DNA of 64,000 nt, taken from positions 310,001 through 374,000 of the forward strand of contig NW_002476567.1 in the NCBI RefSeq assembly GCF_000189635.1. The letters are read 5' to 3'. The position numbers and the translations under genes are program-made. Origin of the DNA: Tetrahymena thermophila SB210 (lineage: Eukaryota; Ciliophora; Oligohymenophorea; Hymenostomatida; Tetrahymenidae). Shown one piece after another: positions 1 to 64,000 of the stretch. The notes under the pieces are model-generated. The model did not search any database and was not told the origin of the DNA. It saw nothing but the letters and a program-made list of their open reading frames with translations. The stretch's first letter is position 1; every line of letters starts with the position of its first letter.

Positions 1-36
1 AAAAACTACTGCAATATTTTGAAATAATCAGCTAAA

Positions 37-1878
37 ATGAAAATAGAAAAAGTTAGACCGAATTCTAATCCAGTTTTTAACTCTATAACTCCAATTGTGA
101 GTAATCCAAAGGATGAATTGATAGTTACCAAATAAAAAAGAGATGCAATTATAAATAGACTTTATGAAATTAACTAGGATAATCACGATCCTATTGATTT
201 TAAGAATATTCAAAAGATACACGAAAATCATAAAAAAACTTTAAAGAGATAAAGATCATTGCCAAATAAAATCGTTCAAGATTAAGATGGCCAAGCAGAC
301 TTGAAATATCCTATAGATAGATCACTTTTTGGATTTAAAGAAACTATTTACTTTTAAATACCTTCTTCACTATCACTAATAGGCAGCTATAAATGTTTTA
401 TATACTTTGGTGGATTTTTGTGGTTTTATTTTCTATTATTCGGAATAGTAACCTTAGGATTAGCTTTAAGCAATACTCAGGTAATTAGTTTAAGATAGTA
501 GTTAACATATTAAGGGTATCATTTTTGCATAAGACCAAAAACATGATAATTATCTATCAAATAAATATATTATGGTCTATATAAAATTAAAGAGTCACTA
601 AAAATTCTTTAATAATTTTTTAACTAAGCTTATAATCACAAAAAAGATGTAAATTAAAAAAATACCAATTATTTAATTATAGTAAAATATAGGTTTTAGA
701 TACCCAATATCTAATATAATTTATAATCTAATGTTTGATCATTCATAATCTCTTATTTTTCATTTTTAAAATATTTAAATATTACTAAAAAATAATTTAG
801 GTGAGTTTGAGATATGATAACCATCCTAAATGTATTAATGCATAAAATCAGTAGTGTACAATCGATTTCGAAGTATTAGATTATCTTAAAGCTCCTGTCC
901 ACATTTATTATTCACTTGGAACATTTTATTAAAATCATTTCTAGTAAATTATTTGAAATATTTATTTTTTAGTAAATTTATTCATTTTTTTAAATTTAAA
1001 AGATACTAAGATAGTATAGTTTATGAGTAGCTTAGAGGAGAAAATGTTGAAACTTCAATTCTTAAAGAAAAGTGTCATGGGGCTCTTTATAACTAAGATA
1101 TGTTCCCATCTGGAGAGACTCCCACTTCTTTTGGTGCTAACATTTTGGATCCATAAGCAATAGCTTTTCCATGTGGTATGGCATCCAAGTATGTTTTCAA
1201 CGGTAAATTTATTGTCAGTGGAATTTTTAAATATATTAAGTTTTTATATAGATTATTTTGATGTTTATAGCTTGGATAATAATAGTCCTCCAGATTAAAC
1301 TCCTATAGAAATAGATAGAAAGGGTATAGCTTTAAAAGTAGATATCGAAGATAAATTCTAAAGAATCCCGTATGCTGATAGAGTATGTGTGAGGGACGTA
1401 TAATAAGGTAATAATTAATTGTTAGTGATTAAAATTTATCGAAATTCTAATTTTAAAAGAGAGCTTCATGAATTGGATAAATACTCCAACTCTTCCAGTC
1501 TGGAAAAAACTTTATGGAACAATTTTAACCAATATGGTAGCAGGAAAGTATAGATTAGTAGTAACCAACAGTAAATAATTCAAATATGCCCAAGTAGATA
1601 ATAATAATTTTTTTAATCAAGATTTTGATAGCAACTTGGGAACAGGGAAAACACTATATTTTTAAACAGCCAACTCAGTAGGCGGCAAAAACGTTGGATT
1701 TGGGATAGTTTTGATTATTACATGTATTTATTAATTTAAAAAAAAAAATTAAAAATAACTTAAACTTTTACAATAAATAGCTGTAGTATTCTTGATTGGA
1801 ACAGTTTATTTAATTTTCCACAGTAGAAGAAACAAAGTACAATAAGAATTTGATCCAAGAGATTTAAGCTGGAATTGA
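37..1878 (+). CDS. CDC50/LEM3 family protein (P4-ATPase flippase beta subunit)
   Basis: Six exons in the ciliate code (37-480, 801-943, 1003-1202, 1252-1407, 1460-1723, 1781-1878) sum to exactly 434 codons plus TGA. Family hallmarks are clear: an N-terminal membrane segment around residues 118-146 (FGGFLWFYFLLFGIVTLGLA), the NFYQNH-like motif GTFYQNHFQYQDS, AFPCGMASKYVFND (family NPCGLIANSLFND), SFMNWINTPTLPVWKKLYG (family HFMTWMRTAALPTFRKLYG), GGKNVGFG, and a second membrane segment near the C-terminus. Members of this family chaperone P4-ATPases out of the ER and support phospholipid flipping at Golgi or plasma membrane. The last intron (1724-1780) has no in-frame stop and could be read through, but splicing gives an uninterrupted second membrane helix. 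It converges with MCM5 downstream. Confidence 0.93.
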
Positions 1879-2615
1879 TAAATGACAATCCTTAAAAATA
1901 AATATCAATGAAAATATAAAAAAATAAAGAAATTTTTCTAAAAACCAACGATTAACAAATTTTTATTATCAGAATTAATATTGAAAAATAACTAACTAAA
2001 TAATTAAATAAATGATAATTAATTATCCAAATTATATTATAATAATCTCTTATATTAATTACTAATTTGTAAATAAATAATTGATGCAATTTACATTTGG
2101 TAGCTAATATTTTCGCCTTTTATATTACACACCATTTTATAAAAAAATAAATAAATTTCTTCTTTTTTTTCCAGAACTAATAACTTGATAAAAATATAAA
2201 GAAATGAATTATCTAATAAAAACACATAGATGAATTTATTTTTTTTTTATGCTTAAATTGAATTTAGAAAATATAATAAAATTTTATTTATTAATTTACA
2301 AAAATAAATTATTTTTCAAAAATTAAATATAATATGATTGTAATTTTTTATAATTTAATTTCAAATATGTCAATGAACATGTTATTTATTATATATAAAT
2401 AATATAGTTATTAATTTACTAGTTTTTGTTAGTTATTTTAGATTTTATTTAGTTTTTTATTATTTATTCATTTATTTGGCTTATTTTATTTATAATTTTA
2501 TATAGTAGATAGAATAAGAAGATAAAAGGTAGAATGGTAAAAGAGTGAGTAATTTAAGTAAGTAAGTGAGAGCACTTTGATATTGCATTTTAAACTTGCT
2601 TGACAGACAGACAGC
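1879..2615. other. Intergenic region between convergent genes
   Basis: AT-rich spacer between the 3' ends of the CDC50 and MCM5 genes. It presumably holds both 3' UTRs. I see no ORF with protein-like composition and no RNA gene. Confidence 0.6.
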
Positions 2616-5047
<2,432 letters not shown>

Positions 5048-5354
5048 TTTATTATGTCTCTTATTTTTAAATTTATTAAATATATGATTGATTCCTTTTT
5101 ATTAAAGATAATTTTTTTTCTTTATTAATTGTTTGCTTTTTTTTAGTTGATAAATTCAAAATATTTTTAATTAATTTAAATGAATATATTAAAATTATAA
5201 ACAAAATATAATTATAAAATATCTAAAGATACTCACTCACTAACTCATAAAACCATCAATACATATATATATATATATAATTTTTATACTGTTTTTAATG
5301 AATATTATCAATTTTTAATTATTAGTATCTTTTGTGTCATTTATGTGTGTTCCA

Positions 5355-5361
5355 TCCCGCC
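5355..5361. promoter_or_regulatory. E2F-like motif TCCCGCC upstream of MCM5
   Basis: The core TCCCGCC fits the E2F/DP consensus TTTSSCGC in its C-rich form. It lies about 310 bases upstream of the MCM5 start codon, in a region that is otherwise almost all A and T. MCM genes are classic E2F targets in animals and plants; its use in this organism is inferred. Confidence 0.4.
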
Positions 5362-5411
5362 TTAGATACTTGATATTCCGGCAAAAATTTTGAATATAAA
5401 TTTAATCTATC

Positions 5412-5419
5412 TTTGCGCG
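5412..5419. promoter_or_regulatory. E2F-like motif TTTGCGCG upstream of MCM5
   Basis: TTTGCGCG followed by TAAAAT closely fits TTTSSCGC/TTTGCGCS. It lies about 365 bases upstream of the MCM5 start codon and 57 bases from the TCCCGCC motif. Two such GC-rich words close together are unlikely by chance in this background. Function not shown. Confidence 0.45.
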
Positions 5420-6004
5420 TAAAATTTTTCAGTTTAAAATAAAAGAACAGATTTTATTCAGATTAGCATTTTAAAATTTTTTTAAACATATGACTGTCAT
5501 AAATAATAAAATTTAATATTGAAATAAGCTTTTTATGAAAATTTAAATTCAAAAAAAAAATTAATAATATTAGCAATGTTATCATTGTTACTCAGACATT
5601 TATTTATTTAAATAGTTATTTTAATAAGTTCTTTAATTAAAAATTATTTTCTTTAGATTTAATTTAAATATTAAATAATATTAGAAATATTTTTAGTTTA
5701 TGAAAAATATTTGGTTTAAATAAAATAAATACTTAATTTACAATTTGATTTTTTTTTTTAAATAAAAAAATATATTTTTATTTTGATTATCCATACATAA
5801 TTAATTTTACTTATTGAATAAAAAAGGTATTATGAAGAGATCAATAACCAATTGCATCACTAGTAAAATAAATAACTTTAATAAGAAAAATAGTTAATTA
5901 TCTATTTATAAACTTTTTTTGCATTTATTAATACTTTACAAAAACAAAACATAAAAAGTAAGTAATAAATTTTTTGAATTTTTATAAGATTCAATTAATA
6001 TTAA

Positions 6005-9000
6005 TCATTTGATTTTTATATTTTTTAATTTGTTAATTTCATTTACACGTTGTATACCTTTCTTAAACTTAACAAGCCTGTTTAGAGAATCTCTCTTTGT
6101 GATTGGATTAAGTAAATCATAATTTGTTTTAAAAGAAAACTTTGCTTATTAATAGGTAATCTCTTCATCTAGATCTTCAATATGAAAAAGATATTGGTTA
6201 AGATCTTGCATAGGAAGTATAGCATAGATTAAGCCAAGGACTAACATAATAATTGATGCCCATTCAACTGTATTGAAAAGATGTATTGAAAATGTGAAAT
6301 TTCCTAGTGCAAAAAATACAGTTATGTATTCTAAATTTTCTGTCATTTATAAAGAGACCTCTTTTGATAAGTTTTCTTTCACTGTACTATTTCTAAGAAT
6401 ATTATACTTGTCTATATAATAATAAATTACTAAATTAAACATCGAAAAAAAGTTTCCTAATGGAATGCATGGAGCGTACAAAAATGTAAACCACATTGTT
6501 TTCATAATATCAGCATATCTTTTACCTTAAATGTAAGGATATTCTTCCATAAGCTCATTTGCTTCTTATTATGTTAAAAAGCACATCTTTTATTTTGCCA
6601 GTTGAAGCTATTTTTTACGCTTATTCTCTTTATAAATTTAATATGGATTTATTATCCATACAAGAGGAGGTAGGATAGCATTCCAAAGAAAGACCCATGA
6701 CTCAGTATAAATAAAACCACCTGGGCCATAGTAATTTTTATAGTATAAAATTTCTACTACATAAGTAATAATTGCAGAGTTTAAGAATAACCCAAGAGAT
6801 AAAGAATCAGCAAAACTAATATTAAGTTTTGTTTTCGTTGACCAGCGCTCAGAGTCTGCTATATGGTGAAAAACTTCAGCCAGAACAAATTTATTAAACA
6901 AAACAATAATGGCAGAAATAATGAATGATAAAGATTTAATAAAAGCAAATGTAGAACTCTCAATATTTCCATGTTGAATTTCTTCATAAGAATGCTCAAT
7001 TAAGTGGCTTTGAAATTTAGCAATTGCAGAAATAGCAACAAAGGATAATGACATGAAGCTCAATTTAATTAAAAAACAAAAGAATCTCCAAAAAATTTTA
7101 TTCTTGGTAGGTATATGAATAAACTCCCAATCTATATCATCAGGCTCAGGAGCCTCTTCTATTAGCAATTTGTGCTTGCCCCACATTAAATCCTTTTCGC
7201 TAGGTCTTGATTTCATTCCTTTATTCCACCATATTTATAATTGTTCCCAATATCCACTTACATTTTCTTTTAAACAATCCTTTTTCATTTACTCTGAGCT
7301 AAACGATACAAAAGCTACACCAGCAAACTTATGAGGATCTGATTTGATAGAAGCTTCTAAATGTTCTATCTCTTCTTCTATTTTTTCAATATGCTCATCA
7401 ATTTCATGTAGCTCATGTTTATCACACTATTCGAAGCCTCCATGTTTGCTTAAAAATTATTACTTTTCTTTTACAGTTTTAGCAAGTTCATTTTCTTTAT
7501 TTATCAAATCTGATATATCATAAATTAAATTTATGGTTGCTACTTCTAAAACCTTACCTGGCACAGAGTGAAAATTAAATATAGTAGTTAACTCCTTTTT
7601 ATAATCAATATCTTACAACCCAATAGGAATGTTCTTAACCATAATAGTATAATCCTATGGTGTAGATAAAGATGCATCTATTTCCATATCAATTTGTCTC
7701 TAGTTTCTTCTAAAAAACATTAAAATAACCATTATTGTTATATTTACAAAAAGATTCAGATAGCTCTATATTTTTAACAATTCTGGTCTATCTTTCTTAT
7801 TTGCTAAAGAAAACGTATGGAAAATATTTTTATGGCAAATTGTTTCTTCTTCTTCTAATTTGTATCCTAATTTATAAAATAAATTGTCAATTTTTTTATG
7901 ACAAGTTTCTTAATTTAAAATAAAATAATTCATAAATAAAACGAAAAATGACTCAATATAATATGCATAAATGATTAAGTCAAAGATAATTTTTCATTTT
8001 TTTTTAGAATAAATTTTTTTTGATAAAAATCAATTCAAATTATTGAAACAAAATTCTGAATGAATTTTCTGATTTATAAAAAAGAAATTCTTATTTGAAT
8101 AGAAAGACTAATTAGTTTTTTATTTATTTTTTAAATATTATTTACCTAGAACTTCCATTCGTTTTTTGAATGTTGAATCAAGCTCTTATTCATCTGCAAT
8201 ACAGTAATTACCTAGGTAGTTGGTGAAGAGATTGTAGCCTCCTGAAATCATAAATAAGGTAAAAAGCATGAAAATGCAATAAATAATAAAATTATAAAAT
8301 AAAGGATATCCACTTCCAAGAAAATTAAGCTGTTATGGATCTATCGAGAATGGAAGTGGCTTTCTTTCAATAACATATCCACAGCAGCGGCAAAATTCTT
8401 TAGGTTCTTTTGCTGGTCTCGCAGTTGCTCTAGACATTGCATGTCTTTTAGCAAACACCCAATCTGGAGGTATTTATATAGGATTATACTTCTTTTGATC
8501 TTATTTTTTATATGTAATCTATTCCAAAAATAGAAGCATCGCTTCATCTTTTTGTTATTAATTCATTTCAGATTTAACAATAGAATATTCATCATCTTCT
8601 TGTTCTTCAGTTGCTTTACGATAGATATTAACTTTATTTTAATTAACTTCATCTTACAAAGGAGCATTTAAAAAAGGTTGATAGTGCTTACTATTTCTTA
8701 GAGTAGAACAATTTAATTCTGCCTATTTTGAAAAATTTTATTCTTGTTATTTGGAAGTGTTTAAATCTTAATATTTCTAGAAATGAGTGGGTTAGATAGC
8801 TTTTTTTTAAACATTTTTAAAAATAGGGCTATCAACAGAAAACCTAGCCTAGAATTGTGTTTTCTTTATTTGTAGAGAAGTGTCTATTTTATGAGGAAAA
8901 TTTTTTTTCTATTAAATATCTAAGCTTACTATATTTTAATTTGATTATTACTATTCATCATCAAATGCATTTGAGTGAATTGAAGACTCAAAATTGAGAA

Positions 9001-10543
9001 TCAAATTATCATTCACCTTATCATTGTTTTAATTGTCATCGTTTTAGTCTTATTCAGTTTAAATAAGTTTCAAAGCTATATCTTAAGACCTTAGTATATC
9101 TTATTACTACTTTTGCTTATTTAGCTCCTCTAAATCTTACTAATTTATAAAATGTGAATCTTGATGTTGCTAAGCTTTAGGCAGCTTTATTATCTGGGAA
9201 GGTTAAAAGTTAAGATTAAAAGAATCTTCTTTTCTTGATTCCAATTCTTCGTTTACCTATTAATCTTTTGCTGTCCTTATTTATGAATTATCTTTCTATA
9301 ATTTAATTTAATTTTCTTTGTTTCCTAGTATGCTATTTAAAATTTTCAGCTATTAATTTTGACCAGTTAAATTTTTATTTCCTAAATTCTAAATAATCTA
9401 GGCTTGCTATTATTTTTCATTAGTATTACCTTCTTATATATTAAAGCTTTACTTGAAATCATGCTATCCTACTAAATTTTAATTGTTTTATTGTAAGTCT
9501 ATTGGCCCAAATGATAATTTTTAAGTTGGTGAAATTAGCTAACCTTACTAAGCAGATGTTTACAATGTACTTTGTATTGATTACTGATGAGAGTGCTATG
9601 CATTATTTCCTTACATTCCTATAAAAGCAAGCTATAAGTTACTTAAAGAATTTTATTTTTAATGTATTATTTATTATTACTTTTGTTAATCTAATAAATT
9701 GGATAGTGATTGTTATTGTTATTGCGATTGTTAAGATTATTATTTTTGTAATTAAAACGAGTTTTGTAAATTTTACTCATTTTAAATTCTATTTTGAGAA
9801 GCCATTTGTTGTATCATATTTTATGGGCTTTAACTAATGATCTGATTTTATGACTAATTTTACAATTGGTTATTAAGTGAAATAAGTTAATTTACTTAAT
9901 TCTAAGGTGAATTAACAACAGAACTAAGCTATGATTAGTTAACATTGAGTTAAGAATTAAGGTTTGAATTATAAAATGTGCCATCATATACTTGCGATTA
10001 GCGGTTATTCATTCTATTTAATGTGCTTAATCTTAATCCTCCTGGCTAATTAAAGCTAGAATATTGTGCATTTGCAATTTATTATGTATTAAAAAGCTAC
10101 AAATTAGCTTGAGGCAAAGATTAATTGTTGCCATACAATGTACCCGTATTGCTAAATACATTTTAATTTCTATATGTGCTTTTCACACTTTGTTGATGAC
10201 CATTTTAGTTTGGAGAGTTTAAATAATTTGTAAAATCTGTAGAATTGAAATTTAAACCTGCGTTATCACTAGTATATTGCTATTCAAGCCCTCTTTATTC
10301 ATATGTCTCTTGAGTTGCTAAATGATCTAACTGTTTTAATTCTTCTTAAATTATTAACTAAGCATTTTACTTAAAAGAAGTATAGTTGTTAAGCTCTGAA
10401 TCTTTAATTATTACATTTTTTTTACTATTCTGAAAGCTTTTGTCATTCAAATCTTACAATTTTTTAGATGATGTTTACTTGATTGAGTTTTAGCTATTTC
10501 TTTTATTTTAATTATTAAAACCTATTGAGTTCTCTTGATTCAT
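6005..10543 (-). CDS. OSCA/TMEM63 (CSC1-like) membrane channel with long Q/N-rich N-terminus
   Basis: Two exons (10543-8146 and 7908-6005) sum exactly to 1433 residues. The first ~700 residues are Gln/Asn/Ser-rich and probably disordered. A CRCCGY cysteine cluster follows, then a membrane helix near residue 751 (FYNFIIYCIFMLFTLFMISG) and another at LFVNITIMVILMFF. Next comes the cytosolic RRM-like domain with a coiled-coil insert and the family motif FAGVAFVSFSS, then APEPDDIDWEF (family APEP.DI.WENL, about residue 1050). The multi-helix pore region follows, including KSLSFIISAIIVLFNKFVLAE, NPY and several C-terminal helices. The family forms mechanically or osmotically gated cation channels, so a role in Ca2+ or osmotic sensing is likely but inferred. 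The 237-nt intron uses a TTAAG acceptor chosen by frame. Confidence 0.88.
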
Positions 10544-11555
10544 TATGCTACTATAAATGAATCAAAATATAATATTTTTACTTTTAAATAATGGAATATG
10601 TTATAAAAGTTTAGTTTTTTTTTTTCTATTATCTATAAAAATAAATTAAATACTAAAAAGATTTATTAAATAGAGTGTCGTTGATATTTATTATTAATTT
10701 TAAATGGTTATTTAAATAATTTATCGTTTTTTATTTTCCAACAAAGTTTCTTTGTTCTAATAATAAAAATAAGTTTAAAAATTAAAATCCAAATAATGTT
10801 ATTTTAATTAAGAAGTAGATATCATGCATAATAAAGCAATTTCAAACTTAAATTTGTTAATAAATTTTACATTAAAAAATAAAATATTATACTACAAAAT
10901 TTTATTGTTAAACCCAATACAAATACTGCAGATACTCATTAATTAAGGCCAGTCGATTTTAATTTTAAAAACTGATAATTTGGCCTTATGTGACTTCTTT
11001 ACAATTTTTTTTCATTTATTATAGGACTTAATTATTAAGAACTTTTATTATATGATTATTCAAAAAAGTAATTTATTTAATTTTAAATTTATATATTTAA
11101 ATCTTAATAAATCAAAAATCTATTGATGATTGTAGCTTTTATCTTTAGAAATATTTCATGTAATTATTCAACTTATTTAAATTATTTGAATACAGATATA
11201 TTAATTAATATATCTGAATTAATCTTTAATTCTTTTTATATCATTTAAATGAAAAAATGAATGAAAAAAATGCATTTTAATTGCATAAAATTATATAACC
11301 ATTAAAATAATTTGTAAAGGTATTTTATAGTATTTTTGACACAAAATACAGAAAAGTAAATTTTTTATTTGTTAATAGTTAATTTTCAAATAATGATAAG
11401 AAAGAAGTTGTTTAAATTTTTTAATTTAATTAGTTAGTTGTTTATAATAAATTAGTTTATTTTATTTTTTAAACTCAAATAAACTAATTAATTAATTAAT
11501 TTAAATATTTTAAAGCAAATAGTTATTCAATTTTTAACATAATTCATCAAATTAA
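10544..11555. other. Intergenic region
   Basis: About 1 kb of AT-rich sequence between the OSCA start and the NPL4 stop. It should contain the OSCA promoter. No coding or structured RNA signal was seen. Confidence 0.55.
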
Positions 11556-14081
11556 TCAAAAACCAACTATTCCTCTAATTAATTCTTCACAGGTTTCTGG
11601 AACATCTTTTTCTTTAGCTACAGCATCAGCAATTACTAAAGTAGTCTTTTATTTTATAAAAAATTTTAGGATATAATAAATAAATTAAAAATAGAATTAC
11701 TTCTAAATCCACTAATTTAGCTAAGTAGATTAATAAGTGGAAATCAGAATATTTCTCCCATGATTTCTAATTTTTGAATTTCTGTAAGTATTTTTTCACT
11801 TCATTAGGCTATCAATTAATTTTTAAAAATTATTAATTTTAATATACTTTGTTTATCTCAAGTGAATTTAAATTTGTTTTGTTAATTATGAATCTTAAAA
11901 AAGCTTAAAATTTAAATTAATTTTAAACTTGTTTGATTTATTAAAATTCTTTTCAAAGGATGATTTACATTTTATTCTTAACGGTTTTCTACAGGGAAAT
12001 CAGCATGCTTAACAATAGAGAATTTATTATGGTTAGAATGACCATGGGCAACATTTACTAATAAGAAATCAGGTTCAAATTCATTTACTTATTTACCAGA
12101 TACGATAATAGAAGGCAAAACATCTCTCCTATAAATGAATAATAATTGAAAAAATATTAAAGAGAATTATAAAGTAACTAAATTAATTACTCATCTTTTG
12201 ATTCTCTGACTTTCATAAACTTTCTTCTTTCGCTATCTCCAAATACATTATTTTTTTCTAAAACCTATGCTTAATCAGAAACCATATATACTTCAGGTTT
12301 AATTTCACTTGGGTTATCCTTACCAGCTAATTTATATTATTTATATTCAATATTATTTATAATTTATTTTTAAATTTACTTCTCAAAACTGTGGTAATAA
12401 ATGTGGAGAAAGGATAGCCAGATTCATGAAGTACTCTATATTATTCTTAAAATCTAGCAGCCATACGAACTTCGTGAGATGATAAGAAAGTATCGTGATT
12501 AATTGTAGTGAAAATCCATCCTATTTTTTCTAAAGTAAGAGCTTCTGCTATTGTGTTAACAAGAGTCTCATTTTCATCTTCTAAAATCTAAAATCCAGAG
12601 ATATCACCTATCTAAGGAGGTTCATAAATGGCTTCAATAATAGCTCTAACACCACCCTTATAATTTGGGTCTTCTGCATAATAACCATACATATATCCAA
12701 CTCTTTATTCTGCATGAGAATTTTATGTCCATGCTTATACAAAGTTGCTAACTTCTCTAACATTCATAAACTAAGCGAAATCTACATGTCTATAGGGTTA
12801 TCTATAAACAACAACATTTGGTGGAAGACAATTATTGCACATAGCCTTAGGCCATGGTTCATGGTTTTTACAATTTAATTCAACAGTCATTCTTTGCTAT
12901 TTTATTATTATTTAAAAAATAAATATGAATTAAAAATGAAATTGCATAAACTTATTTATTTTATTAGTCATTTTATTCAAAAAGCAGGCTAAGTTTTTTT
13001 GATTTATTTCTTTTAAAAATGTAAATTTTATTACTTCAGAAGGAGGAGTACAGTTTGGACATTTTGCAGTGGGAGGATGAACACCTTTACATTTAAGTTT
13101 CTTCTCATCTAAGAAGTGAGTGAATGATACGTGCTTAATATTTGAAATGTAATCTGCATCTATACAGTGAGAACATTTTCCATTAGGTCCATGTTAGCAA
13201 AGCCATTTTTAAGCTATGGAGATAAAAAAAGACAATAATTAATACTGCATTAAATAATTTATGAGATTGAATTTTACTTTCTTTCTTCTCAAGCTTTTCA
13301 TCTTTCTTAGAAGTGTCTATGCAATTCAAACAAGATCCACCTGGAGGATGAGTACATTTATTTCTAATAATTTGAAATTTTATTTTTTAAATGCATACAA
13401 AATACTTACAAATAATTAATTGATAAAATATTTACACGTAAGCAGGTATTTTAACATCTTTTTCTTTTTCTTTAGGGTTATTTTAAGGAGGGCAGTTAAT
13501 ACATCTTTGATTGAGGGAGTGATTACAATTAACTGAGAGTAGGCTTTTTTAATAAATTACATTTATTTAAATTGCTAAAATCTTAGATTTTAATTTATAC
13601 TTTTATTAATTTTAAGCTTTTAGTGTAGGACTTAGGGATCTTTTTTTCTCTAAAGTTGGATTTGCCATTTAAGCTTGTACCTTGAGGAACAATTCAACAC
13701 CATTTCTATGATATTATTATAATTTTAAATAAAAATCTATGAAAACGAAACTTACTTCAACTTAGGAATTAAACTAAGAGAAGTAGAATCAGGTGAAAGT
13801 AACTAAGCAGTTGAAGAATAATTTTAATCATAAAATATCTTAAAATCTGAAACAGGCAATTATGCAAGGGCGCTAATCTAATTTAAGTTTATTAAAATAA
13901 TTTAATCATATATATTTTGGCAAATATTATATATTTCTATTCTAAGATTTGACTATAAAAAAGTAATTTATATCAATCATACTTTGTCTTTTAATATTTT
14001 AACAGTATCCTTAGAGTTAACTGTAAGTCTGCTAAAACCTTTTGGGTGACGAATTCTTAAAATAATTTCTTGGGCTGACAT
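11556..14081 (-). CDS. NPL4: NPL4, ubiquitin-binding cofactor of the CDC48/p97 segregase
   Basis: A multi-exon gene. The first exon (14081-13983) encodes an N-terminal ubiquitin-like fold starting MSAQEIILRIRHPKGFSR, which in NPL4 docks to the p97 N-domain. A Cys-rich region follows, with repeated C-x2-C pairs: RCINCPP, CTHPPGGSCLNC, KCSHC, KCPNCTPP and MCNNCLPP; this corresponds to zf-NPL4. The MPN-like core contains RVGYMYGYYAED, IEAIYEPPQ, TLEKIGWIFT and TFLSSHEVRMAARFQ, all close to known NPL4. The protein ends EELIRGIVGF without the C-terminal NZF finger of metazoan NPL4, as in fungi. With UFD1 it feeds ubiquitinated clients to CDC48 for ERAD and chromatin extraction. Most internal exon boundaries were judged by eye and are approximate. 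Confidence 0.9.
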
Positions 14082-14793
14082 TTTAATTTTATAGGTAATG
14101 CTTTTGCTTGTAATTTAAAATTAAATATTTGTCTTTTAAATCCTATTTATTTGTTTAATTATTTAATTTTTCTGATGATATTTTTCTTAGTGTTTTCAGT
14201 TTATATCTAAATAAATAATTAATTAATTATTAAATTAAAAGTATTCCATTTCAAATCCTATTAAAACCTCAAAAATTAATAAATAAATAGAAAGCAAGTA
14301 ATCTATTTTCAATATTTTTTTTATTTTTTAGAAACAAAAAATTTTATCTAGTCTGATAAAATCTTTAATTTTAATAGAAAGATCTGAACACAAAAGATCA
14401 GAGAGCAGAAATAATAACAATAAATCTATGATAGAGTTTGCATTTTTGTTTATATAATAAGTATATTTGTTTTTTATTTTACTTTTAACTGTTAAAAACT
14501 GTTTTTTAAATTAATTATTTTTAAAAAAAATCATCAATTTATTTCCACTTAAAATTATCTTAATACTTTAATATTCCTAAAAAAGCCAAATCAAATATTT
14601 CAAAAAACAAGTTCACTAAATATAAAGCACTTTTATACTAAATAAAATTATTAATATTATTAAATTAAGTTAAGTAACTTGTCCTATCCTATTGTCTATT
14701 TTTTGAAATTATTTTGATGGTTACACATAAATTTAATTCCACAAAAAATAATTTCTTAATTTTATTTAATAAAACTTAATAAATAACAATCAA
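14082..14793. other. Intergenic region
   Basis: AT-rich spacer with the NPL4 promoter side and the 3' flank of the B-box gene. No ORF or repeat worth naming. Confidence 0.55.
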
Positions 14794-17700
14794 TCAATCA
14801 TACTCACTGATTTCACTTTTTATATTTTTGAAATATTAAATTATAACCTGGAATTTTTATATACAAATATTTACAAAATATTTTAATTATACTTTAAAGA
14901 ATTTAATCTAAACAAAAATATCATCATTTTCTTAAAGTGCTGCTGAAATCTGTTCTGCCATAACTGCTTGAAGAAACTTAATTTTAAAATATTAAAATAG
15001 ATTTGAATATAAAATATATGATTATATTATATTACATTTTCCTGCATTATATCCTCCTCTGAGGGTAGAGTTAAAATCCCCTTTTGCATTTTATTGGCTT
15101 ACTTTTGTATTTCCATCTAATCTGCATTACTTATAAAGATCATCATCTAATTAAATGAAGTAATTCTAGCCATGCAATTTTATATGAGCGTAGTCAATTA
15201 CTTTAAAAGATTCGTATTCTAAATATGCAGGATTTTACATAATTTTTAAGAACACTATATAATTAACTAATGTTGGTTTTTCAGGAACAGGCTCTCTAAT
15301 TAAAAACGATGGTGCAAATGGATTTTCTCCATAATTTTTTTCTTCTTACGGCTCGTCATCAGGAATACCATTTAATCTGTTTACTTCTTTTTAAGTAGTT
15401 CCTAAAAATTCTGTAGCCCTCTCTACATAATCTATTTCTAGATCTAAGACAGTATTAAGAACATATTAAAACTGTATAATTGAGCAATATCCTTTTTATT
15501 AAAGTAGAATAATTTTTAATTATCTATAGTAATTGTTTTTGAGCATACCTGATCTTTCTTTGTCATATCCCTAAAAAATCTATTCTAAGTCAACTCCTTT
15601 TTCTGCCTTCTTCTTCTTTATAAGTGCAAACATCAACTCTAAATAAATTATTTTAATCATATAAATTATTGGCATATTTAATTATAATTTTTTTTTTTCT
15701 TATAAAAATTGTATTTTTGTTTTTTGATGAATTAAATAAATGTTTACAATAAAGTTTCATGTAATTATAATAAGCTACTGATCTGTTTATTCCTTTTCTC
15801 TTTCCTGCTTAGATATTAGGGAGTTAACCAAGCTTAATCTAGCGATCTCTTAAACGAGGCTTTACCCAAAAATGTCTCTTAGATCCATATATACCTCTTT
15901 CCATTACTTCATCAGAATATACAGTGATTGGAACTTAAAAATTAGTAAATAATTTAAATACTTTTAAATAAATAAATATATGTTAAAATATACTTGAACG
16001 ATCACGATCTTTAAAAATCTAGTTATTAAAACAATCCTAATTAATAATATCATCATTTATTAATTCACCACAATAGTGGCATATAAGCTATATCGATTCA
16101 AATTCTTCAAATGTTTTTTTTGCCAATCTAACAAGATAAATTTTATTAAAATTAAAATAAATAAAAAATTAATTTTTTAGTTACTCTGTCCATAATTCTA
16201 ATTTAGATTGATAAGATTCTGATTACTATACTCTTATTGATTCTAAATGTTTGTTTTTTTCTTCTATTAAGTCCCAAATAATGATATCTTTAAATTTTAG
16301 AATCTCGTCGTTTGGTTTAAAATTTTCCATTTATACTTTAATTGATGAGATTTCTCTAGGCAGATCATAAGGTGTTTGTGTGATTTCCTCTAAGTGATTT
16401 TTTTAAATAAAAAAATTATTATTACTCTATAAAAATTAATCTATTGAGAAATATTTAAAAGAGCTTTCTCTTAATTATTGATTAATGAATTTATTTTTTT
16501 TATTTTTGGAAAACCAAAAAAATAAAATATTTTTAATTTGAATGAAAATATAAATATTTTAAATTACATTTAACATGCAAAGATAAAGCCTCAATAACAT
16601 GCTAATTTAAAGATCTATAGAATAATAAGAAAGGAAGTCTATCTTCTCTTGATGCTAAATTTTCAAAAGCCTTAACTGTGTCTTCAATAGAATTTATGTC
16701 TCTTTGTATTCTAGCTATATCATTTTACAATACAGAAACTTTATTGCCTTCTGCTAAATTGAGTCTTTCGAGTATATGAGTAAATTCAATGTATGCATCT
16801 CTTTCTATAACTTGTGCTTAATTAGATATCAAATCTTATCTCTCATTCATTTGTTTTATTTTGTTAAACAGTTGTGAACACTTCTAATTAGCTGATGATC
16901 TTAAAAATTTATCTATGAAATCGTAGTATCTTTCAGCAAAGCTTTTTAAAAAGCTTACCTTGTGTAATTCATTATTATGAGGGCCTAGTGCGATACAATA
17001 TTCACAACAAAATTCTCTACAGTCTTCACAATAGTAATTTATTATAGATTTAGGATCAAATGCAGTTATTTCTTACTTAATAGTTCCATTCTCATGAAAA
17101 TACTCTCTCTTTCCATGATGAACACACTAATAGCTTTTTTAAATATAAAAATTTGTTGGATTTAAAAAATCTGGTTAACATATGTACCTTTAATCACCTA
17201 AATCGCTTAAATTTAAATCACTATGAAGAATTTGTTCTCTTATTGACTTCAAGTTGTTGAAGTTTGGGTTATTTTAAAAATCGTTTGCATTTCCTTTACC
17301 TAGATTACTCATTGTATTTAACCTAATAAATTTAAAATTATATATATATTTAATTTATAGAAATACCATAAAGTAATTTTTTAAAACTATCTGCAATATT
17401 TGTTTACCTTCTCAAACTCTAAAAAGAATTTAAATTTGATACTTGCTATACGTTTTAATTAGGTTTGAAATTCACCATAGTCTATTTAATTTTGCACATA
17501 TTTGGATTATTATATCAATATTATGAAAGAAAACAAAGTATTTATTTACCTAAGCTTAAATTAATCAAAAATAATATGTTAGATAGATAGATATTAAATT
17601 TAATTATGAAAATATACCTTTAGAGGTGTTTCTGTTGGTAAATTTATCATCAAGGTCATGCAATGTTTCTTGTATTTCGTTTGAATCTTTTTTTATTTTA

Positions 17701-17839
17701 ACAAAAATAGTTATTTTGTATTCATATTATATATCCTTTCATATCTCATAATTTTGATCATAATTTAATAATCACAATCTTAAATAATTTTTTTACTCTC
17801 TCTTTTTGGAGATTTGTTATCATTTTATGGTTAAGCCAT
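14794..17839 (-). CDS. B-box zinc-finger / coiled-coil protein, function unknown
   Basis: Many short exons. The model starts at 17839 (MAQPQNDNKSPKRE), continues through a predicted 5-nt micro-exon and reaches MSNLGKGNANDF in frame. A B-box-like zinc finger follows: YQCVHHGKREYF, then NYYCEDCREFCCEYC and PHNNELHKV, giving C-x2-H, C-x2-C, C-x2-C and His pairs. A long helical or coiled-coil region comes next (NERQDLISNQAQVIERDAYI), then a second small Cys pair (LICHYCGELINDD), a basic stretch (KRHFWVKPRLRDRW) and an acidic tail ending near LQENDDIF. No RING is visible, so E3 activity is not supported. The C-terminal half is not one I recognise. The last codons before TGA at 14794 are weakly supported. 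Confidence 0.7.
17550..17554 (-). other. Predicted 5-nt micro-exon (CTTAG) of the B-box gene
   Basis: On the minus strand the sequence reads TTTAAG, CTTAG, GTAAAT: an acceptor, five bases, then a donor. Including these five bases joins the frame of the upstream exon (ETLHDLDDKFTNRNTSK) to that of the downstream exon (MVNFKPNQNVQQVSNLNSF) and on into the B-box. Leaving them out shifts the frame into an early TGA. This is inference from phase alone. Confidence 0.4.
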
Positions 17840-19254
17840 ACTTGCTATAATTTTGAGATAATTAATAAATTATGTTATGCTGTTTAAGAGCGGTCTGCTT
17901 TTTATTCACTTTTAACAGGCTAAATTCAAACTTTAAAAAAACTAAATCTTTTTTATATTTATAAAAAATACCAGCAAGCAATAGTTTTATAAATAATCAA
18001 TTTTTAATCAGCTTTTTAAATATCTTACTTCAAAAATAATAAATAAATTAAATCAAAAATCTATGATGAAATTTGAGTGTTCAGCTAAAAACTGTTCAAA
18101 ATTGCTAACAAATATTTCACTCTTTTAAATATTTATCATTGCATTTAAATTTAATTTTATAATTTTAATATAAATTTTTGATCAAAAATAATTAAAAAAA
18201 TATTTTATTTTTCAAAATTTGAATTTTTAAATTTTTTATTTTTATTTTTTAAGCAATTTTTTTAATTTTGAAATTATTTTTGTAAACAGTTGAATTAAAT
18301 AAATATTTTGATGCTTTTAAAATTAGAACTGTTAAATAACAGATAAAAATTATGAAGTCATACAAAAAGACAGAGGATTTTGAAGACATAAAATATTTTT
18401 ATTGTTGAAATAATAGGTAGTTTAAAATAATAATATTATATAGAATATGAGAGATATACAATTATTGTTAAAATAGAATAGAGGAAGAAAGAAGGTTAGT
18501 TAGATAATTTAAACAATATATAATTGATTTTGGCTAGTATAATTTTTTATATTATTTAATTTCTTGGATTGTTATTAATAAAAGTTAGATAGCTTTTTTA
18601 ATTTTTGTATTCAAAATTAATGAATGATGTTTTTTTTTTACGTTTTCTATTTTGATTTGTTAATATTGTACATGTAGATAGATAGACAGCTGTTTATTTA
18701 TATGTTTGATGAATATTAATTTATCATTGTTGTGTTTTTATTATTTAAATTTCGTTTCTGATTTACTGATGGCTGGATTGTTTTAGCTTTTTTTAAATTT
18801 AAATTTTATTTTATCAATCAATCAATTAATCATAATTTATTTGCTTTTTTATTGGGGAAAATTTGAAAATTATTCTAGTATTTATTTAACTAGTGATAAT
18901 TTATTTAATTTCAGCATTTAAAGCTTTAGAATTTAGATAGATATTTTATTTATGCTATTGATATTTATTATTTTATAGAGTTTCAAGATTCTTCCATTTG
19001 ATTTTTTCGGGTTTTATGATTTTAAAAACTGAACTGATTATATCTTGCTTGCTTTGCATAAAGGCTATATACAATGTATTTAATTTATTTGACACAACTT
19101 TAGTCTTTTATTTTACATTATTGTTATTGTAATAACGCTAATTAAAATTTAATTTTTTACACTATTAGGGTTTAGTTTGTTATTTAGTTAGTAATTTACT
19201 TATAAATTATTGTTATTATTCAATTAAAACATTCTATTTATTTTATAAACAAAA
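17840..19254. other. Intergenic region
   Basis: About 1.4 kb of low-complexity AT-rich sequence between the start of the B-box gene and the stop of the kinase gene. It has runs of T and TTTATT words and no ORF with protein-like composition. No tRNA-like clover-leaf was recognised. Confidence 0.55.
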
Positions 19255-22045
19255 TCATAAAGCTAATTACTCATTGTTTTTTGATAAAGGTAATTGTTAA
19301 TTTTATGCGCTTCCTTTCACTGGTGTACTTTAGGATTTATTATTTTTAATTAAATCTTCTGCTTCATTATTTTCTTTGTTATTAGCATTTGTTTGCTTTA
19401 TTATCGAAGAACCACTAGCAGGTCCTGAAGTATTTGTACTAAGAGGAGTCGATCCTACAGCGGTTATGACTGAGTTTGCAGTTGTCTATAGCTATGCTAT
19501 GTCGTTTTATGTTTATGTTTAAGATGTTAGATTTTAGCCTACTTAATTAGTGTTTGAGGTTGAATTACTCGAATTAACATTCTGTAATGTCTGCTAAGGC
19601 ATATTGTAAAATTCTTAAATATTTATTCCAAGCCTTGATTATAGATGGTAATGAAATGAATCATGGCGGTATTTTGAAGGAACTTTCATAAATTGCAATT
19701 TATTTAGAGTGATCATTTTATCATGCACAGTCTCTTTCATGAATTCATCTTCATAAATGAGAGATCCATCCTTAACAACATTATAAATATAATTACTACC
19801 AGGGATATCTTCGTCATTTTTTATATTGCTGAATTCCCCAGAATAGTTAGGAAAACGCAGCTCTTTTAAATCATAATTCCTTAGGATACGACTATCTTGT
19901 GAACAGCCTGAAAGCAGCTCTGGTCCTTCTGTAAATTCCTAGACAGTAGATAAAGTAGGAAATCCACAGTAATTATTACCATTTCTTGATTTTCCATCGT
20001 CACCTTTATTTCTCATATTGACAAACCAAGTATGATTTAATAGAGTAGCTGCGTCTCCTCTCATTTTTGGATCTTTATCTAGCATTTTTTTCATCAAATC
20101 TAAAGCAGACGAAGTGAATTTACCAAAGAAAGGTTACTAAGAGAAGTCAATTTCGCATTTCTCATTTAACTTAAGAGTTTCTTCTGCATCTTTACCTTCG
20201 AAAGGCATGCGACCAAACACAAAAAAGTAAAAAATAATACCTAGAGAAAATATATCCACTTTGCAATCATATTATTTATTTTTTAAAACTTCAGGGGCAA
20301 GGTAGCCAGCAGTGCCATATTTTTTATAGTTTTACTTTGTAGGAATGTAGCAATAAGATTGACCTACACAGCGATTTTAGTCAGCAAAGTCAGCTAAGAA
20401 AAAATTACTAATGCAGACATCTGAATAGTTGTTTGGTGCACGAAAAAATATATTATCAAGACGGATATCTCTGTGAACTATGTTTCTAGAATGCATATGG
20501 TGTAGTCCATGCAATAATTTCCAAATAAAATCGGATACACTTTTCTCATCCATGCATAGTAATTCATTCAATTTGCTTTTCAAATCTTTCCCTTGTAGAA
20601 GCTCATAAATTAAAAATATATTAGTTTCATCTTCATACACTTCGTATAATTTAATAAGAGAAGGATGATCTATCTTTCTCAATATTGCCGTTTCCTTGAG
20701 TACTGATATTCTTCCTTAATCTGTCAGAGTGTATTTATCAATGATTCTAACACAATACTGAGTGGAATCACTGTAGCGAAAGCATTTATACAAATGAGCG
20801 TTGGGCATTTGGCTTGGTGATTTGAATTTAGTTAGTACTTTATACTTTTTAGCGAATTTCGGTAAAATACAAAACCTTTTTATTTCTTCATATAATTTAT
20901 TAAAATTTTCAGCACTTTCTGTAAATAGCTCACTCTTCAATTCTCCTTTTTGAAGTCTAATACCGTACTTATAATTTGCATACGATGTGTCTGAATATTT
21001 AATCTTTTTTAAGTAACACGCATTCAGCGGTAAATACTCTGGTAGCTCTTCTTTATTTGCATTTTCTGAATTTGCCTAGTTCTATATTTAGCCATTCTAA
21101 TTGTTGTTATTATTTACTGCATTTTGTGAGTTGTTAGAATTCCCGTTTCCGGCACTTATTCTTATTAATCTGTCGCTATATAATTCAAAATGGTATGCTT
21201 ACCACTTTTTTGTCTTAGGATTTTTCTAATATAAACGCCCTTAAAATGTCATTTCACTTTAATCGAATTTATCATATTCTTCACATTTGATCCAAAATTC
21301 ATTGCTATGTATCCCACTTACACCATAGCTATCGTCGAAAAAAGAGTCATCTGCTTCCCGATAAGCTCTATTATACATATTTTTCATTTCTACCAATGAA
21401 TTACTCTTAGATTTTTTAATAATAGTTTTGCAAAAACTTGTTAATGTCTATTGAAAATGTTAGGATTTTCTATCAAATTTGAATCTACTAGCTTAAAATA
21501 TGCGGAAATAGTTATTTATTAATTACTACTACTATCAGATGAATTATAAAAACAAAAAAGATTATTTTGATCCTTAGATAGCTATAAAAGAAGTCCTTTC
21601 CTAAAATTGAAATGTTCTGTTTTTATTTCGGGTCTTACTTACTTGCTTTCTTCTTCTTTGGAACTATTGAACTTCTATAAACCTAAACTCTCTCCTTTAT
21701 TTTTTTAATACCTATACTAATATGCTAGAACAATTTTAGGAAACTACCTTTCTTTTCCTTACTATTCAAGCTCTCTCTTCTTAATATTGCTGCTTTTAAC
21801 TTTAAAATTGCCTTTATGAAATCGCTGAGAGTTATTGTTGGCTTGTTAGTAATATAATTTAAAGAAATTAATTTCTTTTTTAATAGAGTTTAGTATGAAT
21901 TCTTAATGTTGTTAAAACTCCTGCTTCTTTGATTGTGTTTTAATATTATGTATTTATTTGCTGGTCTATATAAAATTATATTTAATGTAGCGAATTTAAC
22001 TTATTTAATTAATTAAGACCTTTATTTATTTTTTAGTTTTTGCAT
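19255..22045 (-). CDS. PH-like domain plus degenerate serine/threonine protein kinase (pseudokinase-like)
   Basis: Two exons (22045-21643 and 21491-19255, donor GTAAGTAAG) sum exactly to 879 residues. After a basic N-terminus a PH-like half-domain is seen (FQGRLYQKNPKTKKWQAYHF, ELYSDRLI), then the kinase fold at about residues 345-620. Retained features are the alpha-C Glu (LKETAILRKIDHPSL), HRD with its Asp, the APE motif in GTAGYLAPEVLKNK, the DIFSLGII helix and a GDAATLLNHTWF end. Changed features are a glycine loop with no glycines (TKFKSPSQMPNAHLYKC), the beta-3 Lys replaced by Arg (YCVRIIDK), HRDIRLDN in place of HRDIKxxN, and DFA in place of DFG. A Ser/Gln/Asn-rich tail follows. It is most like CAMK or Aurora-type kinases, but catalysis is doubtful. 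Confidence 0.82.
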
Positions 22046-23678
22046 TTAATTAATAAAGAAAGAATGCGTCTTATTGTATAAATTCTTTAAATTCACTATA
22101 GATGGCTTAGTTAATATTAAAAAGTTGAATGAATGGAAGAAAATTTTCTTTGATTACTTCATTCAATAATAATATTAAGAATCAACTGATAACTAAATTC
22201 CTTTAAATAAGAAATTAAAAATAAATTCATTTAGTTAGTTATCTTGCTATTTCTTAAAAATGTTCATTTATTTTTCTTTTGGATAACTATTTCCATCAAG
22301 ATGAATTGATGGTTTTTTTTGCACTTCAAATATTTTTGTTAATTTCAAATAATTACTTCTTATGTTTCCCTTCATTACAGTACTTTTTAAGCATTTTTCT
22401 AGATTTTTTAATTTGACTTTTTAAATTAGGTATTTCTTTAGTTTATTTAAACTTGGAAATCCAAATTTAAAAGTAATTTAAAAACTCTCGTGAAATAATT
22501 CAGCTTTAAAATTATTATTTTATTTTATATTTGTTATAGATTAATACAATTTTATTTAATATTTATTAGGATGACTATATAAAACTGAAAATGCTTATTT
22601 ACATAATAAATCTAATCAGATTAAAAAATGAAAAAAATATATTATTGATTTGTATTTTAAAAAATTTAACTTTTTTTTATGATTTCCATTTTTACTTTTT
22701 AAGATCAAGTAATTATTTAAAAATATATATGATCATACATAATTTGTGAAAATAAAATTAATGAGAGTATGCTTGTTAATTTTTAATTTTAGAGCCACGA
22801 GTTTTTTTAATTGGCAAATAATCCAATTATATGATAAAAAATTATATTGAAAAAAAGTTATTTTGAAAAAATAAATAAATAAATGAAGATTATCATTATA
22901 AAATTGTTTATTTAAAGTAAAAGCATTAATATAAAAAAATACAAAATAGCTTATATATATCAATTTCTGTTAAAGCTGTAATTTATTTAGTAATAAAAAA
23001 TTTATATTCAATTAATGCTTTAAACTTCATACTCTTTCTAAAAAAATTTTATAATATAGACATTGATGTTTTAAATATTTATTTATTTTATGTATGACTC
23101 AGATTAAATATTAAACAAATCTGTGATAGTCAATTTAAATTTTATATTTATAATTGAAGACTTATTTTTCTCAATATCTAAAATGTATTAATTTATGAAG
23201 AAACTTTAAAAAAAAAATTACTGAAAAATGTTGTCAAGAGTTTTTAATTTGAAATGTAGTTAAATTTTTTTCATCTTATGTTTAAATTAATTTCTTTTAA
23301 AAAAATAAGCAATAAATGAAATACAAATATAATTTAATTTAAATTATTTTTAGAATTTACAATAAAAATTATTGAAAATCTACTTTCAATTATCTTAAAT
23401 GACACATTAGAAAAATAAACATTTTACTAATTTTTTAGTATTTAACATTAAGTTTAAATAATTTTATTATTTTGAAAACAAATGATAAATTATTTATTAT
23501 TTATTTATTTATGACTTAAAATATCTTTTTGAATTTTGATTGCGCAAATTGTATTTATTTACTTATAAATTAATTAATTTATATTGTTTTTAATTTTGGT
23601 TTAATCAATCTTTTAGTAATCTGAAATAGTAATTAAATAATTGATAAAATAAATTTATTTTTTAGGTAAAATTTGAAA
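22046..23678. other. Intergenic region
   Basis: About 1.6 kb of AT-rich sequence between divergent genes (kinase on minus, THOC7-like on plus), so it should hold both promoters. No coding or RNA feature recognised; the short ORFs here are random low-complexity reads. Confidence 0.55.
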
Positions 23679-24624
23679 ATGAACTAATAATCTGAAATAA
23701 TAGGTAACATATTTGAATAGCGCTTGCTTTAATTTTTAGCATTTTATATGATTTACTCAAAATTAAGTTTTTTAAAACATATAAATATAGATTCATAAGA
23801 ATAAATTATTCTAAATAAATTGCTTTATAAAGAAGCCATCCTCGATAAAATTATTTCTAAATACACAGTAATCCTATAAAAATTCAAAAATGCTTCTCTT
23901 GAAGATTTGTAAAATAGAATTTTTTAATTCTTTCAAATTATTTTACCTATTATGAGGATATATTTAATGTATGAATATTTAATTAGAGAAAAAGATGTAA
24001 CAGAATTGTTAAAGGATTTGGACTTATATGAATTCCATGTAGCAAAGTCAGAGATATAATTATAATCTGTTATTAAAGATTTATCATAAAATGAAAAGAA
24101 GGGAAAAGAAATATGTAATTATGAGTTTTTATTATAAAAGTCTTTGTCAATTATAATATAGTTCATATAAACTTATAATTTTTAAATTTGCATTGTCTAT
24201 TAAATATATAGAAGTTGAAATAGAGAATGTGAAAATAGGAATTAAAAAGAATGAAGAATTACTAAAGGAAGAAATATAAAAGAAGGCTTTTAAAGTAGAA
24301 TGTAATTAGATAGTTGATCAAATAATAGCTTACTCTGAGTGTGAAGTTTATTAGAATTAAATTGATAGCATAAGTGAAAAAATGAGTAAATTAGAAGAAG
24401 ATTATAAAACTAGACAAGAATAGATAGTCCATAAATAAAGACACGTTTAAAATATTGTAATTTATCTATTTATGCTGATTAAATTGAAAATATTTTGTTA
24501 AAATTGTTTTAATATAGCTATAAAAAATATCGTTAGATTAATAAATTCTTTTATAAAATAGTTTTCCAGCTTGTAAGAATTAATTGAAGGTAATACTATT
24601 CAACCAATATAAACCATAGAATGA
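23679..24624 (+). CDS. THOC7-like subunit of the THO/TREX mRNA export complex
   Basis: Four exons (23679-23703, 23740-24114, 24212-24444, 24562-24624) sum exactly to 231 residues plus TGA; human THOC7 is a little over 200. The N-terminal half has EYLIREKDVTELLKDLDLYE followed by FHVAKSEIQL. The rest is a coiled coil whose pattern follows THOC7: short helix, KKAFKVECNQIVDQIIAYSE at the place of the family's conserved R-Y-x-x-L-A-x-x-I stretch, SISEKMSKLEEDYKTRQEQI, then a final HFSSLQELIE resembling the family's QF..L...I.ELQ. THO couples transcription to mRNA export in the nucleus. The match is by pattern rather than by strong identity, so another coiled-coil family is possible. Confidence 0.6.
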
Positions 24625-25274
24625 AAAAGATTTGTTTGATAATTTTCTACTTCTTGCTTAATACTATTTAAATAATTAAATGATTGTAAAATAATTAATT
24701 TGTTATATGTTATTTAGTATTCTAATTATTAATCTTTATAATAAATTTACCAAAAACTTAAATCAAATTATAAAAATATGCTTCAAACTATTACTTAAAA
24801 TGCATTTAAGAAATCTTTAGATAAAAAATTCATTTCAAAAATATTTTTTTCTACCTATCACGAAAATCTGAAACTTTAATGAATGAAATAAAATATTAAT
24901 ATTACTCGTTTTATAAAATATCATATAAATTCATTGATTTTATTAAATGCATGATATTTATAATCAATTTTTGAAGAAGTATTAAGAAATTCAAAAAAAT
25001 AATCAATTATTTAATTTTTTAATCATTTTGGAAGGAAATAGAATAAGAGAATAAGGAATTTAGAAAATAGAATGCTTGTGAATTTGATTTAGCTAATATT
25101 TTAATAGAATTAAAATTATCATCAGATTTTTAATTTATCAGAATGCTGAAAGTTATTATCCTATTAAATAACAAAAAGCATAAAAAAAAAAATAATATCT
25201 AGCTAACATCAAACAAATTATTAAGTTTAAAAAGAATAAATATCAATAGAACTATTCTTAAGAAAATTTTGGAA
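24625..25274. other. Spacer between the THOC7-like and CHIP genes
   Basis: AT-rich 650-base spacer. The stretch at about 25020-25130 reads as protein-like (EIEQENKEFRKQNACEFDLA) and is open and in frame with the CHIP start, so an upstream CHIP exon cannot be excluded. The first clear Met in good context is at 25275. Confidence 0.45.
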
Positions 25275-26889
25275 ATGAATTTTTTTGGATTTAATTCTAA
25301 TTCAAGCTAGAGATAAAGTAGCAATTAAAATAGTAATAGCAATAATAATGGCTAATCTTCTTTTTTTAATGATGCTTTCAATGTCTTTTTCTAATCTCCA
25401 TTTTTCAATCCATACTAATAGTAGTCATAATAATAATAGCAGCAATAATAACAGTAATAGCGCACTTCAGGCAACTAAAATAATTTTTAATAGCAAAATC
25501 CACCTAGATAAAGCAGTCAATAATACTAGCATAATTAAAATAGGCCATCATATCCTAGATTCGGTAGCTAAAGTTAATAAAATAATTAATAATAGTCTTA
25601 TTAGCAATAATCATAATAGAACTATTCTAGTAGCTAATAGAATAATCGCAGTTCTTAATAGTAAAGATAGCAAGAGCCTCGTCCTACTTTTTAGAATACA
25701 AGAAGCAATTGGAAGAAAGCAGAGGAGCCAAAAAAGGAAAAGAAGAAAGAAGTTTAAAAAGAAAATACTAGCGATTATTGGAAATAAAAAGGAAATGAAA
25801 TGTTTAAATAGAGATATTATGATACTGCCTTAGAATATTATACAAGAGCAATAAATATAGATTCTTCTTAGTCAATATATTATTCAAATAGAGGTCGCTG
25901 CTATAAAATTAAGGGTGATTTAAAGAAGGTAATAATTGAGTTTTACAGTTTAAATTTTCAATATAATATTGTTTTAATTTGTCTATTAAAAATAACTTTT
26001 TAGGCTTTTGATGATGCAGTATAAGCAATAGAGTTAGATGAAAATAATTTAAAAGGCTAATTGTTATGTGGTTAGGTCCTTTGTGAAATGGGAAAATATG
26101 AAGAAGGTATCCATAAAATCGAAAATGGTATCAAGAGATTAACAAAAGGTAATATTTTAAACAAAAAAATGCAGCAATAATATTTCTCCGATAATAAACA
26201 ATAGGCTTGACACTTTGTAGCTCATAAGCTGGATAAAAAAAGAAAGTATTTGAAAAGGAAATTAGTGTTTATATTTTTCGTGCTAAAAAGCTAAAGTGGT
26301 ATAAGTAATACTAAGAATAAAAGCAAAAAAAAATCAGATTAATAGAAAATTATAAAGTTTATCTTGAATAGTAAAGCTAGCTAAGTGATTTGCAAAGATA
26401 GGAGTAAATGGACGATGTAAATAAATGAATAAATACTTAAACATTATTTTTGAAATTAAATCTTTAAATTTTATTTTAAAATACAAAAAAGTTTATTTTT
26501 ACTGTTGGAGATCCCTATAGAGAAGATGAGTTTATTATTCCTGACCATCTTTGTTGCAAGATTACATTAGATTTAATTGAGGATCCTGTTACTACTGAAG
26601 CTGGCCACACATATGAAAAAGTGGTTATCGAAGATCACTTCAAAAAGAATGGATATATAGATCCATTCACTAGAGCTAGTATTAGACCTAATCTTTATCC
26701 TAACCATGCTATAAAATAAGGTGTAGAAGAGTTTTTGCAAGCGTAATTATTTATTTTATACAATATTTATTACATCTCTTAATAGATAGCTCTCAAGTTT
26801 CTATAACTTAAAATTTTATTTATCTGAAAAGCAATCCTTGGGCCTTTGAATATTCTTACAATGACGACTATAAGAAAATAGAATTTTGA
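25275..26889 (+). CDS. CHIP/STUB1-type co-chaperone E3 ubiquitin ligase (TPR plus U-box)
   Basis: Five exons (25275-25928, 26004-26148, 26205-26416, 26492-26742, 26790-26889) sum exactly to 453 residues. The first ~160 residues are Gln/Asn/Ser-rich. Three TPR repeats follow (DYWKQKGNEMF, SIYYSNRGRCYKIKGDL, LKGQLLCGQVLCEMGKYEEG), with the Lys/Asn carboxylate-clamp positions that bind the EEVD tails of HSP70/HSP90. A charged helical hairpin comes next, then the U-box IIPDHLCCKITLDLIEDPVT, YIDPFTRASIRPNLYPNHAI, with the DP and Pro positions that contact E2. The end, NPWAFEYSYNDDY, parallels the animal CHIP terminus NGWVEDY. It should ubiquitinate chaperone-bound misfolded clients in the cytosol. 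The N-terminal extension is absent from animal CHIP. Confidence 0.92.
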
Positions 26890-27698
26890 AATATCTGCTT
26901 TAGCTAAAAATTTGTTATAATTAATTTATTTTTCATGTAAATAAATATTTTATGTTTTATCTTTTTTATTAGAAATTTTTCAATTTTAAAAGAAATATTT
27001 AATTAATTTAATATTTTGAGATTATTCTTATTGAATTTAAAAGAAACAAAAATAAATTAAATGAAAGATAATAATAATAGCAAGCTTTTTTGACTAGATT
27101 ATTTTCTAATTTTATTTTTTCATAATAAATTTATTTGTTTAATATTTAATTAAGGAAATATTTCAATGTATTTAGTTAGCTAAATATTCTAATTTCTTTT
27201 TTCATCTTTTAAATAAAAGATAAAAGTTAATATTTTTAGAATTTTGTAAGAAAAAACTCATAATTTAATTAAATAAATTATCTTAAGTATTCTTTAAAAA
27301 AAATTATTAGATTTCCTATTTGTTAATTCAAACAGAAATAGACAAAATTTGTAGAAAATAATTTAGAATTGATTTTTGAATAGTTTCAATAATATAATTT
27401 TTAAGATTATTTCTCTTTTATAATTTATTGATTATGTAGGCATGTATATGTTTGTTCATTCATATAATTTATTATTAAAAATTCAAAAATACCTTTCTAT
27501 TTATTTTTTTTGAATCAGATTTAATATCTCTTAAAATAGCCAATCAACAAAATTTACTTGCAGGTTAGGTTTAATAAGTATATATTCAATCTCTGCAATC
27601 TTAAAATTAACAGGAGAAGATAAAAGAAAAAAAAAACAAATTATTTTAAAAAAATTAATTAAAAAGTTAATACTTTAAGTATATTCATCAGTATTAGA
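26890..27698. other. Intergenic region
   Basis: AT-rich spacer between two plus-strand genes. No ORF or structured element was recognised. Confidence 0.55.
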
Positions 27699-29050
27699 AT
27701 GACAGATATAAAAGGATATTTAAAAGACCGTTTGGTTGATAAATCTGATAATTTTGATTGTCTTATTTGCTTTGGCGTAGCAAGAAACCCTATTGAATGT
27801 TTAGGATGTGGGTAATTTACTTTAGCATTAGTTTTTATTAGTTTATTTATAAAATTACTCAGCCATCTAAATGACAAGATAATTAAAAAATTAGCATTCA
27901 AATAGATTTAAAAATTTTTCTTGCAGGTCTTAAAATTAATTTAAAGTTAACAAAACTAAAATACTTTTGTATATTTTATCACTCTTTTTCGCGATGCACT
28001 AATGTAAATTATTTTATAATAAAAATTAGTTAAATTTACTGCAAAAATTGCTAAGAAAATTGGAAGAAAGAAAATGGTTTTTATGAATGTATAAAATGTG
28101 AAAATAAAAAAATGAATCCTTTAAATTAGCATCTAATGGAAGCTTATGTTAATTTAAAATATAAATGTAATTGTAATTAAGTATTTAGCCTTTAAGACAT
28201 GGCAAAGCACGAAGATTTTTGCAACTAACCTAACTGTAAATATTTCTCTTTCTGTAATCTTAAAGTGTCTCCTAAATTCAAGGATTAACAACTATGTAGC
28301 TCTACTTGTCTTATTTTAGACCTAACTTAGTAAAATATAAAAGATCAAAAAAAACTATTTAAAGAAATAATGACAGTGTTAAATAAGAAAACTTCAAATA
28401 GTAATAATACAAATAGTACTTAACTTGTTAAATAGAATTCATTAAAAACTAGTGTCTAAGCTCCTAACATACCAATTGTGCCATTCATATAAATTAAAAA
28501 TAATTTTCCACCAAGTGGTAACTAACTATAATTTAAATGGGATTTAAATAATAAAGGTGACAATATAGTAATTTCAGCAGATGGATACAGTGTAAAATTA
28601 AAAGAGAGTGTGTATGTTTTTAAAAGTGTAATTGCCGATTAGGCATTTACAAAAGGCCAGCATTATTTTGAAATCTAACTCGATTAAATGACTGAAAACG
28701 AGCTCAAAATAGGTGTTGTAACTAATAATTTATTTAATAAGAACACAGCCTTTTGTGATTAAGAAAGTGGTTTTGGGTATTACACAATTGGAAAACTTAG
28801 AAACGGCTCTAATGCTCATGGATCTGATTATGGTGCAAAATTTAAAAATAGTGGAGTCTGTGGGGTTTTCCTTGATATGTAAAAAGGTATTTTGGCCTTT
28901 AGTTATAATAGCGCTTTTTTGGGTGTAGCTTTTAAAAACAGTGCTTTAACAAAATCCCCTATCTACGCATCTGTAGCACTCCTTCATACTGCCTCATTTA
29001 GCTTAAGAAGTGGTCTTAGCATTCCAAGTTGGGCTAGTAGTATAGTCTGA
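27699..29050 (+). CDS. RING / TRAF-like zinc finger / SPRY domain protein
   Basis: Two exons (27699-27811, 28030-29050) sum exactly to 377 residues. Residues ~21-65 form a RING-like finger: CLIC, NPIECLGCGQIYCKNC, a Trp (ENWKK) and YECIKC; a Cys stands where the classical RING has His. A TRAF-type zinc finger follows (YKCNCNQVFSLQDMAKHEDF, then CNQPNCKYFSFC). After a Ser/Asn-rich linker (STQLVKQNSLKTSVQAPN), the C-terminal half is a SPRY domain (GQHYFEIQLDQM, KIGVVTNN, FGYYTIGKLRNGS, GVFLDMQKGILAFSYN). RING plus SPRY suggests a substrate-selecting ubiquitin ligase of TRIM-like architecture. The target is unknown. It follows CHIP on the same strand but has its own spacer. Confidence 0.85.
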
Positions 29051-29769
29051 AAAAAATTTTTTTAAAGTTGGATTTTAACAAAGTCAATTATATAAATAAG
29101 TAGTTCAATAGTAAAGTGCAAATAAATGCTACTAAACAAATAAAAAAGGCATAAAAATATATAAGTATTAGAATTTTAAATTAATTAACTATGAGTTAGA
29201 AAAAAAGATTTTCTTTTAAAGTAAAATTATAATAAAACTAAATAAATCAATAAACAAATAAATAGCTAATTAAAAAAATTTACCTAAATATTTTGATTGT
29301 AGTTAAATCTTTAAATTATATAATTTATTATATTTTCACATGCTTTATTATTTTAATTTATTGGCAGTTTTTTTTAAAACAAATTAAATCAATTCAATTC
29401 ATTTGCTCAGATTAGAAATATAATTCAAACAACATGTTCTAACTCCTCGTTAATTAAGGGAATTTTAGACTACTTTGTGTTATTTGAAGAAAATACTAAA
29501 TTGAGAGGGTGTTTGATATATAATTTTTACATATTTTATTTAGTTTTTAGTAACTTAAAAAAAATATTTATCACTATTGATATTAATTGAACAAATAAGT
29601 TGTAGTTCTTCATTAAATAATCTTAGAAATATAAATAAATAATTAAAATTATTTTTTTATTAAATATAAAAATTTTCATATTAAATTACATACTTATTAC
29701 TCAATTTTCATTAATTTAAAGGGGAGAAAAAAGTGAAAGATAAATCCAAATATTAAACTAAAAGGATAT
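29051..29769. other. Intergenic region between convergent genes
   Basis: AT-rich sequence between the RING-SPRY stop and the PDE6-delta stop. Nothing recognised. Confidence 0.55.
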
Positions 29770-30228
29770 TCAAACATAAAATATGCGAACATTTATAGAA
29801 CAAATAAGATTATCTTCATCATAAAATTTTGTTTCGACCACCAAATTTCCACTTAAAATTTCAACAGGAATCATCTCTTCGGATGCTTAAATTATTGATT
29901 ACCAATTATTTGTAGATCCTGGAATTACAAATCCAAAATCAAATGAGAATTGCTCGATAGGCTAACCATTCAAACTAAATATTTACTTTAAGCTTAATTT
30001 TTTTATCGTATGAGCTGAAGAGAAGTTAATATCTCTACTCACTGATTTACATTATAATATTTCTTTTGGGATATTTGCCTAAATTTCTTTTTCGCTGTTT
30101 ATCAATTATTGAGAGTCTTAGCACACCCAAAGCTTATTGCCTGTATCAGCATCTCCCATAGTAAGCTCATTAATCTAAAAGCCTTATTTTATTAACTATG
30201 GATCAACTTTAACTGTTTATTTTACCAT
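29770..30228 (-). CDS. PDE6D: PDE6-delta-type prenyl-binding chaperone
   Basis: A single exon of 152 residues, the usual length (human about 150), with no intron. Conserved motifs are in order: GFQINELTMGDADTGNKLW, ANIPKEILQCKSVSRDINFS, SFDFGFVIPGSTNNWQSIIQ, SGNLVVETKFYDEDNLICS and the terminal VRIFYV. The protein forms an immunoglobulin-like beta sandwich that carries farnesylated or geranylgeranylated proteins through the cytosol and releases them at membranes or cilia under ARL2/ARL3 control. It fits a heavily ciliated cell. It is one of the most conserved genes in the window. Confidence 0.95.
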
Positions 30229-30564
30229 TGAATTGCTAAAAAAAAATTAAACAATAATATCAAAATTTTAAAATTAGTTAAAAATAAAAACTTTACAATA
30301 TTTTTTGTGACTAAGTACAAACAAATCTTTAATATTAATATTAAACTTGCTTATAATTTTTATCTCAACACTAATTATTTAATTGAAAGTATTAAAAAAT
30401 ATTCATTCATTGTAAAGTGTTAGCATTTTAATTCATTTCTTTAAACAATTTTTAATTTGACATTTTAATTATCCTCTTTTAATAATATTATTGTTCTACA
30501 TATTTACAAAAATACAAAAATAAATACTTTTAAAAGATATTAATTAATTCTTTGATAAAATATT
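30229..30564. other. Short intergenic region
   Basis: AT-rich spacer of 336 bases between PDE6-delta and the MAPEG-like gene, both on the minus strand. It should hold the PDE6-delta promoter. Nothing else seen. Confidence 0.55.
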
Positions 30565-31185
30565 TCAAAGATAAGATGAAAACATGTTATATCCTAAATT
30601 TTATAACAATAACATTATTGAGAGGAAATGACAAGGAATATGTCCAAATGCTCTTAGAGCAGGTACACCTGTAGCTACACCGACAGCATATGTAACACAA
30701 AAAACAATCCTCGATAAAATGTACAAAATACTCACACAAGCTAACACAACATTTTTCTAAAAGACTTGAGTTTGATCAGCATTTTAATTGTCAGAAAATG
30801 CGAAATAAAGTAAATTTCCTAAGAAGAAAAAGTAGTTTTATAAACTATTATTAAGTAATTTATTTAGAAAAGTAATAGGAAAAGGATCACTTCCATTTGC
30901 ATTAAGTTTAGTTCCTAGAATAATTCTGAATAGCATAGTTATTTATATTAACACACCTATTATCAAACCTAAGGCAAAGAGAACTTTACTAACTAATGAT
31001 AACCTTTCTTCTATGCTGTTTTCGTAGGGATTAATTTTCATTAGTGTTAAAATCTCACTTTTTTTAGTAAATATGAAATTCAAAGCTTAAAATGTGTATA
31101 TAACTGATACTGGAATAGGAATTCTCAGTAGGAGCTTTTGAAAGATTGATACTTTCTCATCCTATTTTTAGGTTTATTAGCTCAT
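30565..31185 (-). CDS. Small multi-pass membrane protein, MAPEG-like
   Basis: A single exon of 206 residues starting MSQQTQKQDEKVSIFQKLLL and ending at TGA. Four hydrophobic helices are visible: PIPVSVIYTFQALNFIF, SLVSKVLFALGLIIGVLINI, YFFFLGNLLYFAF and NVVLACVSILYILSRIVFCV. The last part (ILSRIVFCVTYAVGVATGVP then ALRAFGH) resembles the R-x3-Y...R-x-x-G end of MAPEG proteins (microsomal glutathione transferase and leukotriene C4 synthase family), and PYENSIEERL recalls their Asn-Glu motif. The match is weak; a family of unrelated four-helix proteins is also possible. No signal for the enzymatic substrate. Confidence 0.6.
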
Positions 31186-31797
31186 TTATCTTCTAAAAGT
31201 TCTGTTTTATTTTTATATTAAGTTTTAGTTTTTTTTTATTTTATTTATTGTTTATTTGATTTTATCTTTTAAATTACTGAATTTGAGCTAATTTAAAAGG
31301 TCAACTCAATTTTAAGCAATTAAGAAATACAAAACAATACAATTGTATATTACTTAGAGGTAGACTAATTAATTAAAGTTTTAAAGATAGAAAAACTTTT
31401 CTGGTAAACATTACATTTTTTTTTTTTGTTTATATTGAAATAGTATTTTTAATTTTGATAATAGAAACTTCTATTTAATGTAAATTTTTGTCATTTTAAT
31501 TATAATTATCAAAATATAAATCAAATGTGAAAGTTAATTATATTAGTTACTGAAAAAATTAAATTTTTAATTTTGAGAAAAGAAGACATTTCTAATTTAA
31601 AAAGTGTAAAAATTTAAGAAAAATAAATCTTTCATGTTTAGAAATTTTGATAATAAATTTTTAATTTTAAGAGGAATTATTTTTATATAAAATGCATTAT
31701 TGAAACAAATGAATTTTTAGCTGAAGAGCATCTTGAGAAATATATTATTTTAATGAATTATTTATTTATTTAAAAAAGTATATTTTTATTTATATCA
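31186..31797. other. Intergenic region
   Basis: AT-rich spacer between the MAPEG-like start and the Kelch gene stop. Nothing recognised. Confidence 0.55.
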
Positions 31798-34700
31798 TCA
31801 TTCGTAAGATATTTTTTATTTATTTTCGTTTGTAGGTGTTTTTATCTAAGTATTTGACTAAGTATCTACATTTATATTTTGCTTCAAAAACGTATTACGT
31901 TTATTAGGCACACGTGAGTATGGTTAGGTAGGGAATCTAGGTATTGGTAAAAAAGATTTAAAGTTGTGAAAGCTCAATTAGTTAACTAAAATTTTTTATT
32001 CATCCAATTCACTTTCTAACTCCTTAATTCTTTCAGAGAAGGGAATATATTCAAATTTAATATTATGAGAATTATTTTTATTAGATTTTTTATTATCCTT
32101 ATCATCTGCATTGCTTTATCTCATACCTGAAAATTAATGAATTAATTATGAATCTTCTCTTTCCTACATTTTCCCTGCAATTACATTGTCTTTTTAATTT
32201 AATATAATTTAAATGAATCCAAAATAAGTAGAAAAATATACCTAACTCCAAGACACTTACATGAGGCTATAAAAATCCATCAAGGTTGATACCGCCAAAA
32301 ACAACTAACTTTGATTCTGATTTAATTAATTAGAAATAAATTTAATAATATTAAAAATAATATATCTTTAATTTATTTATTTAATTCATTTTTAAAATAA
32401 GAGGTTTTTATTTTATAAAATAGTAAATTTTTACCATAAACACTTGATGAATGGTTGAATCTTGCATATGGTTATCTGCCATTAACTTAAATTTTGATCC
32501 AATTAAAATCATCAACGTTAAATAGGAAAAGATCACTAAAATAAACTTCGAGTTCATTGTCATTTTTACCACCATGAATTATAACAAAGTTAAATTCTTA
32601 AGAAAATTCCATAGTATGACCATATCTATTTTTAGGTCCAATGCCTTTTGTTTCTGGCTTAATCCACTGCATAGGCTTGATATCAGTCCTTAAAATTTTT
32701 AAATCTCCTAAGATCTCTCCTTTTGTATTTTTACCACCAAAGAAATAGACACCTTCTTGTTAAATCTATTTAAAAAGGATAATTAAAAAAATAAGAAAAA
32801 TAATGATTAATTCATTTAATTTTCAGATTTTAATTAATTTTGTACAAGACAATATTTTAAAAGAATATTAAAATTTATGAGTAAGCTCAATAAAATTTTT
32901 TTATGAAAAATTAAAAATATTTTGAAATTTCTTGTTATTGATTTGATGAAAATTGATTCTCTATGAAAGAAAAAAAATATTTTTTTGATATAATCTCCAA
33001 AAATAATTACAGATGCACCCCATTTAGTTACTTTCAGCTCTGCTGATTTGTAAATATTTATTTTTCCACACCTTTAGCTGTGATAAACAGGAACACATTT
33101 ATGATAAGATGATTCGAATTCTCCATTAACTACAGCCTCACTCCATGTTTATGTACCTATTGAATTATACGTCAAATTTTATTACAAATTTATAAATTTA
33201 AAAAATTGAATTTGTTTAATTATAATAATTGATCAACCAATCAAATTTATAAATTTATTTAATTCAATTGATATTTTAAGTCAAGCAAAATAAATATATA
33301 TCAAATTTATAAATTCAATTAAAAAACCTTCATTATTTAATGAATTATGAAAATATAATAGATAATTTATTATTTTACCTAAATCTAAAAACCACATGTC
33401 TCTTAATGATTGATCCTTGTTGTTCACTCCTCCATGAACTAAAAGATTTCGCCCAATTATACAAGAAGCATGATTTCTACGAGGTTAGAGAGGACCTCCA
33501 GTACAAGTAATATATTTCCATGCTCTTGTTTCCAAATTATATGAATAAACATCTAGTAAGCAATCTCTAAACTTAATTTAGTTCTAGGTCTGTCTATATT
33601 CTCCACCAAAAAATATTAAATTTTTTTTGTATAAGTGACAAGAATGTCCAAACCTAGCAGATGGTATGTTACCACTCATTTAGCTTGTTTTAACTTCCTG
33701 CCATTTAAATGTTTCTATTTAAAAATAATTTCATTTAATTAATAAAACTCGTGTATTTCATATTGGTAGATTTCAATTTTTATTTTAATGCAAATAACTG
33801 TGCAATTTTACCTAAATCAAGCTCGACTATTGTATTGTATAATTCCTTTCCTACTCCACCAAATAAATAGCCTTTTTTACCTTCTACAATCAAGCTTTAA
33901 CACTCTCTAATGTCTGGTTTCCAGTGGTTTTATTCAAAAGAATACCAATAAACAGAATAGTTTCCAGAAACAGAGTTTAAAAATCTTACTTTTTTATCAT
34001 CTTCTTCATTAAATTTATTATTTAATGGGTCAGGTTCACTATTTTATTGATTTGAACTAGTCCCATTGTTGTTGTTTGCATTTTTTACATTAATCTATTT
34101 AGTTGACCCAATAGCTCTATTTGTGCTAGGCTAGTTATTTTCTTTACTCTCTTCATTATTATTTTATGCTCCTTCTATAGTACCCTGTATCGATGTCAAT
34201 TTTTTATTTTTAAATATTGGATACTACCTTATTTTAGGCATCTTCTTTAAGACATCTTGCTGCTCTTTTATTCTTTGTTGCACATCTGAATAGCTATTCC
34301 AAGATTCAAACAAAAGGTTTCTATTAAGTTAGTGGTGAATATCTTTGTTATGAATTAGAGATAATTCTATTTTATTAAGCGGTCTTTATCCTAGTGATTG
34401 GGAACTACTCACTTATTTTCCATTACGTATGCGCCTAAATCCATTCTAAAAATTGATTCCATAATCGTTATCTTCATCGCTACTGCTTGATTCCTCGTTG
34501 TTTTAATCACTTTTTAATTGCTAGTTGATTTTTTTCTAAAGTTTTTATTACTATTCTGTAGTTTACATTTTTTCACCTGTCATCACAAACAGTTCATGAA
34601 AATCTAAATTCTAAAATGAGGGATTTTCTTAGTGAAGCTTAATAAATTATTGCTTATTTATCTCTTTGCTGTTTTTAAATGGAATGAATTTTGAGTGTTC

Positions 34701-35281
34701 AAGATCATTAAAACTTTCAGATATGTACTGCGATTTGCGTTTTTATTATTTTTTATTAGGATCTACTAACTAGCTCAATTACTGTGATTTTATATAATTT
34801 TATGTCTCATTTGAGTCAACTGGAATATGTAAAGTTATATCTGGATGTTTTGGGTCATTTTCTTAAACAGCTAATAGCTGCTGATACTTTGTCACAGAAA
34901 GTGAGCTAATTGGTATCTTCTTTTTTGTGAAGGCTTCTCCAAAAATATTTTTACAGCTAGGGCTCTTGCTCTTCATAGCCTATTAGTATGTTGAATTCAA
35001 ATTTTATAAGCTACTTATGTTTTAACTTGTATTAATACTATTATTTATAGTATAACCATTATTTTGTAAAGTATGTGAGCTAAATGATTTCTGGTTATTT
35101 GAATAAATATCTATATATTTTAGTGTATATTATTGTATTGATTATGAAATAACTAATTTAAAAGCTTTAAAATAACTTTGATTTTGATAAAGCTGTTTTG
35201 AAAATAGTTAAGTAAATAAATGTACGTACGTGGTAGAGAGATAGTCCCATTTTATTTGGAGTTAGATTATTGATTTTTCAT
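31798..35281 (-). CDS. Kelch-repeat (beta-propeller) protein
   Basis: Several exons. A short first exon from 35281 (MKNQQSNSKQNGTISLP) joins in phase to an exon containing MKSKSPSCKNIFGEAF; 34976 is the alternative start. About 350 residues of Ser/Gln/Asn-rich, acidic, probably disordered sequence come first. Kelch blades follow with the Gly-Gly pairs and spaced aromatic residues: GYLFGGVGKELYNT, SARFGHSCHLYKKNLIFFGG, RNHASCIIGRNLLVHGGVNN, GVYFFGGKNTKGEIL, RYGHTMEFSQEFNFVIIHGG and KLVVFGGINLDGFLQPHVSV. The C-terminus is a charged tail with KELESELDE. Kelch propellers usually serve as protein-binding scaffolds; there is no BTB or F-box, so the partner cannot be guessed. Confidence 0.82.
33185..33316. 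repeat. Three copies of a CAAATTTATAAATT word in a Kelch-gene intron
   Basis: The word CAAATTTATAAATT occurs near 33185, 33242 and 33302 within an intron, the last two exactly 60 bases apart. In such AT-rich DNA this may be chance or a decayed local duplication. Confidence 0.35.
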
Positions 35282-36539
35282 GCTATTACTTTTAAAAACA
35301 CAAGAATTAATACCTTTATTAAAATCTAACTTTATTTAATTAACAATTTAATTTTTACACAAATTTTAATACAAACTCTGTTGGATATAGATTTTGCTAT
35401 TATTATAATTTTTAGGATAGTTTGTAAAAAAAAAAAAAAATATGTGATTTAAATTAATTTGAGTAAATTAAAGTATTAATCAATGAAGTATGCATAAAAC
35501 ACACTTTTTAAGTCACTGTTTATTATATAATCAAAATTATTTTTATAAGCAGAGGTTGATAAAGTGATTATAAATATCCATTAGAATTGGTTGCTATCAA
35601 TCTATCTTGATTTTTGATTTTAGTATTTGACTGAACTCTTTTTATTTTTGGGAGATAGGTACTCAATTAAAAGATACAAAAATAATAATTAAATAAATAA
35701 ATCTTTATGTGAAACATTTCTATTATTTTTATAAAGTAAATATCTCTCTCTTTTTTTGAATCATAATTATTTATTTTCTTCAATTTAAAAGTTTCATAAT
35801 TCAATCATTTTTTGTAAAAGTTATTTATTTATTTAATAAGAATCATTATTTTTCCTTTAAAATTATAAGTTAAATAAAATATTTTTCTTTAAAATTATTT
35901 TTTTAAATTTTATTTAAAAAGAAAAATTTCTTACTTAATTATGAAATGCTACATTTCTTAAAAAGGTGAATTTAAATTAATTATTATAAGATTAATCAAC
36001 TAAATAAAAATATCTTAAATAACTTCTGTTTAAATTTTAAAAGTTAAAAAAATTTTTTGGTCATAATAATAAACAAATATAAAAATAATTTATTAAATTT
36101 TATATGATCTCATTTTAAAATATTTGTTAAAATTATAATAACATTTGATGAGAGTTAGATTATTATTATTAAATTTAATAACATTATTTGTTTAAATATA
36201 AATATCAATTTGATATTTTTTGATTTCTATCTTTAATTAGAATATTAAAAGGTAACTATATATTTATAATTTTAATAATAACTATTTTGTTAGATTTAAA
36301 AATACTTAATCAGGTTAAAATATTTTTTTAAAATCATGCTTCTAAAATAATGAATGAATTATTATAATGATAATTCTTTTAAAAAATTTAAAGATAAAAA
36401 ATATACAGTTTAATTTTCATTATAAATGATTAATTTCTCTTTAAATTTTGGTTATAATTTTTAAATTGGATTTGCGTAAAATTTAAAAGTAGAAGAAAAA
36501 ATTTCTAATTAATTTTTTAGATTGATAAATTTTTGAATT
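35282..36539. other. Intergenic region between divergent genes
   Basis: About 1.25 kb of AT-rich sequence between the Kelch gene (minus) and the dynein-like gene (plus), so it should hold both promoters. It has an A13 run near 35430. No coding signal. Confidence 0.55.
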
Positions 36540-39500
36540 ATGGAAGTAGACTATAAAAACTTAATATCAGTGAAAAATCCATGTAAATATTTTGGCTAAT
36601 TAGGTTATAATACAAAATAATTTTTAGAATATTTAAGGAGACCAGTAAAATTACCTTAAGTCTTCATTAAGACCTTTTAAAAGTCTAATTCTCCTGACAA
36701 TCCTCTAAGCAAAAACTCAATATTGTAGACTTATTGTAACAGAAATATGAAATAATTTTTATTCAGAATTTAATAAAAAAACTTAGGAATAGAAGCTTAG
36801 AGTCAGCAAGAAAATAGCTTGAAGAACAATAAAGTAGCAGTATTTAAAACAAATTTATTATAAGAAAATCTTCTTCGAAAAGCCCTTAGAGATTAAATCC
36901 TAATGAGAAAAATAATGTTAAGTTAAATAAAGCTATTCATTAAATGAGTCCTACTTATAATAATCTAAACAGTAGCTTTGAAATTGATAAGTAATAAGAA
37001 AATAGTTACATTTACTATAATTAAGCAAACTAAGTACTATAATCTGAATAATTAAGGAGAGAAATTTATCCTATTCGCACTATACCTTATTTGCCTAAAT
37101 AAGCTATATTAAAAAGTCCTCCCAAATATAAAATAAAATAGGCTGATATACAAACTAAAGAAGATAGCTTCTTTGATAATATTTAAATGGGTATGGATAC
37201 ACTGTAAGAGTAATCTTCGTAAAAAGAAGATACAAGCTAGGAAGAAGATTCTTAAATATTTATAACAAACAATTAGAATAGTTATAGCAATGTTTCATCA
37301 GTAAAATCCTCTTTTGATTAAAATAAAAATTAAATGGGCTCAACAAAAAAAGAATAAAAAATTCATAAAGAGGTTAGCTTAAATACCTATTAATAGAGCT
37401 TAAAAAAATAAACCAGCATTTTAATATCAAATAAATCAATTTTAGATTCTGAGATATAGATTAAACAATAAAGTGATATAAGTTCTTCAGAGATTGATTC
37501 AAAGCATCTCTTGTACTTACCAAAGTAAGAAAAAGAAGTAGTATAGAAGAAAAATTAATTACAATAAATATAACCTACACAAAACGAAACTTCAAGTGAA
37601 AAAATCGAATATATTTCAAGTCACTTCTCTTAGTATTCTCCTAAAAATTAAAAATTTTAGAATAAAGTAGATACTCAAGGATTCAGTTCTTTTTATGATA
37701 AATAAGTTAATTAAAGATATTCTATAGAAAAAACTAGTGACTCAGTAATACAATCGCAAAATTAAATAGCAAATTAAGTAAAAAAAAAAACAATTTTTCA
37801 AAAAAATAATTTTATTTTTTTAAAACTAATTAGAACCAAAGGAAATAAAAAACTTTGAAATAATTTTTTCAAGGTGTTCTTAAAATGATAGGTCCTATTA
37901 TTGCATTTAGAAAGCAGTCTATTAAGAGAGAAAGGGCAAGAACAATGCCTAAGAAGAAAACAATATTTAATAAAGATAATTAGAGGCATTCTAACTTAGG
38001 AATTCTTACTTCAGGTATGTATTTAAAAATATGATCGAATTTATTGGTTTTTTTTGATATTTTTTTTTTGGTATAAAATAGAATTTATAAAATCAAACAG
38101 CTTAGTTAATTCAAATGATGAGTTAGAGTTATTTGATAATATTAAGTAAGATAAGACTCTAATTAATATAGATCTGAATAAAAAGAATCCTAATTAAAAG
38201 AGGTACAGTAACATGTATACTTATTAGTCTCTCTTAGAAATTAAAATTTAAAATATGAACTTGAATAAGCAGCTCCTATTTAATAAAATTGAAACTTTTG
38301 ATGAGGAGGCAGCCAATAAATTAGTATAAGATGGGCTGAATATAAAAAATATAGAGTTAGAAGCAGTAATGTTTTATTTGCTTTATTAAATCTTATTTTT
38401 TTTTATTAAATAGAATATAGTAGAAAATGATTTAACTCCTGAAGCTTGGATAAAAAAGATATAAAACATGAATCTACCTTACCAGGCTCGGTGCTTATTT
38501 TATAAAGATAAGAAGTATAAATTATACTTTACCTCTTTTTTTTTTGTATTTTTAATTATATTTTATAGAAGAAAACAAAATTTGATTTTAAAATGAATTT
38601 TAATCAAACATAATTTGTAAAATAGATATGTTTGGGAAAAAGTAAATATCTTAGAGTATTCAGAAGAGAAAATGAAGTACCTTGTTGAGTTCATTGAGGG
38701 AGGTTAAAAAAAATTTGTAAACAGAAATGTAATCGCATTTAGGTATTTTATTTAAAATAAAAATTTTTTTTAAATTGGAAGAAAATTTTTATATTTGATT
38801 AATGAAAAATTAAATTTTTTAAAATATTCATATTATTATTAAATAATTAATTACTCTATAAGTAATTGCTATGACATATTTTTATCTATTAAATTAATAT
38901 AATTTATTTTGATGATTATTATATTTTTATTCAGATTTGAAAAAATGGAGAATATAATTTCAAGGATAGAAACGATAATTAGTAAAAGTAAACTTGTTTA
39001 AGATGAGAAAAAATTTTAGATTTTTGTTAGTAAGGTTGATGATTCTTTAGTGGAAAATATGCAGTCAGAATAAAAATAAAGAATTTTTAATTTATGTCTT
39101 AGATAAGACTACTTGAAGAATGTAAAAAAGAAAATTTTAAGTGAAGCAATTCTCCATCAAATGTCTTAAGAAGTTGACAAATTATATAAGCATAAAATGA
39201 AAGAGATTTTGGTCATTTATTAAATGTAAAAGCCAGAATTTCAAGAATACTTTTATAAAGAAGCAGACCTTGAACCAAGGTTATTATATGCTCCAAGCTT
39301 TCCTTTTATGACAAGCATTTATAGAAGTGAAAATTTTGCTTAAATAACAAAGTACTTCCTCTTGAAAAGAAATGTTTTTTTAAAAAATGAGTGCTAAAAA
39401 TCTCTAAGCTAAGTACAAAATATCAACATTTAGTTTGGGATGAAACCAGCTTTCGATATTTAAATTGAAACAATAAAGCCACCAAAAAATATAGATCAGT

Positions 39501-42500
39501 TAATAAAAATTTAAGTAATCTTATTATTTTTTATTGTTGATGTTAAGTTAATTTAACTAATAATATTTTGTTTTTTTATAAAGAAAGAAAGCATTGATAA
39601 CATGAGAATACGTCTAATTACTAATTACAGAGAAAATATGATTCATGAAATTTTTGATAAACTCTAAAAGTTCTATAAATTTTTTGAAACTGATATTGAT
39701 AAGTATAGAAATTCACTGCTTTTTAGATTCCTAAAAAGAGTGGAATTCTAGATAGTAGAATCCTTAGGTGAAAATGTTTTCAAACACAATTGTTTTATTT
39801 GGTTGAAATTTCTTCAATCATTCACCTATCCTGAAATAAAGTTGCTTTCCTAAGAGAATAACAAAATTAAAAATAGTACTCTCACATAAGAAGAAATAGA
39901 TTTTCAAGTAAAACAAATTAAACTTAGTGAAGTATGGGTTTGCAATAATAAATAGCTACTAAACTTGAGAGTAGTTTGCACTGATTAGGGTAAAATAGCT
40001 TTCTAACCTGCCTTTGAAGAAATATTTTAGCAGCTTTGCTAACCCATTCACATGTTAAATGAAATGGTAAACAGTTTCTAAAAATTAGAAAAAACAGTGG
40101 TACCTTTGCTGGATTTTGATCTTCCTGAAACATACAAGATAGACCATGGTCCTTATGTTAATACAGTTAAAGATTTCATTTTTTCATTTATATAGGCTTA
40201 ATGGGATACATATTTAACTCCTATTGTAGAAAAATATAGCTAATTTAGCCACTTTTTCTTGGAAGAATCAACACAAGTCTTTTAAATTTTTAAGGAAGGA
40301 AGTGAAATGAATTAAAATTTTAGCATCAGTGTTTTCCTATTAGATGCTTAACTCTATTCTTAATCAAATAAATAAAAAGTTTCACAAAATCAGCCATAGT
40401 AAAACCAATCAAATAAATCTTGGATTACTTCTTAAGTTTAAAATGTATAAAATTAACAAAATGCTAACTATATAAGCAATAATTTTGGTGCTTAATCAAA
40501 TAACTTAAATGTGACAAATAATTTTGTATAAAAATCAAATTAAAAGATTTTTGAAAAAGGCTTAGCTAATATTTTGTTGGATATGACTATTGTCAGAGAA
40601 AGCGGTAATATATATTCTCTAAATTAATTGAAAGATACTAATAGAATAAGAGAAATTCTAAGAAAACTGCATGAAGATATCTAAAAAGCTAAAATGTTAG
40701 AATGTGATATTGTAAAAACACCTCTATTTTTCATAAATGTGTAACCATGTAAGAAAAATACAGTTTTTTTTGGGATGAATGCTAAAACTACCATACTGAA
40801 ATCGATTGCTTTTATCATTTAGTAAAATATTGGAACTCTTCAAGAAAGCTTTGAGCATTTTAAACTTAAAATTTCTAAGTATCCAACTAATGAAGAAGAG
40901 CTTGTATAAAGCAAAATTATCATTTCAGGTTGTGAAAGTGATATTGAAAATTTTTAAACAGAGGTAAATAAAATAAATTGTTAATTTAAAAGAAAATAAT
41001 TAGTTCATAAAAATTTATTACTTAAATTAACATATAAATAAAAATGAGTAGTTAAATTTAATTTAATTTTTTCATAAAAATTTCAAATTCTTCTAAAGTA
41101 TTTAGTTAATTATAAACTGATAGAAAGAAACAAATTATAATTTCATGATAATCTAAGTTAAATTTATTTTATTTAGATTAAAAATATAGGATAGTATATT
41201 GATTTAATAGAAGAATTTTACTTTTAAATGAACCCAACTACATGGGAGGCTTATTGGATGCTTTATACATGTCCTTAGTTAGTAAGAGAAAAATTATAAT
41301 AATCTAAATAAGTAATTGCTTAGCAAGAAAAGAAATTTATTGATTCTCTTGATAAAGAGAGATAATTGCTCCAACTAAAAATAGAAAACATTTTTCAGGA
41401 TTTCTAAACTGTAAAAAATTTTAATAATTATCAGCTAGCTAAAGATTATTGCATGGAAGCCTAATCATTAAATGAATAAATTAATGATGCTATATATTAA
41501 GGATAGTAGATAAATAAGAGAGAACAGCTTCTATAACTTTAATGTAAAAATTAATTTTGAACCACTAATTTTTATTTTAAGATTTTTAATAAAAAATAAT
41601 ATTTATTAGTAACAAAATATGTTCTGCTTGAGTAAATTAAGCAACAATCTATTTACTTTATAAAATTATGGGAGCTGGCATTTTAGCTTTAAATTGACAG
41701 ACATAAGTGGATGCTTGGTTCTTTGATGAAAATTTCATTTGAATAATTTAAGTAAAAGATACTAGAGTATGATCATAATAAAGAAGAAATAAAGGTAAAA
41801 ATACAAGAGTTGGTGGAGGACAAAAGCATTATTAAAGTAATTTAAGAAATCTAAAAAGACATAGACTAATCAAGAGTAAAATAATTATATTATTCATCTA
41901 TATCAATTTATAATATAAAAGTACTTAATAAACAAACTTTTATTTAAAAAAGGAAATATCATGGATGATAGAGTATTTGACTACAGAAGCTATGATCAAA
42001 AAACCTCAATTCTTTAAAGATTTGTTTAGAGAATGTAATTTACCAATGATAGAACCAAATGAAGATATGAGCTTAAAAGCATTAATAGATGTAGATTTAA
42101 TTCATTTTAGAGACTAAATTCGTGAATGTAGTGAAAGGGCAGATAATGTCTTCAATACAGAAAAATAACTATAACAAATACAAGACAGATTAAAAGAAAC
42201 TCTTCTCGAACTCATAGAATATAGGGAAACATTTATCATTAGCAATTTGTCTAACTTATAAAAAATTATTGTAGAACAAAACAATTCAATTCAAGAAATT
42301 AAAAATTCGGAAAGAGAAAAGTTAGCTCCAAAATATACCTAAGAGATAGATTAAAAAGTGCAATCTGTGAGTTTTAATATAGGAAAAATTTAAGAATTTT
42401 AGCAGCTTTATGTAAAACCTTTGAATTTATTATTCATTCTTTTTCTATAATAAATAATTAAATTAATATTTAGGTGTAAGCAGGAAATATAATAGATACT

Positions 42501-42701
42501 ATTGAATATGAAAAAAAGACAAACTCTTTAATGAAACCCTTTCATTAATCAGAAAGTTTTTGGAGAGGAGTAATAAGATTTGTTAGAGAAAATAACTCTC
42601 TCTTTGAAACAGATTTTAATTTTGATTATGACAATTAAATTTAAAGCTTATAAAAGTTTATTTTACAATTTAAAGATGATAAAAAGTAAACAGATAATTG
42701 A
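36540..42701 (+). CDS. Motorless dynein heavy-chain-like protein (tail and start of linker only)
   Basis: Multi-exon. The N-terminal ~450 residues are Ser/Gln/Lys-rich and probably disordered. Helical tail sequence typical of dynein heavy chains follows. At about 41230-42400 the DHC_N2/linker region is recognisable: TTWEAYWMLYTCP, FFKDLFRECNLPM, EDMSLKALIDVDLIHF, IRECSERADNVFNTEKQLQQ (family I..IS..A.KE..IEK.L..), YRETFIISNLSNLQKIIVEQ (family YK.TGTYI......LLDD) and SESFWRGVIRFV. The frame ends at TGA 42699-42701, in the middle of the linker. If a further GTAAAC intron is used it ends at about 42768, still in the linker. No AAA1 P-loop, stalk or AAA ring follows; the next gene is on the other strand. 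Internal exon joins are approximate. Confidence 0.78.
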
Positions 42702-42953
42702 TTGTTTTAAACGAGTTAGCAATAGCTAAAATATCTCTACTTAACTTCTCTTTAAACATAATGTATGATTTAAATCTTCAGATGAATTTAAGAAGAAGAA
42801 ATATTTTGAGAAAAAAAGTCTTTGTTAAAATTACTTTATAAAATTATTAAAAAAATAAAATAAATAATAAATATTATTTATTTATTTAATTAGCTATTTA
42901 AAATAATTTATATTATTGATTGTTTTAATTCAATTTTTTAGTAAATTTTATTA

Positions 42954-44100
42954 TCATTTTTCAATAATATTCACTATCTCGTGATCAATAGAAAGCTATA
43001 CAACTAAATCGTATTAATTTTTTTAGAGTTAATTGTCAATATAGATTTATGGGTGTAGTGACTTCCAAAAATAATCAACAAACTAATCAAGCTATTCATC
43101 CGTCATTCCTTTACCTGTTTTCGCTATCATTTTATGTTCAGCGTCTTTTCTCCATTACCTACTGAAGTTGTAATCTTCAGGAGTTATAATTAATAGAGAG
43201 TGAAGAGAATCCCAAAGTTTGTAGTACTCTTTCAATTTTTCTTAGCAATCCTTAGCAAATTATAAATCATTTTCATTATTAATTGGATTTAATTATTTTA
43301 ATTAGCACTCTCTTAAACCTATTTATATACAAAACAAAATATTTAAATGTAAATAATAGAGATTTATTTACATACCTATAAACCACCCTTCAAAAATAAC
43401 AATATCTGGTAGCTATGGATAGTTCTTATATCCATTTATATCACCTTACCCATTGTGAAGTGATTTATCAAATATAGGAATATTTATTGGTAGTTTTTAC
43501 TCATTTATTTATTTAAATACTTAGTATAGAGAATTTATATCGTGTGTTCCTGGAGGTCCTCTGTATTTTATTCTAGGATCTTTCTCTTAAAGTTTGAGTC
43601 TATCCTCATAACTTAAATAAAAATCATCAATAGAAAAAACCATCACATTTTTACCATCCTATTCTCCTATTCTTTAGATTAAATTACTAAAGGTAGTTTT
43701 TCCAGCGCCTTGTACCCCTAAGACTCCTGATATTACTGAACTCAATCCTGATAGATTATTTACATTAAATTATAAATATTAAAAAATTTTATATACCTCT
43801 TTTTTGTTTGATGTTTATCAGATGATTGTAGTAAGGAAGAACATAATTCCAATAGGAATCGAATATTGATTAAATGGGAATCTTATTTTCAGTAGAATAG
43901 TTTATCAAAATTTCTTAAAACTTTTCGAAATGATTTATCTATGATAAAAGCTTATCTTTTAATTAATCTTCATTTTATAAGCTCTAAAATGAGTAAGGCA
44001 ATACTTTCTTACCTACTTAGTCAATTAATGACTAAAGCTGTTAATTATTTGAAGTTAAATTCTTCAACAAATTATGGTACACGCTTACTTTATTGTTCAT
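42954..44100 (-). CDS. P-loop kinase of the Tda10 / D-glycerate 3-kinase family
   Basis: Starts MNNKVSVYHNLLKNL at 44100. The first exon is helical; the second brings the P-loop LGVQGAGKTTFSNLI, then VMVFSIDDFYLSYEDRL, YRGPPGTHDINSLYQVFKQ, PINIPIFDKSLHNGQGDING, DIVIFEGWFIGL and, at the end, FVDYFWKSLHPQIYID. These match the order SxDDFYLTH, RGxPGTHD, YDKSxxxGxGDR, EGWMxGF and LxP.. of plant glycerate kinase and yeast Tda10. Glycerate kinase makes 3-phosphoglycerate from glycerate; Tda10 has no firm substrate. The insertion of a helical N-terminus is also seen in the family. Internal introns end with TAG or CAG. Confidence 0.88.
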
Positions 44101-45063
44101 AATTTGTAATTTTTTTAAAATAATATTTATTAGCAATAAATAAGTAAACAAGTAGCTTTTAGAATTCTACCAAAAATAAAAGTTATTAAATATTTGCTTA
44201 ATAAATAGAAAAATATTTGATAAAATTAGCAAATTGCATCAATATTTATCAAAATTATTTAAAATATGACGATTATTATAAAAATTATTTGCAATAGGAT
44301 TTTGGATATTTTTAAAATATTTATTTTTATTCATAAATTAATTTAAAAATAAAAATTCTAATTTAAAAAAAGAGTAAATTTAATTTAGATATTTATTTAT
44401 TTACTGCTATACAAATAGAAATATTTTTTTAAGAAAATAAATATTTTCAAAAAATTTTTTAATAAATAAAAATTTTAAAAGTAATTATCTGAAATTGAGA
44501 AAGACTTAAAAATGAAAAATTAATGGTATTAAAAATTCTTTCAATAAATTAATATTATTTATATTATATTTGTCATATTTAAATTGAAGGAACTCTTAGA
44601 AATAATTAGTATAAATTTTTTTGGTGTGTTTACATTAAAACAAATAGATAACTTTTAGAGTATTAAAAATATATGAAAAGATTTTTGAAAATGTTTTAAT
44701 AAAGAGCTGAAAAAAAAATGGGATGTGTTTATCAATAATAGGTTGCCTGATCATCCATCAATAATAAATAACATGTTGTTAAATTCTAAATTTTTTTGAT
44801 TTATATTTTGTGTAAATTGAAATATATTTTTGGAATTAAATAATTGAGATTGTATATTTATTTATTATTAATAGATAGATAATAGATTTTAGTCATAAAA
44901 AATTGCTATTTTAATTTGTAAGTAGTAAGAATTTGTAAGACAATAAATTAAACAAATTAACAAATAAATCTATTCAATTAATCAATTTTGATAGTAGGAT
45001 AACTAAAAATATATCATAGCACTAGCAAATTTTAACAATTAAAATTTTTTGAAACCAATAAAA
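44101..45063. other. Intergenic region between divergent genes
   Basis: About 960 bases of AT-rich sequence holding the promoters of the Tda10-like (minus) and DOP1 (plus) genes. Nothing else recognised. Confidence 0.55.
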
Positions 45064-54716
<9,653 letters not shown>

Positions 54717-54968
54717 AAGCAAAATAAAAAGTATCTAAATAATTAAAAATTTTATATTAATAAGATTAAAAGTTAATTGCTTCTGAGAAATAAACGAATC
54801 ACAAATAAATTTAGATAATTAAAAGAAAAATAAAAGAAAAATAATCTAAAGAAGGCAATATCTTACACAAGATAAAATAATCTTTTTCATATCAAAACAA
54901 AATCAACTTGTAAAATTAAAATTAATTATATAATTCATAGTTCATTAATTATTTTCAAGAATAATCTA
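54717..54968. other. Short spacer between DOP1 and the phosphodiesterase gene
   Basis: AT-rich; contains many AAATAA words. The true 5' end of the phosphodiesterase gene is uncertain, so this spacer may be longer. Confidence 0.4.
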
Positions 54969-57900
54969 ATGAGCGAACATAAAATAATAAATAATAGCTT
55001 AACCATTAAGAGTATGACTAATTATCTAAAAATTAGAGTGTTTATTTATGTATTCATGATTGATAATATAAGAATAACTAATAATTTTATTTATATTTGT
55101 AGTTTTTTAAGTAAATTAATTTCATAATACAAATCATTCTTACTTTTTTGCAGAAATGTTTAGTTTTTGATATTTATTTGAAAATAAGTAAAATTAAACT
55201 AATTATCATTTTAAAAAATCTATTAATTACCTATCTGCCAACATTTTTTATTTATTTATTTACACTTAACTTGTAATATTGAGTTTTTGATAAAATATTA
55301 AAGTCTTTTATTCAAAATATTTAATGTTTTTTAGTATTATAAAAGATGTACTTTAATAATTATACCAGAATTATCAAATTAGTAACTTAAGAATTATTAG
55401 GATAAATCATAATTAGAATAGAAGTACTTATTTTTACCAATGCAAATTAAAGAAGTAAAAATAATTGGAATTCATAATATCAATATTATAGAAATGAGTA
55501 TACCATACCAATTTTATATAAATAATGGTGAAGGAAAAATATAGTTTTTTTAAATTATCAGAATCAAGTATTTGAGTAAAGCATTTATTGAATTCATAGT
55601 TACCATTTTTTGAATGGAATTATTTAAATTCTAATTAAAATACTTGTATTTATTAAAAATACAAAAATTTTATCAGGCTAAAAGTGAATAGATAAATAAA
55701 GATTCTACTTATTGTAAATATGTAAGACTTTTAAATTTATTTATGGTTTTAAAAAAATGAAAGAATTAATAATAAAAATGAAAGAAAGAAAGGAATAAAG
55801 GACTTTCAATTTTATTTTTGCATAATTTTAAGATTTAAAAAGCATTTAGGAGGTTTGTAATGAAGTAATCTTTGAAATTGGCATATAATAATTGATAATT
55901 AATTTATCTTTTATTTAAATTTGATATGATTCCAACCAAGTCTTTCTTACTGAGCATGTATAAAAAAAGTTTAAAAGCATTTTAAAATAAATAAATAGCT
56001 AATTTTACCTGAATTGACAGTTAACTTAATAGAGTGCTCGTTTAGGCAAATTAAATGTTGATTACTGACTAAATAAGTAGACTAGCTGAATTTTTGGATT
56101 TGAGTTTTGAGTTTTTATAATTACATTAATGTACTTTAATAACTTTAATAGCTATTAGGATTATAGGAATTAGATAGTAATAAATAGATGAACAGTTAAT
56201 GGCTTTAATTATTAAAACTAACAATATTGTTATAATTGATTGATATTAAAACTAAGGGAAATAGCAAACTAGCAAAAAATCAAAAATAGGTAGAGAGAAA
56301 TTATAAAGATACACCTTGCTTCGTTCAACTACAAAAGCCCACTGAAAAGATAATTGAAGGTATACTTACAAAACAAATTTTAGCAAGTAATGTTAAAAAA
56401 ATAGAGGAAAGAAAAAATAATAATGATATATTTACGAATCAGTCAAGTAGTACATTTATCTTCTCATTTACTTCTAATTTCATACAACTGAATCTACTTA
56501 TTGCAGCCACACAGAAGAAATAAAAAAGCAAAAAGAAAATAAGTAAATAAATAAATAAATAATTATATAATCAAGCAAATAATCAATAAAAAAAACAAAC
56601 TCTTTTTAATCAGTTGGTGTTAAAGAATTTACATTTTATTAATTAATATAATTAATAACTATCAAAAAAAAATTAAAAAAAGTAAAGTAAATACGGAGAT
56701 AAAGGATCTCAAAAAAACAATAATAAATAACACCTTTAATTTAAAAGCAATATAAAAATAAATTAAAGAAAAAGACTACTAAATTAATCATGAGTACAGA
56801 AGAAAATCACGCATTAACTAATGGTCATCACCGTAAAATAGCTTTTACAATTTAAATATATATGCATAACAAAAGCCTCTTCTTTCTTTCCTTATAACTA
56901 ACTACATGCTAACTAAAGTAGTCAATAATTACTTTTGTAGAGAATAAATTTATTTTTTAAAATTGTTTGATGAATAATTAATTGAAACCATGTATGTAAA
57001 GAAAGAAATGAAAGAAATGTAATAATTTTTAAAAATTAAAATTTTACATAAGCTTAAGCTCTAATATGGCTAGCAAATTAAATAAAATACCTGAATGTAG
57101 CAAATGTTTAAAGGAATTATGAAGCAGGGGCTGAAATTTAAAATGAAATAGTTTTTAGACAAATTTAACTCTTTTTATAATTCAAACATTATTCTATTTT
57201 ATAGATAACGGAATGAACGGAGATCAAAATGGGCAAGAAAAGGAGATCAACCAAAACGAAATTTAGCAAATTAGTAGCTGGAACTTCAACATATTAACTA
57301 TCCCTTGCATAGAAAAAAAGTTTAAAGTGGCAATTTTGATGTTCAAAGATATAGATCTTTTAGGGATATTAGGATAATCTTCCAACAAATTTTAGAACTT
57401 CTTAGTTTAATTAAGTAATAAGTATGACTATCGTGGCAATCCATTTCATAATTTTGACCATGGAATAACAGGTAATTGAATTTTTATAAAGCTGATAATT
57501 AGATAAGCCTTCGTTATTCAAATAGCATTTTTAAAATAAATCAAGAGCAAATCAATCAAACAAACACTATTTATTTAACATGTCTAATAAGAGAAAGTTA
57601 TTAACCACTTATTAGTTAATTACTTAATAAGTTAGATATCTTTCTAATTTATTTTTAAAATATTATTCAGTTTGAATGAATATAAATCATGAATGGTTTT
57701 TATCCTATTTTCTTCATTTTCTAATCTACATTTTAGATATGAAACAATAAGCAATTTGTAAGCTAATTTAAAGCATATTTATTCGCTATTCTACTTATAA
57801 AGGCATTTTAAAATTAATATCATACATTTGAATGTATGGATTATTGATTGGATAATTTAGTTGATCGTAAGATTAAGTTTTTAAATTTAAGCAAATTAAT

Positions 57901-59751
57901 TTAAATTTAAAGTAATTAATCATTCAAGCATGAAGTAGATTGAAATCCTCATGAAATTAATCCTACTTGATCCTCCCTCCTTAACAAAATTATTTATTTA
58001 TTTTTTAAAAAATACAAAAATACATTTTTGGCAAAATACTTATTTGTTTTAAAATAATTTTTAAATTTAATTTTATATCTTAACTTAACGAAGAGTATTT
58101 TCAATTTAGTTTTAGTTTATAAAAAATAAATAAGGCATTTATTATTTAAATAAAAATATATAGTTGCCCATGGAATATACTACATTATAAAGCAAGGAAT
58201 CACAAACAAGCATTTAAATTAGTTGGAGAAATTTTCTTTGCTCTTTTCAGCACTGTGCCACGACGTTGATCACACAGGACACAGCAATGCTTACGAAACT
58301 AATAGCAAATCTGAGCTCTTTACTTTATATGGCAATGAATCAGTAAATTTTAACTTTATCTAAATTTTTCTATATTCAAAGAAAAACTTGAATTTGAAAC
58401 CACAGATTTGATTCACGATTCGCATAATTAAGATTAAATTTTTTTACTTGAAAATTAAATTTCCTCAGATCAAATTTATTCTCTCTTCTCTTTTTCAAAT
58501 AAAATAAAAAATATTAATAACGCAAATTATTATCCTAACGCATTTTTTAGTTGAGAACCACATAAAATTCAATTTATAAGGTATTATATTTAGCCCTTTG
58601 TTCTTCCAAGGCAAAATAAAATATGGGATAAATTATTTTAACAGATTTAATTTTCAAGTTGATTGTTTTGAAATTTAAGAAAACCTATCAGAAATCTAAT
58701 GATTTTAAATTAAAGCCAAACATTTTTCTACTCCAATTAATTTCTATTTTTCAATGAATCTAACAATTAGATTAGCTGAAAAATTTTAATAAAATACTGA
58801 CTGAATAAAATTTATAAGTCTGAGTTAATTTCAAGAAAAAATTATAAAAATCTATATTGATTCAAAAACTTTCCAATTTAAATTGTTCATGCACTTCAAC
58901 ATTTAAATAAGGATATATTTTGCTATTTAAAGAAGTAAATGATAAACACTTTTTACATTTCCTTATTATACTAAGTTTTAAAATTTAAATGTAGATTTTT
59001 ATTTAAAAATCAATATTTAATAAAGTATTTTATGTAATTTATTATTTAAATTTATATTATAGCCTTTAGAAAAACATCACTATGCGTAAACAATATAAAT
59101 AGCTGATTAATGTGGATTGTTTGATAGCATTCCTCAAGACTAGTTAGTCATTATGAAGAAGTATATTTAGCATAACATATTAGCTACTGATATGTCAAAG
59201 CATAACTAAATTATGAATGAATTCAAGGAAAACTTACCTTCTTTACTAAAAGAAGACTTAGCGATAACAGAACAATAGAAAATAAACTTATGTGGGGCTC
59301 TTGTTCATGCAGCAGATATTGGTGCACCTACAAGAGATTTTTCAATTTCAAAAGAGTGGTCTTTAAGAATTGCAAAAGAATTCACAGCACAGGTTAGTTT
59401 ATATTTCTCACATTCATATTAAACTTTCTTTAGATAAAAAACAAATTCTTTTGCATTTTTTGCATAGTTTTCCCATATTTAAAAAAATTATTTTAAATAT
59501 AAAAGCTTGAATTAGAACAATAAAACAACTTACCAGTTACACCTTTTTATAAAGATTTAGATAAGTATTTGACTTTAGCAACTAACGAAATTGGATTTAT
59601 TAACTTTTTCATTAAGCCATTTTGGGTTTAAATTGAATAATTTGGTCAAGGTAAACTGTAGCAAGTTTCCAAAAATATTGAATAAAATATCTAAAATTGG
59701 AAATAAGAGAAAGAATAAGAAGAATAAAAAATAGCAGAAGTAAAAAGCTGA
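54969..59751 (+). CDS. Class I cyclic-nucleotide phosphodiesterase
   Basis: The catalytic exons are clear from about 57200: FKVAILMFKDIDLLG, YDYRGNPFHNFDHG (first metal His), ALFSALCHDVDHTGHSNAYE (HD motif), PLEKHHYAQTIQIADQCG, HNILATDMSKH, LCGALVHAADIGAPTRDF (metal Asp) and GFINFFIKPFWVQIEQF, ending KIAEVKS at TGA 59749-59751. The enzyme should hydrolyse cAMP or cGMP. The position of the invariant purine-binding Gln (family SQVGFIDYI) reads NEIGFINFF, i.e. Glu at codon 59587-59589. Upstream exons at about 56022-56110 (LNRVLVQANQMLITDQISRL) and 56250-56345 (DTPCFVQLQKPTEKIIE) are likely. The proposed start at 54969 (MSEHKIINNSLTIKSMTNYL, with a hydrophobic stretch) is tentative, because several frames are open there. 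One intron (about 58339-59062) is unusually long. Confidence 0.82.
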
Positions 59752-61820
59752 ACAGAATATTAGTAATGTTAAATAAATAAATAATCAGTAGTTTGACAAA
59801 TTTAATTTAAATTTTACCAACTATAAACTACTGATTTTTTATTTAAACTTTACTTATCACATATAATTATATATAAATAAATACTAAAATATAATGACTA
59901 GCCGCACTAATTATTGATTTATTATGTAGCTAATAAAATAAGCTTAAAATATTTATTATTCTCATTTTATGATTCAACATCTCATTAAATAATAACAATA
60001 ATAAAATAACTCTTTAATTGAAATGTAAGTAACAAACAACAAACAAACATACATACATACAAACCAACAAATCAACCAATAAACCACCAAAAATTCAACA
60101 AATAACTTACTAACTCTAACTTAAGTATCTTTCTTTGAAGAATATAAACGCCTATTATTTCCTTTAAGCTAATTGTATAATAAACCTTTATAAACGGTGT
60201 ATATATTCGACTCAAAGTTAAAACATCTTTTTGCCAAAAAGAATGTAATTTTTCAAATAAGGCTATAGTCTAAAATATGAAAAGAAAGCTATTTGTTAAT
60301 CAATAAATAAAAAGCAAATCATGCAATCAACAACAACAAGTATATTAACAAAATTTTGAACAGTTTGATTATGAAAATTCATATTTATTAAATAATATAT
60401 TTTTTCCTATAAGTGGTATTTCTTTATTATTATATCAATTCATCTCAATCATTTCTTATTATTTTATATTATATTTTATACAATTTCAAATTCTAAAAAT
60501 TGTAAAATAAAAGCATAATTTTTTATTAATAACTTAATTTTTTTAGCTCATAAATTAATTAAATATTTGTAATTTTTAAAATAATAATTTTTTATTTATT
60601 TTATAAATAATTTTTATATTATCCACAACACTCAAAAAGAGCATCAGATTGAATTCATTCAGTATATAAATATAGTTTAATAGTATTAAATTTTTTTTTA
60701 ACAATAAGATTCAATGCCACCTACCTATTACCATTTATTTAATAATTTATAATTTGGTTATTTATGAAATTAATATCATTAAATTTAATAAAAATTGGCA
60801 AATAGACTTCGAAATTTATTAAGCAAAGTAACTAGCTCAACCTCAAAATTAGATTCTAATAACTAAAATTACCACAAAATTTAGGTTTTATCACATAAAA
60901 ATTGTATTAATGGGGTGTGGAATTATTAAGGTTAATGTTTTTTTCATTTTTTATTAAGTTAAATAAATATGAAGAAATAAGAACAAATAAAGAAATAAAA
61001 TAAAATAATATTTTTGAATTTATTTATTAATATATTATTTGATCTTTAAAAGTAATAATTATTTAACCTTAGAGAATAATTAAGAACATAATTTAAATAA
61101 TAGATTAAATTTTCAATTATTTAAATTTCTAATTGTCACTTAATTTTACTTTAGTTTAGGTAGAGTTTTGTCTTTTAAATATGTTTGATTTATAAAATAT
61201 ATATATAAGTTTTATTTTCGTCAAATATTATGAGAAGAAAGTAAACAAAAAATATAAGCAAATAGTTTAATATATTACTAAAGTCTACAAATTTCATCTC
61301 TAAAAAATAATTTAATAAGTTTAATAAAGGTATGATTAATTTAGTTGCTTTATAAATATTAAATTATTCAGGAATGAGGTCAGGTACTCACTTAATTCAT
61401 GTTAACATAATATTGTTACATATTTTATAAATAGTTTTTAAATTTTCTAATTGGTTTATATCATACACAGATAGATAGTATTTTATATTAGAATATTTTT
61501 TAATGTAGTCAAAATCAATTAATTTCAAATTCAATTTAACAATATGAGGAAATTATAAATTTTTTATTGTAAAAATTAGCTCTCAAGGCTATTTTATTAT
61601 TTTACTTTCATGAATTAAGTTAAAAAATTAACTAAAATAGATGATTTTTAAATTTCTATCATGACTTTTAACACAATAATTATTAGATTTTACATTCAAT
61701 CAAAAGATATTTTATAATAATTTTTAAGGCAGTAAAAAAATTAAGAAAATCAAGTAAGCAAATAGCTCAAGCAAAAAAAAAAAAGTTAAAATCGTAAAAA
61801 AATCATTAAGCAAATAAAAA
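59752..61820. other. Intergenic region
   Basis: About 2 kb between two plus-strand genes, the largest gap in the window. It has short runs such as CATACATACATACAAAC and CAAACAAACA near 60035-60080. No ORF of protein-like composition, tRNA or mobile element was recognised. Confidence 0.55.
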
Positions 61821-62853
61821 ATGGGTTGTTGCACAACAAAGTAACCTAATTAGAAAAAGTAAATTGCCGATAAACAAAATGGCGCTTAAGCCCCAATCTA
61901 GCAAACACCTATTAAATTGTAATAATAAACTTTATATTTTCAATCACAACTTTTGATTAACTCTCAAATAATTTTTTTAACTTATATCTTATACAAAAAG
62001 GGCTGATCCAAATAAGAATAATAATGAAGAAAATAAGACAACTATAAATACTGAAAATAAACAAAGGGTAGATTTACCAAATGGTAATGCATAAAATGGA
62101 ATATAAGTCCAATAAAATAATAACTCTACACCTACTCCTCAACAAAATTAAAATAATGTCGAAAATAAATATTTAGATTAATAGGCTTAAAATATGAATA
62201 TTTAGCAATAAAACATTGTGTTGAAAGAATAAAATTCTTCAAAATAAGATAATAGCATCATTAAAAAAGTTAACACTATAACAGTGAAAGAAGAAGATAT
62301 TTCTGTTTAGATTAAAAAGAAAGAGTAAGAAAATGTAGATCCTAACTCTCTTAAAGGAGTCAGCTAAACCCTATCTATTTAACAAATGCGTATGAGTAAA
62401 GTAGATAAATAGACAGTTAATGTAGAGCCAATTTAGGTAAATTCATATCTAATTTAAGATTACATATTATTATCAGCACTAAATTTCATAAGAAATAGAT
62501 AAATAATTTTATTTTATTTTTTAAAATAATAATAGCAAAAGTAAGAAAAATCAAAACACGATAGTGAATATGAGCTATAAGATGAACCTGAAACAAATAT
62601 GATTAATTATAGATAACAATAAACGTTCTAAAATAAATAAATGAAGGATAATATCTTGAACAAGCATATGAGAAGTATTTTGAGCAGTATCAAAACTAAT
62701 GAATATGTTTCTAAAACTTGTTATTCTACACCTCCCATTCTTTATGTGGATACTGATGCTAATAGTAAGGGAGAATGGATGTAAATTGAAACTTTTGGAG
62801 TCTATGGATAGGCTGAATAGAATCAGGGTAACAAAAACTTTATGGACGACTGA
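61821..62853 (+). CDS. Small Q/N-rich protein with MGCC lipid-anchor N-terminus, function unknown
   Basis: Three exons (61821-61918, 62001-62436, 62536-62853) sum exactly to 283 residues. The N-terminus MGCCTTKQPNQKK has Gly2 for N-myristoylation followed by two Cys for palmitoylation and a basic patch, a standard dual-acylation membrane anchor. The middle is Gln/Asn-rich and probably disordered, with TITVKEEDISVQIKKKEQE and SLKGVSQTLSIQQMRMSKVD. The C-terminus has a more ordered look: NILNKHMRSILSSIKTNEYV, CYSTPPILYVDTDANSKGEW. No known domain is recognised. Many ciliate proteins with MGCC starts sit at the plasma or ciliary membrane; that localisation is inference. Confidence 0.75.
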
Positions 62854-63776
62854 TAAATAAAAGTAAAAAAATCTATAGATAAATGTAGTAATTAATCTAA
62901 GAGAAAATATCTCAAATGAGATTAAAAGTAAAAATAAAATTCAGTTAATTGAAAGAAAGAATAATATTAAAATAAGTTAATTATTTAACATATAATAAAA
63001 CCTTTATTTATAATTTAAATTACAATATCAATATCCTCCTTTAATTTTAGTAATAAAATAAATTTATATTATTTCGTATTAATTTGTACGAATTTTTAAT
63101 TATAATTTTATTTAATAATGAATTTTGGATTATGTTTTATTATTTGAGTATTATTTAAAGAAATATAGAAAAGATAATCAATTAATTCACTTTAAAAAAA
63201 TTTTAATCAAATTAAAAAATAATTTATCTTTATTAAAAAAATATTATTATATTTTGTAATTTCTATAATTAAGGTAATCTAGAAAAAATTTTTAATTAAA
63301 ATTTTATCTATAGTTGACCTTTTAAAAATTTCATAAGTTGGTTTTCAGTAAATAGTCTTAATCTATTAGATATTATGATAGACATAATAAAAAATTTAAT
63401 TTCTAACAAAAAATTGTTTTAACTTAAAATACTACAATTTACTATGTTCTTTCTAGCTCTTTATTAAAATAAATTAAAAGGCCATATTTAAACATGTAAG
63501 CAAGTAAATTTTATTAATCTTTAAGAATAGTTATTGAAGTAAAAGTTAAACTAAAACAAATATGGAATGTAGTAATAATATAATGATATTAATAATTAAT
63601 AATAAACAATACAGGTTTATAATATTTATATAATATTTGTGTATTTTAGTCAAATAAATAAATTATTTTTTAGAAATTAGAAAATCTTAAAACTATCCCT
63701 TGCCTGAATGGATAGAATTACCTGCTGGCTAGTTAGTTAGTTGCTGATGCTAAATAAATTAAACTAACAAAGAGTA
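62854..63776. other. Intergenic region between convergent genes
   Basis: AT-rich spacer between the MGCC gene stop and the stop of the partial minus-strand gene. Nothing recognised. Confidence 0.55.
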
Positions 63777-63937
63777 TCAATTTTTGGTCTCTTCTTTATC
63801 AAAGAATTCTTGCAAAAGAGGGGGACAGTGAGGAGGAGTAGCCTTTTAGAACATTTTTTCATCCCACAAGAAGCAAACTAAAATAGCAGACATTCCCATA
63901 CCATAGACACACATAAAGCAGACACTTATAGCATAGG
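63777..63937 (-). CDS. 3' end of a membrane protein gene, cut by the window edge
   Basis: The last exon of a minus-strand gene. After a TTCATAG acceptor at 63938 it reads AYAISVCFMCVYGMGMSAIL, VCFLWDEKMFQ, then ATPPHCPPLLQEFFDKEETK and TGA at 63779-63777. One hydrophobic helix is followed by a short charged tail. The rest of the gene lies beyond position 64000, so the family cannot be named. Confidence 0.55.
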
Positions 63938-64000
63938 CTATGAAAAAGATAATCTAATTAATTCATTTAAAAATTATTGAATAAAAATTTAATAAAAAAA

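Follow-up and report, generated by a model that had tools for sequence, protein, structure and literature searches.

A motorless axonemal-type dynein heavy-chain homologue with a retained tail in Tetrahymena thermophila

The gene at 36540-42701 (+ strand) of the Tetrahymena thermophila window, by which we mean the whole 64,000-nucleotide stretch that was analysed, was confirmed at the sequence level to be a motorless homologue of the axonemal-type dynein heavy chains. Its product probably serves as a working non-motor part rather than being a broken dynein, and we think it rather likely that it is an old inner-arm paralogue which, after losing its motor, has persisted as a tail-only protein, possibly for docking or scaffolding without force.

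Gene model and dynein identity

The spliced model has 12 exons encoding 1712 residues, from the ATG at 36540 to an in-frame TGA at 42699-42701. Under genetic code 6, this terminal TGA is the only one in the spliced frame, compared with 36 and 76 in the other two frames of the same CDS, so that the frame lacks the disruption expected of a pseudogene. Exon 1 (36540-36724, residues 1-61) carries the start codon, but as the placement of intron 1 (36725-36786) is uncertain, so are the first ~61 residues. Exon 2 (36787-37777, residues 62-392), rich in Q, N, S and K, and exon 3 (37834-38014, residues 393-452) encode an N-terminal extension that ends in exon 4 (38082-38365, residues 453-547), where the aligned tail begins at about residue 524. 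Residues 1-520 are 68% polar, and a 330-residue stretch tested within them gave no Pfam match at E 1. The tail continues through exon 5 (38414-38514, residues 548-580), which holds a TPEAW motif in the form common to the paralogous loci C176 and C322, exon 6 (38626-38742, residues 581-619), exon 7 (38935-39514, residues 620-813), exon 8 (39584-40963, residues 814-1273) and exon 9 (41177-41543, residues 1274-1395). Both the best-retained stretch (about residues 886-991) and an N/Q-rich insert (about residues 1061-1160) lie in exon 8. Exon 10 (41610-41875, residues 1396-1484) is where the DHC_N2 match begins, exon 11 (41953-42411, residues 1485-1637) covers the N-terminal part of the linker, and exon 12 (42474-42701 with the TGA, residues 1638-1712) contains the end of the match. 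All exons are on the + strand.

The preliminary description had read two linker motifs, SLKALIDVDL and YRETFIISNL, and a stop inside the linker from the letters of the gene. Both motifs are present in exon 11, and a Pfam search of the spliced protein, which it had proposed, matched DHC_N2 to residues 1402-1684 with 85.5 bits, well over the cut-off of 31.9 (E 4.6e-24). This match ends at column 278 of 403, leaving the linker incomplete as had been described. DHC_N2 was also recovered independently in a whole-genome scan (C13:351950-352312, E 2.3e-13; C13 is the contig of the gene). A profile built from the 25 ordinary dynein heavy chains of this genome, which extends no further than the beginning of the motor, matched residues 802-1694 (E 1.4e-51) and likewise ended inside the linker, at profile column 772 of 1347. 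The protein matched 12 distinct PDB sequences at E up to 1, all of them dynein heavy chains or AAA+/DHC_N2 proteins, the best being 9e5c_6a (E 2e-17). Both the tail and the linker part are thus homologous to the dynein heavy chain family.

Kinship and selective retention of the tail

Unfiltered searches recovered kin of the protein in the genome. The closest paralogues are C176 and C322, both full-length, inner-arm-like chains, and the nearest PDB relative of the C322 tail is DNAH7. The protein aligns with C176 over residues 527-1055 and 1186-1691 and with C322 over residues 524-1001 and 1156-1687, that is, from the tail up to the first half of DHC_N2. A tree of 26 rows and 722 columns placed it as sister to C176 and C322 with support of 100/100, a placement to be read with its long branch in mind. 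Its end branch is the longest in the tree (2.37) and its identity is at best 23%, so its fast evolution is genuine, and misalignment could account for part of the low linker retention described below. One of the eight introns in the aligned part (38515-38625, + strand) has the alignment column and phase (2) of a predicted intron in both C322 and C176, while the other seven are in neither; because of this common intron, a retrocopy origin is not favoured. The paralogues differ in having a full linker and an AAA motor, whereas the 1712-residue protein ends at column 278 of DHC_N2 with a relaxed linker remnant.

Retention was scored at positions conserved in C176 and C322 and compared among 24 paralogues, 23 of which bear a motor. 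The protein keeps 56 of 139 tail residues (0.40), the highest of the 24, and 17 of 76 linker residues (0.22), the lowest. Its linker/tail ratio is therefore 0.56, the reverse of the pattern in the motor-bearing controls, all 23 of which have ratios of 1.22-2.24. The tail/linker boundary at residue 1581 was picked after the window identities had been inspected; a change-point permutation in which all boundaries were scanned gave 14/2000, and a split at 1484/1485 instead gave p 0.24. Judged by these conserved positions, the tail has been retained selectively and the linker remnant has been relaxed, and constraint has not been lost everywhere as it would be in a pseudogene. Such a high-tail, low-linker pattern would not be expected from uniform decay or from an assembly break.

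Absence of a motor at the locus and elsewhere

The same preliminary description held that nothing encoding AAA1-AAA6 or the stalk follows the gene and that its downstream neighbour is encoded on the opposite strand, and both points were borne out. A six-frame search of 42690-46000, using pieces longer than 15 residues against the 25-chain profile and C322/C176 tail models, found no remnant (best E 0.039), and no linker remnant was found in the short intergenic stretch (42702-42953, + strand). Among the matches listed in genome scans for AAA_6, AAA_8, AAA_9, MT (PF12777) and Dynein_C, none was on C13, neither for the AAA1 P-loop and AAA ring nor for the stalk and microtubule-binding region; the AAA_6 search also gave signals in control genomes (3 of 14), though never above the cut-off. 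Beyond the intergenic stretch, about 250 bp away, lies a convergent ORF on the opposite strand (42954-43817) of the PRK/uridine-kinase family (E 8e-7), after which comes a Dopey-type gene on the + strand.

No orphan motor without a tail was found elsewhere in the genome: of the other dynein-like loci examined, all 32 (25 ordinary and 7 divergent) carry tail columns upstream, in scans that give best candidates only and could miss a very divergent motor. Two loci, C334 and C290, have DHC_N2 and no AAA_6, AAA_8, AAA_9, MT or Dynein_C among the matches listed. They were rejected as tail-only genes because both are predicted to be long, with profile matches extending to columns 1118 and 1209, and because one C334 exon, among ten long exons of the two loci that were scanned, matches Dynein_AAA_lid (E 3e-9). 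Searches for an orthologue in prokaryote and virus contig collections, which are uninformative here, returned 47 pattern stretches in the former and 1 in the latter, and none of these was confirmed.

Possible role, alternatives and known systems

The gene probably descends, through an old duplication at the DNA level, from a single-headed inner-arm heavy chain of the DNAH7-like C176/C322 clade, and would have lost the second half of the linker and the whole AAA motor while its tail-only product persisted. In single-headed inner arms, actin is accompanied by either centrin or p28 (PMC10266980; PMC12399478), and the product may have kept these usual tail partners, with the conserved tail docking on the doublet or the radial-spoke base. 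The resulting passive arm would act without force, as a spacer, as a docking scaffold or as a competitor filling or guarding one of the inner-arm sites. Tentatively, it could be a dummy inner arm, occupying a specific docking site so as to fill a repeat position or a region of the cilium forcelessly and thereby tune the waveform. The earlier suggestion of intermediate-chain binding is less apt, as the closest kin resemble the single-headed arms. Between the two roles it had offered, a scaffold or regulator and a decayed axonemal dynein, the motorless homologue stands and the scaffold side is favoured over decay by the tail/linker pattern, with its 23-paralogue control, and by the intact frame.

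A decaying inner-arm dynein pseudogene whose frame is open by chance would fit the long branch, the low identity, the weak conservation of the linker and the missing motor. However, 1712 codons in 12 exons contain no internal TGA, although at so large a divergence a neutral frame should already have broken, and tail retention is at the top of the 24 paralogues with relaxation confined to the linker, which makes this reading unlikely. It is similarly improbable that a functional tail protein acts outside the axoneme, at the basal body, at the cortex or in cytoplasmic inner-arm assembly: tail constraint by itself is silent on the site of action, and the polar extension and N/Q-rich insert would suit such a use, but the closest kin are inner-arm-like chains whose tails match.

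Very unlikely is a split dynein, in which the tail polypeptide teams with a motor from another gene. It has a precedent in Schizophyllum commune, where a 1180-residue Dhc1 tail gene stands apart from the Dhc2 motor gene, according to passages of PMC4540427, but the tail columns found at every other dynein-like locus argue against it, all 25 AAA_9 loci listed are ordinary chains, and it is the linker half needed for cooperation with a motor that has relaxed. Hardly to be expected, finally, is an assembly or rearrangement artefact, with the true gene running on into a motor elsewhere. A single assembly of 445 contigs was examined; yet the gene sits well inside C13 with its convergent neighbour close by, neither a downstream remnant nor an orphan motor was found, and the remaining linker half is already without motor-type conservation. 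A conserved motorless tail would make docking separable from force production in a ciliate that is easy to handle genetically, and would caution that an inner-arm density need not equal a motor.

Our literature search found no tail-only axonemal heavy chain among the papers listed. The Wickstead and Gull census, as outlined in parts of PMC2239267, used PF03028, a C-terminal motor model, together with HMMs from the chains so found, and the Ichthyophthirius paper, in its relevant sections (PMC3341644), used full DYH4 as the query for Ich heavy chains and gave a T. thermophila count of 25. Since both take full chains or the motor as their starting point, such censuses can pass over a motorless tail. 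Among Basidiomycota, the split cytoplasmic dynein (S. commune Dhc1/Dhc2, Ustilago maydis Dyn1/Dyn2) offers a likeness in S. commune, where a natural gene, Dhc1, codes for a dynein tail without a motor, as far as the same passages go (PMC4540427). It differs in that a second gene supplies the motor, with the U. maydis split lying within AAA4, whereas no tail-less motor was found in Tetrahymena, and in that it is cytoplasmic, whereas the Tetrahymena protein is axonemal in kind. Dominant-negative motor fragments of Dictyostelium are mentioned, and a paper on a truncated heavy chain is cited, in portions of PMC7140473. Such artificial truncations are laboratory constructs of cytoplasmic dynein, whereas the gene at 36540-42701 is natural. 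Divergent dynein-like proteins of the DNHD1 type are, like its product, dynein homologues left out of ordinary motor counts; the seven divergent Tetrahymena loci differ from the 1712-residue protein in that their matches extend past the linker.

Gene model and placement of the tail gene

The tail gene runs from an ATG at 36540 to a TGA at 42701 on the forward strand and, translated with ciliate code 6, its 12 exons encode a predicted 1712-aa product (GT-AG introns and frame continuity), intron 1 being the least certain choice in the model. The frame contains no internal TGA, compared with 36 and 76 when the CDS is read in its two alternative frames. A Pfam search with aa 548-1712 gave DHC_N2 as the sole family at E values up to 1 (85.5 bits, aa 1402-1684, columns 1-278 of 403), and a tail-linker profile of the genome's 25 ordinary, motor-bearing heavy chains matched aa 802-1694 (E 1.4e-51) and ended at column 772 of 1347. 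Both endpoints bear out the preliminary description, according to which the protein stops inside the linker. The same residues matched 12 distinct PDB sequences (E up to 1; best 9e5c_6a, E 2e-17), all named dynein heavy chains, or AAA+ or DHC_N2 domain proteins. We file the product as a variant within the dynein heavy chain family, although it lacks that family's motor parts.

The top single-sequence matches were two full-length inner-arm-like chains, C176 (E 4.6e-49) and then C322 (E 3.5e-40), and a 26-row alignment of 722 columns gave a tree in which the tail protein is sister to this pair (support 100/100) on the longest end branch (2.37). In the PDB, the predicted C322 tail is nearest to DNAH7 (4e-83), with DNAH3 and DNAH1 near 1e-71; PMC10266980 (section 12) assigns these three to single-headed inner arms. 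Eight introns of the tail gene lie inside the aligned part, one of which (38515-38625) has the same column and phase as a predicted intron in both C322 and C176, while the other seven are not shared; C322 and C176 have four same-phase positions in common (within one column), including this one. The common position supports the gene model and a duplication at the DNA level. A single C176 stretch aligns with two in the predicted C322 tail, aa 426-514 and from aa 523 on (SPEEW and TPQEW forms), as if this segment had been duplicated in C322.

Dynein-like loci in the genome

The window corresponds to C13:310001-374000 of a 101-Mb genome. Six-frame scans of this genome, which score the best candidates only and could miss weaker loci, placed DHC_N2 at 30 loci among the matches listed (the 25 ordinary chains, the tail gene, C334, C290, C273 and, under the cut-off, C297) and AAA_6 at 30 (the same 25, C273, C114, C297, C214 and C206). 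Also among the matches listed, Dynein_C was found at the 25 and at C114, C206, C214 and C273 (C273 under the cut-off), AAA_8 at the 25 and, under the cut-off, at C114, AAA_9 at the 25, and the MT stalk at 24 of the 25 (C317 absent). Table 6 of PMC3341644 agrees with the count of 25. Over 1405 aa (3225 bits), locus C247 aligned with 6zyw_B, an outer-arm beta heavy chain presumably from T. thermophila, without mismatch in the portion listed, and we regard the genome as that of T. thermophila.

Beyond the ordinary chains, seven divergent dynein-like genes (C273, C114, C297, C214, C206, C290 and C334) have detectable tail and post-linker columns, and none of them is among the matches listed in the AAA_9 and MT stalk scans. 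They could be motors that are stalkless or degenerate, perhaps DNHD1-like. Gene predictions for all seven, which extend to column 1118 or beyond, include tail columns, as do the examined pieces of all 25 ordinary loci. Hence, among the dynein-like loci found, the tail gene alone stops mid-linker.

A natural tail-only dynein polypeptide is described for S. commune Dhc1/Dhc2, with the motor encoded by a second gene (PMC4540427, in part). In contrast, no motor without a tail appeared among the best-candidate loci of T. thermophila. Searches of the open-access literature brought up no axonemal heavy chain described as tail-only, and the dynein table of PMC9776847, as far as consulted, holds numbered Dyh chains only.

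Conservation of the tail and a possible role

At columns where C322 and C176 are identical, the tail protein keeps 146/366 residues in aa 527-1580 but 18/78 in aa 1581-1700 (Fisher p 0.006, with the boundary picked post hoc, after looking at the data); an alternative split at 1484/1485 gave 121/312 and 43/132 (p 0.24). When every boundary with at least some 40 columns on either side was scanned, the break fell at residue 1558, with 14 of 2000 permutations reaching it. Stronger evidence than these tests comes from the other, motor-bearing paralogues: in 23 of 23 of them the linker is better retained than the tail, with linker/tail retention ratios of 1.22-2.24 versus 0.56 for the tail protein in one 26-row alignment. 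There, its tail retention is the highest (56/139; next C317, 52/138) and its linker retention the lowest (17/76; next C221, 21/76).

High tail retention is in part expected, since the tail protein is sister to both reference chains. The linker drop is not expected from sisterhood, and misalignment may add to it. A well-kept tail beside a poorly kept linker would not be expected of a neutral relic, nor of a motor gene cut by misassembly; of the two readings offered in the preliminary description, decay thus loses ground and a scaffold or regulator is favoured. The retained tail, above all its best-kept stretch (aa 886-991, with 0.65 retained over a 40-column window), may keep contacts with the usual inner-arm tail partners, actin with p28 or centrin (PMC10266980, section 12; PMC12399478), and the missing ring and stalk leave it unable to produce force. 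p28A, B and C are present in Tetrahymena (PMC12399478, in part). We therefore prefer the reading of a docking scaffold or a passive arm, whose partner, site and even ciliary localisation are putative.

Neighbouring genes

The next gene, as the preliminary description had it, lies on the opposite strand: a convergent PRK/uridine-kinase P-loop family gene at 42954-44100 (-; Pfam E 8e-7). On the other side, a gene model at about 31800-35280 (-) encodes a Kelch-repeat protein (Pfam Kelch_KLHDC2_KLHL20_DRC7, E 5e-60). A Dopey-family gene (+) starts from about 45130 and probably extends to about 52400 (Dopey_N, E 9e-30, in a 116-aa piece); the long ORF at 48645-52412, probably part of this gene, contains a poly-glutamine run.
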